NCBI GenBank assembly: GCA_905233765.1
Contig: CAJOCU010000004.1
Coordinates: forward strand, 62,001 to 126,000
Source: an uncultured Bacteroidaceae bacterium
GTDB taxonomy: Bacteria > Bacteroidota > Bacteroidia > Bacteroidales > Bacteroidaceae
Reading direction: 5' to 3'
Length of the DNA: 64,000 bases
This document shows, one piece after another, positions 1-64,000 of this stretch (within the stretch, counting starts at the first letter, position 1; the number at the start of each line of letters is the position of its first letter). The notes under the pieces are model-generated. The model searched no databases. It worked only from the letters and a program-made list of their open reading frames with translations, and had not been told where the DNA came from. The position numbers were made by a program, and so were the translations under genes.

Positions 1-1036
1 CGAGCAGCCCAATGCCGAGCGCATCGGCATCATCGCCCAGCGTCTGGCCAAGATTGTGCGCAGCCTCGATGACTCGCGTGCCGTCACAGGCGCCCTCGCC
101 GGTGTCGTCATGAGCAATGAGACAGCCTACCCCGAGGCTGTGGACGTCGTGGGCTACAACTACACCGAGAGCCGCTATACCACCGACCATCAGCGCTATC
201 CGCAGCGCGTCATCTACGGCAGCGAGAACCGCCACGACCTCCCCGCGTGGAAAGCCGTCCGCGACAACGAGCACATCTTCGGACAGTTCCTGTGGACAGG
301 TATCGACTATCTCGGCGAGAGCGGCCCCTGGCCAGCACGTGGCTCCACCGCAGGGTTGCTGGACCTCGCCGGCAACGTGAAACCCCTCGGGCACTACCGC
401 GCCGCGCTGTGGGCCGAGCAGCCTGTGTGCTATATCGGCACCACACCCCTCATGCAACCCAATGGTCGTCGCAACCGTAACCGCAACTGGGTCTCCCCCT
501 ACGCTCCCGCCGTCTGGAACTATGAGGACGGCCAGCGCGTCCGCGTCGTCTGCTACACCAACGCTCCGTCTGCACGTCTGCTGCTGAACAACACTCCCAT
601 AGGCGGCGACCCCAAGCGCGACGAAGACACCGACATCCTCTACTGGGACATCGACTATCAGTCCGGAACGTTGCGCTGCGAAGCCACCAACGGCGCCACC
701 TCCACGATCACCACCTGCGGACGTCCTTATGCCCTGCGCGCTACCCTCGACCCCACCGCATCGGCGTCCGGCGACGTCGTCCTCATCCATATCGAGGTCG
801 TTGACGAAGACGGCAACTTCGTACCGCTGGCCGACAATGACATCACCTGCCACATCGACGGTATCTCACGTCTGCTCGGCTTGGAGAACGGCGACATCAG
901 CGACACCTCCAACAAAACCGACCGCCACGAACGCGCCCACGCCGGCCGCCTCCTGGCCTACATCACCCGAGGCAACGCCACCATCCGCTTCACCTCTCCC
1001 CTCCTCCGCCCAGCCGAAGTGAGCGTGTCCCATTAG
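1..1036 (+). CDS. Glycoside hydrolase family 2 / beta-galactosidase, C-terminal part (5' end outside window)
   Basis: Frame is open from the window edge (EQPNAERIGIIAQRLAKIVRSLDDSR...); VVGYNYTESRY, FGQFLWTGIDYLGE and WPARGSTAGLLDLAGNVKP are typical GH2 catalytic-domain motifs. Confidence 0.85.
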   Translation, partial: EQPNAERIGIIAQRLAKIVRSLDDSRAVTGALAGVVMSNETAYPEAVDVVGYNYTESRYTTDHQRYPQRVIYGSENRHDLPAWKAVRDNEHIFGQFLWTGIDYLGESGPWPARGSTAGLLDLAGNVKPLGHYRAALWAEQPVCYIGTTPLMQPNGRRNRNRNWVSPYAPAVWNYEDGQRVRVVCYTNAPSARLLLNNTPIGGDPKRDEDTDILYWDIDYQSGTLRCEATNGATSTITTCGRPYALRATLDPTASASGDVVLIHIEVVDEDGNFVPLADNDITCHIDGISRLLGLENGDISDTSNKTDRHERAHAGRLLAYITRGNATIRFTSPLLRPAEVSVSH

Positions 1037-1069
1037 TAGATTTCTACAAAGCTTCAAGCTTTATCATCG

Positions 1070-1240
1070 TTTCTCACAGGTGAGAAAGATTTTTCTCATG
1101 CGTGATAAACTTTTTTCTCACGCGTGATAAAGATTTTTCTCACGTGAGAAAAATTTGTCCCATGCGTGGTACAAAACATAAGACCACGGTCTTACGGCTC
1201 GAGGACCGCGGTCTTATGGCCGGAGGACCATGGTATTCTA
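1070..1240. repeat. Two adjacent tandem arrays of short palindromes (TTTCTCACRYGTGAGAAA-like, then AGGACCRYGGTCTTA-like)
   Basis: Read directly: tttctcacaggtgagaaa / tttctcatgcgtgataaa / ttctcacgcgtgataaa / tttctcacgtgagaaa, then agaccacggtctta / aggaccgcggtctta / aggaccatggtatt. Confidence 0.8.
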
Positions 1241-1301
1241 ATTCAAGGACCGGCCTACCCTCCCCCATCCTATTCTGTGTGAATCGTCAAAAAAGCGTTC
1301 C

Positions 1302-1433
1302 AACCTACACCTTTTCACCCAACCTTCACCCGAACCTACACCCACTTATCCATCTCATATTCTGACATTTCACTATCAAAGGTGTAGGTATGTAGGTTAT
1401 TTGGAGAAAATTTACGCGCGCGTGTTTCACCCG
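1302..1433 (+). repeat. AACCTACACC-rich dispersed element, copy 1 (ends in TTACGCGCGCG)
   Basis: aacctacacctttt...cgaacctacaccca...ggtgtaggtatgtaggttat...tttacgcgcgcg; matches the reverse complement of 58092-58220. Confidence 0.7.
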
Positions 1434-1486
1434 CGAACCTTATTTATATATTCCCTCCTTTCCGGAGGGTTCGTAGGGTTTTTCGC

Positions 1487-1520
1487 AAAAGTTTTTTCAA
1501 AACAGTTAGCACATGTCACT
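1487..1520 (+). repeat. Dispersed repeat copy A: AAAAGTTTTTTCAAAACAGTTAGCACATGTCACT
   Basis: Near-identical to copies at 1559-1590 (inverted), 6983-7018 (inverted) and 59764-59799. Confidence 0.8.
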
Positions 1521-1558
1521 TTTTTGACTGATTGAAGTGCCCCCAAAAGTTGAACTGT

Positions 1559-1590
1559 AGTGATATGTGCTAACTATTTTGAATAAAAAA
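1559..1590 (-). repeat. Dispersed repeat copy B: AGTGATATGTGCTAACTATTTTGAA...
   Basis: Inverted relative to copy A; 25 bp identical, in direct orientation, to copy C at 6983. Confidence 0.8.
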
Positions 1591-1599
1591 ATTTTTATT

Positions 1600-1633
1600 T
1601 TGACTTGACATAAAGAAATAATCGCTATCTTTG
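1600..1633 (+). promoter_or_regulatory. Bacteroidetes-type promoter (-7 TATCTTTG at 1626-1633)
   Basis: ttttgacttgacataaagaaataatcgcTATCTTTG; matches the TTTG...TAnnTTTG consensus. Confidence 0.65.
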
Positions 1634-1921
1634 TGCCCGAAAGGGCACGAATCGAGTAAAAAAACGATGGGAAAACCTCAGCGGAGGGGCCTGATCAATC
1701 TTAATGGGAATCATAGCGTTTGTGCTATATTCGATGATGTCCAAGAACCTAGGAAATTCATAAGACATCCAATGTAACGAATAAGTGCCGACGTCTACGC
1801 GATAGCGTGGACTGGACTTATCTACATGGATGGGTTTTCCTAGGACCTTTGGACATCGATAAGAGCGGTTCACGCTCTTATTGTGTCCAAAGGTTCTATG
1901 TTGAGAACCCATTATCATTCG
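1633..1921 (+). ncRNA. Candidate structured RNA / long structured leader ahead of the methyltransferase operon
   Basis: Many nested perfect or near-perfect stems (GTGCCC-GAAA-GGGCAC; GTCTACGC-GATA-GCGTGGAC; CCTTTGGACA...TGTCCAAAGG with inner ATAAGAGCG/CGCTCTTAT; GGAAAACC/GGTTTTCC). No credible ORF; begins at a promoter. Confidence 0.55.
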
Positions 1922-2070
1922 AATAGAGGTCCATTCGCTTTAAAGCTATATGCGTAAATGGATTTTTTATCAAAGAATTACAATCTGTCAACAACCCACG
2001 CTCTATACATGGGATATATCCGTATCGTGGGAAGATCGCTGCCTTAGATGCAGAGCAAATACTTTCTCAG

Positions 2071-2991
2071 ATGCCAAAAGGTAGTACTGTTCTTGATCCC
2101 TTTTGTGGTTCAGGGACAATCGTTTATGAAGGCCTGAAATATGGCTTGCATACAATTGGTATCGATGCTAATCCGATTGCTGTTACTTTGTCAAACGGAA
2201 AGATACACATCCCCTTGTCTTTCCAAGAAGTGAAAGACGAAGTTGAGTGTTTAATCAATAAAGCTAATAATCTGTCTGAGGTACCAACAGCATCAGAATA
2301 TCCTACAAGTATATTCCATGAGAAGTCTCTCAATGAAATAATGAGGATGAGTGTTCTCTATAATGAGATGTCAGATTATGTGAAAGCGTGCTATCTAGGC
2401 ACTATTGCTTTAACAGCAAGAGGATGCAATGACTACAAATGGACATCAAGTACGGTAGGGAAAAACATTGAACCTAAACGATACATACCTTTCTATGAAA
2501 AACTTCAGTTGAAAGTAAATAAACACTTCCTACCGATAGCTAATAGCAGCATGGTTTATTATGAAGACAGCAGAAATCTTGACAAAATCATCAAACCAAA
2601 TTCTGTTGACTTCATTTTTTCGAGTCCGCCATATTTCGATTGTCTTGACTATACTGCATATTATGCAAGAATTATCTACGACATTTTAGGCTACGAAAGG
2701 ATTCAAATCAGATCGCGTCTAATACAAAACTTTGAGAACTACAAAGAGGATATGAAAACTGTCCTTAACAAACTTTACGAAGTTCTCAAACCTAGTGGTC
2801 AAGTTATTTTCGTGGTAGGCGACAAGAAGATACATGGAAAGGTGATTAATGGCGCTGAATTTTTCCAAACCATAAGTCCATTCAAAAGCTATTCTATTGT
2901 AGAGCGTTCCTACTCTGGGACTAGCTCAAAAGTATTCGATGCAATTAATAAAACTGAAAGAAAGGAGCAGATTATAATATGGACAAAATAA
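2071..2991 (+). CDS. DNA methyltransferase (motif I DPFCGSGT before motif IV SSPPY); true N-terminus lies upstream, apparent frameshift
   Basis: STVLDPFCGSGTIVYEG and FIFSSPPYFDCLDYTAYY; conserved-looking residues RSIHGIYPYRGKIAALDAEQILSQ are encoded in frame upstream of the listed ATG. Confidence 0.85.
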   Translation: MPKGSTVLDPFCGSGTIVYEGLKYGLHTIGIDANPIAVTLSNGKIHIPLSFQEVKDEVECLINKANNLSEVPTASEYPTSIFHEKSLNEIMRMSVLYNEMSDYVKACYLGTIALTARGCNDYKWTSSTVGKNIEPKRYIPFYEKLQLKVNKHFLPIANSSMVYYEDSRNLDKIIKPNSVDFIFSSPPYFDCLDYTAYYARIIYDILGYERIQIRSRLIQNFENYKEDMKTVLNKLYEVLKPSGQVIFVVGDKKIHGKVINGAEFFQTISPFKSYSIVERSYSGTSSKVFDAINKTERKEQIIIWTK

Positions 2992-3821
2992 ACAAATTGA
3001 TTATAGGTGATTCATCTGTCTTCAATCATGATTCGAGTGATATGAGTGTGATACCAGATGAGAGTGTACATTTGATAATTACAAGTCCACCATATTGGAC
3101 TTTAAAAGATTATGATGTTGATGGACAGATAGGAAAAGGAAGTAGCTCTTATGACTATTACCTAAGTGAATTGAATAAGGTATGGAAAGAATGCGTCCGC
3201 GTTTTGGTACCAGACGGAAAAATTTGCATAAATATCATGCCGTTCCTTCTCACTGGTAAAGCTGCAAGATTTGACAGAAGAGAAACCAGATTGGTGTTGG
3301 GCGATATAGAATCGTTCATGAATACAACAGGGTGTATGTATCAATTTGGATTGTACATCTGGGATAAAAGAAAGATTGCAAGATTTAGTTCATTTGGGAG
3401 CTATCCCTATCCACCAAATATTTTCTCTACTTATCCTTACGAATGGATTACGGTTTTCTCAAAAGAGGGGAAGCGTAAACCGGTTCCTAAAGAAATAAAA
3501 GAGAAGTCGAAGCTTACGACAGAAGAATGGCAAAAGTGGGCCATCAATTCTATATGGGAAATGCAACCTGCAAAGGCAAAATCAGAAGGTCATCCTGCTC
3601 CGTTCCCCAAAGAGCTTCCCATGCGTCTAATTAAACTATATAGTTTTTGGGGAGACACTGTATTAGACCCATTTGCTGGAACGGGAACAACACTTTTAGC
3701 GGCTCAAGAACTTGGACGTAAATCCATCGGCTTTGAGTTGAATCCAGAGTATATAAAGCTCATAAAGAATAAACTTTCCCCTATAATTTCCCAACAATGC
3801 CTATTTACAGAGGAAACATAA
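2979..3821 (+). CDS. DNA methyltransferase, beta-type motif order (TSPPYW first, DPFAGTGTT second)
   Basis: LIITSPPYWTLKDY ... VLDPFAGTGTTLLAAQELGRKSIGFELNPEYI. Confidence 0.9.
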   Translation: MDKINKLIIGDSSVFNHDSSDMSVIPDESVHLIITSPPYWTLKDYDVDGQIGKGSSSYDYYLSELNKVWKECVRVLVPDGKICINIMPFLLTGKAARFDRRETRLVLGDIESFMNTTGCMYQFGLYIWDKRKIARFSSFGSYPYPPNIFSTYPYEWITVFSKEGKRKPVPKEIKEKSKLTTEEWQKWAINSIWEMQPAKAKSEGHPAPFPKELPMRLIKLYSFWGDTVLDPFAGTGTTLLAAQELGRKSIGFELNPEYIKLIKNKLSPIISQQCLFTEET

Positions 3822-4240
3822 ATAGTACACTAGCTTCAATTGTAACTAACTCGTCAGACGGTGAGGAAAAACAATTCTTTTATCACATACCATGCAAGAA
3901 AGAGTTGGACTCGCTAGTGTATTTTGCCAGCAACATTGAGTCGAAAAACCGTTCTGTGTTTATACGAGTAAACTATGAATGGGAGTACGGTTTGAGGGCA
4001 AGGAGAATAGATTTGGTTTCAAAGGAAGCAAATACTATCACCTTATATAAGAAGTCGACAAAGTTTTCAACAGACAGTAATGCTATAGATCTTTCTCGAC
4101 TTAAAGAAAGTGTTACTGATTCTTTCCCTAACGTGAACGTCAAGTGTATGCTTTTATTTTCCGAAGCAATCGAAGAACAGAGTATACGTCAGACATTAGA
4201 TTCTTTAAAACTTGATGTGGGATTTCTGATAATATTGTAA
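3797..4240 (+). CDS. Hypothetical protein in restriction-modification-like operon
   Basis: 147-aa ORF overlapping the end of the second methyltransferase and abutting the next gene; same strand. Confidence 0.65.
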   Translation: MPIYRGNINSTLASIVTNSSDGEEKQFFYHIPCKKELDSLVYFASNIESKNRSVFIRVNYEWEYGLRARRIDLVSKEANTITLYKKSTKFSTDSNAIDLSRLKESVTDSFPNVNVKCMLLFSEAIEEQSIRQTLDSLKLDVGFLIIL

Positions 4241-4242
4241 TT

Positions 4243-5418
4243 ATGGCATTTCTAATCAATCGTACTGCAGCAGCCAGAATTGAATGTTTGCATGCACTCG
4301 CCTTGTTAATTGTGGAGAAGTTTGGCACATACGGGAAACCATTCAATCTTAAGGATGTTAAGTTTGACCGTAATGCCGTCAACATCCACCAATATTGTAC
4401 ATTGCTCAAAGAGGACGATTTAGTTGGTAAGTATTGTCGGTTTAAAGAAAATCCGCTTGATGATGCTGGATGCTCCATCACAAATGGGGTACTAAGCGAC
4501 ACAACAAAGTCAAAAGAAGTTAGCAACACAATAAATGCAATGCACGCACTTGGCTTTGTTGAACGAGTAGGAAGAAAGGTCAGAATAACATCTTTTGGCG
4601 TTAGGTTTGCTAAAGCTAAATACGGAACTGGTGATATGCAGGCAATCATTAAAAAAGCTGTTTTGAATTATGGCCCAGTTGTCGGTGTAATGTATGGCCT
4701 ATCAAAATATAACCCTGGTGACACCTTTAATGTTAGTGAGATAAATGTTGGGTATCCATCCCCAACTGAATTTGTAGAATATAATGGATCAATGGTAGAA
4801 CTCTCTGCAGGCTCCACGCAGGATTCAAACACAAGAACAAAATCGTGTATATTAGCTTGGCTGACTCAGGGAGGTTATATCAAGCCTGTTCATTTTACGC
4901 CATCAGATTCCCCATATCCACATGTAGCTTACCGTGATTATATTAATAGCGAACATCGGATGGGACAGTTGTATGAAATAGTAGATTTCCCAAATACCGA
5001 GATAACAGATAGACCTCTCAACTATGACAATCTTACAAAAATGAATTTCTGTCTTAGGGAGAATGGGCAATCTGTTGTCCGTGAAGCGACGATGTATTAC
5101 GAAACAAAAATCAAAAATCGTCGATTTGCTATTCTTTTCCTTCTTAATCTTGCTTTTCAAAACAAAACCGCAGTTGCATTAAGCGATATCATAGATGTCT
5201 TGAAAGAAGATAAAAGTAAATTTGTGGTTTCTGAAGAGGATTTGGAAGAAACCATCTCGACTGAGATAGAGATTGCTTTCATGGCAGGAATACCATATGT
5301 AGGACGATATATGAACGGGAAACTATATCTACAACCGACAAAAGGGCTTAATTTAAAAGAGTTGGAGGAAGGTGCTCCTCAAGAAGTCATAAACTTTCTA
5401 AACCAATATAGCTATTAA
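4243..5418 (+). CDS. Hypothetical protein, possible winged-helix/DNA-recognition subunit
   Basis: 391-aa ORF in the same compact operon; helical segments such as TINAMHALGFVERVGRKVRITSFGVRFAKAKYG look like a winged-helix unit. Confidence 0.7.
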   Translation: MAFLINRTAAARIECLHALALLIVEKFGTYGKPFNLKDVKFDRNAVNIHQYCTLLKEDDLVGKYCRFKENPLDDAGCSITNGVLSDTTKSKEVSNTINAMHALGFVERVGRKVRITSFGVRFAKAKYGTGDMQAIIKKAVLNYGPVVGVMYGLSKYNPGDTFNVSEINVGYPSPTEFVEYNGSMVELSAGSTQDSNTRTKSCILAWLTQGGYIKPVHFTPSDSPYPHVAYRDYINSEHRMGQLYEIVDFPNTEITDRPLNYDNLTKMNFCLRENGQSVVREATMYYETKIKNRRFAILFLLNLAFQNKTAVALSDIIDVLKEDKSKFVVSEEDLEETISTEIEIAFMAGIPYVGRYMNGKLYLQPTKGLNLKELEEGAPQEVINFLNQYSY

Positions 5419-6434
5419 TGGGCAAGTTTTGTTTATACGCAGACAACCGGCTTGATGCCCCTTGTGCTTTTTTACAAATGTACAAATATTCGTATCTTAC
5501 TCATTTTATAGATGACGAAAGACATAGTAAGGGTAAATCATCACATAGCGTTCCATTATTGGTTAGTTGCTTAAAGAATGGCGAAGACACGGTTAGTAGG
5601 TTCACTGTTAAAGATGAGTGCTGCATTAATTGTATGTTTTGTGTCTTCGGTTGTGTGGGAAACAGAATTCTTTTAACAAATAGATTCCACCCGAAAAAGT
5701 TTTGTTATGACATCACAACAGAAGAACTGTCAGAATTAGAGAAGACTGCACAGAAACTATTCAAAGGCACATTCATTCAATTACCCAAAGTCCCAATTAG
5801 TCAATTATCTGTAAAATATAAAAGTTTTGAATCATTTACAGCTGTCGATGAAACCAAGAATATTGCCGTTTGGACAGCAAATGTTATGAAATTCCTCAGC
5901 ACGTCTCTTGAACCACGTCTTTCTTTAGAGGTCGGTTTGCGTATTTATCAAAGAGATAGAGGAGGAAGATTAGATGTAAGCCTACTAAACACAAGGGATA
6001 AGTTTCTTTTTGTAGCAGAAACAAAAGTAGACTTCAACCACATGATGGCAGAAGGCCGATATGAGTCTCAGATGATTGCCTATGAGACTGAGTTGGAGCA
6101 AGTTGACAACGGCATTAAGCGAGCCAAGTTTTTGGTCATTGGAGGTCGCGAATGTGATCTGCTTCCGTCTTCAGTAAGAGGTGCTACTTCAGGTCCACGT
6201 GCAGATTTGTTTTATAGTGTTCTGCGCAAACAAAATTTGTTCTTCTTCTCAGCAAATGCCTTGCTTGCACTCGGTTTACAGAAGTTGTATATTTCAATCA
6301 ATAAATATTCGTTAGAGTCTCTATATCCTATTATCAATCACAAGAACTTTGTTGGTCTTTTATCTTCTGGTGTAGTTTCTACAGACGGAAGGATTATAGC
6401 CTTAGATGAAGCTCTACAACTGGTAAATCAGTAG
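5418..6434 (+). CDS. Putative PD-(D/E)XK nuclease with N-terminal CxxCxxCxxxC motif
   Basis: LEVGLRIYQRDRGGRLDVSLLNTRDKFLFVAETKVDF (D...ExK) and CCINCMFCVFGC; start overlaps stop of previous gene (TAATG). Confidence 0.65.
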   Translation: MGKFCLYADNRLDAPCAFLQMYKYSYLTHFIDDERHSKGKSSHSVPLLVSCLKNGEDTVSRFTVKDECCINCMFCVFGCVGNRILLTNRFHPKKFCYDITTEELSELEKTAQKLFKGTFIQLPKVPISQLSVKYKSFESFTAVDETKNIAVWTANVMKFLSTSLEPRLSLEVGLRIYQRDRGGRLDVSLLNTRDKFLFVAETKVDFNHMMAEGRYESQMIAYETELEQVDNGIKRAKFLVIGGRECDLLPSSVRGATSGPRADLFYSVLRKQNLFFFSANALLALGLQKLYISINKYSLESLYPIINHKNFVGLLSSGVVSTDGRIIALDEALQLVNQ

Positions 6435-6438
6435 TTAC

Positions 6439-6822
6439 TTATAGTTTCCCAATCACCTTCAATCGGCTTCTGATAGCCCCCACACTTCTCTCAAACATCT
6501 CTGAGAGTTCATGGATAGAATGACCTTCATTGAATAGGCGTCCTAAAAGAGCGTCTGCTTCTTCGTCCCATCTCTCATAAGCATAACCGTTTTCTTTTCT
6601 CCGCACCTCAATAGAATGCGATTCCGACGGATAGCTTTCATTTTGAGAAACGGTCTTGAGTTTCAGATAATCAATTACCTTGTCTATCGCATTTCTAAAG
6701 AGCAGTAACTCGGATTTATCAATGAAAATATCATTTCTCTGAAAAATACCATTTCCTAAACGCTTGCTTTGGGTAATCTTGAGATATTCTGTTTGCGTGT
6801 TATTCTTTAAATCAAAAAACAA
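6439..6822 (-). CDS. Small protein with C-terminal helix-turn-helix-like domain (WDEEADALLGRLFNEG...ERSVGAIRSRLKVIGKL); probably 5'-truncated
   Basis: Listed start is a TTG; the same frame stays open with plausible residues (DIIAIPRHQPYPVFEDTTIPAVAEAEAEYNVDSINSHGIREQLSYAITTEEGKL) back to the repeat at 6983. Confidence 0.55.
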   Translation of the reverse strand: MFFDLKNNTQTEYLKITQSKRLGNGIFQRNDIFIDKSELLLFRNAIDKVIDYLKLKTVSQNESYPSESHSIEVRRKENGYAYERWDEEADALLGRLFNEGHSIHELSEMFERSVGAIRSRLKVIGKL

Positions 6823-6982
6823 TTTTCCTTCTTCAGTTGTGATGGCGTAGCTTAACTGTTCTCGAATCCCATGACTATTTATGCTGTCAACATTATACTC
6901 TGCTTCTGCCTCAGCTACGGCAGGTATAGTCGTGTCTTCAAAGACAGGATAGGGTTGGTGTCTGGGGATCGCGATGATGTCC

Positions 6983-7018
6983 AGTGATATGTGCTAACTA
7001 TTTTGAAAAAAGTTTTTT
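6983..7018 (-). repeat. Dispersed repeat copy C: AGTGATATGTGCTAACTATTTTGAAAAAAGTTTTTT
   Basis: First 25 bp identical to copy B; abuts the stop codon of the TPR gene. Confidence 0.8.
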
Positions 7019-9017
7019 ACTTCTCCTTCGAGTAGCGCTTAATCAAGTTATAGGCGCCATAGAGGCCGTACTCGCCGGCTTGTGAGAGGTCGGAGAGGGC
7101 GCGCTGGATCTGCCCGTCGAGGATGGAGGCGATGCCGCGGTTATAGTAGGCATCGGGGAAGCTGGGGTCGATGTTCAGGGCCTTGGTGTAGGCGTCATAA
7201 GCCTTCGAATGCTCGTGCTTGGCCAGATAGATGTTGCCGATATTGTACCACGCGTAGGCGAAGTTGGGGACGAGTCTGACGACGCGCTCCAACTCGTCCA
7301 GCGCACGGCTGTAACCCATCTGCGAAGCGAGCTGGCCGGCATCGTCGCTCATGGCTTCGACCTGACGACAATACATCTGCGCCTGCATGAAGGGTATCAG
7401 CGCATCCTGGGCATCGAGGGCTGCTGCGCTCTCGAGATCGGCGGAGGCGGCTTCGAAATCGCGGACGTGGTAGTAGGACAAGGCTCGCGCCATATAGAGT
7501 ATCGTGGAGGGCTTCGAGGAGGAGTCGAGCATGGTGGAGAGGCGTGTGATGACGGCGAAATGGAGCTGCAGCTTGTCGTTCTCCAACGTGGGCTCGTTGT
7601 TGGTGAGATAGACGGGGAGACCCCATTTCGCACGCGCATTCAGCTGCTCCAGCAGACGATGGTAGGGGATGTTGCGGTTTGTGGGGCTGAGCTGGCGATG
7701 CTGGCTGAGCACGAAGAGGGGCTGCGGCTTGAGATCGACCTGATGATCCTGCACCTTGCCGCGATAGGCGCTGGCGTACTCGCGCTCGGGCTCGTTGGTG
7801 TCGGCCTCTACGAGGCTGGCATAGTGGTTGATGTCGCGCTCGCTCTTCTTACGGGTCTTGGAGGGCTTGTGCTTGATGCCGGCACGGGCGTCGGTGCGGG
7901 CCTTGAGGATGCGGAACTCATCGCGCTCGGCACCATAGGTGTCACCCAGCTTGCGACGGATGGCTGCGCGCTGCTGGTAGCCGACGAGGAAGTCGGGGTA
8001 GGCATCGAGGACGGTGGTGATGTCGCGCAGGGCGGCACGGTAGTCGCCGGTCTGATCCAGGAGGAGTGCGCGGTTGAAGAGGGCGATCATGTTGTCGGGC
8101 TCGACAGAGAGGACGTAGTTGAAGTCCTCGATGGCGGCATTGTCCTCGCCCACCTGTGCACGCAGGAGTCCGCGGTTGAAATGTCCGAGGTAGTTGCGGG
8201 GCTCTATCTCGAGCGCCTGGTCGTAGTCGGCCATAGCGCCGCGCAGGTTGTTCTGATGGAAACGGGCCAGCGCACGGTTGACGAAGTTACCGGCTATGCG
8301 TGGGCGCTGGAGGATGGCTTTGTCTATCTCGCCCTCGGCCTGGGCATACTGGCCACGCTGGAGGCTGATCATGGAGCGCATGGTCCACGCCTGCGCATCG
8401 AAGGCATCGAGCACAAGGGCTGAATCCACGAGGGCGAGGCCGCGCACGGTGTCGCCCTGCTGGATGGCGACCTGCGCCTTCATGGTCATGTTCTCGGACT
8501 CGCGCGGCCAGTAGCGGATCATCTGGTCGAGGATGGAGTCGGCACCGACGTAGTCCTTCTTCTCGAAATAGCAGAGGACGAGGTTGTGCCAGCTGCCACG
8601 CGACTTGGGTTCATATTCGATCACCTTCCGATAGTCGGCAATGGCGCCGTCGTAGTCCCCCAGATTGACGCGGCAGAGGCCTCGGAGCTGGTAGCTGTCC
8701 GAGACGTAGGGGTTGCGATCGAGACTCTCGGAGCAGTCCTGCTCGGCACCCGTGAAGTCCTCGAGGTAGAACTTGGCGAGGCCACGGAAGAAATAAGGTT
8801 CATGAAGGTAGGGCTTGGCGCTGATGACCATATTGAAACGCTGGATACTCAGCACATAGTCCTCATAGTAAAGGGCATTACGGCCCATCATCATCACACG
8901 GTCAGTGTTGATTTGGGCTGACGCATGAACGGAACAAACGATTTGGAAAAGAAATACGAAGATGTAGCGCAAGTCGAACTTACGCTTGAACATCCTCGTT
9001 AAATAATTCTTTTCCAA
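7017..9017 (-). CDS. Secreted tetratricopeptide repeat protein
   Basis: N-terminal signal peptide followed by many TPR units (e.g. AWYNIGNIYLAKHEHSKAYDAYTKALNIDPSFPDAYYNRGIA). Confidence 0.9.
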   Translation of the reverse strand: MEKNYLTRMFKRKFDLRYIFVFLFQIVCSVHASAQINTDRVMMMGRNALYYEDYVLSIQRFNMVISAKPYLHEPYFFRGLAKFYLEDFTGAEQDCSESLDRNPYVSDSYQLRGLCRVNLGDYDGAIADYRKVIEYEPKSRGSWHNLVLCYFEKKDYVGADSILDQMIRYWPRESENMTMKAQVAIQQGDTVRGLALVDSALVLDAFDAQAWTMRSMISLQRGQYAQAEGEIDKAILQRPRIAGNFVNRALARFHQNNLRGAMADYDQALEIEPRNYLGHFNRGLLRAQVGEDNAAIEDFNYVLSVEPDNMIALFNRALLLDQTGDYRAALRDITTVLDAYPDFLVGYQQRAAIRRKLGDTYGAERDEFRILKARTDARAGIKHKPSKTRKKSERDINHYASLVEADTNEPEREYASAYRGKVQDHQVDLKPQPLFVLSQHRQLSPTNRNIPYHRLLEQLNARAKWGLPVYLTNNEPTLENDKLQLHFAVITRLSTMLDSSSKPSTILYMARALSYYHVRDFEAASADLESAAALDAQDALIPFMQAQMYCRQVEAMSDDAGQLASQMGYSRALDELERVVRLVPNFAYAWYNIGNIYLAKHEHSKAYDAYTKALNIDPSFPDAYYNRGIASILDGQIQRALSDLSQAGEYGLYGAYNLIKRYSKEK

Positions 9018-9029
9018 ATTGTTTATTCT

Positions 9030-9587
9030 TTATCGTTTCACCTTAACCTTATAATCGCACGTGAAACGGCCCTTGATGAGGTCGTTGAGTTTTCCCTTGA
9101 TCATCTGTTTGCGGATGCCGACGATGTGGTCGGTATAGACTTTGCCGTCGAGATGGTCGAACTCGTGCTGCATGACGCGGGCGAGATAGCCCTCGACCCA
9201 CTCGTCGTGCTCCTGGAACTGCTCGTCGAGGTAGGTGACGCGGATGCGGGTGGGGCGCTTCACGCTCTCGCTCATGCCGGGCAGCGAGAGGCAGCCCTCG
9301 TCCATCGTCTCCTGATGGGTCTTGTCGTACTCCTCGATATAGGGATTGTAGAACACATGACGGTAGCCGTCGTACTCGGGATGCTCATCCTTGAGGGGGT
9401 TCAGGTCGATGACGACAACGCGCACGGAACGACCTACCTGAGGCGCAGCCAGACCGATGCCGTTGCTGCGTTCGAGGGTGTCGTACATATCCTGAACGAA
9501 CTGTGCGAGTTCCGGGTCTTCGGGGTTGATGTCCTCTGCGACCTTGCGAAGGACGGGCTGACCGAGTGTATAGATGGGAAGGACCAT
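9030..9587 (-). CDS. def: Peptide deformylase
   Basis: NGIGLAAPQVG, EGCLSLPG, QHEFDHLDGKVYTD. Confidence 0.97.
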   Translation of the reverse strand: MVLPIYTLGQPVLRKVAEDINPEDPELAQFVQDMYDTLERSNGIGLAAPQVGRSVRVVVIDLNPLKDEHPEYDGYRHVFYNPYIEEYDKTHQETMDEGCLSLPGMSESVKRPTRIRVTYLDEQFQEHDEWVEGYLARVMQHEFDHLDGKVYTDHIVGIRKQMIKGKLNDLIKGRFTCDYKVKVKR

Positions 9588-9608
9588 TATTTGTTTAAAG
9601 TTTAAAGT

Positions 9609-10016
9609 TTAAAGTTTTTCCATCCAGCTCTGGAGGATGATGGTGGCGGCGATTTCATCGACGAGGGCTTTGTTCTGACGCGCCTTGCGACCTATGCCGC
9701 TATCGAGCATGGCACGATGTGCGAGGACGCTGGTGAAGCGCTCGTCATAGAGTTCGACAGGAATCGCGGGCAAAAGTTTACGCAGGCGGTTCACGAAAGG
9801 GGTGATGCGCCGCATATTCTCGCTGTCCTCGCCATTCATCTGGCGCGGCTGCCCAACGATGATGCGCTCCACGGGCTCGCGTCGGACATAGTCGAGCACG
9901 AAGGCCTCCAGGTCCTTCGTGGCCACAGTCGTGAGACCGTTGGCGATGAGCTGGAGGGGGTCGGTCACTGCCAGGCCCGTCCGCTTCTGTCCGTAGTCGA
10001 TAGCGAGGATACGCAT
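9609..10016 (-). CDS. ruvX: RuvX/YqgF-family putative Holliday junction resolvase
   Basis: MRILAIDYGQKRTGLAVTDPL; IIVGQPRQMNGE; YDERFTS. Confidence 0.93.
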   Translation of the reverse strand: MRILAIDYGQKRTGLAVTDPLQLIANGLTTVATKDLEAFVLDYVRREPVERIIVGQPRQMNGEDSENMRRITPFVNRLRKLLPAIPVELYDERFTSVLAHRAMLDSGIGRKARQNKALVDEIAATIILQSWMEKL

Positions 10017-10065
10017 TCTTTTTAGTTTAATGTTTATAGTTTAATGTTTAATGTTTTAAGAAACA

Positions 10066-10097
10066 AACAAGGGCTAGCTTCGCAGCCCGCCCTTGCC
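10066..10097 (-). terminator. Hairpin CAAGGGC...GCCCTTG downstream of ruvX
   Basis: caagggctagcttcgcagcccgcccttg; followed on the minus strand by T-rich sequence. Confidence 0.5.
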
Positions 10098-10141
10098 TAA
10101 AATCTTACATATATTCACTTTACCAAAAAGAAATGCCTTAG

Positions 10142-10615
10142 TTATTTACGAAGCAGCCATGCATCGGGGAACTGAGAGCGGAGGGTGTTACGACTCTGAA
10201 CGGCGCCGTTGAGGTCGTCGAACGAAGAGGCGATCACGCGGTACATACCCTGAGGATTCATGGCAATCTGAGCGGCATAGCCCTGAGCAGCCAAGCGCTG
10301 CTGAAGGTTCTCGGCGTTAGCCTTGATGCCGAAGCTGCCCACAACGACGCTGAACGCCTTCAAACCGGAACCGCTCACGAGGGTGAGGCTCTCGGTACGG
10401 GTGCTCTCGTTCGTCACGGGAGTAGTAGTCACTGTCTGTACAGGAGCAACGGTGGTGGCGGGAGTCACAACGGTGCTCTGCACGGGTGCTTCAGTGGTTG
10501 TCTGCTGTTGTTTGGCTTTCTCATAAGCCTTCTTGTATGCACTTTCACTGCTCTTGCAGGAAACCATAGTGATAGCTACGCACACGGCAGCACCCAAAAC
10601 GAGATAATTTTTCAT
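10142..10615 (-). CDS. SPOR-domain lipoprotein
   Basis: Lipobox ITMVSCKSS; C-terminal SPOR-like FSVVVGSFGIKANAENLQQRLAAQGYAAQIAMNPQGMYRVIASSF. Confidence 0.85.
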   Translation of the reverse strand: MKNYLVLGAAVCVAITMVSCKSSESAYKKAYEKAKQQQTTTEAPVQSTVVTPATTVAPVQTVTTTPVTNESTRTESLTLVSGSGLKAFSVVVGSFGIKANAENLQQRLAAQGYAAQIAMNPQGMYRVIASSFDDLNGAVQSRNTLRSQFPDAWLLRK

Positions 10616-10857
10616 TACTTTTTACTCCTTATAATTGATTGAACATTAATTTCGCCACAAAGATACGACATTTGCTGCATAGTCGGAGGGCTCGAAGGCA
10701 CAAAAAACGTTAAAAACGGAAGATAATGCATCATTTTTTCATTTTTTGACTCAAAAATGAGCGCGTTCGGTAAGAAATACGTTATATTTGCACTGTCAAA
10801 AGCTAATTTATTCACCTGGCAATAGCGAAAGCGATGCCATCAAACTAATTCAACACA

Positions 10858-11076
10858 ATGAAAGCACTGAACTATTTCATCACATTCGTTGGCGGAGCAC
10901 TCGTAGGTGCGGCTGCTGGCATTCTGTTGGCTCCGGAGAAGGGCGCTGACACCCGTGAACGCATCGTAGAAGCTCTCCGCAAGCGCGGCATCCGACTGAA
11001 CCGCAAGGAGATGGACGCCCTCGTGGACGATATCACAGAAGAACTTGGCAACGCCGCTAAGGAGGCTGCAGAATAA
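10858..11076 (+). CDS. YtxH-like small membrane protein
   Basis: FITFVGGALVGAAAGILLAPEKGADTRERI. Confidence 0.85.
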   Translation: MKALNYFITFVGGALVGAAAGILLAPEKGADTRERIVEALRKRGIRLNRKEMDALVDDITEELGNAAKEAAE

Positions 11077-11684
11077 TGAACATCGAGAACGAACAGACCA
11101 CCGCACGGATGAGCCAGCTCTTTGAGCAGGTCCGCCGCTACTTCGCACTGCAGAAGGACTACCTGAGCCTGCACGGTGTGGAGATGCTGACGCGTCTGTT
11201 CACGGCCATCGCGCTGGCGGCCATCCTGATACTCGCAGGCTTCCTGGTGATTCTCTTCGGAAGCTTCGCCCTCGCCTACTGGATCGGATCACTGCTAGAC
11301 AGCACGATCCAGGGCTTTTCCATCATCGCCGGTGTAATGCTGTTGCTGGCATTGCTGGTGTGGGCTAAGCGCACCGCATGGATCGTACTCCCGGCCACCC
11401 GCTTCATGATCAACCTCTTTGCCACCGAGGTGGTGATTCCCACATTGGATGGCGTGAAGATTGAGCAGGAGCGCCTGCGCCAGCAGCTCACGAGCGAGGA
11501 GGAGAAGATGAAGGAAACGGCCAACGGCATTCTCACTCCGCCTGCCGCATCGCAGAACCGATGGGAAATGGCCTCCAATCTGCTGCACAACGGAATGAAT
11601 ATCTACAGAGGCTTGCAAATCGGCCTCAGCGTCGTGGCTGCCGCTCGCACCGTCTTCGGGCTCGGCCGCAGACGACGTAAATAA
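11076..11684 (+). CDS. Phage-holin-family (DUF1469-like) membrane protein
   Basis: Two adjacent TM segments with a DUF1469-like layout; directly follows the YtxH gene. Confidence 0.65.
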   Translation: MNIENEQTTARMSQLFEQVRRYFALQKDYLSLHGVEMLTRLFTAIALAAILILAGFLVILFGSFALAYWIGSLLDSTIQGFSIIAGVMLLLALLVWAKRTAWIVLPATRFMINLFATEVVIPTLDGVKIEQERLRQQLTSEEEKMKETANGILTPPAASQNRWEMASNLLHNGMNIYRGLQIGLSVVAAARTVFGLGRRRRK

Positions 11685-11698
11685 ATAGGGTATTAAGT

Positions 11699-11725
11699 AA
11701 GGGGGCTGCCAAACGCTGCCCCCTT
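11699..11725. terminator. Hairpin GGGGGC...GCCCCC between convergent genes
   Basis: aagggggctgccaaacgctgccccctt. Confidence 0.6.
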
Positions 11726-11736
11726 CATTTATAATC

Positions 11737-13053
11737 TTATTCCCAGTACAGTTCCTGGCGGTTGATGTCCCACTTGTGGTCTTTGGGGAAATCGTCGCCC
11801 TCCCAAGCTTTCTTCGAGGTCCATTTCTCCGGTGCATCGGTCCAGAAGGGATCGTCGGCGGGAAGACCGAGAGGCATGAAAGCCAACGAGGTCATGTAGA
11901 GCGAACCATTGTTGGTGTACCAGTCGGCCACATTGGGATGTGAACCTACGAAGCCGATGGTCAGATAGCCATCCTCGGTGAAATTGGTTTTACCCTTGCC
12001 CTCGAACATACGCTTCATGACGGCGGTGATGCCAGCGCGCACCTGTCCGTTGGTGAGTTCCTTGGGCAGCAGCTTCTGCCAAGCGAGCATCGCCAGCGGC
12101 TGCAGCACGGCCAAGCGATAGGGGATGCTGCGTCCCACCACGGGGAAAGTGCCCTCGGGCGAGATGAAACGCTCGAGGATGACGGCATACTTTTGCATTC
12201 GCTTTGTCACCACCTCCAAACGATTCTTGGCACCATTGCGTTTGTCGCCATGAGAGCGGATGAGGTAGGTGTTGTTGGGCTGTTTGGCTGCCACCATCTG
12301 CAAGCATTCCCTATACATGGGCTGGATGACAAAGGCGTTGTAGTAGTCGAAGGCGAAGCTGGGACCGTCGGAGTAGAGGCCGTCGCCGATGTACCACTCC
12401 TCTGCCTTGCTCATCGCCATCTTGATGCGGAAGGCATCGTAGCCGCCGCCAGCGTACATGAGGAAGCTCTCCTCCATGCCGCAGAACAGGAGCCAGTTGG
12501 TGTAGGGCGGGTCGTAGCGGCGCAGGCCCTGCAGTTCTTTTATGTAGCGAGCCTTGGTGAGAGAGTCGAGGGGCTCCCAGAGGGCTTTGTAGCCGCGGAA
12601 CAGGCTCTCCACGACGTAGGCGGCATCGACGAGCGTCTGGCCGCCGCTGGTCCATCCCAGATAGTCGGGGCTCTCGGGATCGACGGCATTGGTGTAGGCC
12701 TTGATGGCCCATTCGCGCAGTTGGCGGCGCTTCTGTCCCTCAGGTGTGTCGTCGTCAGGAAGCGTCAGCCAGGGAGCGATACCGGCCATGAGGCGTCCGA
12801 AGCACTCCATATAAGCCACCTTCTTGTCGCGATTGTCCCACGTGGGAGACAGTTCCAACTTCATATTCTTTTGCAAGGTCCCGTTGGCCATATTTTCCAG
12901 CACGGGAGCGGCCATCGTAAAGGCGAGTTCTGCCCAGTAGGCGCGGTCGCTCTGTCCGTCGCCAAGAGGGTTCGCGGGTTGCTTCTTGGGTTTACCTGTC
13001 ATTGCGCCTACAACCAGCAGCGCAGCAGCTATCGTTAATACGAATCGTTTCAT
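11737..13053 (-). CDS. DUF2264 family protein
   Basis: DRAYWAELAFTMAAPVLENMANGTL; GDGLYSDGPSFAFDYYNAFVIQPMY; RSIPYRLAVLQPLAMLAW. Confidence 0.88.
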   Translation of the reverse strand: MKRFVLTIAAALLVVGAMTGKPKKQPANPLGDGQSDRAYWAELAFTMAAPVLENMANGTLQKNMKLELSPTWDNRDKKVAYMECFGRLMAGIAPWLTLPDDDTPEGQKRRQLREWAIKAYTNAVDPESPDYLGWTSGGQTLVDAAYVVESLFRGYKALWEPLDSLTKARYIKELQGLRRYDPPYTNWLLFCGMEESFLMYAGGGYDAFRIKMAMSKAEEWYIGDGLYSDGPSFAFDYYNAFVIQPMYRECLQMVAAKQPNNTYLIRSHGDKRNGAKNRLEVVTKRMQKYAVILERFISPEGTFPVVGRSIPYRLAVLQPLAMLAWQKLLPKELTNGQVRAGITAVMKRMFEGKGKTNFTEDGYLTIGFVGSHPNVADWYTNNGSLYMTSLAFMPLGLPADDPFWTDAPEKWTSKKAWEGDDFPKDHKWDINRQELYWE

Positions 13054-13065
13054 TTCCTTTTTATT

Positions 13066-13497
13066 TTATTCTGTCATCTCACCCGAGATGGTTAGACGGA
13101 CGGTGTTGGTCTCCCTGGCATTCGTGCGGACGGTGATATTCTTGGAAAAACGCCCGGTGAACTTGCCCTTTCCGTTATATGTGACTTCTATCTGCCCTTT
13201 CTCACCAGGTTTAACGGGCTCTTTCGTGTAGGTAGGGACAGTGCAGCCGCAACTGGCAATGGCCTGATGAATGATGAGCGGCGCACTGCCCACATTGGTG
13301 AACTTGAAAACGCACTTCACCACAGGATCCTTTGCGGAGAACTTACCGAAGTCGTGGCTCAGGGAGTCGAACCTGATCTCTGCCGCATTCTCCTGCTGTT
13401 GGGCTTTGGCCACATTCACCGTGGTCTTCTGGGGCTCTGCTGCCTGCAGGCTCAACAGGCCTGCCATGAGGAACAATGTTAATAGTGTTTTCTTCAT
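13066..13497 (-). CDS. DUF1573 family secreted protein
   Basis: Likely start MKKTLLTLFLMAGLLSLQAAE; FDSLSHDFGKFSAKDPVVKCVFKFTNVGSAPLIIHQAIASCGCTVPTY. Confidence 0.9.
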   Translation of the reverse strand: MKKTLLTLFLMAGLLSLQAAEPQKTTVNVAKAQQQENAAEIRFDSLSHDFGKFSAKDPVVKCVFKFTNVGSAPLIIHQAIASCGCTVPTYTKEPVKPGEKGQIEVTYNGKGKFTGRFSKNITVRTNARETNTVRLTISGEMTE

Positions 13498-13634
13498 GAT
13501 GATGTATCGCTTATTTGTTGTATTTGCACATTCTGCGGGCAAATTTAGTGTGTTTTCATGAATTATCCCCCATTCCAACCGAAAAAAAGCGCAAAAAGAC
13601 CATATTTGTGCGCAGAATTAGCTATTTTTGCAGC

Positions 13635-13958
13635 ATGATACTCTACAATACCACTTATCAGATGCCTGAAGCGGACGCTCGCGACTTCGTGATTTGGATA
13701 CACGAAGTGATGCTACCGAAGGTGAATGATTTCGGCCACATGAAGAACGGGCGTCTTTCCCGCATCCTCTCACATAAGGAGGAGGGGACGGAGTGCTTCG
13801 CCCTGCAGTTTGAAGTCGAGAGCACCGCACGGCTCCACTACTGGTTCGTCAAGCAAGGGAAGGCGTTGGGCGAAGAACTCCTGAAGACCTTCAACAACCG
13901 CGTCCTCGGCTTCTCCACGATGATGGAGGTGATTACGCCAGAGGCGAATGAAGAATGA
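13635..13958 (+). CDS. DUF4286 family protein
   Basis: MILYNTTYQMPEADARDFVIWIHEVMLPKV; preceded by TATTTTTG promoter element. Confidence 0.8.
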   Translation: MILYNTTYQMPEADARDFVIWIHEVMLPKVNDFGHMKNGRLSRILSHKEEGTECFALQFEVESTARLHYWFVKQGKALGEELLKTFNNRVLGFSTMMEVITPEANEE

Positions 13959-13961
13959 AGA

Positions 13962-14540
13962 ATGATGAATACGCCGTCTGAACGCATCATCCTAGGCATT
14001 GACCCCGGCACAACCATTATGGGTTACGGTGTCATTAAAGTCACCGGCCGCAAGGCCGAGATGGTGACAATGGGCGTCATCGACCTACGCAAATACGCTG
14101 ACCACTACTTGAAACTGGGACGCATCTTCGAACGCATCACCAGCATCATCGAAGGCTATCTGCCCGACGAGGTGGCGATTGAAGCACCGTTCTTCGGCAA
14201 GAACGTGCAGTCGATGCTGAAGCTGGGACGCGCACAGGGCGTGGCGATGGCCGCCGCCATCAGCCGACAGGTCCCCATCCACGAATATGCCCCTATGCAA
14301 ATCAAGATGGCCATCACGGGCCAAGGAAGTGCCTCAAAGGAGCAGGTGGCCTATATGCTAAAACAGATGCTGAAGATTCCGGAGGACGCGATGCTGCCGT
14401 GGCTCGATGCCACGGATGGGCTCGCCGCGGCCTACTGCCATTTCATTGAGAGCTCACGCCCGACGGTCGCCGGCGGCGCCAAATCATGGAAGGAGTTTGC
14501 ACGCAAGAACAAAGACAAAGTGCACGGGATGGAAGAATGA
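13962..14540 (+). CDS. ruvC: Crossover junction endodeoxyribonuclease RuvC
   Basis: [60 protein letters not shown]. Confidence 0.96.
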
Positions 14541-15874
14541 GGAGAGCTGTCATTCATATTGAGAATGGTGTGCCTAGGCATCCGGAGCACCGGATGCCGG
14601 AGCCTGTGACGCTCGACATCTACGAGGGCGAACAGGTGGCGATTGTGGGGCCCAATGGTTCCGGCAAGACACGCCTGGTGGAAATCCTGACGGGACGCTG
14701 GCCATTGCTCTACGGCAACGAGGTGGTGTATGACTTCGGAGAATTCAACAACCGTCTCGTCAGCGAGAACATCAAAGTGATGACTTTCCGCGACAGCTAC
14801 GGAGACAGCGACACCACCTACTACCTGCAGCAGCGCTGGAACCAACACGACATCGCCGAAGACACGCCGATGGTGAACGGCCAACCGCTCATCAGTCTCT
14901 CCAGCGGCGAGCTACGCAAGTACCAGTTGCAGCGCGTCCTCCTCTCCCACCCTCGCCTGCTCATCCTCGACAACCCTTTCATCGGGCTGGACACTGAAGC
15001 GCGCCAACAGCTCAGCGACACCCTCGAACGCCTCATCCGCGAGGAGGGGTTGCAAGTGATGCTGGTGGTGAGCCGCGAGAAAGATATTCCTAGGTTTATT
15101 ACAAAGACCCTCTCCCTGCTCCCCCGTCAGGGGGAGAGCCTCGCTAACGCTCGTAAGCTGCGCGCCAGCCTGCTCCCCTCCATTACGGGAGGGGTCGGGG
15201 GTGGGTCTCCAAACATCCTGAAATTTAACAATGTCACCATTCGCTACGGCCAGCGCACCATCCTGAAAGATCTGTCGTGGACAGTGCACAAGGGCGAGCA
15301 CTGGGCGCTCTCGGGGCCGAACGGTTCTGGGAAATCTACGCTGCTGAGCCTTGTCTGCGCCGACAACCCACAAGCCTACGCCTGCGACATCGAACTCTTC
15401 GGGCGACGCCGCGGCAGCGGAGAGAGCATCTGGGACATCAAACGACACATCGGTTATGTCAGCCCTGAGATGCATCGGGCCTACCAGAAGGACCTCCCTG
15501 CTATCGACATCGTGGCCAGCGGCCTGCACGATAGCGTAGGTCTTTACGTGCGGCCACGCCCTGAGCAACGCGAAGTGTGTCTCGAGTGGATGCAGCGTTT
15601 TGGTATCGCTGACCTGGCTGACCGCCCGTTCCTGCACCTTAGCAGCGGTGAGCAACGGTTGTGTCTGCTGGCACGGGCCTTCGTGAAGTCGCCCGACCTG
15701 CTCATCCTCGATGAGCCCTTCCACGGGCTCGATGACGAGCGTCGACTGAGGACTACACGCATCATTGAGAACTACTGTACCAACCCGGAGGTGACACTCA
15801 TCATCGTCTCACACTACGCCGATGAGCTGCCCGCCTGTATCACTCACCATCTGGAACTAAAGAAGCCCTGTTGA
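14537..15874 (+). CDS. Tandem ABC ATPase-domain protein (two nucleotide-binding domains), carrying an in-frame repeat insertion
   Basis: Two Walker A sequences ([20 protein letters not shown]), two signature motifs ([16 protein letters not shown]); start MRRAVIH at 14537. Confidence 0.92.
15107..15210 (+). repeat. In-frame palindromic repeat insertion, copy R1
   Basis: ctctccctgctcccccgtcagggggagagcctcgctaacgctcgtaagctgcgcgccagcctgctcccctccattacgggaggggtcgggggtggg; matches the reverse complement of 41448-41548. Confidence 0.85.
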
Positions 15875-15890
15875 CAATTGTCAACAGGGC
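15865..15890 (+). terminator. Perfect palindrome GCCCTGTTGACAATTGTCAACAGGGC + T-tract, overlapping the stop codon
   Basis: Read directly; followed by tcttttta. Confidence 0.85.
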
Positions 15891-15932
15891 TCTTTTTATA
15901 TTAATTAATGTACGCGCGCGATTGCTACAGAA

Positions 15933-16370
15933 TTACTTCTTGGCCAACAGGTCGCGAATCTCTGTGAGGAGCTCTTCCTGAGTGGGAGCGGCAGGAGCTG
16001 CGGGCTCTTCGGGCGCGGGTTCTTCCTTCTTGCGGTTTAGTTTGTTGATACCCTTCAGCATCAGGAAGATACAGAATGCTACAATCAGGAAATCCACGAC
16101 ATTCTGAATAAACGTACCATAGGCGAAAACGGAAGCACCAGCCTCCTGAGCCTCAGCGATGGTGTTGTACTTGACGTCATCGCTTAGATTGACAAACAGG
16201 TTGGTGAAGTCAATACCACCCGTAGCCAGACTGATGACAGGCATCAAGACATCGTTCACCAACGAAGTCACGATTTTACCGAAAGCACCGCCGATGATAA
16301 CACCGACTGCCATGTCCATCACATTACCTCGCATTGCGAAGTCTTTGAATTCTTGAATAAAATTTGCCAT
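15933..16370 (-). CDS. mscL: Large-conductance mechanosensitive channel
   Basis: [41 protein letters not shown]. Confidence 0.97.
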
Positions 16371-16447
16371 AATTATGATTATTTTAGGGGTTTCATGGCG
16401 CGAATATAAAACTAATTTTGTAATTTTGCCGCGTAAAACGAGAAAAA

Positions 16448-16540
16448 ATGTCCAAAATAGCCCTAAATTACTTCATTTTGGCGCTCATGACCCTGCTTTT
16501 TGCTGCTTGTAAGAGTGCAGAATATTGCAATTGCGGCTAA
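16448..16540 (+). CDS. 30-aa putative lipoprotein ([30 protein letters not shown])
   Basis: ATG to TAA read directly; lipobox LFAAC; preceded by a TAATTTTG promoter element; below the ORF-track size cut-off. Confidence 0.55.
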
Positions 16541-16620
16541 AATGGGCACACACTCGTGAATTCACCAAGAAGAAACTATCTACAAACTTTTTTTATTCAT
16601 TCTTTAAACAACAAAAGTAA

Positions 16621-17646
16621 ATGACAAAAGTTGCTATTAACGGCTTTGGCCGTATTGGTCGCCTCGCTTTCCGTCAGATGTTCGAGGCTGAAGGTTATGA
16701 AGTAGTCGCTATCAACGACCTGACAAGCCCCAAGATGCTCGCTCATCTGCTGAAGTACGACACCGCTCAGGGCGGTTTCTGCGGCAAGTTCGGTGAGAAC
16801 AAGCACACCGTTGAGGCTGGTGAGGACTACATCGTTGTCGATGGCAAGAAGATCACCATCTACGCTATTCCTAACGCAGCTGAACTGCCTTGGGGCAAGC
16901 TCGACGTTGACGTCGTTCTCGAGTGCACCGGTTTCTACACCTCCAAGGACAAGGCTTCTGCTCACCTAACCGCTGGTGCTAAGAAGGTTGTCATCTCTGC
17001 TCCCGCAGGCAACGACCTCCCCACCATCGTGTACAACGTGAACCACAAGACCCTGACTCCCGCCGACACCGTGATCAGCGCTGCTAGCTGCACCACCAAC
17101 TGCTTGGCTCCCATGACGAAGGCTCTGAACGACTTCGCTCCCATCCAGAGCGGTATCATGACTACCGTTCACGCTTACACTGGCGACCAGATGATCCTCG
17201 ACGGTCCTCAGCGCAAGGGTGACCTCCAGCGCGCTCGTGCCGGTGCCCAGAACATCGTTCCCAACAGCACTGGTGCTGCTAAGGCTATCGGTCTCGTGAT
17301 TCCCGAGCTCAACGGTAAGCTCATCGGCGCTGCTCAGCGCGTTCCGACTCCCACCGGTTCCACCACTATCCTGCACGCTGTTGTGAAGGGTGAGGTTGCT
17401 GTTGAGGATATCAACGCTGCTATGAAGGCTGCTCAGAACGAGAGCTTCGGCTACACCGAGGAGAAGCTCGTCTCCAGCGACATCATCGGCATGAAGTTCG
17501 GTTCTCTCTTCGACGCTAACCAGACCATGGTCAGCAAGATCGGCGACGGCAACTCCCTCGTACAGGTTGTTGCTTGGTACGACAACGAGAACAGCTACAC
17601 CAGCCAGATGGTTCGCACCATCAAGTACCTCGCTGAGCTCAAGTAA
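16621..17646 (+). CDS. gap: Glyceraldehyde-3-phosphate dehydrogenase, type I
   Basis: [46 protein letters not shown]. Confidence 0.97.
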
Positions 17647-17668
17647 GCCTTAGTTTCAGCTATTCACA

Positions 17669-17702
17669 AAATCGCCCGATGCACTCAAGCACCGGGCGAT
17701 TT
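17669..17702 (+). terminator. Hairpin AATCGCCCG...CGGGCGATT
   Basis: aaatcgcccgatgcactcaagcaccgggcgattt. Confidence 0.7.
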
Positions 17703-17720
17703 CTGTTGATAGGCTACACG

Positions 17721-18248
17721 TTAGAAGATGACTTCGTCCTGCGAGGCGCGACCGGAAGTGATCTCCACGACCTCTTCCTCGGCAGGCGGTACGGAGGGAG
17801 CGGGAGTGGCAGAAACCCCGTCAGTGGAGGGAGTGCCGGAAGAGGCGGAAGAGGACGAGGAGCCTGACGACGAGGAGCGCGAGGAGGAGGAGCCTCTCCT
17901 ACTCTTTCGGGAGCCGGACTTGTCGTTGAGCTCGGCGCAGAGGGTCTGCTTGATGTAGGCCGTGCGAGGGTCGTCGCCGACGCGGACCTGATACCATCCC
18001 TTCTTCTCCTTGAGGACATCGAGGACGGTGCCGCTGGTGACCTGCCACTTGCCGCCTGTGCCATCGGCATTGACGGTGAGGCAGTCATAGTTGGTACCAG
18101 GGCCTGTACGCAGGTTGGCGACCTTGGCTGCTACGCGCACTTGCTTCATGACTTTCGGGGCATCGGACTTGTCGCTATCGCCGGTGCAGTACTTATAGAG
18201 CCCTATGCATAGGGCAAAAAAGAGGAGGTAGCCAAAAAACTTTTTCAT
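17721..18248 (-). CDS. SH3-domain (SH3b) protein with Ser/Gly-rich C-terminal region
   Basis: VRVAAKVANLRTGPGTNYDCL...GTVLDVLKEKKGWYQVRV. Confidence 0.75.
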   Translation of the reverse strand: MKKFFGYLLFFALCIGLYKYCTGDSDKSDAPKVMKQVRVAAKVANLRTGPGTNYDCLTVNADGTGGKWQVTSGTVLDVLKEKKGWYQVRVGDDPRTAYIKQTLCAELNDKSGSRKSRRGSSSSRSSSSGSSSSSASSGTPSTDGVSATPAPSVPPAEEEVVEITSGRASQDEVIF

Positions 18249-18268
18249 TGCTGGTATGGTTTGTGATG

Positions 18269-18862
18269 TTAGTCAAACATGACTCCGGGATTGAGCTCAC
18301 TGGGCGACTGCCAGAGGATGCCGCGTTCGGCGAGCACCTGGCGCAGCGTGCTCCAGTAGCCGAAGCAGAAACCCATGCCGCGCGGCGCATCGCCCAGACG
18401 GCGGTCGCACTCGGCCTCGACCTCGTAGTAGTTCTCTTCCCACAGGGATGTGCGCTCAATGGGAGCCGATTTGAGGTGGCGGTGGTAGCGCTTGCGGAAG
18501 GTGGCGTCACTGACGCGGTCGGTGTCGATGTAGTCCTCGAGGCGTTGGATTTCAGCCTGCACCTCCTCGGGTGTGGGATAGCGCTCGGGGTCCTGTTCGT
18601 CGGACTGCTGCACGAGTTCCAGTTTGTAGCGCAGGATGCTGAGGACCAGGCGGGGTACGTCGTACTCCGGCAGCTGTTGGATGACGGCTTCGCAAGCCAG
18701 AGCCTTGCCCATCGGCGTCTCCTCGGGGTCGTCGATGTCCTTCAACAGCTGCACACACTCCTTGGCTAGCGGGATGTTCTTCCACATCCGCATCTCCTGG
18801 GAGTTCTCTCGCATCTGATTGACATTCTCAATGATGCGTTGTGTTCTATCTTCGTTCGTCAT
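18269..18862 (-). CDS. Hypothetical protein (197 aa)
   Basis: Continuous ORF, GC-skewed codon use, same strand and spacing as neighbours. Confidence 0.7.
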   Translation of the reverse strand: MTNEDRTQRIIENVNQMRENSQEMRMWKNIPLAKECVQLLKDIDDPEETPMGKALACEAVIQQLPEYDVPRLVLSILRYKLELVQQSDEQDPERYPTPEEVQAEIQRLEDYIDTDRVSDATFRKRYHRHLKSAPIERTSLWEENYYEVEAECDRRLGDAPRGMGFCFGYWSTLRQVLAERGILWQSPSELNPGVMFD

Positions 18863-18882
18863 TCTTCATTATTCATTCCTAA

Positions 18883-20496
18883 CTACGCCCACGCGTCATA
18901 GCGCCCGTCATCCTCGTCCTTGATGATGAGCAGGCCGCCTGTATGGTTGTTGATGAGGTTGTAGGTGGTGACGATGTCTTCGAGGGTCTTGAAGCTGTGA
19001 CAGTCGTGGATGGGGTCCTGCTGGCAGATGATGATAGGACCGCGGATCTCGCCCTGACCATAGAGCTGCGTGCCGATGGGATTGTCGGGCAGGTTCTTGG
19101 TCACGGCATCGCGGTCGCAGTACATCACCAGCTCCAACTCCAGTTCAGCCTCCTTGGCGATGGTGGCGAGCAGCGGCGAGTAGTGAACAGGATCGAGGCC
19201 GTCGGCATTGATCAGCTTCTGCCCCATCTCGCGGTAGGAAGACATCTTATAGACATCTGCACGCTCGACATCCAGGTGTCCTGAAGGCCAGATGACGATG
19301 ACCATGGGGTCGATGGGCGTCTTCGGGGCCTTGCGGGCCACACTCTCCTCAGCAGTGGGCTCTTCCGCCTCGGTGACCTCTTCCTCGGGCGGCAGCTCAG
19401 GGAAGCGCGGCTTCCAGTAGCGATCCAGCTCGTCCTTGTGGCGCAGCAGGAAGGCAGGGTCGCTGACGCGCTGCAGGTAGTACAGCGCATCCTCGTCGGT
19501 GGGCAGATAACGGGCAGCACGAAGCCACAACTCAGCCTTGTCGCCAGGTGTGATGGAGCGACCTGGGAGACCAGCACTCTGTGCCTCCAGCGCCAGCTCT
19601 GTCATACAGGCGGTTGTGCCAAGACGAGCACCCTGCTCCAGATAGGCGAAGGCCGTGGGGGTGTCCGTGGTATAGCCCAGTCCACCATAGTAGTAATGTG
19701 TGTAGAGGAAATAGCCGCACATGCCCTCGCCCAACTGCAGACCTCGACGGAGACGTTCATCGACGACGGCGTGCAACTGTTTCTGTTCCTCGTACGACAG
19801 CTCCTCGAAGTCATCGTCGCTCATGTCGGCCTGGTAGATCATGCAGAGCGCACACCCCTTCTCGATGCCCTCCTCCATCATTTGCTCATAGAGGGCCATA
19901 TTGCCCCGTTGGTAGTAGAGGATGGCCAGATACCCATAGGCGTCGATCTCGCCGTACTTGATGGCCTGCTCGTAGGCGCGGATGGCCTCCTCGCGCTCAT
20001 CGAGTTCCTCATAGGCAAAAGCCAGCAACGTGAACCAGAAGGGGTCGTTCACCTGACAACCCTTCGCGCGCTGCTCGATCATCTGTGCCACGCCCTGTGG
20101 CTCGGCCTCGCAGAAGGTGCCGAAGATGCGGCTGCGCGTCAGTTGTATGTCGGCCAGCTGGCTGCCTCGCGCAAGGGCGGTCTTCAGCAACTCGCGGCTA
20201 CGCTCCACGTCCATGGTGTTCTCCCGCGTCTCGCCATAGCGCCACATCTGGGCATAGGCGGCAAGGGCATCGGGGACGCTGTCCGTGGCAGCAAGGAAGA
20301 GCTGCTCGGCTTCGAGCAAGGCTCCCTCGGAGGGATTGTGATAGTAGAGCCAACGGCCATAGCCGTACTGCGCACAGGCATCGCCCTGCGCTGCAGCCTG
20401 CTTCAGTTCCTGAACCTCATCGTCGGTGAGGCGAAAGACGCGTTCCCTGGTGCGGAAGCGAAAGAGGAACGAGTCATCTGAGGGATATGTCATCAT
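18883..20496 (-). CDS. Sel1/TPR-like repeat protein with uncharacterised C-terminal domain
   Basis: ACAQYGYGRWLYYHNPSEGALLEAEQLF, YLEQGARLGTTACMTELALEAQ; likely start MMTYPSDDSF overlapping upstream stop. Confidence 0.75.
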   Translation of the reverse strand: MMTYPSDDSFLFRFRTRERVFRLTDDEVQELKQAAAQGDACAQYGYGRWLYYHNPSEGALLEAEQLFLAATDSVPDALAAYAQMWRYGETRENTMDVERSRELLKTALARGSQLADIQLTRSRIFGTFCEAEPQGVAQMIEQRAKGCQVNDPFWFTLLAFAYEELDEREEAIRAYEQAIKYGEIDAYGYLAILYYQRGNMALYEQMMEEGIEKGCALCMIYQADMSDDDFEELSYEEQKQLHAVVDERLRRGLQLGEGMCGYFLYTHYYYGGLGYTTDTPTAFAYLEQGARLGTTACMTELALEAQSAGLPGRSITPGDKAELWLRAARYLPTDEDALYYLQRVSDPAFLLRHKDELDRYWKPRFPELPPEEEVTEAEEPTAEESVARKAPKTPIDPMVIVIWPSGHLDVERADVYKMSSYREMGQKLINADGLDPVHYSPLLATIAKEAELELELVMYCDRDAVTKNLPDNPIGTQLYGQGEIRGPIIICQQDPIHDCHSFKTLEDIVTTYNLINNHTGGLLIIKDEDDGRYDAWA

Positions 20497-21008
20497 TTTT
20501 CGTCCTCGTTTTTCATTTCGAACGGCAAGGTCGCGATGGCATCCTTGGCAGTCTGCTGGACATATTGCCAGCCCATTTCCGACACCCGTTCCTCCACGGA
20601 ACCCTCGCCCCAACGCGGCTTCAGGGGGCGGTCGTTCTCCCATGTGCCTTCGAAATAGGGATACCACACACGGACATACTCCTGGTAGGAACCTTCAGGG
20701 TGAGAAGAATGCACCAGGCGGCCGCAGCTGTCGTATTCGCCTTGTGAATACCACTCATAGCGACTCACAGGATTATAGCCAACGCCCATGGCGTGCAGGT
20801 CACCTTCGCCGTGACGCAGGCCATGAACGAACTCGCCCTTGTAACGCAGGTTGTGCTGGTCGTCGAAGAGGAGCTGCTCCGAAGGGTCTTTCTCCACGAT
20901 GTAGTACAATTCACCCTTGCCGTGAGGCAGCCCTTCGGCGTCCACCTCACCCTTATAGACGCACTTGACAATCTTTCTTAGTTCTTCTGCCATAGGATAA
21001 TCATTCAT
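20493..21008 (-). CDS. MORN-repeat protein
   Basis: YKGEVDAEGLPHGKGELYY; YKGEFVHGLRHGEGDLHAMG. Confidence 0.8.
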   Translation of the reverse strand: MNDYPMAEELRKIVKCVYKGEVDAEGLPHGKGELYYIVEKDPSEQLLFDDQHNLRYKGEFVHGLRHGEGDLHAMGVGYNPVSRYEWYSQGEYDSCGRLVHSSHPEGSYQEYVRVWYPYFEGTWENDRPLKPRWGEGSVEERVSEMGWQYVQQTAKDAIATLPFEMKNEDEK

Positions 21009-22700
21009 TTAGTTTTTCCACGTCAACACCAATTTGTACTCCGTACCGTCATAGACGCAGCCATCGCTCCATTCGCGTCCTTCGATTTCGGCCAAGAATC
21101 CGACCTCTTCTCCAGGCTTGAGCAGGAAGGTCTTGCCGTATCTTGTCAGCGTGATGCAGTCCTTCTTGATGCTGGTTATCTTGATATTGCCGAAACCGAT
21201 GAAGCTGAGCGCGCCAAGTTCTGGCTCAAAGTCGCTTTCCTTAAACTTCCAAGGATCTTGATGACCGACCTCCCAATCTGAGCGTCCATGCTGGGCATGC
21301 AGGATGATGGGCGCTGTGGCCGCATTGGACTCTTGGAATTTGCCATTGACCCATGTGCCTTCCCAATGGATGCCATCCTCTTTATGGTCGAAGACACCCA
21401 GCCCATGGCTGCAGCCCTCATGGAACTCACCCTCATAGCGACCGCCATCGCCGAGCGTCAGCACGCCTCGCCCCTCAGGCATGTCATTAACGACATCGCC
21501 GTCGTAGATACTGCGGTCACTGTATTCGATGTGTCCGTCGGGCCACACAAAGGCTTCTAACGACCAGTGGCTGATAATAGGACAAGGCAGCTCCAACTGC
21601 TTGGCAGAACGACGGTCGTGGCGCCACTCCTGTACCTCCACGAGCTTGCCTTTTTCCCAATGTTCGTTGCGGCTCATGCCCGTCTTGGCACAATACACAT
21701 CGACGTAGCCGTCGTAGGGTTGGAAGTCGCGAACATCGTCGCCATAGTGATCCAGCACATCGCCATTGGGCAGCTCGACAGTGGCGTGGGTGGAAGGCTC
21801 ATAGACGTAGCTGTCATACTGGTTGGCCGTATAGCGTCCGCCCTGCTGCTCAATGCGATAGATCTTGTCGCCGTCTTTCAGCGTCAGCTTGAGCGTGGTG
21901 CAATCCACCTTACTGGTCTCGTCGAGTTCATAATCCACCACGTCGTACTGAAACAGCTCATCGGGTCCTGAGTAGCGCACGACTTCATCGCCGGCATACC
22001 ACTCCCTGACCCAGGGTTTCTCGCCCAGGAACAGCTCGAAGCCGTAACGCTTGCCGCCACGCAGGAACATGGCGATGGAATCGGGTGTATCGAACGATGG
22101 ATAGTCCGGGTGCAGCTTGGGTCGTTGGATGCGGAACACGCCATGCAGGCCCCACCACTGCGGCTCCTTGTCCTTGGAGGTGTGAATCCATGCCCGCTCA
22201 ATCCATGAACCGTCGGCAAAGTCGTAGCGCCCGTCGGCAGCGTAGGCCGGGCCGTTGATGCTGGCATAGCTCAGGTGGAAGGCCCCCTTGAAGTGGTCGC
22301 CGTTAGGGTACCACACCTCGCCGTCGCCGATGGGACCTGCCAGTTTCTGCAGGATGGTGTCGCCCCACTGCCAGCCACCTTTATAGATGAGTCCCTTGCC
22401 GATGAGCTTCACGCAGTAGCATCTGCGGCTATAGACGCCCATGCCCACATGGTATGAAGAGCTGTCGATTTCCACTTCCTCACCCACCTTGATGGTGAAG
22501 GTCTTGCCGCGCAGCTCCAGCGTGAGTTGCTGGCCGTCGTAGGCTGTCACCACGGGGGCGCTGCACTTGAACTTAGGCAGCGGCTCGCCCACCTTGATGT
22601 CTTCTTCATCAACTTCGTAGTGCTCAAGCGGAACGCTGGTCACGGTTGCTCCACGATCGACATGACTGTTATAAACATTGATATAACATACAGTTGCCAT
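21009..22700 (-). CDS. MORN-repeat protein (563 aa)
   Basis: YDGDVVNDMPEGRGVLTLGDGGRYEGEFHEGCSHGLGVF. Confidence 0.82.
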   Translation of the reverse strand: MATVCYINVYNSHVDRGATVTSVPLEHYEVDEEDIKVGEPLPKFKCSAPVVTAYDGQQLTLELRGKTFTIKVGEEVEIDSSSYHVGMGVYSRRCYCVKLIGKGLIYKGGWQWGDTILQKLAGPIGDGEVWYPNGDHFKGAFHLSYASINGPAYAADGRYDFADGSWIERAWIHTSKDKEPQWWGLHGVFRIQRPKLHPDYPSFDTPDSIAMFLRGGKRYGFELFLGEKPWVREWYAGDEVVRYSGPDELFQYDVVDYELDETSKVDCTTLKLTLKDGDKIYRIEQQGGRYTANQYDSYVYEPSTHATVELPNGDVLDHYGDDVRDFQPYDGYVDVYCAKTGMSRNEHWEKGKLVEVQEWRHDRRSAKQLELPCPIISHWSLEAFVWPDGHIEYSDRSIYDGDVVNDMPEGRGVLTLGDGGRYEGEFHEGCSHGLGVFDHKEDGIHWEGTWVNGKFQESNAATAPIILHAQHGRSDWEVGHQDPWKFKESDFEPELGALSFIGFGNIKITSIKKDCITLTRYGKTFLLKPGEEVGFLAEIEGREWSDGCVYDGTEYKLVLTWKN

Positions 22701-22823
22701 AGGTTGTCGGTTTTATTAGGTAATATGATGATTTTGTGGCAAAGATACACATTTTTTTATAAAACAAGCATCAGACATCATTTTTATTCGTACTTTTGCG
22801 CACAGATAAGCTCAAAACGAACC

Positions 22824-25136
22824 ATGACAACGAATCATTTACTGAAAACCGGCACCAAAATAAGCCTCACAGTCCTGTGTCTGCTGATGACACTGGCTGC
22901 TCATGCTCAAACTTACCTCACTGACACACACAAGCCCACCGAGGAGCGCCACTACAAGGCCTTCCCCACCAAGGGCGACGGCATTATGCAGATTGCCAAG
23001 TTCAAGTACAAGGGCGGTTTCACATTGGGCTCCGGCCGCGGCGGCCTCATCAGCAGCAACACGCCCGGCTACGTCACCTTCCAGCTCAACGGCAGCTTCG
23101 ACAAGATTAGCTTCGTGGTAGGTCCCGACGGCCCCCGAGGTGCCACGGACCAGTACAACTGCATCGTCACGATGAAGGCCGACGGCAAGCGTGTCTTCGA
23201 CAAGGTCATCTGGGACCACGATGCACCACAGGAGTACGTCATCGATATCAAGGGCGCACGCCAGCTTCGCTTCGACATTCCCCGTGGTGAAACATCGTTG
23301 GCCTTCGGCGCAGTGAAGCTGTGGAAAGCAGGACAGGTCTATATGGCCTCTGCCGACCCGCAACGCAACATCCCCTCGGCAGGACGTGTACAGCTGGTGG
23401 GACAGCTGACACCTTATTATATTAGAAGCTCTGGCTACGTGACGCCCATCTCTGCCCAGAAAAGAGTAGCCGACAGGGCGCCGATTCCCAATATCAGCCT
23501 GAACCGCGTAGAGTACAAGACAGGACTGAAGTTCACCGCGCCAGAAGCTTTCATGGGACACAATGAGGCATGGTGCTACTTCTGGCTACAGAAGAAGTAT
23601 GACAAGGTTTCGTTCATCATCGGACCAAGCGACAACCAGTCCAGCGGCGCAGCAGGTTGGTTCACCGTGAAAGGCGACAACAAGATCATCTACGAGAAAC
23701 GCGTCACGCAGCAGGATCTGGCTGAGATGGTCGTGCTAGACGTGGCGGGCGTCAACCAGCTATCGTTCCACAGCATCGACGACGCAAGCCGTCTCAACGG
23801 CGGCCTCAGCTGGGGCGTGGTCAACATCTTCGCTTATCCCCAGAACTATGCGCAGCTGCCTGCTGCAGGGGTCATCAACGGCTCCAAGGGCCGACTGTCA
23901 CAACTGCCCAATGTATGCAAGCTCGTGTCCAACATTAAACCCTACTCCGTGCAGGGCATGGGCAGCTACGACAATATGCTGTACAACGGCGAAAGCGACT
24001 ACTACACTTTCTCGATGGGCGGCGAGAAGTTCTCCGAAGGATTCTTGCTCACCAGCGGCAAGACGCTGCTGGACGAGCTCGTCAGCGCCTACTGGAAGTT
24101 TGACCTCGCAGGGGAATTTGACTACATGAGCTTCACCGTGGGAGCTCTGTCCAAGCGACGCACGATGTCCGACGACAACATCCGAGTATTATGTGATGGT
24201 AAGGTGGTGCTGGATACCGTCATCCACGTCACATGGCCCAACCAGCGCTTCATCGTCCCCCTGAACAAATGTCGCACCCTGACCTTCGCCAAGCCCGGCA
24301 CAATGCAGCAGAAAGACAGCTACTTCGGCATCGGCGACGTGGTGCTCTATCGCGGCGAGCCCGTGGAGAATGATCTCTTCGAACATCCCCAACCCGAATG
24401 TCCACAGGAAATCGACCTCATCGACCTCTGCGAGAAGCCCTACTACCACTATGTGGGACGCTGGCTGTCAACCCTCACGAACTTTGACTTCAACGACTGC
24501 TTCCACAATGGAGGCTCACAGCGCCGTTTCTTCCAGATGCACGACGGCACGAAAATCTACAAAGGTGTGATGCTGGAGACCAATATCCCCTTCGCCTTTG
24601 AGAACATCACCCCCTTCCGAGCCCTATTCATGTTCCTCACGATGGCCGGAGCTTCCATCTCGGGCAGTTCTGTGGGTGCTGTCACAGGCACGACAGCCGG
24701 GGCGGCCATGCCCGGGCTCTTCAACCTCTACCGCAACGATGCCAAAGACAAAGGCATTCAGGAATTACGCGAGAGGGGCCTTACGGAGGGCGTCTTCTCT
24801 ATCTTCGGAGCTGGAGACAAGCAGTCCTCGGCCTGCGCCTTCAACCCATACGGAGAGTACGACGAGTTGACCTTCACGGTGGCGTGTAAGTCGCCCTACG
24901 TGGATCCGATGGTGAACGCAATGGGCGGCAACAAGAAGGCTGACCCCGTGCGACTCGACATCTTCGCCGACCAGGTGAAAGTGGGAGAATTTATGGTCTA
25001 TAACGAGATGAAGCCCACCACCTATACAGTGCCTATCAACAAATGCCACCAACTCATGTTCTGGCTCGAATGTGGGGACTACCGCTCTGGGCAGTATGTG
25101 CTCTACGACATGAAAGTTAGGAAAAAGAGTGAATGA
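22824..25136 (+). CDS. Secreted protein with repeated NPCBM-like carbohydrate/ligand-binding modules
   Basis: Start MTTNHLLKTGTKISLTVLCLLMTLAAHAQ; repeated FDKISFVVGPDG / YDKVSFIIGPSD / FDYMSFTVGAL modules; TACTTTTG promoter upstream. Confidence 0.6.
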   Translation: MTTNHLLKTGTKISLTVLCLLMTLAAHAQTYLTDTHKPTEERHYKAFPTKGDGIMQIAKFKYKGGFTLGSGRGGLISSNTPGYVTFQLNGSFDKISFVVGPDGPRGATDQYNCIVTMKADGKRVFDKVIWDHDAPQEYVIDIKGARQLRFDIPRGETSLAFGAVKLWKAGQVYMASADPQRNIPSAGRVQLVGQLTPYYIRSSGYVTPISAQKRVADRAPIPNISLNRVEYKTGLKFTAPEAFMGHNEAWCYFWLQKKYDKVSFIIGPSDNQSSGAAGWFTVKGDNKIIYEKRVTQQDLAEMVVLDVAGVNQLSFHSIDDASRLNGGLSWGVVNIFAYPQNYAQLPAAGVINGSKGRLSQLPNVCKLVSNIKPYSVQGMGSYDNMLYNGESDYYTFSMGGEKFSEGFLLTSGKTLLDELVSAYWKFDLAGEFDYMSFTVGALSKRRTMSDDNIRVLCDGKVVLDTVIHVTWPNQRFIVPLNKCRTLTFAKPGTMQQKDSYFGIGDVVLYRGEPVENDLFEHPQPECPQEIDLIDLCEKPYYHYVGRWLSTLTNFDFNDCFHNGGSQRRFFQMHDGTKIYKGVMLETNIPFAFENITPFRALFMFLTMAGASISGSSVGAVTGTTAGAAMPGLFNLYRNDAKDKGIQELRERGLTEGVFSIFGAGDKQSSACAFNPYGEYDELTFTVACKSPYVDPMVNAMGGNKKADPVRLDIFADQVKVGEFMVYNEMKPTTYTVPINKCHQLMFWLECGDYRSGQYVLYDMKVRKKSE

Positions 25137-26059
25137 TGAATAGCCCGATGATTACCATTCTAGGACCTACTGCGTGTGGCAAGACGGCTGTGGCTACTCA
25201 GCTGGCAGCAAAACTCGGCAATGCTGAAATCATCAGCGCCGACTCACGACAGGTGTTCCGTGGAATGGACATCGGCACAGGCAAGGACCTTAGCGACTAC
25301 GAAGTGGATGGACAGCACATCCCCTACCACCTCATCGACATCGCAGAGGCAGGCACGAAATACTCGGTCTTTGAATTCCAACGAGACTTCCTACGCGCGT
25401 ATGAGAATATATGTTCGCGCGAACATAAGGTGATTCTCTGCGGAGGTACAGGGCTCTACATCGAGAGTGTGTTGAGGGCTTACAAACTCGTTGAAGTGCC
25501 AATTAATCCAAAGCTAAGAGAAAAGCTAGAGCACAGGGACTTAAAAGAACTCACAAAAATTCTCTCCACCTACAAAAGCCTGCACAACATCACTGATGTG
25601 GATACTGCTCGCCGAGCCATCCGAGCCATCGAGATAGAGGCCTACTATCAGGAACATCACATCGACGAGACGCAACCCTTCCCAAAGATCCCCTCGCTGA
25701 CCATCGGGCTGAATATTCCACGTGAGCTGCGACGCGAACGCATCAGTCAACGCCTTCGAAAACGTTTGGAGGAAGGGATGGTGGAAGAGGTGCAACGACT
25801 GCTCGACAGCGGTGTACCTGCAGAGGCGCTTATCAGCTACGGACTGGAATACCGTTACATAACATTCTATCTGACTCGCCAACTCTCGTACGACGAGATG
25901 GTGCGTCAACTGGAAATTGCAATCCACCAGTTTGCCAAACGACAGATGACCTATTTCCGTGGAATGGAACGCCGAGGTGTAAAAATCCACTGGGTGGATG
26001 CAACGCAGCCCATCAAGGGTATTGTTGAACAAATAACAGATCATCTCACCTCCATGTAA
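25133..26059 (+). CDS. miaA: tRNA dimethylallyltransferase
   Basis: ITILGPTACGKTAVATQLA; ISADSRQVFRGMDIGTGK; FAKRQMTYFRG. Confidence 0.96.
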   Translation: MMNSPMITILGPTACGKTAVATQLAAKLGNAEIISADSRQVFRGMDIGTGKDLSDYEVDGQHIPYHLIDIAEAGTKYSVFEFQRDFLRAYENICSREHKVILCGGTGLYIESVLRAYKLVEVPINPKLREKLEHRDLKELTKILSTYKSLHNITDVDTARRAIRAIEIEAYYQEHHIDETQPFPKIPSLTIGLNIPRELRRERISQRLRKRLEEGMVEEVQRLLDSGVPAEALISYGLEYRYITFYLTRQLSYDEMVRQLEIAIHQFAKRQMTYFRGMERRGVKIHWVDATQPIKGIVEQITDHLTSM

Positions 26060-26105
26060 AGGAATAGAGAGATAAGCACACAAAAAACGGAGACGCTGAA
26101 TCACG

Positions 26106-27089
26106 ATGGCAAAAGAAATCAATCATTCTAATAGTAACACCCCCGTTCCACACATCTCCCGCTGGGGCATCATCTATTGCCCCAAGCAAGGAGTCCAGCA
26201 CACACATAAGCGATGGGAGCACATCAAAGATTTGTTGGAACAGCATCAAGTTGCTTACGACTTTGTCCAAAGCGAGGGGCTGGACAGTGTGGAACGACTT
26301 ACAAAGATGCTCTGTTCTAACGGATATGAGACACTCATCATCGTGGGGGGCGATTCTGCGCTGAACCGCGCGCTTAACGGATTGTTATCACTTGATGAAA
26401 CCTATCGGGAGCGCATCGCCTTAGGAGTGATTCCCAATGGCCGAGGTAACGATTTTGCCAATTTCTGGGGCTTTACAGAAGAGACTGATGAGCGGACGAT
26501 CAAATCACTCATATCACGTCGTATCCGCAAGGTTGATGTCGGTTTCTTGCAGCAACTCGCAACAGCACCTGAAGGAGAGAAACACGCGCCCCTCTATTTT
26601 CTTAACTGTGTGAATATAGGACTTGTAGCAAATATCATGAAGCTCAAGTATAAGACGCGTCGTTTGTTCGGCCTTGCAACACTTTCCTATTTTGCCAGCA
26701 TGATACTGCTATTGTTCCAACGTCTAGAAACCCGAATGCTTCTACACATCAACGAAGAAACTATTCAGCAAAAGCTCATGAACGTGTGTGTTGGCAACAG
26801 TCGTGGCTATGGCCAAACCCCAAGCGCTGTTCCTTACAATGGCTGCTTGGACGTAACCGTCATCTCCCAGCCCGAAATACGGCAATTAGTTGAAGGAATG
26901 AGGATGTTGTTCACGGGAAAATTCCTCAACCATAAAGATGTGAGAGCCTACCGAACCACAAGACGTGTGAACTTCGAAAATATAAATGATGCCGTTATCA
27001 GCATTGACGGCAGAGCACTCAATGATATCCATGCTCCTTTTGAAATTGGGTTGATGTGCGAGCATATACAATTCATCATTCCCAGTTAA
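26106..27089 (+). CDS. Diacylglycerol kinase-family lipid kinase
   Basis: LIIVGGDSALNRALNGLL; GVIPNGRGNDFANFWG; GYGQTPSAVPYNGCLDV. Confidence 0.88.
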   Translation: MAKEINHSNSNTPVPHISRWGIIYCPKQGVQHTHKRWEHIKDLLEQHQVAYDFVQSEGLDSVERLTKMLCSNGYETLIIVGGDSALNRALNGLLSLDETYRERIALGVIPNGRGNDFANFWGFTEETDERTIKSLISRRIRKVDVGFLQQLATAPEGEKHAPLYFLNCVNIGLVANIMKLKYKTRRLFGLATLSYFASMILLLFQRLETRMLLHINEETIQQKLMNVCVGNSRGYGQTPSAVPYNGCLDVTVISQPEIRQLVEGMRMLFTGKFLNHKDVRAYRTTRRVNFENINDAVISIDGRALNDIHAPFEIGLMCEHIQFIIPS

Positions 27090-27093
27090 GCAC

Positions 27094-27795
27094 TCAACCG
27101 ATACGACTGATTTTCTCTAAACCAGAGACATCCATCAATTTGATTTTACGTCCATCCACGGCCAAAAGTTTCTCTGAAGCAAAAGCTGACAAAGTCCGGA
27201 TGGCATTTGCCGTTGTCATGTTTGAAAGGTTCGCCAAGTCCTCACGGCTGAGATAAATGCTCAAAGTAGAACCGTCTTCCTCTAATCCATAGCTGTCCCG
27301 AAGACATAATAAAGCCTCCGCCAGACGTCCACGAATATGTTTTTGGGTGAGATTAATAGTGCGCGAATCAGCCCTTCCCAAATCAGAGGCCAACCGTCCA
27401 ATGAAAAACAGCCCCAAACGCGCATTGTCTATCAATAGTCTCATGATGGTTCCTATAGGAATCTTCACAATAATCGACGGCTCAAAAGCCGACGCTGACG
27501 AAGCGTATTTCTCACCTATAAAAGCAGGACGATAGCCAAAGTACTCAACAGGCCTTATGACACGTACAATCTGCGAACGTCCCCCAATCCCTTCCTTGCA
27601 GATTTTTACTTTGCCCGAAACCAGGCAATGCAGGTAAGCCGGCACATCACCCTCCTTATAGATGATTCCATTCTTCTTAAAAGTATGGACCGTTGCATGT
27701 TTTTCCAGCAAGTGTCGTTCGTCGGGCGTAAGGATGTCTAGAATCTCACTCAATTGTGACATCACATCGCTTACATTAATGCTTTTTCGAGCCAT
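27094..27795 (-). CDS. Crp/Fnr-family transcriptional regulator
   Basis: cNMP-binding-like region (KNGIIYKEGDVPAYLHCLVSGKVKICKEG) and C-terminal HTH (LSREDLANLSNMTTANAIRTLSAFASEKLL). Confidence 0.9.
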   Translation of the reverse strand: MARKSINVSDVMSQLSEILDILTPDERHLLEKHATVHTFKKNGIIYKEGDVPAYLHCLVSGKVKICKEGIGGRSQIVRVIRPVEYFGYRPAFIGEKYASSASAFEPSIIVKIPIGTIMRLLIDNARLGLFFIGRLASDLGRADSRTINLTQKHIRGRLAEALLCLRDSYGLEEDGSTLSIYLSREDLANLSNMTTANAIRTLSAFASEKLLAVDGRKIKLMDVSGLEKISRIG

Positions 27796-27993
27796 TGAAA
27801 CATGTTATTTTTATGTTTTACGGCACAAAAATACAGTTTTCTGCTGATTTTGTCAAATCTTTATGAAACTTTTGCCCGAAATATTTTCCAGAATGACAAA
27901 TAAACGCTAATTTTGAAAGCGAAACGGGGCTTTTGACACTCCAAAACGCCCCAAAGAAGCATAATTAATACACCTTAACTATAAATCCAACTT

Positions 27994-29937
27994 ATGAGCT
28001 ATTTACAGTTTGACAAGACCTTGATGACCAATCTGGAGGAAGCTCTGAAGAAAGAGGTATTACGTAGCAACCGCTCCGGCGCATATTCATGTTCGACCAT
28101 CCTCGACTGTAATACGCGCAAGTACCATGGTATGCTCGTTGTACCTGTGCCTGAGTTGGACGATGAGAACCATGTGTTGCTCTCATCGCTCGACTGCACC
28201 GTCATCCAACATGGCGCAGAATTCAATCTCGGCCTCCACAAGTATCAAGGTGACAACTACAGTCCACGCGGCCACAAATACATCCGCGAGTACGACTGTC
28301 AACAAGTCCCGACAACTCTCTACCGCGTTGGCGGCGTTATTCTGAAGCGCGAACTGATGTTCCAACACTTCGAAGACCGTGTACTCATTCGCTACACACT
28401 CGTTGAAGCCCACAGCAAGACAACGTTGCGCTTGCAGCCTTGGCTAGCCTTCCGTAGTGTTCGTGAATTCACACATGAGAACCCACGCGCGAACCGTGAC
28501 TATCAAGAGGTGAAAAACGGTATAAAAACCTGCATGTATCCAGGCTATCCCGATTTGTATATGCAACTGAATAAGAAGTCGGAATGGGTGTTTAAGCCAG
28601 ACTGGTACCGCGGTGTTGATTACCCGAAGGAAACAGAACGCGGTTATGCTTCCAACGAAGACCTCTATGTGCCCGGTTACTTTGAGTTCGACATCAAGAA
28701 GGGCGAAAGCGTGGTCTTTGCGGCCGGCACCAAAGAGTGCAACCCCGCAAAACTGAAAGAACTGGCAGACTACGAAGTGAACATCCGCACCCCGCGCGAC
28801 AACTTCTATCACTGCCTCGTCAACAGTGCCCATCAGTTCTTCAACTATCGCGATGGAGAGACCTACCTGTTGGCTGGTTACCCATGGTTTAAATGTCGTG
28901 CTCGAGACTTGTTCGTATCCTTGCCCGGATTAACGCTGACCAATAACGAGATTGACCATTTCGAGCGCACCATGGCAACTGCGGAAAAGGGTATCCGCGA
29001 ATTTATGGTCGGCAAGCCTCTGAGTGTACGCATCTATGAGATTGAGCATCCTGATATCCTGTTATGGGCTGTTTGGTGTATTCAGCAGTACTGCAAGTTC
29101 GTGGGAATGGAGAAAGGCATCCAAAAGTACGGGCAACTGCTGCGCGACATCATGAACTGGCTCATCGCCGGCAAGCATCCCAACCTCTATGTTCATGAGA
29201 ACGGCCTCGTCTATGCCAACGGACGCGATAAAGCCATCACATGGATGAACAGCAGCCAGAATGGACAACCCATTGTTCCGCGTTCGGGCTATATCGTAGA
29301 GTTCAATGCCCTCTGGTACAACGCTCTGATGTTCAGTGCCAATGTCTGTCGCACGATGAACGATGCAGCCGAGGCCGAGTCACTGGAGAAACTGGCCGTC
29401 AAGGCACAAGAGAGTTTCATCGACACGTTCCTCAACGACTACGGCTACTTGCTCGACTACGTCGATGGCACAATGATCGACTGGAGCGTTCGTCCAAACA
29501 TGATCTTCACCTGCGCCTTCGACTACTCACCGCTGAATGCAAAGCAAAAGAAAGGCGTGCTTGACATGTGCACCAAGGAGCTGCTCACCCCGAAGGGTCT
29601 CCGCACGCTCTCGCCGAAGAGCGGTGGCTACAACCCTATGTATGTGGGTCCGCAGATCCAGCGCGACTACGCTTACCACCAGGGCACCGCTTGGCCTTGG
29701 CTCGCCGGTTTTTATCTCGAGGCTTGCCTGAAGGTGTTCGGCTACTCACGCGTGAGCTTTGTGGAACGCCAGCTCGTGGGCTACGAAGAGGAACTCTTCT
29801 ACCACTGCATCGGCACACTGCCCGAAGTCTTCGACGGCAACCCGCCCTTCCACGGACGTGGCGCTATGAGCTTCGCCATGAATGTGGCAGAGATCATGCG
29901 CGTAGTGAAACTTCTCGATAAATATATTATGGATTAA
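27994..29937 (+). CDS. Glycogen debranching enzyme (amylo-alpha-1,6-glucosidase type)
   Basis: NRSGAYSCSTILDCNTRKYHGMLV; YLLAGYPWFKCRARDLFVSLPGL; YVGPQIQRDYAYHQGTAWPWL. Confidence 0.93.
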   Translation: MSYLQFDKTLMTNLEEALKKEVLRSNRSGAYSCSTILDCNTRKYHGMLVVPVPELDDENHVLLSSLDCTVIQHGAEFNLGLHKYQGDNYSPRGHKYIREYDCQQVPTTLYRVGGVILKRELMFQHFEDRVLIRYTLVEAHSKTTLRLQPWLAFRSVREFTHENPRANRDYQEVKNGIKTCMYPGYPDLYMQLNKKSEWVFKPDWYRGVDYPKETERGYASNEDLYVPGYFEFDIKKGESVVFAAGTKECNPAKLKELADYEVNIRTPRDNFYHCLVNSAHQFFNYRDGETYLLAGYPWFKCRARDLFVSLPGLTLTNNEIDHFERTMATAEKGIREFMVGKPLSVRIYEIEHPDILLWAVWCIQQYCKFVGMEKGIQKYGQLLRDIMNWLIAGKHPNLYVHENGLVYANGRDKAITWMNSSQNGQPIVPRSGYIVEFNALWYNALMFSANVCRTMNDAAEAESLEKLAVKAQESFIDTFLNDYGYLLDYVDGTMIDWSVRPNMIFTCAFDYSPLNAKQKKGVLDMCTKELLTPKGLRTLSPKSGGYNPMYVGPQIQRDYAYHQGTAWPWLAGFYLEACLKVFGYSRVSFVERQLVGYEEELFYHCIGTLPEVFDGNPPFHGRGAMSFAMNVAEIMRVVKLLDKYIMD

Positions 29938-29955
29938 AGAAAGGAGGAAACAACT

Positions 29956-31230
29956 ATGAAAGTGTTAATGTTCGGATGGGAGTATCCTCCTCATGTGTTC
30001 GGTGGACTCGCCACCGCTAACTACGGTATCACTCACGGCCTGAAGGCTCTCGGCGATATGGAGACGCTGCTGTGTCTGCCACGTCCCTTCGGCGACGAAG
30101 AACAGGATGCCTGCAAGATTATCGGCATGAACTCTGTGCCCATCGCATGGCGCGACGTCAACTATGACTACGTCAAGCAGCGCATCGGCAACATCATGAA
30201 CCCCGATGACTACTACCGCTACCGTGAGCACATTTATGCAGACTTCAACTACATGCATGTCAACGACTTGGGTTGCATGGAGTTCGCTGGCGGCTATCCT
30301 GGCAACCTGACCGAGGAAATCAACAACTACTCAATCATCGCTGGCGTGGTGGCTCGCGCTGAAGAGTTCGACATCATCCACGCTCACGACTGGCTCACCT
30401 ACCCCGCTGGCATCCACGCCAAGCAGGTGTCGGGTAAGCCTCTGGTCATCCACGTGCACGCCACCGACTTCGACCGCTCTCGCGGCAACGTGAATCCCAC
30501 GGTCTATGGCATTGAGCGCAACGGCATGGACAATGCCGACTGCATCATGTGCGTGTCGGAGCTGACACGTCAGACGGTCATTAACCACTACGGCCAGGAT
30601 CCGGCCAAGTGCTTCGCCATGCACAATGCCGTATATCCATTGGCGCCTGAGCTTCAAGAGATTGTTGATCAGCGTCTGCCTTACAAGGATCGCAAGGAGA
30701 AGGTCATCACCTTCCTCGGCCGCATCACCATGCAGAAAGGTCCTGAGTACTTCATCGAAGCCGCCAAGCGCGTGCTGGAGCGCACACAAAACGTTCGCTT
30801 CTGCTTTGCCGGTTCGGGCGACATGATGAATGCGATGATTGACATGGCGGCCGCTTATGGTATTGCAGACCGCTGCCACTTCCCCGGCTTCATGAAGGGC
30901 AAGCAGGTCTTCGAGATTTTCCGCGATTCGGATGTCTATGTGATGCCGTCTGTCTCTGAGCCCTTCGGCATCAGTCCTTTGGAGGCTATGCAGAGCGGTG
31001 TGCCCAGCATCATCTCCAAACAGAGCGGCTGCGCTGAAATCCTGGACAAATGTATCAAGACAGACTACTGGGACATCGATGCGATGGCAGATGCGATGTA
31101 CTCCCTCTGCACCAACGACGCCTTGCACGAGTACCTGCAAGTCGAAGGAAAGAGGGAAGTCGATGGCATCACCTGGGAAAAGGTCGGCCAGCGCATCCGC
31201 AAACTCTATGATCAGTGCCTGCAAAAGTAA
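29956..31230 (+). CDS. Glycosyltransferase family 4 (glycogen-synthase-like)
   Basis: MFGWEYPPHVFGGL; ITFLGRITMQKGPEYFIEAAK; PSVSEPFGISPLEAMQSGVPSI. Confidence 0.92.
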   Translation: MKVLMFGWEYPPHVFGGLATANYGITHGLKALGDMETLLCLPRPFGDEEQDACKIIGMNSVPIAWRDVNYDYVKQRIGNIMNPDDYYRYREHIYADFNYMHVNDLGCMEFAGGYPGNLTEEINNYSIIAGVVARAEEFDIIHAHDWLTYPAGIHAKQVSGKPLVIHVHATDFDRSRGNVNPTVYGIERNGMDNADCIMCVSELTRQTVINHYGQDPAKCFAMHNAVYPLAPELQEIVDQRLPYKDRKEKVITFLGRITMQKGPEYFIEAAKRVLERTQNVRFCFAGSGDMMNAMIDMAAAYGIADRCHFPGFMKGKQVFEIFRDSDVYVMPSVSEPFGISPLEAMQSGVPSIISKQSGCAEILDKCIKTDYWDIDAMADAMYSLCTNDALHEYLQVEGKREVDGITWEKVGQRIRKLYDQCLQK

Positions 31231-31265
31231 CCACATTAAATGTTAAACTTTAAACATTAAACTAT

Positions 31266-32678
31266 ATGAAGACCATCTGTCTTTATTTTGAGATCCACCA
31301 AAACGTACATCTCAAGCGCTATCGTTTCTTTGAGATTGGTAAGGATCACTACTATTTCGACGATTACGAGAACGAACGTGGCATCACAGAAACCGCCGAA
31401 CGTTCTTATATCCCAGCCCTCAAGACCTTCCTGGAGATGGCTAAGCTCTACGGCAAAGCCTTCAAGGTGGCTTTCTCCATCAGCGGTTGTGCGCTGGAAC
31501 TGCTGGAGCAATACGCTCCCGAAGTCATCGAGCTGCTACAAGAGCTCAATGAGACTGGCTGCGTAGAATTCCTGGCCGAACCTTACAGCCACGGTCTAAG
31601 CTCCTTGGCCAACGAGGACGTCTTCCGTGACGAAGTAGGCCGTCAGGCTAAGAAGATGAAGGAACTCTTCGGCAAGAAACCCAGCGTGCTGCGCAACAGC
31701 TCGCTCATCTACAGCGACGACATCGGCGGTCTCGTGGCTTCCATGGGTTACAAGGGTATGATTGCTGAAGGTGCCAAGCACATCTTGGGTTGGAAGAGCC
31801 CCCACTTCCTCTACCACTGTGCTCAGAACCCCAACCTGAAGTTGCTGCTGCGCGACTACAAGCTCAGTGACGACATCAGCCTGCGATTCAACGACTCTTC
31901 ATGGAACGAATACCCGCTCTTCGCCGACACCTATATTGACTGGATTGCCCAGCTTCCCGAAGAGGAGAAGGTCATCAACATCTTCATGGAGCTCTGTGCC
32001 CTTGGCATCTACCAGCCCCTCAGCAGCAACATCCTGGAGTTCATCAAGGCCTTGCCCGCTGTAGCCAAGGAACGCGGCATCACCTTCGCAACGCCCAGCG
32101 AGATTATCGCCAAGAGCAAGAGTGTGGCTCCGATGGAAGTGGCTTACCCCATGAGTTGGAACGATGAAGAGCGCGACACCAGCTGCTGGCTCGGTAATGT
32201 GATGCAGCGCGAGGCTTTCAACAAGCTCTACAGCGTGGCAGAGCGCGTGCTCATCTGCAAGGACCGTCGCATCACGCAGGACTGGGATCGCATCCAGGCT
32301 TCGAACAACTTCCGCTTCATGACCACCAAGAATATGGGCGTAGGTTTCTATCGCGGCATCTATGACTCGCCCTACGATGCATTCACGAACTACATGAACA
32401 TCCTCGGCGACTTCATCAACCGCGTCAATGCCCTCTATCCGCTGGACATCGAGAACGACGAGTTGAATGCCCTGCTCACCACCATCCGCAACCAGGCTGA
32501 TGAGATCACGGTGAAGGATGCTGAAATAGCCCGTCTGCAGGCTCGTTTGTCCAAGTTCGAACCTGTGGAGGCTCCGGCCAAGAAGGCTGCGGCTCCGAAG
32601 AAGGAAGCACCGGTCAAGAAGGAAGCTCCTGCAAAGAAGGCTGCAGCTCCAAAGAAGAAAGCGCCTGCTAAGAAGTAA
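31266..32678 (+). CDS. Glycoside hydrolase family 57 alpha-amylase with Lys/Ala/Pro-rich tail
   Basis: MKTICLYFEIHQNVHLKRYRF; EFLAEPYSHGLSSLA; tail APAKKAAAPKKEAPVKKEAPAKKAAAPKKKAPAKK. Confidence 0.92.
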   Translation: MKTICLYFEIHQNVHLKRYRFFEIGKDHYYFDDYENERGITETAERSYIPALKTFLEMAKLYGKAFKVAFSISGCALELLEQYAPEVIELLQELNETGCVEFLAEPYSHGLSSLANEDVFRDEVGRQAKKMKELFGKKPSVLRNSSLIYSDDIGGLVASMGYKGMIAEGAKHILGWKSPHFLYHCAQNPNLKLLLRDYKLSDDISLRFNDSSWNEYPLFADTYIDWIAQLPEEEKVINIFMELCALGIYQPLSSNILEFIKALPAVAKERGITFATPSEIIAKSKSVAPMEVAYPMSWNDEERDTSCWLGNVMQREAFNKLYSVAERVLICKDRRITQDWDRIQASNNFRFMTTKNMGVGFYRGIYDSPYDAFTNYMNILGDFINRVNALYPLDIENDELNALLTTIRNQADEITVKDAEIARLQARLSKFEPVEAPAKKAAAPKKEAPVKKEAPAKKAAAPKKKAPAKK

Positions 32679-32684
32679 GGCAAT

Positions 32685-32721
32685 AAAAAAATGGGGTAAC
32701 AATTCGTTACCCCATTTTTTT
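32685..32721 (+). terminator. Hairpin AAAAAAATGGGGTAAC-aattc-GTTACCCCATTTTTTT
   Basis: Perfect inverted repeat with flanking A/T tracts between convergent genes. Confidence 0.88.
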
Positions 32722-32732
32722 GTGTCCGTATC

Positions 32733-34220
32733 CTATTTCTTAAAGGTGCTGTAAATCACCTGCATTTTCTGTGCTTGAGTTCCTCCGACAATGCGCGCGC
32801 TGCAAAGAGAGAAGTCATTTTGCACACTAGTGAGAATGTTCGATGAGTTAACAGTTGTCACAACCGGAACAAGAACAACGCGATTCCAATCGGCATAAGT
32901 CGCATCATATTGATCCGAAGTGAGACCGTCACGCTGCATAATGCTCTGTTTCTCGTGGTACAGAGATGAGACAAGACGATTGATGTTTTCAAAGGTGTAC
33001 GTGTTTGCAGTGGCATCAAAAGAGGAGACAAAAGAAGTGATGCCATCAGCCACCTCACGTTGCTCAAAAAAGGCAGTCCGAGATGAACAGCGAACCATTA
33101 ACAATGAAGTCGGAGTATCGAAGAGGGTACTTGAGCCTTCAGAATTCAGACGTGTCAAAACTATACGTGCACGACTAATACTATCAGTTTCGTGTCCTTG
33201 ATAGATATCATCAATAGGGAGCGTAAGTTCCGTTCCGATACCTGCCGGAGATGTTAAATAGGTATATGGATGCAGAGGATTGCCCTGAGCATCATTGATG
33301 GATGACATCAAAGCCGCGACGCCTCTATTCTCAATACGCGTGCTCTGTATAACCTCTGGTGTGGCAGAAAAACGAGCAACACCCTCAAGAACCTCATCAT
33401 TGGCATCCTTATATTGAAAATAGATATTTAACACGCATACATCTATGACAAGCATTGTACCATTTCCACTCTTCAGCTTGAAATAATAGCCGGGAAAAAC
33501 ATGATGGATGAATTGGTAGGAGTCAGCAAAATACTCAGGATGGTCCACCACCATCTGCAAAATTCGTTGCCCTTCAGAAGCATTAAGAGGAATGTGAACA
33601 TTGGCGGTATAATCATCAGAAGTCCTTAGATCTTCACTTACAGTTTGATCTTCAGCAGTAAAAGTTTTTTCCACTACAGGTGTAGGACGCTGAGGATTCA
33701 CAAATGTAGATAAATCGAGATCTGTATAGTATGTCTTTTCCTCGCTAATCACATTATCCTTATCTAGCTCAAAAACCTGCATTTTCATTGGATTAGCGCC
33801 ATCACCTTTGTAAGTATTGAAGTAGAGACGGAGTTCCGCTCCCTTGCAGGCAACCGTACCATCACTATTCTTGACAATATTTTCAGGGAGCGTATAACCC
33901 TCTAATGTGTGGAATTGCGCCAAGAACTCTGCACTAACATCAATATCTGTATCGTCATCATGCATTCGACCGAAGTAGCTCTTATTACTATTGGCAACCA
34001 CGGCTCCAAGCTCAACGGAACGGGTTGAATATTCAAAAGTTTGCACGGATGAACTTATAACATCCGTATCAGAAGGGATTCCTATAGAGCCTGTGTCATC
34101 TGCACAACTGGCGCACAGCAACAAAGCAAACAGCCCTATACAGGCATATCTTATATTCATGAGAGAAAGAGAGGTATTACGAATCATCAATATCTTTTTG
34201 AAAACAATTTCGTGAATCAC
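32733..34220 (-). CDS. DUF4270 family lipoprotein
   Basis: ALLLCASCADDTGSIGI; DTDVISSSVQTFEYSTRSV. Confidence 0.82.
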   Translation of the reverse strand: MIHEIVFKKILMIRNTSLSLMNIRYACIGLFALLLCASCADDTGSIGIPSDTDVISSSVQTFEYSTRSVELGAVVANSNKSYFGRMHDDDTDIDVSAEFLAQFHTLEGYTLPENIVKNSDGTVACKGAELRLYFNTYKGDGANPMKMQVFELDKDNVISEEKTYYTDLDLSTFVNPQRPTPVVEKTFTAEDQTVSEDLRTSDDYTANVHIPLNASEGQRILQMVVDHPEYFADSYQFIHHVFPGYYFKLKSGNGTMLVIDVCVLNIYFQYKDANDEVLEGVARFSATPEVIQSTRIENRGVAALMSSINDAQGNPLHPYTYLTSPAGIGTELTLPIDDIYQGHETDSISRARIVLTRLNSEGSSTLFDTPTSLLMVRCSSRTAFFEQREVADGITSFVSSFDATANTYTFENINRLVSSLYHEKQSIMQRDGLTSDQYDATYADWNRVVLVPVVTTVNSSNILTSVQNDFSLCSARIVGGTQAQKMQVIYSTFKK

Positions 34221-35062
34221 AAATCGGTTTCTTCGAACTGCTTGCCCTCACTCCAAACACTATCAAAGAAATCCACCAAGTGTTCTGAAGCCTGTCCATC
34301 ACTGACATCGAAGGGGCCCTCCACTGGTATGCCCAACTCATGAGCATAGTCTATCAATTCCTCATTCACACATGAAGGCGTCAACAAAAGTCCGTCACTA
34401 TAGCGAAGAGCCAGCTTGTAGAGGTCTAACTGCGTACGAAGTGGGGGTAAAGAGGCAAGAAACTTCTCGGTAATACCTTTAAACTGCAGATTTGCGAGGA
34501 ACTGGTTCGTTAGTGGCAACTTAAGTTCATCGCCCGCAGGTGTGAAAATAATACGGCTATCCCGAAATGAAGGTTCTTCCTTAAAAGCGGTCTTGATATA
34601 AAGAGGCGTTACAGCTGATATCCATCCCTGGCAATGAATAATGTCCGGAACCCATCGCAGTTTTTTTACCGTCTCCAAAACACCACGAGCATAAAAGATG
34701 GCGCGTTCACCATTATCCGGATACTCCAATCCTTGCTCGTCATAGGCTTCCAGACGTTTCATGAAGTAATCGTCATTGTCTATAAAGTAAACCTGCATCC
34801 GCGCAGAAGGGATTGATGCGACCTTAATGATCAACAAATGATCGGTCTCATCAATAATCAAATTCATTCCAGAGAGTCTTATGACTTCATGCAATTGACT
34901 CCGGCGCTCATTGATTCCACCCCATTTGGGCATAAAAACACGTATCTCGCGACCTTTCTCTTGAACGAACTGAGGCAATTTACGGCCCAATAGCGACACC
35001 TCCGAATCTGGAAGATATGGCATAATTTCTTGTGTGATAAACAAGACCTTTTTTGACTTCAT
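34217..35062 (-). CDS. Glycogen/starch synthase, GT5 catalytic (N-terminal) domain only
   Basis: KKVLFITQEIMPYLPDSEVSLLGRKLPQFVQEKGREIRVFMPKWGGINERR; DIIHCQGWISAVTPLYIK. Confidence 0.85.
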   Translation of the reverse strand: MKSKKVLFITQEIMPYLPDSEVSLLGRKLPQFVQEKGREIRVFMPKWGGINERRSQLHEVIRLSGMNLIIDETDHLLIIKVASIPSARMQVYFIDNDDYFMKRLEAYDEQGLEYPDNGERAIFYARGVLETVKKLRWVPDIIHCQGWISAVTPLYIKTAFKEEPSFRDSRIIFTPAGDELKLPLTNQFLANLQFKGITEKFLASLPPLRTQLDLYKLALRYSDGLLLTPSCVNEELIDYAHELGIPVEGPFDVSDGQASEHLVDFFDSVWSEGKQFEETDL

Positions 35063-35222
35063 AATACGCCAAATAATGATTTTCCGAGTGCAAAGATATA
35101 TAAAAAAACTCGGATATTTGCAATTTTTATCGTAGGAAAGTCAGATAAACATGCTTTTTTTGCATTTTATTGGCTTTTTTCCTTCTCCATTTGGCTTTTT
35201 ATATGTTATTTTGCACCCTGAA

Positions 35223-36068
35223 ATGAAAACAATCAACACAATCAAAGAACTCCAAACCGTGTTGTCTGGAGCTCGTGCCGATGGAAAGACCATTGGCCTT
35301 GTGCCAACAATGGGGGCACTTCACGCCGGACATGCATCCCTCGTGCGCCGTTCCGTGGCAGAAAACGACATTACCGTTGTCAGCATATTTCTAAACCCAA
35401 CTCAGTTTAATGATCCTCGTGATCTAGAGCGTTATCCTCGCACGATGGAATCCGACTGCGCCCTGCTCACTGAGTGCGGTGCCCAAATAGCCTTTGCCCC
35501 GAGCGTGGCTGAGATGTATCCAGAGCCTGATAACCGGCGCTTTTCATACCCTCCGACTGACGCCGTTATGGAGGGGGCCATGCGACCCGGGCACTTCAAC
35601 GGTGTATGTCAAATTGTTTCGAAGTTATTCTCCATCGTAGAACCTGACCGCGCTTATTTTGGCGAGAAGGACTTCCAGCAAATTGCCGTTATTCGCTGCA
35701 TGGTTGCCGACCTCGGCTTCAAGCTGGAGATTGTCCCCTGCCCCGTCATCCGTGAGGCCGACGGCTTGGCGATGTCCAGCCGCAACACGCTCCTGGCTCC
35801 CAACGAGCGCGCCATCGCGCCCCTGATTTATGCGGCTCTCTTTTCCAGCCTTGATTTCGCGCACATGCACAGCGTTGCCCAGACTCGCGAGTATGTAGAA
35901 GCCCGCATTAATGGAGTACAGGGCCTGCACGTGGAATATTTCTCCATTGTGGATGCCAACACCCTCGCAGAAGTCGAAGATTGGACAGACGCAGCTGACA
36001 TCGTAGGCTGCATTACAGTCTATTGTGGACAAAAACCGATCCGTCTCATTGACCACATTCATTATTGA
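35223..36068 (+). CDS. panC: Pantothenate synthetase
   Basis: GLVPTMGALHAGHASLVRRSV; FLNPTQFNDPRDLERYPRT; FGEKDFQQIAVI; likely start MKTINTIKEL. Confidence 0.96.
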   Translation: MKTINTIKELQTVLSGARADGKTIGLVPTMGALHAGHASLVRRSVAENDITVVSIFLNPTQFNDPRDLERYPRTMESDCALLTECGAQIAFAPSVAEMYPEPDNRRFSYPPTDAVMEGAMRPGHFNGVCQIVSKLFSIVEPDRAYFGEKDFQQIAVIRCMVADLGFKLEIVPCPVIREADGLAMSSRNTLLAPNERAIAPLIYAALFSSLDFAHMHSVAQTREYVEARINGVQGLHVEYFSIVDANTLAEVEDWTDAADIVGCITVYCGQKPIRLIDHIHY

Positions 36069-36071
36069 GTT

Positions 36072-36425
36072 ATGCTCGTAGAAGTCTTAAAAAGCAAAAT
36101 CCACTGCGCCACTGTCACAGAGGCTAATCTTCATTATATGGGTAGCATAACCATCGATGAGGCCCTCATGGAAGCGGCTGGTCTTATCGCTGGCGAGCGC
36201 GTGTATATCGTCAACAACATGAACGGAGAGCGCTTCGACACCTATATAATAAAAGGGCCTCGGAACAGCGGTTGTATCTGCCTTAACGGCGCCGCGGCCC
36301 GAAAAGTACAAGTAGGCGACGTCGTCATTATTATGGCCTACGCCCAAATGGATTTCGAAGAAGCGAAGACCTTTACCCCAAAAGTTATCTTCCCGGGAAC
36401 GGACAACACCCTTACACTTTCCTAA
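36072..36425 (+). CDS. panD: Aspartate 1-decarboxylase
   Basis: [45 protein letters not shown]. Confidence 0.96.
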
Positions 36426-37878
36426 CAGGATCGCAAGTTAGTCCACAGCCTAACTTTTTAAATATTTTCCTATCTACTTCGCCAAGCATCACCGTAGCAT
36501 GTACTTGGCACCCGTCCAATTGTGGAAGGGAGTCTAGAGCGCGACGACAATTCTCATCGTGTTGCGAGAGGACAGCTAAGGCGATTAGCACTTCGTCGGT
36601 ATGCAAACGTGGATTGTTGCCATGCAACATCGATGTTTTCATGCGTTGGATAGGCACAATCATATCCTGTGGAATCAATTTTAGCGCATGATCAATGCCT
36701 GCCAAATACTTTGTCGCATTCAGCAGCAATGCTGCACAAGGGCCTAACAGATCACTTGTGTCTGCTGTAATAATGGTTCCATCCTCCAGTTCAATAGCCG
36801 CCGAAGGATTTCCAGATTGCAAGCGTCGTTCATAGGCCGCAACCGTCGTAGGTCGATTGGCTGTCGTGAGCTTCATTTGCTTCATCAATAGCGCAATCTT
36901 ATTCACCTCCTCATTGCCCTTCCTTCCGTCCAGCATCTCACCCAAGGCTGCATAATATCGGCGAATAATCTCTTGTTTGGAAGCTTCTGAGCAGACCTCA
37001 TCGTCCGAGATGCAAAAGCCCGCCATATTCACACCCATATCCGTTGGCGACTTATACGGGCTCTCACCATAAATGCTTTCAAAAATCGCATTCAAAACAG
37101 GGAATATTTCTATGTCGCGATTATAATTGACAGTCGTCTTGCCATAGGCCTCAAGATGGAAATGGTCGATCATATTGACATCGTTGAGATCTGCCGTGGC
37201 AGCCTCGTAAGCGACATTGACAGGATGTTTTAGAGGTATCGACCATATGGGAAAGGTCTCAAACTTGGCATAACCGGCCTTCACTCCACGGCGGTTCTCG
37301 CCCCACAGTTGGCTCAGGCACACAGCCATCTTGCCACTGCCGGGGCCTGGCGCGGTCACCACCACTAGGGGGCGCGTGGTTTCGACGAAGTCATTCTTGC
37401 CGAAACCTTCGTCGGAATCGATGAGATCGACATTCGTGGGATAGCCCTCTATCAAATAATGGTAATAAACGCGCACACGCCCGAGGCGTTCCAGCTGTTC
37501 GCGGAAAGCAACAGCACTGGCCTGCCCATTGAAATGCGTGATGACAACGCTACTCACAAGCAACCCGCGGTCTGTAAACACATCACGAAGCCGCAACACA
37601 TCCTCGTTGTAGGTTATCCCCAAATCCCCGCGAACCTTATTACGCTCAATATCCTCAGCACTGATAACGATAATGATCTCTGCGTCATCTTTCAGCTGCA
37701 TCAACATCTTCAGCTTACTGTCGGGTTGAAATCCAGGGAGTACACGGCTGGCGTGGTAATCATCATAGAGCTTTCCGCCAAACTCCATGTAAAGCTTATC
37801 GCCAAACTGGGCGATACGATCCTTAATGTGCTCCGACTGTATGCGGAGGTATTTCTCATTATCAAAGCCGATCTTCAT
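36412..37878 (-). CDS. DUF1846 family protein
   Basis: [67 protein letters not shown]. Confidence 0.93.
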
Positions 37879-38009
37879 ACAGCACAATTTTAGTCCGTAA
37901 ATAACTTTTACCTTTTTCGCTGCAAATGTAATGCTTTTCCATCATTTTTCAAAGAAAAAGAGGGCAAATCAATATACTTTGATGTAAAATCACGCTTCAC
38001 TCCAGAAAA

Positions 38010-38042
38010 CAACAAAAGGGTCGCTTCACAGCGGCCCTGTTG
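38010..38042. terminator. Hairpin GGGTCGCT-TCAC-AGCGGCCC flanked by CAACA/TGTTG
   Basis: aacaaaagggtcgcttcacagcggccctgttg. Confidence 0.5.
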
Positions 38043-38253
38043 CTTCAGTCTTTAGGTATTAGTCCGTTTAAGGTAAAAAGATTGTTTTCAGGATAACGGC
38101 AGCAAAGTTAAAGAGGTACGGCATAGGTTGTTCTTCAAATCTTATGTTATACAACATATTTTATGTCAAAAAATCCGTTTTTCTCTTGCCAAGGACCTCG
38201 AAGGGAGAAACAATCAGGCCTCTTTTGCTATCTCAACCTTACAAATCTGGCAA

Positions 38254-39132
38254 TTAGGTATCCTTCTCCATGCAATGAAAATCATAAATCTTCCCAATGG
38301 GATTTTTTTCGACAGAGCCGAATGTAAGTTTCTCTTTTCCAACCGCTTCTCTCAGGACACCTTCAAAAGCCCCTGCAACCCCTCCAACAAAACTCACAGA
38401 GAGGTCTGGGCGCTTATAAGCGCGTACATTACGATGGAAAAAACGGCGAAACTCTCTAACAAGAAATGCATGAACTTCACGGTCGTCCTGAACCCGTGAT
38501 ATATAGGGAACAAATGATGCTAGGAAACGATTGGCTTGAGGCTGACGATATACATGTTCAATAATATCCTCTGGTGTCAACTTATGATATTGTAAGAAGC
38601 TCATACATAACGAACGATGAAACTGTCGTTTGAGCACTTCTCCAACAAACAAGCGGCCTAACACAGCACCACTACCCTCATCGCCAAGGATCCAGCCTAA
38701 CGGCGAAACATTCTTGACAATTTTCTCGCCATTATAAAGGCATGAATTTGAGCCCGTACCCATGATGCATGCAATCCCTTCTGTACGTCCATACAACGCT
38801 CGTGCCGCACCGAGTAAATCACTCTCTACACAAACTTTTGCTTTTGGGAACACTTCCAGCAGGCACTGACGTACCACATTTGAATATGGTGCGATACAAC
38901 CAGCGCCATAGAAGAAAACAGCACTAACGCTCCGTCTAGTAAACCGTTTCTCCATAGTCATGGACAATTCAGCCTCCAAACTATTGGCCACAGCAGAGAT
39001 AACCCGACGAACCGTTTCCTCGTCGTCACGAACGGGATTAATACCAACGGTTTGCACGGAATGGGAAAGATGCTCGCTCAACTGAAGGCGCCATTCGGTC
39101 TTCGTAGATCCACTATCGACGATTAATTTCAT
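38254..39132 (-). CDS. BadF/BadG/BcrA/BcrD ATPase-family (N-acetylglucosamine kinase-like)
   Basis: LIVDSGSTKTEWRL; GIACIMGTGSNSCLYNGEKI; GWILGDEGSGAVLGR. Confidence 0.85.
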   Translation of the reverse strand: MKLIVDSGSTKTEWRLQLSEHLSHSVQTVGINPVRDDEETVRRVISAVANSLEAELSMTMEKRFTRRSVSAVFFYGAGCIAPYSNVVRQCLLEVFPKAKVCVESDLLGAARALYGRTEGIACIMGTGSNSCLYNGEKIVKNVSPLGWILGDEGSGAVLGRLFVGEVLKRQFHRSLCMSFLQYHKLTPEDIIEHVYRQPQANRFLASFVPYISRVQDDREVHAFLVREFRRFFHRNVRAYKRPDLSVSFVGGVAGAFEGVLREAVGKEKLTFGSVEKNPIGKIYDFHCMEKDT

Positions 39133-39305
39133 ATTCTATGTTCTTTCATTCTATTCTGCGACAAAAATAACAAAAAGATGCCAAAATCATCGTATAAAAC
39201 AACTATAATCTACACCTTATTCATAAAAAGAATACTTTTGCACGACAAAAATAGGTCTTTCCAGAAATTATATGTACCTTTGCATCCGATTTTCACATCA
39301 AAACA

Positions 39306-40580
39306 ATGAAACACACCATTGCATTCTCTCTATCCGTCATATTCGGCATTTTACCGTGTTATGCTCAAATAACTGCCGATAGTATGATTGTTGCCTCTTA
39401 CACCGACTCTCTATCCACCCTTGTTAAGAATATCCAGCGACAACCATCTTCGAAGGGAATCCATTCCCCCTATCTTTTCAGACTTTTTGCCCCCGGCACG
39501 GTCTATGCTTCAGCCCTTGCACAAAACATGAGTGGCAGAGAGAACACAGAAGATGAGGAGCTCCTCCTCAATCAAGCCATCAACGAGCAGCTCAACATTG
39601 CCTATGTGCTGACTCCCCAGCTTTTTTCCTCCACACAACGGGAGTTAATGAATGCAGGACGATTACTATCTGATTTAGACAGTCCCATAGAGGAGACAGC
39701 CCTACTCGCAGAGACACAAGAGGAAATCATTATCCCTGATGTCGCGATTGAGGCAATAGAGCCAGAGGTTAAAAAGCCGAATTTCTGGACCCTCAAAGGA
39801 AATGGTTCTCTGCAATTCACCCAGACCTATTTCTCTGACAACTGGTATCAGGGCGGTGAAAAGAACTACGCCATGTTGGGACAACTCACCGCTGAGGCAA
39901 ATTATGACAATAAGCGTCGTGTGCAATGGGACAACAAATTTGAAGCGCAGCTTGGATTCCAGACCTCAGAAACAGATCAGTACCACAAGTTTAAGGCAAC
40001 ATCCAACCTATTGCGTCTCACCTCGAGTTTAGGTATCAAAGCGGTAGGACACTGGAACTACGCAGCTCAGATTCAGTTAGAGACGCAACCATACAAGAGT
40101 TACAAAGCCAACTCACCAGACATCACAGCCGCTTTCCTTTCGCCACTCTATGTTCGTTCATCTATTGGTATGGACTACATTATAAAGAAGAAGCGCTTCG
40201 AAGGCAAGCTTCACCTGGCTCCGCTCTCCTATGTCATTACCTATGTGAATCGCGATGAGCTCATCGACCGATATGGCATTGACCCCGGACACAACTCCAA
40301 ACACGAATGGGGTCCCAATGTCGAATTCACATTCACCTACCACATGTGGAAAAATGTCTCATGGGCATCCCGTTTATATTGGTTCTCCAACTTCCACCTA
40401 ACGCGTATTGAGTGGGAGAACACCATTAACTTCACCATCAACAAGTACCTCTCCACCAAACTCTTCCTCTATCCTCGTTTCGATGATAGCAGTGATAAGT
40501 ACAGAGCTGGAGAGAACCATGACGGCACATTCCTCATGTTTAAGGAGTGGTTCTCTCTTGGTCTTAACTACGATTTCTAA
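39306..40580 (+). CDS. DUF3078 family secreted protein
   Basis: Signal peptide; WTLKGNGSLQFTQTYFSDNWYQGGEKNYAMLGQLTAEANYDNKRRVQWDNKFEAQLGFQTSETDQ. Confidence 0.85.
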   Translation: MKHTIAFSLSVIFGILPCYAQITADSMIVASYTDSLSTLVKNIQRQPSSKGIHSPYLFRLFAPGTVYASALAQNMSGRENTEDEELLLNQAINEQLNIAYVLTPQLFSSTQRELMNAGRLLSDLDSPIEETALLAETQEEIIIPDVAIEAIEPEVKKPNFWTLKGNGSLQFTQTYFSDNWYQGGEKNYAMLGQLTAEANYDNKRRVQWDNKFEAQLGFQTSETDQYHKFKATSNLLRLTSSLGIKAVGHWNYAAQIQLETQPYKSYKANSPDITAAFLSPLYVRSSIGMDYIIKKKRFEGKLHLAPLSYVITYVNRDELIDRYGIDPGHNSKHEWGPNVEFTFTYHMWKNVSWASRLYWFSNFHLTRIEWENTINFTINKYLSTKLFLYPRFDDSSDKYRAGENHDGTFLMFKEWFSLGLNYDF

Positions 40581-40612
40581 ACGTTAAACGCTAAACGTTA
40601 AACGCTAAACGA
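40581..40612. repeat. Tandem AACGTTAAACGCTA microsatellite
   Basis: acgttaaacgctaaacgttaaacgctaaacg. Confidence 0.85.
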
Positions 40613-40616
40613 AATA

Positions 40617-41243
40617 ATGGATATCAAGAACGCCACATATATGAAGAGCAGTGCACTCATTAGCCAGTGTCCATCGCACCACTGCCCAGAATATGCCTTC
40701 ATCGGTCGCTCAAATGTTGGGAAGTCCAGCCTCATCAATATGCTTACGGGCAATAAGAAGTTGGCCAAGACCTCTGCCACCCCTGGCAAAACGCTTCTCA
40801 TCAACCACTTCGAAATCCATGCAGCGACCAGTGGAAAAGACTGCACGTGGTACCTTGTCGACCTCCCTGGCTACGGCTTCGCTAAGCGCAGCAAGACAGA
40901 GCGCACCAAACTGGAGAACATGATTTCCGGCTACATCTTACAGCGGGAGGAGCTCACGAACCTCTTCGTGCTTATCGACAGCCGCCACGAGCCCCAACAG
41001 ATAGATCTCGAGTTCATGCAATGGCTGGGCGAGAGCAGCATCCCCTTTAGCATCGTTTTTACCAAAGCTGACAAACTCAGCAAGCAAGCCTTAGGGAACA
41101 GCATCAATGCTTATCTGCAGCGCCTCGCGGAGGGATGGGATCCACTCCCACCCTATTTCATCACCTCTTCCGAAACCCGCCAAGGACGTGACGAGCTACT
41201 TTCCTACATTGACCACATCAACAAAGATATTTCTCAACACTAA
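40617..41243 (+). CDS. ysxC: Ribosome-biogenesis GTP-binding protein YsxC/YihA
   Basis: [42 protein letters not shown]. Confidence 0.96.
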
Positions 41244-41282
41244 ACTTTAAACACTAAACTTTAAACACTAAACTTTAAACCC
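41244..41282. repeat. Tandem AACTTTAAACACTA microsatellite
   Basis: aaactttaaacactaaactttaaacactaaactttaaac. Confidence 0.85.
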
Positions 41283-41312
41283 TTTCACTGCGGCGCCAGC
41301 CGCGCATTAGAT

Positions 41313-43220
41313 ATGGACAAAAACACTATCACAGGATTCATTCTTATGGCCCTCGTACTCATCGGCTTTTCTTGGTATAGCCGCCCTAGCGAGGAGCAAA
41401 TAAAAGCACAACACGAACGCGACTCCATTGCTGCAGCCCAAAACGAAAGCTCCACCCCCACCCCCTCCCGTGATGGAGGAGAGAAGGCTGGCGCGCAGCT
41501 TTCGAGCGATAGCGAGGCCCTCGCCCTTACGGGAGAGCGGGGAGAGGTTCTTGACTCCACCTCCATTCTCTTTGCTGCCAGTCAAGGAGAAGAGCAACTC
41601 ATCACCCTTGAGAACGACCTCGTGAAACTCACCCTCAACACCCGTGGAGGAGTCATTGAGGATGCAGTGATAAAAGGGCATCTCGACCAGCAGAAGCAAC
41701 CCGTACGCCTCCTATCCAAGGAAAATGCACACCTACGCCTCATGCTCGCTGGAAAAGCAGACAACATCATCACCGACCAGCTGTTTTTTGAAGCCGTCAA
41801 TGTGACAGATTCTTCAGTCACAATGCGCCTTCCTATTTCCAAGGGTACGCTCGACATTGACTACCGCCTCCGCCCAGAGTCCTATATGCTGGACATGATT
41901 GTCACAGCGCATGGCCTTAACGACCTGTTCAACCCCTCCACAAATGTTCTCTATATTGAATGGGCCGACCGCGCCCGCCAGCTGGAGAAGGGCTTCGACT
42001 TCGAGCAACGCTATGCCTGCATCCGCTACCACGAGGCGAGCGGCGACACAGACAACCTTTCGGAGACATCTGACGAAGATGAAGATATCGAGAAAGCGCT
42101 CGACTGGATTGCTTTCAAGAATCAGTTCTTCTCTGCTGTACTTATCAGCCAACAAGAATTCAAGAGCGTCCACCTAAAGTCGCAGCTCTACAAAAAAGGA
42201 CAAGGCTACCTGAAGAACTACGAGGCTTCGATGCAGACAGCTTTTGACCCGACAGGTACACGTCCTACTCAACTGCAGTTCTACATTGGCCCCAATGATT
42301 TCCACACGTTGAAAGCACACAACGACCTCAGTCTCAACGCTGATAAGGATCTAGAGCTTGAGGATCTCGTTTATCTTGGATGGCCCATTGTGCGATGGGT
42401 GAACCGCTGGTTCATCATCTACCTCTTCGATTGGCTCAAGGGTTTCGGTCTCCACATGGGGCTCGTGCTGCTGCTCCTGACCATCATCGTCAAAGCCCTC
42501 GTCTATCCCGCCACCAAAAAGAGTTATCTGGCCAGCGCACGTATGCGCGTCCTGAAGCCGAAAATCGATGCGCTGAACGCCAAATATCCCAAGCAGGAGG
42601 ATGCTATGAAGAAGCAACAGGAGATGATGCAGCTCTACTCCCAATATGGCGTTTCACCCATGGGCGGCTGCCTGCCGATGCTCATTCAGGCGCCTATCTG
42701 GATCGCCCTCTTCAACTTCGTCCCCAACGCCATCGAGCTGCGCGGCCAGAGCTTCCTCTGGGCCGACGATCTCTCGGCTTACGACGATGTCATCCACTGG
42801 AACAAGGACCTCTGGCTCATCGGCGACCACCTCAGCATATTCTGTGTCCTCTTCTGCATCATGCAAGTGGCCAACACATGGATCTCCATGAAACAGCAGC
42901 AGAGCGCTGTCATGTCCCCCGAGCAGGAACAGTCCATGAAGATGATGAAATGGATGATGTACCTGATGCCGCTAATGTTCTTCTTCATGTTCAACACCTA
43001 CAGTTCCGGCCTCAACTACTACTACTTCCTTTCCGGCTTCACCAGCATCCTCATCATGTGGTTCCTCCGCAAGACCACAAACGATAGCCGTCTCCTGGCT
43101 CAACTCGAAGCTTACAAAGCCAAGAATGCTAACAATCCCAAGAAACAATCTAGCATGGCCGCCCGCCTAGAAGCCTTACAGAAGATGGCGGAGCAACAGC
43201 AGCACCAACAAAAGAAATAA
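41313..43220 (+). CDS. yidC: Membrane protein insertase YidC, carrying an in-frame repeat insertion near the N-terminus
   Basis: MDKNTITGFILMALVLIGFSWY; C-terminal GCLPMLIQAPIWIALFNF; MYLMPLMFFFMFNTYSSGLNYYYF. Confidence 0.96.
   Translation: MDKNTITGFILMALVLIGFSWYSRPSEEQIKAQHERDSIAAAQNESSTPTPSRDGGEKAGAQLSSDSEALALTGERGEVLDSTSILFAASQGEEQLITLENDLVKLTLNTRGGVIEDAVIKGHLDQQKQPVRLLSKENAHLRLMLAGKADNIITDQLFFEAVNVTDSSVTMRLPISKGTLDIDYRLRPESYMLDMIVTAHGLNDLFNPSTNVLYIEWADRARQLEKGFDFEQRYACIRYHEASGDTDNLSETSDEDEDIEKALDWIAFKNQFFSAVLISQQEFKSVHLKSQLYKKGQGYLKNYEASMQTAFDPTGTRPTQLQFYIGPNDFHTLKAHNDLSLNADKDLELEDLVYLGWPIVRWVNRWFIIYLFDWLKGFGLHMGLVLLLLTIIVKALVYPATKKSYLASARMRVLKPKIDALNAKYPKQEDAMKKQQEMMQLYSQYGVSPMGGCLPMLIQAPIWIALFNFVPNAIELRGQSFLWADDLSAYDDVIHWNKDLWLIGDHLSIFCVLFCIMQVANTWISMKQQQSAVMSPEQEQSMKMMKWMMYLMPLMFFFMFNTYSSGLNYYYFLSGFTSILIMWFLRKTTNDSRLLAQLEAYKAKNANNPKKQSSMAARLEALQKMAEQQQHQQKK
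41448..41548 (-). repeat. In-frame palindromic repeat insertion, copy R2 (inverted relative to R1)
   Basis: Encodes STPTPSRDGGEKAGAQLSSDSEALALTGERGEV; reverse complement aligns to 15107-15210. Confidence 0.85.
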
Positions 43221-43228
43221 GACTTATT

Positions 43229-45460
43229 ATGAAACGATTAGCTTTCTTTTTATTGGTCATAGCCTCCATGAGTTCCTGCAGAAAAGAACAAAAGCCTCTT
43301 ATCACGCGCAGCGACATACAACTAGAGAGCGACGTGATGACTCCTGAGGCACTCTGGGCCATGGGGCGCATCGGTTCCTACGATGTCAGCCCCGATGGCA
43401 GCCGCGTCGCATATCAGGTCACCTACTACAGTGTTGAGGAGAACCGCAGCAACACGGTTATTTATGTCCAGAACATCCCCAGACGAGAACAGGAAATTCT
43501 CCCCTTACTGGAAGATTTAGAGGGGGCCATTTTCCTTGGTCCCGGCAGCGATCCTGTCTGGCTCGACGACAACAAGATAGCCTTTGCCAGCAAGGGCGAA
43601 ATCTGGTCTATGAATGCCAAGGGGAAGTCACGCAAGCAACTCACCAAGACAGACGGCAACGTCGAAGGTTTCCTTTTCTCGCCCGACAAGAAGAAAGTCA
43701 TCGTCATCAAGTCCGTGCCCTTCCACGATATCATCAAGGAAAAGCCTGCCGACCTCCCCAAAGCCACGGGTATGGTCATCACCGACCTCATGTACCGCCA
43801 TTGGGATCACTATGTTGAGAGCATTCCGCATCCCTTCGTATATTCAGTGAGTGGCGACGGCACCACCCAGGAAGAGTTCGACATCCTCGAAGGCCAGCCC
43901 TTCGAATGTCCGATGGAGCCCTTCGGAGGTATTGAGCAGCTCGCATGGAGCCCCGACAGTAAATCAATTGCTTTCACCTGTCGCACCAAGACTGGCCTCG
44001 CCTACAGTATCTCCACCGATTCGGATATATTCCTTTTCAGTCCCACCCCCGATCCCTCCCGTGATGGAGTGTTCACCAATCTTTGCAAACCCGGCCTTGC
44101 GTTCGGCGCTTCTCCCGCTGAAGCCCCCACCATCGACCCCACCAAGTCCCTCCGCGACCAGCCCGTCAACGCGCCCGAGAACCTAGCCAACAACCCCGGT
44201 TATGACACCAATCCTAAGTTCTCACCAGACGGTCGTTATCTCGCCTGGCTCTCCATGGAGCGCGACGGCTACGAGAGCGACCGCCAACGGCTTTGCGTAT
44301 ATGAGCTTGCCACGGGCAAGAAACGTTACGTCACCGAGTCCTTCGACAGCAACGTTGACGATTTCGTCTGGGATGCCGACAGCTATACGTTATATTATAT
44401 AGGTGTCTGGCACGCCACCGAGAACCTCTATCGCACCAATCTCGACGGCCAGGTCACGCAGCTCACCAACGACCAAGCCGACTGGGGTAGTCTGCAAATG
44501 GCGGCCCCCCAGTCGTCCCCCGAGGGGGACACCGCACTCCTCATGGAGCGCCACGACTACTTCCACCCCGCCGACCTCTACCTGGTTCGTGTGCTCGGCG
44601 ATTCCGTCGCCGAGGTCACCCAGCTCACTCACGAGAACGACCACATCCTTTCCCAACTCGCCCCTGGTAGCTGCGAACCACGCTGGTGCAAGACCACCGA
44701 CGACAAGGATCTCCTCTACTGGGTCATCAAGCCCCCGCACTTCGACCCCTCGAAGAAATATCCTACTCTACTCTTCTGTGAGGGCGGCCCGCAGTCGCCC
44801 GTTTCGCAGTTCTGGAGCTACCGCTGGAATTTCTACATTATGGCGTCACAAGGCTATGTTATCATCGCCCCCAACCGCCGCGGCCTTCCCGGTTTCGGAA
44901 AAGAGTGGCTCGAAGAAATCTCCGGCGACTGGACTGGACATTGCATGAATGACTATCTTTCCGCCATCGACGATGCTTGTGATTCCCTGCCCTATATTGA
45001 CCGCGACCGTCTTGGTGCTGTCGGAGCCTCCTTCGGTGGTTTCAGCGTTTACTACCTTGCCGGGCACCACAACAAACGTTTTAAATGTTTCATCGCCCAC
45101 GACGGCGCCTTCAATCTGGAGGCTATGTACACCGAGACCGAGGAGAACTGGTTCTCCAATTGGGAATATGAAGATGCTTATTGGAACAAGGATCGTTCCG
45201 CTAATGCCGATCGCACTTACAGGAATTCGCCACATCTCTTCGTAGATCAGTGGGATACCCCCATTCTCTGTATCCATGGCGAGAAGGACTACCGCATCAA
45301 TTCCACCCAAGGCATGAGTGCTTTCAACGCCGCTCGCATGAAAGGCATCGAGGCGGAGCTGCTCCTCTACCCCGATGAAAACCACTGGGTGCTCAAGCCC
45401 CAAAACGGTATCCTTTGGCAGCGCACCTACTTCGAGTGGCTCGCGCGCTGGCTCAAATGA
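43229..45460 (+). CDS. S9-family prolyl oligopeptidase / dipeptidyl peptidase-like lipoprotein
   Basis: Lipobox ASMSSC; GAVGASFGGFSVYYLAG catalytic Ser; HGEKDYRI and LYPDENHWVLKPQN. Confidence 0.94.
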   Translation: MKRLAFFLLVIASMSSCRKEQKPLITRSDIQLESDVMTPEALWAMGRIGSYDVSPDGSRVAYQVTYYSVEENRSNTVIYVQNIPRREQEILPLLEDLEGAIFLGPGSDPVWLDDNKIAFASKGEIWSMNAKGKSRKQLTKTDGNVEGFLFSPDKKKVIVIKSVPFHDIIKEKPADLPKATGMVITDLMYRHWDHYVESIPHPFVYSVSGDGTTQEEFDILEGQPFECPMEPFGGIEQLAWSPDSKSIAFTCRTKTGLAYSISTDSDIFLFSPTPDPSRDGVFTNLCKPGLAFGASPAEAPTIDPTKSLRDQPVNAPENLANNPGYDTNPKFSPDGRYLAWLSMERDGYESDRQRLCVYELATGKKRYVTESFDSNVDDFVWDADSYTLYYIGVWHATENLYRTNLDGQVTQLTNDQADWGSLQMAAPQSSPEGDTALLMERHDYFHPADLYLVRVLGDSVAEVTQLTHENDHILSQLAPGSCEPRWCKTTDDKDLLYWVIKPPHFDPSKKYPTLLFCEGGPQSPVSQFWSYRWNFYIMASQGYVIIAPNRRGLPGFGKEWLEEISGDWTGHCMNDYLSAIDDACDSLPYIDRDRLGAVGASFGGFSVYYLAGHHNKRFKCFIAHDGAFNLEAMYTETEENWFSNWEYEDAYWNKDRSANADRTYRNSPHLFVDQWDTPILCIHGEKDYRINSTQGMSAFNAARMKGIEAELLLYPDENHWVLKPQNGILWQRTYFEWLARWLK
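44038..44115 (-). repeat. Partial copy R3 of the palindromic repeat inside the S9 peptidase gene
   Basis: cccacccccgatccctcccgtgatggag matches the terminal part of R1/R2; encodes SPTPDPSRDGVF. Confidence 0.65.
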
Positions 45461-45528
45461 CCTTCGGACTGTCGTAATAACGTCATAACGAAAACATAAA
45501 TTGTAAATCGCAAATCGTCAAATTGTAA

Positions 45529-47136
45529 ATGAAAAAGACTCTTCGCGACAGCGCCGCTATGCGCTGGACTGCCTTGCTGCTTTTGGCACTCGCCATGTTC
45601 TGCAGCTACATCTTCATGGATATCCTCTCCCCCATCAAGGACCTGATGCAGGAGACTCGTGGATGGGACTCCCTCGCCTTCGGCACCATGCAAGGTGCTG
45701 AGGTCTTCCTCAACGTGTTCGCCTTCTTCCTCATCTTCGCCGGAATCATCCTTGACAAGATGGGAGTGCGCTTCACGGCCGTTCTCTCGGCTGTAGTCAT
45801 GCTCGTCGGCGCGCTCATCAAGTGGTACGCTGTCAGTGAAGCCTTCATCGGTAGCAGCCTTGAGACATGGTTCACCAACAACCTCAACTATATCCCTGTT
45901 TTCGACGAACTCGGTGTTTCCCCTTTCTATACAGGGATGCCCGCCTCAGCCAAATTCGCAGCCTGCGGCTTCATGATTTTCGGTTGCGGATGCGAGATGG
46001 CCGGTATCACTGTCTCACGCGGTATTGTCAAATGGTTTAAAGGGCGTGAGATGGCATTGGCGATGGGCTCTGAGATGGCATTGGCTCGTCTGGGCGTGGC
46101 TACGGTGATGATTTTCTCGCCTTTCTTCGCTCGCCTCGGTGGTGTCGTCAGCGTGAGCCGCAGCGTTGCCTTCGGTGTCGTCCTGCTGTGCATCGCACTC
46201 ATTATGACCATCGTCTATTTCTTCATGGACCAGAGACTCGATGCCCAAACAGGTGAGGCCGAAGAGAAGGATGATCCCTTCAAAATCAGTGACCTCGGCA
46301 AAATTCTCACCGACAGTGGCTTTTGGATTGTGGCCCTACTCTGCGTGCTCTACTACAGCGCCATCTTCCCCTTCCAGAAATATGCCGTGAATATGCTCCA
46401 GTGCAACCTCACGCTGACGGACCCCGCAGCAGATTCGTTCTGGGCCGGCAATAGCATCACCTACATACAGTATATCATTATGCTCGTTGTTGCCGCCGCT
46501 GGTTTTGCAAGTAACTTCCAGAAGAAAGCCGCTGCTAAGTACGGCCTGCTGTTCCTCTCCATCGGTTCTCTCGTTGTCTATTGCTATATGGGCTATATGC
46601 GTCAGAGCGCCGAAGCCATCTTCGCCGTCTTCCCCCTTTTGGCAGTCCTCATCACACCGATCCTCGGCAGCTATGTTGACCACAAGGGTAAGGCTGCCAC
46701 GATGCTCATCCTCGGCTCCCTGTTGCTCATCGCCTGCCACCTGACCTTCGCCTTTGTGCTGCCTGCCTTCAAGGGCAATGATGCAGGTGGTGTCATCGTC
46801 GCTTACCTGACCATTCTCGTCCTTGGGTCTTCCTTTTCGCTGGTGCCCGCCAGCCTATGGCCTAGTGTTCCCAAGCTCGTGGATGCTAAGGTCATCGGCT
46901 CCGCCTATGCCCTCATCTTCTGGATTCAGAACATCGGTCTGTGGCTCTTTCCCCTGCTCATCGGCAAAGTACTGAACGAGACAAACATTGGCGTCACTGA
47001 CCCGACACAGTACAACTATACGGCTCCCCTCGTGATGCTCGCTGCCCTTGGCGTCGCCGCCCTCCTACTCGGACTGATTCTGAAAGTGGTGGATAAAAAG
47101 AAAGGATTGGGTCTTGAAGAACCGAATATCAAGTAA
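45529..47136 (+). CDS. MFS transporter
   Basis: 535 aa with about 12 hydrophobic segments; MQGAEVFLNVFAFFLIFAGIILDKMGVRFTAVLSAVVMLVGA. Confidence 0.88.
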   Translation: MKKTLRDSAAMRWTALLLLALAMFCSYIFMDILSPIKDLMQETRGWDSLAFGTMQGAEVFLNVFAFFLIFAGIILDKMGVRFTAVLSAVVMLVGALIKWYAVSEAFIGSSLETWFTNNLNYIPVFDELGVSPFYTGMPASAKFAACGFMIFGCGCEMAGITVSRGIVKWFKGREMALAMGSEMALARLGVATVMIFSPFFARLGGVVSVSRSVAFGVVLLCIALIMTIVYFFMDQRLDAQTGEAEEKDDPFKISDLGKILTDSGFWIVALLCVLYYSAIFPFQKYAVNMLQCNLTLTDPAADSFWAGNSITYIQYIIMLVVAAAGFASNFQKKAAAKYGLLFLSIGSLVVYCYMGYMRQSAEAIFAVFPLLAVLITPILGSYVDHKGKAATMLILGSLLLIACHLTFAFVLPAFKGNDAGGVIVAYLTILVLGSSFSLVPASLWPSVPKLVDAKVIGSAYALIFWIQNIGLWLFPLLIGKVLNETNIGVTDPTQYNYTAPLVMLAALGVAALLLGLILKVVDKKKGLGLEEPNIK

Positions 47137-47185
47137 AAAGCGCATTTTTAACACTATAAAGATATCTTTATCAGAAAATAGTTCG

Positions 47186-47222
47186 TATCTTTGCGGCGCA
47201 AGGTTTGGCCTTGCGCCGCAAA
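47186..47222 (+). promoter_or_regulatory. -7 element TATCTTTG fused to a perfect 14-bp hairpin (TTTGCGGCGCAAGG-TTTGG-CCTTGCGCCGCAAA)
   Basis: Read directly; lies 28 bp upstream of the start of the 2088-aa gene. Confidence 0.75.
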
Positions 47223-47250
47223 ACATTTATGAACTAACGAATCATACAAT

Positions 47251-50200
47251 ATGAAAAGATTTACCTTATCACTTCTTGTCACTGTCCTTTGCACACTTGT
47301 TCAGGCACAGTCATGGGTGGACATCACCAACAGCTATGTCACCAACCCCAACTTCAATGGCAACGCCGACGGCTGGAATGTCACCTTCAACTACAACACT
47401 TCTGACACCCGCGGCTACCAAAAAGAGAGCTATAGCAATGCCTCTGAAGGAATTCAGATTTCCGGTTTCCTGGAAGCATGGGCGGAGAACAACAGCAGTG
47501 TCCAATGGTATCATATGGCTCACCTGGGCGATGGTTATCTCTATCAGGAATTAGAAAATCTCCCCTCTGGCAAACTCCGTTTGGAAGCTGACGTCATTGC
47601 CGTTGACCAGAACCAAGGTAACAATCCCGTTACCGGCGCCTACCTGTTTATTGAAAACGAGGATGACCGAGCCGAGACAGAGATTCATACTAGCAATGCC
47701 TCTCCTGAGCATTTCAGCGTTGAGTTTGAGAATAAGGGAGAGATATCGTTCTTCCGCATCGGTATTTGCACGGAAAGCACCACCGCCAACTGGATTGCGA
47801 TGGACAACGTCAAGCTCTCATGGTACGGCACCCAAACCTATCCCTCCAGCATCACGCTCAGCACGACCTCCCTCTCCCTCAAGCAAGGACAGGTCGCACT
47901 ACTGACTGCCAACGTACTACCATCATCTGCCACAGACAAGAGTGTGACATGGTCCAGCAGTAACACCGCTATCGCCACTGTCTCCGCTAACGGACAGGTC
48001 TATGCCAAGGGCATCGGAACCGCCACCATCACCTGCACGTCCGTCTCCAAGCCCTCGGTCAAAAAGACCTGCGCCGTGACGATCACTGCCAACACCATCG
48101 CCGACAACCTGGATGAATCGAAGTGGGCCAATATAACAGGCTCCACCATCCAGAACCCCAACTTCGACAACAACCCTACATGGTACGGCGAATGGACCAT
48201 AAAAACCACCTGCCAGAACAATACCTACGACTACGGTGCTCAGGAGTTCTTCAATGGAACATCCGACATCTATCAGACCGTCATCGTTCCCGAGCCCGGG
48301 ATCTATCGTATTGGTGTTAAAGCATATTATCGTGCGGGTGACTATTCCTACAGTGGCTGGTCGCAATATAACAATGGCACCGAGGACATCACAGCCTTCC
48401 TCTATGCCAATGACTTTCAGACGCCGTTGCAGAGCGCCTATTCTGAGTATCTTTCCCAATCTGTGAGCGGCTTAAAAGCTATCTCCACCGACGAAGGTTA
48501 CCGATACTTCCCCAACAATATGAATACTGCCGTCAACAACTTCTTTGCAGACGGCAAGTACCAGAACTACATCATCGTGGAGGTCGGCGACGACTGCGAG
48601 CTCACCATCGGAATCCGCAACGAGAATGCGCTCTCTTCCAATTGGATTATCATGGATGACTGGACGCTGGAGCAGTATGGCGGCACCGAGGTTGCTGTAG
48701 AGAGCATCCAGGTCGATCCCACATCCCTCTCACTGGGAGTCGGTGACTATAGCTGGATTGACTATATTGTATTGCCTGACAATGCCAGTGACAAGAGCAT
48801 CACCGTCACAGCGAATCCCGCTGGAATCGTTTCTTTCAATGTGTATAGTGATTATATCTATGTTCAGGCATTGACCGGAGGAACTACAGAAATCACCTTT
48901 GCCTCCAAGAGCGACCCGTCCGTAAAGACTGTCGTTCCCGTCACTGTCACGGCTCCTGCCACAGGCATCACCCTGAACCGCACTACCGCAAGCCTGAAAG
49001 TCGATGAGAAACTGACGCTATCCGTTTCCTTGCAACCCAATTATAGCACCGACGATCCCGCTGTCACTTGGTCGAGCAGCGATAAGACCGTTGCCACCGT
49101 CAGCACTGCGGGCATCGTCACCGCCAAGAAAGCAGGAACGGCCACCATTACCGCCACCCTGAAGGCAAACACCGACTTGACGGCAACGTGTGAGGTAACG
49201 GTATATAACAAAGACGACATCGTCAAGGAGTGGCTTGACATGACGGAAAGCTTTGTCGACAATCCGTATTTTTCTGGCAGCACAAATGGTTGGGTCGTTA
49301 ACTATAACGGTTCAACATCGGAGAATTACGGATACCAAAGTGCTAACTATTCCAATAACGATGTATGGATCTCGAAGTTTGCAGAGACATGGAGGAACCA
49401 GAATAATTATTACAATCCATTGGGTGACGGTTCCATCTACCAGTTCATCACAGGGTTACCCACAGGCCATTACAAGCTGGAGGCCGACGTCATCGCGGTA
49501 TCGCAGAACTTTAGTTATAGGAATCCCGTCACAGGCGCCTATCTGTTCATCGCCAACAGTACCGAAGAGGCCCTAACAGAGGTGGCCACGGGCAATGGTG
49601 CTCCAGAACATTTCAGTGTGGAGTTCGATACCGACGAAACAGATCTCACCATTGGCGTGCGCACGGAAAACACTACCGCCAACTGGCTCGCCTTCGACAA
49701 TGTGAAACTCCAATGGTACGGCACCGAGGTCAAGGCCACGAGCCTTTCGCTCAATACGACCAGCAAAGAGTTGGTCCAGGGCGAGACCTTGCAACTGATT
49801 CCCACCCTCACACCTGAAAACACCACTTTCAAGACCTGCTATTTCGAGAGTAGCAACACAGCATGTGTGACTGTTGACGCGAATGGACTCGTTACGGCAG
49901 TGAAGCCAGGCATGAGCACCATCACGGTGACCACCAAGAGCAACGATGCGCTTAGCGCCACTTGCATCATCACGGTAGGAGCCAACGAAGTAAGTGCTAA
50001 TGCAGTTATCATCAACGAGGTACAGCAGGCCAATGTCGATATGTTCGTCGATCCGTCATTCAACTATGGTGGATGGGTTGAGCTTTATAATAGCACGAAT
50101 CAATCCGTCACCCTCAATGGTCTATACATCTCCGATGATCCCAGCGAGCCGAAGAAATTCGCACTCTCGAGCGCGTTCCATGGTGCTGTTCCAGCTAAAG

Positions 50201-53200
50201 GTTTCTGTACCCTATGGTTCGACCACTATTCCTGGTGGTCCCTTAAGATGGTTGACCTCAAACTCGACTGCGACGGTGGCGTCATCCTGATCGCCAACGA
50301 GGAAGGAACGATACTCTCCCGTCTCGACTACCCACCAGCCATCACGCGTACCTCCTATGCCCGCAAAACAAATGGTGGCAGCGAATGGGGCTACACCGAC
50401 CAGCCCACACCCGGAGCATCCAATACGACCTCTAAGTTCGCCGAGGTCCGTCTGGCAGCGCCCGAAATCGACACCGACGGCTGCCTCTTCGACGGAACAC
50501 TCCTGGCACAGGTCACCAATATCCCCGCCGGAGCCACCCTCCGCTACACCCTCGATGGCAGCACGCCGACGCTCAAGAACGGCCTGACCAGCGACGACGG
50601 TCTCTTCTCCTTCGATGCTACCGCCATCCTGCGCCTTCGTTACTTCCAGGACGGCTACCTCGCCAGCCCCGTCACCACACGCTCCTACATACATAATCAA
50701 TATGATGACGATGGGAATAAGGTGGTTTACACGCTACCCATCATATCCCTTGTCTCAGACAACAAGCACCTTTATGGCGATGAATTGGGCATCTTCGTCC
50801 AAGGCACCAACGGTCGCCCCGGCAATGGCAAGAATTATGCCTGCAACTGGAATATGGACTGGGACCGTCCAGCGAATATCGAGTACTTCACTGAGGAGGG
50901 TCAGGCCACTATCAGCCAGGAAGTAAGCATCGAGGCCTCTGGTGGTTGGAGCCGCGCCTGGTATCCCCACTCCTTCAACATCAAGGCCAACAAGATCTAC
51001 GAGGGGAACAACCGCATGGACTACCAGTTCTTCGAGAACAAGCCCTACCTACGCCACAAGGCCCTGAAAGTGCGAAATGGTGGCAACAACGTGCAAGACA
51101 ACGGTTCCGGACGTATCAAAGACGGTGCCATCCAAACCATCGTGGCCTCCTCAGGTCTTTATGTCGAGACACAAAGCTACAAGCCTGTCCACGTGTTCCA
51201 CAATGGAGCATACATTGGCGTTGAGAATTTGCGCGAACCCAATAACAAGAGCTACGCAGACGCCAACTACGGCATCGACACCGACGAGCAGGACCAGTGG
51301 AAGATGTCACCCGACAGCAACTACGTGCAGCAGGCTGGCACTAAGGATGTCTTCGACCAATGGTACACCCTCGCGCAGAACGCCAACGACGCCCTTGCCT
51401 ATGAGCAAATCAAACAGATTGTCGATATCGAGGAATATGCCAACTACATGGCCGTAGAACTATACCTTGGCGGTCACGACTGGCCAAAGAACAATATCAA
51501 AGGCTTCCGCGAGCGCTCTGAAGGTTTGGCGAACAGCCGCTTCCGTCATGTCCTCTTCGACCTCGATGCAGCTTTCGCATCTGGCAGCCCGTTTGATTGG
51601 TTCGAGAGCACCCAGACATGGACCTTCGACCCACTTTATGGAGAACTGGTTCTTGCGAAATACGGTTCCCGCATCACGGATGAAATAGAGTTCGTCACCA
51701 TCTTCAAGAACATGCTCAAAAACGAAGAGTTCAAGAAACAGTTCATTGATCAATTCTGTCTTGTGGTGGGCAGCGTCTTCGAGCCCAACCGCTCGAAAGA
51801 GATCATCAATGAGATTGTCGCCCGCGTCAACCCAGCCATGGCATTGGAAGAGCGCTCCGCGAACTCCACCGGCTCCCATCTGATCAATAATATCACAACA
51901 TCCCGTCAATCATCCAGCTACACCTATCTCAATAATTTCATGAGTTACGGCACATCACTGCAGGTCACCCTTGCATCCAATATTAGCGAGGCCCGCCTAT
52001 TGGTCAACGACCTGCAGGTGCCCACGAATAAATTCTCCGGCCGACTCTATCCCCCCATCACTCTGAAAGCATCTGCACCCGCAGGCTATCAGTTCCTGGG
52101 CTGGCAGAGCAGCAAGGGAGGCTCCAATTCTACAAGCCTCTTTACGAAGGGTAGCAGTTGGAGCTACTACGACCAAGGTTCACTCGATGGAGAAGGATGG
52201 ACGGCCAAGGACTACAGTGGAACTTGGTCCTCCGGAAATGCGCCACTCGGCTACGATACCGGCAACGCAACCAAGGCTGCAGCCTACAACACCACACTCA
52301 GCTATGGGAGCAACTCAAGCAACAAGTATCCCACCTACTACTTCCGCAAGCAAGTGAACCTCTCCACCGCTCCACAAAGCGATGAGACGTTCACCCTTGA
52401 CTGGATAGCCGACGACGGGTTTGTTGTCTATGTCAATGGCACCGAGGCCGGACGCTTCCTCATGGACAAGACACCTAATCCCACCTTCAATAGCTTCGCT
52501 GATACCTATGCCAATGCCAATCCAGAATCCGGACAGATGAGCCTCAGCGCCTCTCTCTTCCAAAAAGGCAACAACGTCATCGCCGTGGAGCTCCACAATA
52601 ACAGCGCCTCCTCAACCGATGTTTATTGGGATGCCGGACTCACATACGCCAAGAAAGGAGATGCTGGCAGCTACGTATGCTACGATGAGAGCTTCACCAT
52701 CCCGACGGATGTCTCGAGTGTCACCTATACAGCAGTCTATGACCGTCTCAACGATAACGCCGACGACGCCTGGGATGCACATCCCATTAAGATCAACGAG
52801 GTGAGCGCCGCCAACGAGATTTTTGTCAACGACTACTTTAAGAAGAACGACTGGATCGAACTCTACAACACCACTGACCAGGACTACGACGTCAACGGAA
52901 TGTACCTCTCCGACAATCTCTCGAAACCCGAGAAGTTCCAGATTATCGATGACGGAACCTGCTCCACGGTCATCCCCGCCCACGGACACCTCGTCATTTG
53001 GTGTGATACGCTTCAAAACGTGAGCCAGCTCCACGCTAACTTCAAGCTGACCAACAAGGAAAAGGATAAGAGGAATGTCCTGTTGACAGCCGCCGACAAG
53101 AGTTGGGCTGACACGCTCTCCTACTGCGTACATACTGGCTACCAGAGTGTGGGACTCTTCCCCGACGGCAGCAGCAACGTCTATGTCATGAACCGCCCCA

Positions 53201-53517
53201 CCATCGGACAAACCAACGTCTTGACCACGGCAGCACTCTCCTACGAAGAGCCCAAGATAGAGCCGCAGCCTATACCTGATACGATCGAAGGAGTTGATGA
53301 CACCGACATGGCTCTCCATTACAAGAACAGAGCACTCACGCTTGAAGGTGTTCCCTATGCCCGTGTTGATATCTACAATACGAGTGGCCAGCTCGTGATG
53401 ACAGCACGTCTGAATGCTGCCACATCGCTGAGCCTCGCCAACCTGCCACAAGGGATCTATGTAGCGACGGCCAAGACCGACGACGATCAAGTAACGCTGA
53501 AATTCAGTCATCAATAA
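47251..53517 (+). CDS. Very large secreted protein: Ig-like (Big_2) repeats, lamin-tail-like domains, CotH kinase domain, C-terminal sorting-type domain
   Basis: VTWSSSNTAIATVSANGQVYAKGIGTATITCTS; VIINEVQQANVDMFVDPSFNYGGWVELYN; NLREPNNKSYADANYGID; C-term VDIYNTSGQLVMTARLNAATSLSLANLPQGIYVATAKTDDDQVTLKFSHQ. Confidence 0.88.
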   Translation: MKRFTLSLLVTVLCTLVQAQSWVDITNSYVTNPNFNGNADGWNVTFNYNTSDTRGYQKESYSNASEGIQISGFLEAWAENNSSVQWYHMAHLGDGYLYQELENLPSGKLRLEADVIAVDQNQGNNPVTGAYLFIENEDDRAETEIHTSNASPEHFSVEFENKGEISFFRIGICTESTTANWIAMDNVKLSWYGTQTYPSSITLSTTSLSLKQGQVALLTANVLPSSATDKSVTWSSSNTAIATVSANGQVYAKGIGTATITCTSVSKPSVKKTCAVTITANTIADNLDESKWANITGSTIQNPNFDNNPTWYGEWTIKTTCQNNTYDYGAQEFFNGTSDIYQTVIVPEPGIYRIGVKAYYRAGDYSYSGWSQYNNGTEDITAFLYANDFQTPLQSAYSEYLSQSVSGLKAISTDEGYRYFPNNMNTAVNNFFADGKYQNYIIVEVGDDCELTIGIRNENALSSNWIIMDDWTLEQYGGTEVAVESIQVDPTSLSLGVGDYSWIDYIVLPDNASDKSITVTANPAGIVSFNVYSDYIYVQALTGGTTEITFASKSDPSVKTVVPVTVTAPATGITLNRTTASLKVDEKLTLSVSLQPNYSTDDPAVTWSSSDKTVATVSTAGIVTAKKAGTATITATLKANTDLTATCEVTVYNKDDIVKEWLDMTESFVDNPYFSGSTNGWVVNYNGSTSENYGYQSANYSNNDVWISKFAETWRNQNNYYNPLGDGSIYQFITGLPTGHYKLEADVIAVSQNFSYRNPVTGAYLFIANSTEEALTEVATGNGAPEHFSVEFDTDETDLTIGVRTENTTANWLAFDNVKLQWYGTEVKATSLSLNTTSKELVQGETLQLIPTLTPENTTFKTCYFESSNTACVTVDANGLVTAVKPGMSTITVTTKSNDALSATCIITVGANEVSANAVIINEVQQANVDMFVDPSFNYGGWVELYNSTNQSVTLNGLYISDDPSEPKKFALSSAFHGAVPAKGFCTLWFDHYSWWSLKMVDLKLDCDGGVILIANEEGTILSRLDYPPAITRTSYARKTNGGSEWGYTDQPTPGASNTTSKFAEVRLAAPEIDTDGCLFDGTLLAQVTNIPAGATLRYTLDGSTPTLKNGLTSDDGLFSFDATAILRLRYFQDGYLASPVTTRSYIHNQYDDDGNKVVYTLPIISLVSDNKHLYGDELGIFVQGTNGRPGNGKNYACNWNMDWDRPANIEYFTEEGQATISQEVSIEASGGWSRAWYPHSFNIKANKIYEGNNRMDYQFFENKPYLRHKALKVRNGGNNVQDNGSGRIKDGAIQTIVASSGLYVETQSYKPVHVFHNGAYIGVENLREPNNKSYADANYGIDTDEQDQWKMSPDSNYVQQAGTKDVFDQWYTLAQNANDALAYEQIKQIVDIEEYANYMAVELYLGGHDWPKNNIKGFRERSEGLANSRFRHVLFDLDAAFASGSPFDWFESTQTWTFDPLYGELVLAKYGSRITDEIEFVTIFKNMLKNEEFKKQFIDQFCLVVGSVFEPNRSKEIINEIVARVNPAMALEERSANSTGSHLINNITTSRQSSSYTYLNNFMSYGTSLQVTLASNISEARLLVNDLQVPTNKFSGRLYPPITLKASAPAGYQFLGWQSSKGGSNSTSLFTKGSSWSYYDQGSLDGEGWTAKDYSGTWSSGNAPLGYDTGNATKAAAYNTTLSYGSNSSNKYPTYYFRKQVNLSTAPQSDETFTLDWIADDGFVVYVNGTEAGRFLMDKTPNPTFNSFADTYANANPESGQMSLSASLFQKGNNVIAVELHNNSASSTDVYWDAGLTYAKKGDAGSYVCYDESFTIPTDVSSVTYTAVYDRLNDNADDAWDAHPIKINEVSAANEIFVNDYFKKNDWIELYNTTDQDYDVNGMYLSDNLSKPEKFQIIDDGTCSTVIPAHGHLVIWCDTLQNVSQLHANFKLTNKEKDKRNVLLTAADKSWADTLSYCVHTGYQSVGLFPDGSSNVYVMNRPTIGQTNVLTTAALSYEEPKIEPQPIPDTIEGVDDTDMALHYKNRALTLEGVPYARVDIYNTSGQLVMTARLNAATSLSLANLPQGIYVATAKTDDDQVTLKFSHQ

Positions 53518-53629
53518 TCGTGAGGCAAAATTGGCGAAAAAGCGTGTTAAAAAATATTAATAAAGGAGAATTATCATAGAAATGAAGTATCTTTGCGCCG
53601 ATTAATGGTGTTTAGGATCTCTTAAAGAG

Positions 53630-54859
53630 ATGAGACAGGCATATAAACTATTAAGAATTAGGCTCATCGCCTTTGCATTCGCCAGCCTGTTATTCTCAGT
53701 ATCTGTTGTGGGGCAAGAGCAGCCCGCCATACAGGATTCCCTATGGGAAGAAGGATTTGAAGACATCCAGACAATCGTCAAAGGCGACACCCTCTACCTC
53801 TCAATAGAGGACAGGGCTCACCGAGGAACCTTCCGCGGAGCCGTCGCCGCACTTAGGCTAATCAACGAGAGCCAGCCCGACGTTCAATACGTCGAAATGC
53901 TACTCACTGACTATAAAATGCCACAGCTCATCGTCCACGCCCTCAGGCGTGAGGGAACATGGGACGTTAGCGTGGATCGACAAATGGAACAGGCGCAAAA
54001 GGTGCTAAAAGGCGTGAAGCCACGAGCATCTTCGACAGGTAGAATCGACATTACAGTCTTTCCCATGATCAGCCTTGTCAACAACAAGTTAGATCATCTC
54101 TTCGACTACTGTATAAGCATTGCACCTGCCTTCGCGACAACACTTTGGAAAGGATCCAGGGTTACGCTACAACCCATCTTCCCTATCCTTAATAACTTGG
54201 ACCCCGACGAGACCCAACGCTATATTCAGATAGGGCAAGCCAATCTAAGCCAACAGATTCTATCCACTTCCAGATGGCACGCCTCAGCAGCTATTGGATT
54301 CTTCCATGCCGAACGCGCCGGATTGCAGGCCAAAGTGACATTTCATGTACTTCGGAATCTTGACCTCAGTATTAATGCAGGATACACCTACGGTGTCAAC
54401 TACACCAAGCAGAAGGGATTCGGATTCATCCGCGATTCGCAGCGCCTCAACTTCATGGCACACGCCTCCTACTATGAGCCCCGCACCCAACTACAGATAG
54501 AACTCCTCGGGGGTCGTTTCCTTTACGGAGACTACGGTGGACGTCTTGATGTCACACGCCATTTCGGAGAATTCGCCATTGGTGTTTACGGCATCCTGAC
54601 AGGAGGTGAATACAATGCGGGGTTCCATTTCGCCATTCCAATGAGCGGCAAACGCCAACGTAGGAAAGCATTCGTGAGACTTCGGTTACCTGAATACTAT
54701 GCCGTGGAATACAGCATGCAATCCTTCTTCAAGTATTGGGAAGAGAAAATGGGACAAAACTTTGTCACCCAACCCGACCAGAACCGCGCCGCACACCATT
54801 GGGAACCCGCCTTTGTCGAGACCTACATTCGAAAGATGCTTAACGGCACTATTAAATGA
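53630..54859 (+). CDS. YjbH-like exopolysaccharide-associated outer membrane protein
   Basis: Signal peptide and beta-strand-rich sequence; preceded by TATCTTTG promoter. Confidence 0.5.
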   Translation: MRQAYKLLRIRLIAFAFASLLFSVSVVGQEQPAIQDSLWEEGFEDIQTIVKGDTLYLSIEDRAHRGTFRGAVAALRLINESQPDVQYVEMLLTDYKMPQLIVHALRREGTWDVSVDRQMEQAQKVLKGVKPRASSTGRIDITVFPMISLVNNKLDHLFDYCISIAPAFATTLWKGSRVTLQPIFPILNNLDPDETQRYIQIGQANLSQQILSTSRWHASAAIGFFHAERAGLQAKVTFHVLRNLDLSINAGYTYGVNYTKQKGFGFIRDSQRLNFMAHASYYEPRTQLQIELLGGRFLYGDYGGRLDVTRHFGEFAIGVYGILTGGEYNAGFHFAIPMSGKRQRRKAFVRLRLPEYYAVEYSMQSFFKYWEEKMGQNFVTQPDQNRAAHHWEPAFVETYIRKMLNGTIK

Positions 54860-54910
54860 GATAAAATAGAGTAATATAAACCAAAAAACAATTTAAAAAC
54901 TTTACACACA

Positions 54911-55342
54911 ATGAAAAAGTTTCTTCTTTCTCTCTGCGTACTAGCTGTTGCTGGTGTATGCGTGTTCATGACCTCCTGCAAGGACGACGATGAATTGCAG
55001 ACACGTGTGAACTCTAACGTGGAAACCGCTATTGCCGCTGCACAGGACGACGCCAACTACGACTATCAGTATGTGCTCAACGGCCAGACCTACACCTCCC
55101 TGGAGGCTCTGCAAAACGCTATCTCTGAACTTCCCGCAGATACTCAGAATGAGGTTTATGTGGTTGCTACCAACAAGACCACTGGTGAGGTGAAGCAAGG
55201 TACCACCAGCTCATTCACCGCTCCTCAGCCCGGTCAGTCCACGACCGTGAAAATCGAAGTTCCTGGTACCACCACCACAACCGCTGAAGTGACGCTGAAC
55301 ACCACCCTTGAGTCACAGCACTCTGGTGGCGCAGCAAAATAA
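54911..55342 (+). CDS. Small secreted lipoprotein (143 aa), Thr-rich C-terminus
   Basis: VFMTSCKDDDE lipobox. Confidence 0.75.
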   Translation: MKKFLLSLCVLAVAGVCVFMTSCKDDDELQTRVNSNVETAIAAAQDDANYDYQYVLNGQTYTSLEALQNAISELPADTQNEVYVVATNKTTGEVKQGTTSSFTAPQPGQSTTVKIEVPGTTTTTAEVTLNTTLESQHSGGAAK

Positions 55343-55367
55343 TAAGTCACAAGACATCAAAACGAAC

Positions 55368-55398
55368 AGAACCCGATATCTATTGGATATCGGGTTCT
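55368..55398 (+). terminator. Hairpin AGAACCCGATATC...GATATCGGGTTCT + T tract
   Basis: Read directly. Confidence 0.85.
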
Positions 55399-55519
55399 TT
55401 CTGTAGTATCACTTCCCTGTGTCCCTTGAAATGCATTTTTCCCTTCCTTTTTTTTGTTTTTTATTAAATAGTTGTACCTTTGCGGCATACAATTCATCTG
55501 GTCAACAAATCGTATAGGT

Positions 55520-57085
55520 ATGAACAAGAGAATATTCGTGATAGCGGCGGCACTGGCGCTGCTGACGACGGCCACGCTGGCCGACGATGTAATCACCGTG
55601 TGCGGACAAAACGTGCAAAACTTCTTCTACTCCCTGGACCGCGAACGTACACAGAGCAACGGCGTGGCAATCAGCAACTACACAACCACCGAGGGTCGCA
55701 CAGCCAAGGCACAGGCCATCGTGCAGGCGCTGGCACCCTACGCTGCCGACATCTATGCCTTCAACGAGGTGGAAGCCAAGCCCCAAGGTGCCGACACAGA
55801 GGCAATGGAGATTCTGGCAGCTGAGATGAGCCGCGTCACCGGACACACCTACAGCGCGGTCTCCGACAATCTCACCTACGACCTGGCGTCAGACGCCTCA
55901 GGGGCCATCAAGTCGGGCTTCATCTACCGCACGGATAAGGTGGAGCCGGTGGGACAGAACGTTTCGACCGCCGTAGGCTACGCCTATATATACCCCCTGA
56001 TGATGCGGCTGCAGACATTCCGTAGCCTGGCCTCCGGCGAGCAGTTCTCGCTGAGCATGAACCACTTCAAGGCCAGTACAAGCGATGACTACGCCGAGGA
56101 TGTTGCGAAGCGCGAATTGAATTCCATCGCCCTGCTGAAAGGGCTGGACCAGGCCACAGACCCCGACATCCTGGTCATGGGCGACCTGAACAGCGTGATG
56201 GGCGAGCAATGTCTGCGCAACCTCACAGACGCCGGCTACGAGGAGCAGATCCTCAAGTGGGAAGGCCCCAACGCCTATTCCCACTGGTTCGATAGCGGCT
56301 CACTCATCGACCACGTCTTCGCCAACAGCACGATGGCGCAGCAGGTGACCGATGCCCACATGCTCCATATCGCCAACGTCCATTCCGTGGGGAAGAAAAA
56401 TGCGTACTCAGACCACGATCCTTATCTGGTGACGCTGAACCTGAAGGCACAGCCCGCTGCGACCTACCACTATACCAGAGCCGCGACGATGACGCCCGGG
56501 GTGCCCCACCTGATGGTTGCGCCCATCAACGGATTCAAGGCCGCCAAACCCGTAGCCCCCGAGAAGAGCTACGAATACCAACTGACAACGAGCGTCACAG
56601 ATGTGGACGGCGTCATCACGATGAGCGACGCCAAGCAGGCCTTCATCTTCGAGGACACAGGCGATGGCAACTACCACATCAAGGACTACTACGGGCGCTA
56701 TGTGTACCAGTTCCTCAACACCTCGTCCAACAAATACACCAGCAGCACAAACATGGGAGTGCAGGCCGATGCGCATCCCTTCACGCTGACACCTCAGGCA
56801 GACGGAACCTTCAAGATTCTCAACACCACATCCAGCTGCTACTACATCGCCCTCACCTACAACAGCACACCCCAGTTTGCGCTTTATAACTACGCCTCGC
56901 TCCGCTCCGGACAGTACCTGCCTTGGCTCTATGCCTACGACCCCAACGCCGCCCCCACAGGCATCAGCAATGCCGACGAAACAACCAAACCCACTTCCAC
57001 CCGCAAACTCCTCATCAACGGTCACCTCCTCATCGTGACGCCCAATGGCCGTCGCTACAACATCCAAGGCATCGAGCTCCGCTAA
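55520..57085 (+). CDS. Secreted endonuclease/exonuclease/phosphatase-family protein
   Basis: Start MNKRIFVIAAALALLTTATLADD; YAFNEVEAKPQG, ILVMGDLNSVMGEQ, YSDHDPYLVTLNL; C-term resembles a truncated sorting tail. Confidence 0.82.
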   Translation: MNKRIFVIAAALALLTTATLADDVITVCGQNVQNFFYSLDRERTQSNGVAISNYTTTEGRTAKAQAIVQALAPYAADIYAFNEVEAKPQGADTEAMEILAAEMSRVTGHTYSAVSDNLTYDLASDASGAIKSGFIYRTDKVEPVGQNVSTAVGYAYIYPLMMRLQTFRSLASGEQFSLSMNHFKASTSDDYAEDVAKRELNSIALLKGLDQATDPDILVMGDLNSVMGEQCLRNLTDAGYEEQILKWEGPNAYSHWFDSGSLIDHVFANSTMAQQVTDAHMLHIANVHSVGKKNAYSDHDPYLVTLNLKAQPAATYHYTRAATMTPGVPHLMVAPINGFKAAKPVAPEKSYEYQLTTSVTDVDGVITMSDAKQAFIFEDTGDGNYHIKDYYGRYVYQFLNTSSNKYTSSTNMGVQADAHPFTLTPQADGTFKILNTTSSCYYIALTYNSTPQFALYNYASLRSGQYLPWLYAYDPNAAPTGISNADETTKPTSTRKLLINGHLLIVTPNGRRYNIQGIELR

Positions 57086-57133
57086 GAAATATATTTTTTC
57101 ACACCATTCATCCGCACATGTCATAAGACATCA

Positions 57134-57167
57134 TTGTCTCAAATCGTGGGACAAGCGAGAGAAAAGT
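57134..57167 (+). repeat. 34-bp dispersed repeat TTGTCTCAAATCGTGGGACAAGCGAGAGAAAAGT, copy 1
   Basis: 32/34 identical to 60376-60409. Confidence 0.85.
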
Positions 57168-57190
57168 TGTATCACTATATTTATTGTCCT

Positions 57191-57834
57191 CCTGCACTAT
57201 AACCGTTTAATCTCTGCATCTACGACGAAGAGGTCGCCATCCTTATCACGAAGGACATTGCGAGGAACAAGGTCCCAAACAACATAGCGCTCGTTAACAA
57301 AACAACCTTGGCGGTCTTCTTTTTCGAAGCCAAGAGCTGCCATAAATGTATCAATCGCTATTTGGGGCGTTGATCCCGCTTCCTTTATGAGTGCTTGTTG
57401 AAGGATGGATATACACTTCTACCGCCAAAGCCAGTGAAACCATAGAGCTTATAAAAGGTCTCAGGGAAGAGTTCGTTATGCATTAAGGCTTTTTCAAGCA
57501 ACGACAAGATAGAACCTGTGTTCATGAGGTTATTGACCTTGAAAATCTGGTCGTTCAACACATAAAGCTCATTTTCATTGCCACTCAGCCCAGGCTCTCC
57601 CAACTCACAGAGCCTTTCCATAGGCACCCAAAAACCGTTCTCCTTAGCGTAGTCTTCTGAGGCACGTGCTTCGGCATCCGCGAGACTTAAAGTAGTTTCG
57701 CTTGTTCCAGGTTGCGTTTCATATATTCCACAGCGTCTGCGGAGTTCATCGGCAATGCATTTAATGCGGCTATTTTCCGCATCTTGCGTTCCGACGATTC
57801 TTGATGGAAGTGGTTGAGGTAAGTCATGATTCAT
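57191..57834 (-). pseudogene. Kinase-like ('polyvalent protein kinase'-type) gene interrupted by an apparent frameshift
   Basis: ORF 57385-57834 ends ...KLYGFTGFGGRSVYPSFNKHS*, and the next frame continues ILQQALIKEAGSTPQIAIDTFMAALGFEKEDRQGCFVNERYVVWDLVPRNVLRDKDGDLFVVDAEIKRL*. Confidence 0.6.
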
Positions 57835-58091
57835 AGGATTGCGATAACTGCTACTGTGCTGTTATGATTTCGGGCACAAAGATACAACTAATAAAGAAAA
57901 TAGAAGAAGAGGAAGGAGAAAAAAGCGATTTAAGAGAGAAAAATGAAAGAAATATGGTCAATAGTCCTAGATACTATAGGAAGGCGTTAAAGAAGAACCA
58001 TACTACACGATGTACGACAAAAAGCAGAAGATTTTTACACGATAGGGGGAACACTGTCGAATATTTTAATAAGGTTCGCTTACATATACGA

Positions 58092-58220
58092 GTACGCGCG
58101 TAAGTTTTTGTGATAGATAACCTACACTCCTATACTAATACAAGTTTATATGTTTTATATCAAACAATTGAATGGGTGTAGGTTCGGGTGTAGGTTATAA
58201 GAAAAGGTGTATGTTTTAAC
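58092..58220 (-). repeat. AACCTACACC-rich dispersed element, copy 2 (inverted relative to copy 1)
   Basis: acgcgcgtaagtttttgtgatagataacctacactcc...gggtgtaggttcgggtgtaggttataagaaaaggtgtatgtt. Confidence 0.7.
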
Positions 58221-58274
58221 ATATTTTTTTGCATTTTACACAGATAAAGATTGGGATTTTCGAAGAAAATATTA

Positions 58275-58282
58275 TATCTTTG
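58275..58282 (+). promoter_or_regulatory. Bacteroidetes -7 element TATCTTTG with no plus-strand gene directly downstream
   Basis: attaTATCTTTGcaacgcaaccaagattgcg. Confidence 0.45.
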
Positions 58283-58324
58283 CAACGCAACCAAGATTGC
58301 GAGTGATGAGTAAAAAATACCTTG

Positions 58325-58380
58325 AACCCTTGAACTCTTTAAACTCTTAAACTCTTAAACTCTTGAACCCCTTAAACCTC
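58325..58380. repeat. Tandem (A)ACTCTTAA / TTGAACYCTT repeats
   Basis: ttgaacccttgaactctttaaactcttaaactcttaaactcttgaaccccttaaacc. Confidence 0.85.
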
Positions 58381-58391
58381 GTGCGTTCGAA

Positions 58392-59450
58392 TCACTCATA
58401 GTGCCTGATTCTCACATCTATGCCAAGATCTTTCAGCTCCGATGAAATCCCTTTTACATCCGTCTGGCCGTAATGATACGGGAACAACACCTTGGGCTTC
58501 ACCATCTTGGCAGCCTTCACCAGTTGCACCGTGGTCATCGTATAAGGCTGGTTGCAAGGCATGAAGGCGATATCGATGTCCTTGATGTCCTGCATCTCAG
58601 GGATGTCCTCCGTATCGCCGGCGATGTAGATGCGCAGTCCGTCGATCGTCAGGATATAGCCGTTGTCACGTCCTTTCGGGTGAAACTGTGTGCGTCCCTC
58701 GGAAATGTTATAAGCTGGAACAGCTTCTACTTTGATGTCATCGAATATGGACTCTTGCCCATTGACCATGATCTCACCATACCCCAGCATCTCCGCACAG
58801 CGCTTGTTGGTAATCAGTTGCGTTTTCTCGCCTGTCAGCACCTCGATGGCTTCCTTGTCGAAGTGGTCCCTGTGCTCATGCGTCACGAAGATATAGTCAG
58901 CCTTCGGCATCGTGCTATACGCTATCGTCTTGTCGCCGAGTTGCGTTACAGGGTCAATCTCTATCTCCTTTCCGTCATACTCCATGCGAATGCTGGCGTG
59001 AACCAAAGCATGGAATTTCAACGTCTTTCCACCCTTCGTCTTGAACACATCCACCTCATAGGTATCCGTCGTCACTGGCATCTTAGCCTCTTTCCAGGCA
59101 ATGATACCACCCTTCAGGTTCACCGCCTTATAACCCTCCGCCGCCAGTCTTCCGGCAGCGTTCGCCGACCGTCGTCCGCTTCTGCAATACACGGCAATCG
59201 TCTTGTCCGTCGTCAGTACCCCTTTCGCTTTCTCGATGAAGTCCCTTTGTGCCTGATCGATGTTCAAGGCACCCTCGAGGTGTCCCTCTTTGAACTCATC
59301 AGCCGTGCGCACATCCAGCACCACGACATTCGGGTCATTCACCAACTCCGCGAATCCCTTCACATCCGTATCTTCATAATTAGCCTGACCGCAGGCCGTT
59401 GTCAGCCCAAACGTTGCCAACAAACAAGCAAAAATATTTTTCATATTCAT
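58392..59450 (-). CDS. Rhodanese domain fused to MBL-fold (UlaG-like) metallo-hydrolase, lipoprotein
   Basis: Lipobox LTTACGQ; rhodanese VVVLDVRTADEFKEGHLEGALN...IAVYCRSGRRS; MBL THEHRDHFDKEA, YIAGDTEDIPEM. Confidence 0.92.
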   Translation of the reverse strand: MNMKNIFACLLATFGLTTACGQANYEDTDVKGFAELVNDPNVVVLDVRTADEFKEGHLEGALNIDQAQRDFIEKAKGVLTTDKTIAVYCRSGRRSANAAGRLAAEGYKAVNLKGGIIAWKEAKMPVTTDTYEVDVFKTKGGKTLKFHALVHASIRMEYDGKEIEIDPVTQLGDKTIAYSTMPKADYIFVTHEHRDHFDKEAIEVLTGEKTQLITNKRCAEMLGYGEIMVNGQESIFDDIKVEAVPAYNISEGRTQFHPKGRDNGYILTIDGLRIYIAGDTEDIPEMQDIKDIDIAFMPCNQPYTMTTVQLVKAAKMVKPKVLFPYHYGQTDVKGISSELKDLGIDVRIRHYE

Positions 59451-59763
59451 TCAATCCTTATTTTATTTCATTTCCTATTCTCATTGCGAACAATCAACTT
59501 TCCCTTCTCCCCTCAGCCCTCATACTTTGGCACCGTATGGAGTGGCTATTTCCATTTCGGAAACAGTTGAATCAGGCCATCGCCTTCTGTGTAGCCGAGA
59601 TTATCTCGGTAACTGATTCTTTTTTCAATTCAGCCTTCATACTTCAGCCTTCACACTCCTATCTGCCATATATCTATACTAATTTTATTCCGCTCTTGCA
59701 GCTGCAAAGATACCACATTTATTTATATGTAGTATGGAAAAGGTGGAAATGTTATAGGTATAG

Positions 59764-59799
59764 AAAACTTTTTTCAAAACAGTTAGCACATATCACTGG
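59764..59799 (+). repeat. Dispersed repeat copy D: AAAACTTTTTTCAAAACAGTTAGCACATATCACTGG
   Basis: Near-identical to copies A, B and C; similarity to copy C continues into CATCATCRCGATYCCC. Confidence 0.8.
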
Positions 59800-60025
59800 G
59801 CCATCATCACGATTCCCAAACCTTTTTGGACAAGAGCGCAAAATTGCGCCCTTGTACTTTCATCGAATCACCAGCCAAGGAAGAAAGACATCAATAAATC
59901 CAACTATCAATATCTTTTGATTTATTGTTTCATTTTTCACTCCTCATACTGTTGAGGTGTGAACTTATCTATTGGATTTGTTCTAAGCAACGCAAAGATA
60001 TGCCATTTTGCAATCGTTGTCGCTT

Positions 60026-60217
60026 TTAGTCATTTATTTCTGGGGTACAGAGATATCCCTCTGTCTGCTCCACACATTTATACCCCCTTCTCCCTATGAA
60101 ATGCTTGAGGGCCTTGAACTCATTCAAGTCCTTGCACTTCACAGAATACGGGAGAATCTCCTTTCCGATGCCATCACCATCGTTGTCAATCTCCTTATAA
60201 TATACTTCTTGCCACAT
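60026..60217 (-). CDS. Small hypothetical protein (63 aa)
   Basis: MWQEVYYKEIDNDGDGIGKEILPYSVKCKDLNEFKALKHFIGRRGYKCVEQTEGYLCTPEIND has protein-like composition. Confidence 0.4.
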   Translation of the reverse strand: MWQEVYYKEIDNDGDGIGKEILPYSVKCKDLNEFKALKHFIGRRGYKCVEQTEGYLCTPEIND

Positions 60218-60375
60218 GGCTTTTAGTTTTTTGATTGTTTGACGCTGCCGCTCGAACTCGTTCGCTCATTCTTCAGACTCGCGTCTTATTAGGTGACGCT
60301 CATAGAAGCGTCGTAAACGCCGAGCGCGAGCTTCTCCCTCTAAAGGAAGAGAGTCTTGAGAAAGGTAGCAGCAGG

Positions 60376-60409
60376 TTGTCTCAAATCATGGGACAAGCGA
60401 GAGAATAGT
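60376..60409 (+). repeat. 34-bp dispersed repeat, copy 2 (TTGTCTCAAATCATGGGACAAGCGAGAGAATAGT)
   Basis: 32/34 identical to 57134-57167. Confidence 0.85.
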
Positions 60410-60426
60410 GATGGAAGGTTGCCATT

Positions 60427-61710
60427 TTAATATTCAACCGTCCCTTCTTCCTTCAGGCGCTCTATTCTATCTGCCGTCGTTTTCTTAATGTCGTACTCAA
60501 TGATATCTCCCAGATGGTAGAACACTTCATTGGGCTCGCGGAACTCCGTTCTTGTCACCTTCACTAGCATTGCATCATGACTTCTGTCATAGCTGGTATA
60601 GAGTCGTAGGAAATGAGGTTGTCGCACATATCTCTTTCCTGTTGCCTTGTCAATTCGGGTCAATTTGCCGAGCGTAGTGTTTCTGATTTCTCGTGACTCG
60701 ACAGTTTGAAATCCAGCCATAATATCGTCAAAAGCATCCTGCATGAGGCTCATGCTCAGGACATCGAAGCCATCCACATTTGCTTTTCCTGTCTTTACCC
60801 GGTCCTGCTGAATCACCTCAATCTTCTCCAAGGCCTGCAGTTCCACATTATATTTATAGTCCACAATGCTTCCATCCGCGAACTTGGCAATGGCTTGGCG
60901 GATTATCGGCAAGGGCACCACGAACCACTCTTCAGGAACGGCACCACCGACCTTCACATGAAACCTTGCTGCCGCAAAGAACTTATGAATCAAATACTCC
61001 AACTTTTGGACGTTGATGTTATACACCTGATATGTACTGATAATCTCTACGTCAGCCATCAGATAGGTACTTTCGTTCTTCGCATTCTTGACGCGCTGCT
61101 CAACGGGCGTCGTAGAGAAGCCTATCTTATAGAGGTTCTCAACGGAAGAAATACGTTCATCCTCCGATTTTGACCGAAGAATGTAAATCCACCCTTGCGC
61201 CTGGTCATCTTCTGAGAGTGCTTGCTGACTGGTAAAAGCGGCCAACTCATTTCCATCGTTCACCTCTGTCACGATGTAGCCGTTCTTGGTGATGTTCTTT
61301 CCTATGGTGCGGAACAGGATATTCGACTCGGTGCCGTCTTCATAGATTACCCGCGAGCGCCCGTCTTTTCTCACTCTGTCTTTGATCTGTCGGTTATCAA
61401 TATCCAATTGGTCTACAAATCCCATGATGCCATCCGCAATGAAGAACACTTTCTCTTTCAGGTTGTCTTCCTTAAAGCGAATAAGACTGCGCCGACCCTC
61501 TTTCAGTTCTTGATGCACTCGCACAAACAAGCCTGCATAGTCGCTGAAATTATCACAAGGCTTACGTCTAGCTATTTCGTCTGCCTTCTGTTTTTTCATC
61601 CGTCCCTTCTTGATGGGCTCAGACAGGTTGAACAGTTCCTTCTCTGTTGAATTCAAATCGAAGATAGGATCATCCAGTATCTTGTCAAGGTCTATATCGT
61701 TAGTCATCAT
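60427..61710 (-). CDS. GIY-YIG / T5orf172-like nuclease-domain protein
   Basis: GWIYILRSKSEDERISSVENLYKIGFSTTPVEQRVKNAK. Confidence 0.82.
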   Translation of the reverse strand: MMTNDIDLDKILDDPIFDLNSTEKELFNLSEPIKKGRMKKQKADEIARRKPCDNFSDYAGLFVRVHQELKEGRRSLIRFKEDNLKEKVFFIADGIMGFVDQLDIDNRQIKDRVRKDGRSRVIYEDGTESNILFRTIGKNITKNGYIVTEVNDGNELAAFTSQQALSEDDQAQGWIYILRSKSEDERISSVENLYKIGFSTTPVEQRVKNAKNESTYLMADVEIISTYQVYNINVQKLEYLIHKFFAAARFHVKVGGAVPEEWFVVPLPIIRQAIAKFADGSIVDYKYNVELQALEKIEVIQQDRVKTGKANVDGFDVLSMSLMQDAFDDIMAGFQTVESREIRNTTLGKLTRIDKATGKRYVRQPHFLRLYTSYDRSHDAMLVKVTRTEFREPNEVFYHLGDIIEYDIKKTTADRIERLKEEGTVEY

Positions 61711-61987
61711 ATACCGTGTCTAAAAGGTTTAACTTGTCTTCGTTTCTCAGTATCTCCCGTCTGGCATCATCCTCGATGATGCCCTTCAGTCGCTTGGCCA
61801 ACAGCCATTCTTCGCGTTGTTCCTTATTCATCCTGGGGGCTCGTCCCTGATGCGCTTTGCTCCACTGGCAGATTGCCAAAAAGCCGTCCCTTACCACCTG
61901 TTCTGGTGTTTGTTTGGGAGCCTTTGGGTGCACATTCGCGAACAACGGGTCGTCGAATATCTCTAATAAATCTTTAGGCCATTCCAT
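61700..61987 (-). CDS. Small hypothetical protein (95 aa) between helicase and GIY-YIG genes
   Basis: Overlaps the next gene by 11 bp; consistent operon spacing. Confidence 0.7.
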   Translation of the reverse strand: MEWPKDLLEIFDDPLFANVHPKAPKQTPEQVVRDGFLAICQWSKAHQGRAPRMNKEQREEWLLAKRLKGIIEDDARREILRNEDKLNLLDTVYDD

Positions 61988-61990
61988 ATA

Positions 61991-64000
61991 CTACTTCTTT
62001 TTCAGTTCATCAGGGAAATCCAGTCCCATGTCTCTGCGAATCTTATAGTTCTTCAATATGCGAATTGCTTCGGCCATGCGTCGCTCGCTGGGATCAGGCG
62101 ATTGTATCGACGGGTGGTCGCCATGCTCCTTGCGCCACTCTTGGAACATAGTGAGATAGATGCTTTTGGCTTCATCGATATCCATGTTGATTTTCTTATC
62201 GGCGATAGCATCCTGAATGACTTTAAGCACAGGAGCATCAATCTCGTTCGACATAATCTCGTAGGCACGCTGGAACGGATTGACATGTTGAATCAAGTTG
62301 ATATCGAGCTTGTCAAGGTTGATGAAGGTGTTGGCCATTTTCAGCAGACGACCGCCATCCGTGGCTTCTGCTTCCATATCTGTCGGGTCTCCCTCCTCTC
62401 CTTCTATGTCTCCCGTAAACTCAGGTGCCTGAGGCCTCAACACAAAGTCAAGGCTTAGTCGCTGGGAAAGAGCCTCCACATCCTCATCAGGCAAGTGGGG
62501 GAAGCGCTCTTCAACAATCTTGGGAATAAGCACTCTATGGAAATATTCGGGAGCTTCTCCTTCAATGCTTGCCTGAACGCGGTTGTCCTGAAGGATGCTC
62601 GCTTTCAACTCGTCAATTTGTTCGTCCCATATTTGCTTAGCTTCACTGCTTAAAGGTTTTAATCCTTCAACCACAATGTTCCTGCTTGGGTCAATATTGG
62701 AATTGTCTTCCTCATCAACCGATACCTTGAAGTTCCATCTGGGAGCCATCACCTGTTCCATCAGCAATGATGCCGTGATAGCTTTCAGCATATCATTAAC
62801 AGCTACGACCACGTCATCCTGTGTCTCATCCGGCGCTGCAATCAGGTTCGTGAACTGAGCGTGCTCCTTTCCTTCGCTGTCACGTGTGCACCGTCCGATG
62901 ATTTGAACGATCTCCGTCAGCGAACCACGCACGCCTATCGTTAGACAATGCTCACACCACTCCCAGTCGAAGCCCTCCTTAGCCATTCCCATTGCAATGA
63001 TGATATCGACATCTGATGGTTTCTTCATCCGTTGCAAGTAGCCTTGTACTCTATTTCTATGGTCAGGATTATCCTCTACAAGATTTGCTACCTTCAGCAG
63101 TCTGCCGTCTTTCGTCTTGACAGTGATGATATTCGTGTTGTAGTCCTCATCAACTTTACTGCCTATCAAATCAATAATCTGCTTCACCTGCTCATACTTG
63201 TCGTAAGCCCCTGCCGCCTTGGAGTTCGTGACGGGGATGTGGATGAGCGTCTTTTGTCTGGTGTCCAGCACTTTGTCAAGCGCCGATAGGTAATGGCCTT
63301 TATAGAAGTGATACCCTAAGCCCAATGTTTTCAAATACCGATAGCCATTCAGCTGGTCATAGTAGTTGAACTGCACAGGCGTGAATCGTTCTTCATCTTC
63401 GGGGCGGAGCACAGGCACGCCATCCCCCCTGAAGAAAGAGCCCGTCATTGCCAACACGTGAGCATTGGTGTTGTTCATCAGCCGCCGCACCACTTCGCCC
63501 AGGCCGTTGTTGGCATCTGCCGAGGTATGATGGAACTCATCAATGCCAAAGAACATGTCGTTCAGTTCCTCGTCTTCTAAGTCTTTCAACGCGTAGCGCA
63601 AAGTGGCGTGGGTGCAAACCAGTGTCTTGGCAGTCGTGTAGGAGGCCACAAACTCCTTGAAGCGTTTCACCTTCTCCTTCTCATCCTCTGTGTCGCATAG
63701 GTTGAAGTACTGCGGCACGCTCCAGTCCTCAAAGAAACCGAACTTCTTCAGGCTTGTGTCCTTGAACGAGCGGCCAATACTCTTCTCAGGCACTGCGACC
63801 ACAACCTTCTTGATGCCTTGATGCGCCAGCTTATCCAGTGCCACAAACATCATGGCACGCGACTTTCCTGATGCTGGAGGAGCCTTCACCAGCAAGTATT
63901 TCTCGTTGCGTTTCTCGTACACACGGGCCTGCATTTCGCGCATTCCCAGTTCGTTGGTGTTGGTGCTTCTGCCAGTCTGCTGATAACTGATAACAGTCTG
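61991..64000 (-). CDS. DEAD/DEAH-box superfamily 2 helicase (5' end beyond window)
   Basis: LVKAPPASGKSRAMMFVAL (Walker A-like), FFGIDEFHHTSAD (DExH-like), ITVGVRGSLTEIVQIIGRCTRD-type motif VI; frame open to 64000. Confidence 0.88.
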   Translation of the reverse strand, partial: QTVISYQQTGRSTNTNELGMREMQARVYEKRNEKYLLVKAPPASGKSRAMMFVALDKLAHQGIKKVVVAVPEKSIGRSFKDTSLKKFGFFEDWSVPQYFNLCDTEDEKEKVKRFKEFVASYTTAKTLVCTHATLRYALKDLEDEELNDMFFGIDEFHHTSADANNGLGEVVRRLMNNTNAHVLAMTGSFFRGDGVPVLRPEDEERFTPVQFNYYDQLNGYRYLKTLGLGYHFYKGHYLSALDKVLDTRQKTLIHIPVTNSKAAGAYDKYEQVKQIIDLIGSKVDEDYNTNIITVKTKDGRLLKVANLVEDNPDHRNRVQGYLQRMKKPSDVDIIIAMGMAKEGFDWEWCEHCLTIGVRGSLTEIVQIIGRCTRDSEGKEHAQFTNLIAAPDETQDDVVVAVNDMLKAITASLLMEQVMAPRWNFKVSVDEEDNSNIDPSRNIVVEGLKPLSSEAKQIWDEQIDELKASILQDNRVQASIEGEAPEYFHRVLIPKIVEERFPHLPDEDVEALSQRLSLDFVLRPQAPEFTGDIEGEEGDPTDMEAEATDGGRLLKMANTFINLDKLDINLIQHVNPFQRAYEIMSNEIDAPVLKVIQDAIADKKINMDIDEAKSIYLTMFQEWRKEHGDHPSIQSPDPSERRMAEAIRILKNYKIRRDMGLDFPDELKKK

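What the first reader, a model, noticed from the sequence alone, without database searches (positions are those of the whole stretch)
1626..1921. Candidate structured non-coding RNA (about 290 nt) ahead of the methyltransferase operon
Seen: a TATCTTTG promoter element is followed by dense complementary pairing. Stems are GTGCCC-GAAA-GGGCAC (1633-1648), ATAGC/GCTAT (1713-1728), GATGTC/GACATC (1736-1769), ATAAGT/ACTTAT enclosing GTCTACGC-GATA-GCGTGGAC (1781-1821), and a long arm CCTTTGGACA/TGTCCAAAGG with inner ATAAGAGCG/CGCTCTTAT (1846-1893). Long-range GGAAAACC/GGTTTTCC (1670-1677 with 1833-1840) would close a multibranch. CCTAGGAAA (1748-1756)/TTTCCTAGG could compete for the same bases. No plausible ORF is present. 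I cannot assign it to a family I know (not obviously tmRNA, RNase P, or a group II intron domain V). Inference: a regulatory leader or an RNA component of the island.
Basis: partly seen in the sequence, partly recalled or inferred. Interest (0 to 1): 0.8.

Follow-up and report, generated by a model that had tools for sequence, protein, structure and literature searches.

The report
Unregistered RNA leader family in Bacteroidia
The stretch ahead of this DNA-methylase operon is one copy of a large RNA family, absent from the Rfam library, that gut and rumen bacteria place between a promoter and many unrelated genes, often restriction-modification genes, and that looks like an on/off switch in the message leader.

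Summary
Window 1620-1925 folds far better than shuffles (z -7.8) and has no Rfam match. It is one copy of a structured-RNA family spread through class Bacteroidia: 193/301 family genomes, 99/290 order genomes and 23/297 phylum genomes, up to about 11 copies each. A 132-nt core (1728-1859) shows overwhelming covariation: 38 of 42 pairs have compensatory changes, 92% of cells pair, score 0.61 against 0.19 shuffled. Nearly every copy has its own TAnnTTTG promoter and an open reading frame starting about 80-100 nt downstream, with no second promoter between, so it is a 5' leader. The sub-lineage nearest the window copy precedes restriction-modification or other defence genes in 66/97 cases; weaker members mostly precede secreted or accessory genes. 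Most likely mechanism: an attenuator-type switch. The central strand GCGTGGAC can pair with a 5' arm or an almost identical 3' arm, which in the restriction-linked class is usually followed by a U-run. Output and signal are inferred, and the window copy's own U-run is weak.

The parts
1626..1633 (+). TATCTTTG, Bacteroidota -7 promoter element (TAnnTTTG); transcription probably starts about 1637-1641
   Evidence: Sequence; same element 40-140 nt 5' of the core in most copies: 160 of 173 on the RNA strand, 32 of 173 on the other; start site inferred from knowledge of Bacteroides promoters
1640..1710 (+). variable 5' domain with hairpin CCUC-AGCG-GAGG (1676-1687); several sequence types among copies
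   Evidence: CCTnAGCGnAGG seen by eye in many copies, a strict pattern in 52 of 173; 92% identical to a second copy in the same genome (L002)
1713..1728 (+). hairpin ATAGC/GCTAT, the AGCGUUnGCU-type hairpin just 5' of the core
   Evidence: matched in 128 of 173 copies and 31 of 40 weaker members
1728..1859 (+). conserved core (model R1)
1736..1744 (+). helix PA, 5' strand GATGTCCAA, pairs with 1849-1857
   Evidence: 7 of 7 main pairs with two-sided changes, 96.7% paired in 83 distinct sequences
1748..1756 (+). helix PB, 5' strand CCTAGGAAA, pairs with 1836-1844
   Evidence: 9 of 9 pairs with two-sided changes, 91% paired
1766..1776 (+). helix PC, 5' strand, pairs with 1823-1832
   Evidence: all 9 modelled pairs with two-sided changes
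1781..1786 (+). helix PC2, 5' strand ATAAGT, pairs with 1816-1821
   Evidence: 95.6% paired
1793..1800 (+). helix PC3, 5' arm GTCTACGC, pairs with the central strand
   Evidence: 100% paired
1805..1812 (+). central strand GCGTGGAC; pairs with the 5' arm and, alternatively, could pair with the 3' arm
1836..1844 (+). PB 3' strand TTTCCTAGG
1849..1857 (+). PA 3' strand TTGGACATC
1859..1881 (+). local hairpin ATAAGAGCG-GTTCA-CGCTCTTAT, terminator-like; its U-rich stretch TCTTATT is weak in this copy
   Evidence: sequence; local hairpin significant in Bacteroidaceae copies (z 14-22); T-run of 4 or more within 45 nt of the core in 149 of 188 copies
1868..1875 (+). 3' arm GTTCACGC, complementary to the central strand (7.5 of 8, G-U counted half)
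1845..1894 (+). hairpin PD, ACCTTTGGACA (1845-1855) with TGTCCAAAGGT (1884-1894); competes with PA
   Evidence: z 20-26 against shuffles in Bacteroidaceae sets, absent in distant members
1927..2991 (+). first gene of the operon, N6/N4 DNA methyltransferase; reading frame lacks an in-frame start before 2071
   Evidence: Pfam PF01555 1.3e-15; frame inspection
2979..3821 (+). second DNA methyltransferase (PF01555)
3797..6434 (+). three further operon genes of unknown family (3797-4240, 4243-5418, 5418-6434); the last has a possible PD-(D/E)XK motif by eye

Best explanation
Window 1637 to about 1925 is the 5' leader of the methyltransferase operon mRNA and one copy of a Bacteroidia-wide structured RNA family not in Rfam 15. 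It most likely works in cis as an attenuator-type switch. In one state the 5' strands zip with the following strands into the long arm PA-PB-PC-PC2-PC3. In the other, a 3' arm that repeats the 5' arm sequence competes for the central strand GCGTGGAC, and the PA 3' strand is taken into a terminator-like hairpin and its PD extension. When the core holds, RNA polymerase reads through into the operon; when it does not, transcription stops (or, in copies with a weak U-run such as this one, expression is limited at another step). Shown here: the conserved core, the covariation, the promoter, the leader position, the complementarity of the 3' arm, and the U-run in most restriction-linked copies. Inferred: that the states interconvert, that termination occurs, and that a cellular signal sets the balance. 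The signal is unknown.
For: Covariation in 83 distinct sequences: 92.0% of cells paired against 69.2% shuffled, 38 of 42 pairs with two-sided changes, score 0.608 against 0.193, all controls beaten 0/500, slid structures 30-42% paired (earlier 18-sequence MAFFT alignment not fitted to the model). Distribution: 193/301, 99/290, 23/297 genomes; all 80 listed exact-pattern stretches in GTDB genomes are Bacteroidota and all 80 score with R1. Leader position: promoter 160/173 against 32/173; start codon at a median of 83 nt after the core in 155 copies; second promoter in only 2/188. Switch: 3' arm at least 6/8 complementary to the central strand in 94% against 24% in shuffles, followed by at least 4 T in 6 in 91% against 13%, both features (>=6.5/8 and T) 70% against 1.2%; in 40 weaker members 85% against 23%; PD and local terminator hairpins z 14-26 in Bacteroidaceae. 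Non-homologous genes share it.
Against: Free-energy folding of transcripts cut at the U-run never shows the central strand paired with the 3' arm; the long arm wins, while PA and the local hairpin coexist in part, so that state would need a trigger or a kinetic route. The window copy has TCTTATTG, not a clean U-run; among 40 weaker members only about half have at least 4 T in 6 after the arm. PD and the local terminator are absent in distant Bacteroidia. Downstream genes are too varied to suggest one ligand. No expression data were available.
Confidence: 0.6

Rival explanations
1. The leader regulates translation or mRNA stability rather than termination: the fold controls access to the start-codon region, and the U-rich stretch is incidental.
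For: Many copies have a hairpin round the start codon, such as CATACGC..GCGTATG in EcoRI-type methylase copies (by eye); distant copies pair the 3' arm with GGGACU ahead of the start codon (z 4.8); the U-run is weak in the window copy and missing in many weaker members.
Against: No such 3'-arm pairing in the named Bacteroidaceae copies (z -0.5); U-runs strongly enriched in the restriction-linked class.
Confidence: 0.2
2. A metabolite riboswitch with a single ligand, the core being the aptamer and the 3' part a variable expression platform (a special case of the cis-switch reading).
For: A conserved core with divergent 3' platforms is the usual riboswitch pattern.
Against: Downstream genes share no pathway: methylases, helicases, lipoproteins, acyltransferases, TPR and LRR proteins. 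Most core positions vary freely while keeping the pairing; the most conserved stretches are paired arms.
Confidence: 0.1
3. An independent small RNA of about 200 nt with its own promoter and terminator, acting in trans and merely located ahead of genes.
For: Own promoter and a terminator-like end in most restriction-linked copies.
Against: The genes behind it have no promoter of their own in the gap (2/188) and start at a nearly fixed distance; orphan copies are rare. Several divergent copies per genome do not look like one trans-acting RNA.
Confidence: 0.07
4. A mobile or recombining DNA hairpin module (cassette boundary) whose structure matters as DNA.
For: Leaders of high identity sit ahead of unrelated genes; two copies in this genome share 92% over the first 110 nt.
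Against: Copies lie between a promoter and a gene start, compensatory changes include G-U pairs, and homologues diverge without common ends.
Confidence: 0.03

Closest known systems
Attenuator leaders of the trp and erm type (mutually exclusive strands)
   Same: competing strands in a 5' leader, terminator-like hairpin with U-run before the gene
   Different: no conserved leader peptide was noticed (not tested systematically); far larger and more ornate core; ahead of unrelated accessory genes
Transcriptional riboswitches with an 'on' platform
   Same: conserved covarying core whose closing helix PA overlaps the 5' arm of a terminator-like hairpin
   Different: no ligand known; downstream genes share no metabolic pathway
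Flavo-1 and Bacteroidales-1 / Bacteroides-1 candidate RNAs (PMC2864571)
   Same: structured RNAs of Bacteroidetes without known function; Flavo-1 hits are reported in 5' transcribed regions (PMC9723704)
   Different: Rfam models of these families do not match any copy tested
Regulation of restriction-modification genes by antisense RNA (EcoRI, Eco29kI; review PMC3874152)
   Same: RNA-level control of restriction-modification genes
   Different: those are antisense RNAs from reverse promoters; this is a sense-strand 5' leader
Candidate cis RNAs of human microbiomes (PMC8040213)
   Same: many unassigned Bacteroidetes motifs; some may overlap this family
   Different: the main text does not mention restriction or methyltransferase genes; supplementary models could not be compared

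Membership tests
Any Rfam 15 family (incl. group I/II introns, riboswitches, Flavo-1, Bacteroidales-1, tmRNA) | match at or above the family gathering score | tested here: not met
   0 matches in the window and in 20 relatives; lax searches gave only chance hits for the RNA itself
tRNA / tmRNA | ARAGORN detection | tested here: not met
Conserved structured RNA | compensatory changes beyond shuffled and slid controls | tested here: met
cis-regulatory 5' leader | own promoter, same-strand gene start close behind, no second promoter between | tested here: met
Transcription attenuator | mutually exclusive pairings of one strand | tested here: met
   sequence level only: central strand pairs with 5' arm (100%) and is complementary to 3' arm (94% at 6/8 or more); PA against PD. 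Folding does not populate the central/3'-arm state
Transcription attenuator | intrinsic terminator between core and gene | tested here: inconclusive
   U-run in most restriction-linked copies, weak in the window copy, absent in about half of weaker members
Transcription attenuator | measured premature termination and signal-dependent read-through | not testable with these tools
   no transcript data
Riboswitch | ligand binding | not testable with these tools
   needs probing
Riboswitch | downstream genes share a pathway | tested here: not met
Leader-peptide attenuation | conserved short coding frame in the leader | not tested
   one 36-codon frame read by eye in the window (1667-1777) has no start codon in L002; no systematic test
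Restriction-modification-specific regulator | copies confined to defence genes | tested here: not met
   66 of 97 in the set nearest the window copy, almost none among 40 weaker members

The most novel reading that the evidence does not exclude
A class-wide RNA switch of Bacteroidia that answers one common cue (for example stress or phage attack), with one lineage adopted as the standard leader of restriction-modification and other anti-phage genes, so that unrelated defence operons form an RNA-controlled regulon.
Probability: 0.2. Interest if true: 0.92.

Novelty: new variant of a known kind. Interest (0 to 1): 0.74.

Why it matters
Restriction-modification genes must be tuned carefully, and known control is mostly by C proteins, methylase feedback or antisense RNA. 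A multi-copy structured leader absent from Rfam, carried by about two thirds of the sampled genomes of the window's family (Prevotella and relatives) and enriched ahead of unrelated defence operons in one lineage, would be a previously unassigned layer of control over defence and surface genes in gut and rumen bacteria. It is directly testable with existing transcriptomes and simple reporters.

Tried and rejected
Group I intron idea: some copies carry AAGATATAGTC-like letters near the 3' end (L022, L027), like the intron S element; rejected because no Rfam intron model matches and the letters pair with the strand just 5' of PA. DNA similarity in phage and plasmid records: none. Viral contigs: no exact-pattern match. 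Restriction-specific function for the whole family: rejected after sampling weaker members. Pairing of the 3' arm with the start region as a general feature: only in distant clades. The GGAAAACC/GGTTTTCC closure and the local GATGTC/GACATC hairpin: not conserved. Mobile-element idea raised by copies near contig ends in some genomes: the genes behind those are ordinary secreted-protein genes. Literature searches found no description of this leader; only open PubMed Central text is held, no preprints.

Full report
1. Observation. Window 1620-1925 folds at -122.9 kcal/mol against -78.2 +/- 5.7 for dinucleotide shuffles (z -7.8). Rfam 15 gives no match at gathering score in the window and only chance-level matches at E<=5; ARAGORN finds no tRNA or tmRNA.

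2. Relatives. BLASTN found a second partial copy in the same genome (L002) and copies in other genomes. Those with the full RNA sit 5' of an open frame on the same strand, and those frames are largely unrelated to each other. Four relatives fold with z -3.9 to -7.9. A covariance model (R1) of the 132-nt core, built from 18 sequences, finds the RNA in 193 of 301 genomes of the window's family, 99 of 290 of the order and 23 of 297 of the phylum, with up to about 11 copies in a genome. In those large searches only 11 candidates per genome were scored, so counts are floors. The same pattern has no exact match in viral contigs.

3. Structure. On 83 distinct aligned sequences, 92.0% of cells form standard pairs (shuffled 69.2%), 38 of 42 pairs show changes on both sides, and the covariation score is 0.608 against 0.193, with 0 of 500 shuffles reaching any of these values; sliding the partners by 1-3 columns drops pairing to 30-42%. 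That alignment was fitted to the model and so leans towards it; the 18-sequence MAFFT alignment, which was not, gives 81.8% against 70.2% and 30 of 44 pairs. In window coordinates the helices are PA 1736-1744/1849-1857, PB 1748-1756/1836-1844, PC 1766-1776/1823-1832, PC2 1781-1786/1816-1821 and PC3 1793-1800/1805-1812. Just 5' of the core is an AGCGUUnGCU-type hairpin (128 of 173 copies).

4. It is a leader. The Bacteroidota promoter element TAnnTTTG lies within 220 nt 5' of the core on the RNA strand in 160 of 173 copies, mostly 40-140 nt away, against 32 on the opposite strand, and in 36 of 40 weaker members. The long frame behind it starts at a median of 83 nt after the core (155 copies), and a second promoter lies in the gap in only 2 of 188 copies (8 on the opposite strand). 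The genes therefore seem to depend on transcription through the RNA.

5. Which genes. Of 97 downstream genes in the set closest to the window copy, 66 are restriction-modification or other defence genes by my count from clustering and family searches: EcoRI-type adenine methylases 18, SNF2/PLD helicases 14, N-6 methylases mostly HsdM 10, a second type II methylase family 6, MmeI-type IIG 5, type III Mod 4, two further IIG enzymes, and single or paired D12, Dcm, Hhe, HsdR-like and HsdM genes and the window's own operon. The rest are mostly secreted or envelope genes (PAP2, acyltransferases, LRR proteins, lipoproteins). In 40 weaker members from the same family almost none are restriction genes, and distant orders have mainly secreted proteins. 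The restriction link is thus a property of the sub-lineage around the window copy, not of the whole family. The window's methylase has no ortholog at E<=1e-30 in 250 relatives, which fits a leader shared by unrelated cassettes.

6. Switch anatomy. Some 5-17 nt after PA stands a 3' arm that repeats the PC3 5' arm. It is complementary to the central strand GCGTGGAC at 6/8 or better in 94% of 181 copies (24% in shuffles) and is followed by at least four T in six in 91% (13%); both features (at least 6.5/8 and T) coincide in 70% against 1.2%. The partner changes together with it in several copies (GCGTAGGC/GCCTACGC, GCATAGGC/GTCTATGC). In weaker members the arm is kept (85% against 23%) but the U-run in only about half. 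In Bacteroidaceae there is also a local terminator-like hairpin that uses the PA 3' strand (for example L177 GGGCATGGA..TCCATGCC-TTTTTT; z 14-22) and an extension, PD, that excludes PA (z 20-26), both absent in distant clades. Distant clades instead pair the 3' arm with a GGGACU strand ahead of the start codon (z 4.8).

7. Mechanism. These facts fit an attenuator-type switch with a conserved core and a changeable output: transcription termination where the U-run is clean, perhaps translation elsewhere. Two cautions hold. Equilibrium folding of transcripts ending at the U-run never shows the central strand paired with the 3' arm, so that state needs a trigger or a kinetic route; and the window copy itself has only TCTTATTG after the arm. 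The signal is unknown.

8. Known families. No Rfam 15 model matches. The Bacteroidetes motifs of PMC2864571 that went into Rfam, Flavo-1 (discussed in PMC9723704) among them, do not match. The main text of PMC8040213 mentions no restriction or methyltransferase genes; its supplementary models could not be compared, so an overlap there is possible. Known RNA control of restriction systems is by antisense RNA (PMC3874152), a different design.

9. Limits. No transcript data; E-values come from a briefly calibrated model; copies were sampled by similarity, so gene shares are not unbiased; open reading frames were called mechanically; organism names exist only for the pattern-scan loci. That this is a cis leader family absent from Rfam is close to certain. 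Attenuation is likely but unproven.

Noticed in passing
window 1927-2071: The first methyltransferase of the operon has coding-like sequence (PRSIHGIYPYRGKIAALDAEQ) upstream of its first in-frame ATG at 2071, and the nearest ATG after the leader (1950) is in another frame; a frameshift near the short T run about 1961-1966, a non-standard start, or an assembly error could explain it.
   Followed up: partly
L002 (G000:C4:129013-129122, minus strand): A second copy about 65 kb away in inverse orientation ahead of a type IIG enzyme gene is 92% identical over the first 110 nt but diverges after, as if leader 5' ends recombine.
   Followed up: partly
L004 1240-1572 minus strand; L037: More divergent relatives with the same 5' domain (CTCAGCGGAGG) but a rearranged core, ahead of a DEDD-exonuclease-like gene and an EcoRI-type methylase; L004 and L037 do not appear among the listed R1 matches, so the family is probably wider than counted.
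   Followed up: partly
L270 704-773: A DUF805 RNA (RF03081, a known cis-regulatory candidate) directly follows one copy of this RNA, a tandem of two leader elements.
   Followed up: no
L252-L263 (G174, G016, G070, G147, G079): In several genomes many copies lie 200-500 nt from contig ends, so near-identical copies or flanking repeats may break assemblies.
   Followed up: partly
window 1868-1875 and 1805-1812: From memory, GCGUGG and GUCCACGC also face each other in helix 24 of 16S rRNA; probably chance, not tested.
   Followed up: no
window 5418-6434: The last operon gene has no Pfam match but a possible nuclease motif (DVSLLNTRDKFLFVAETK) by eye, a candidate restriction enzyme.
   Followed up: no
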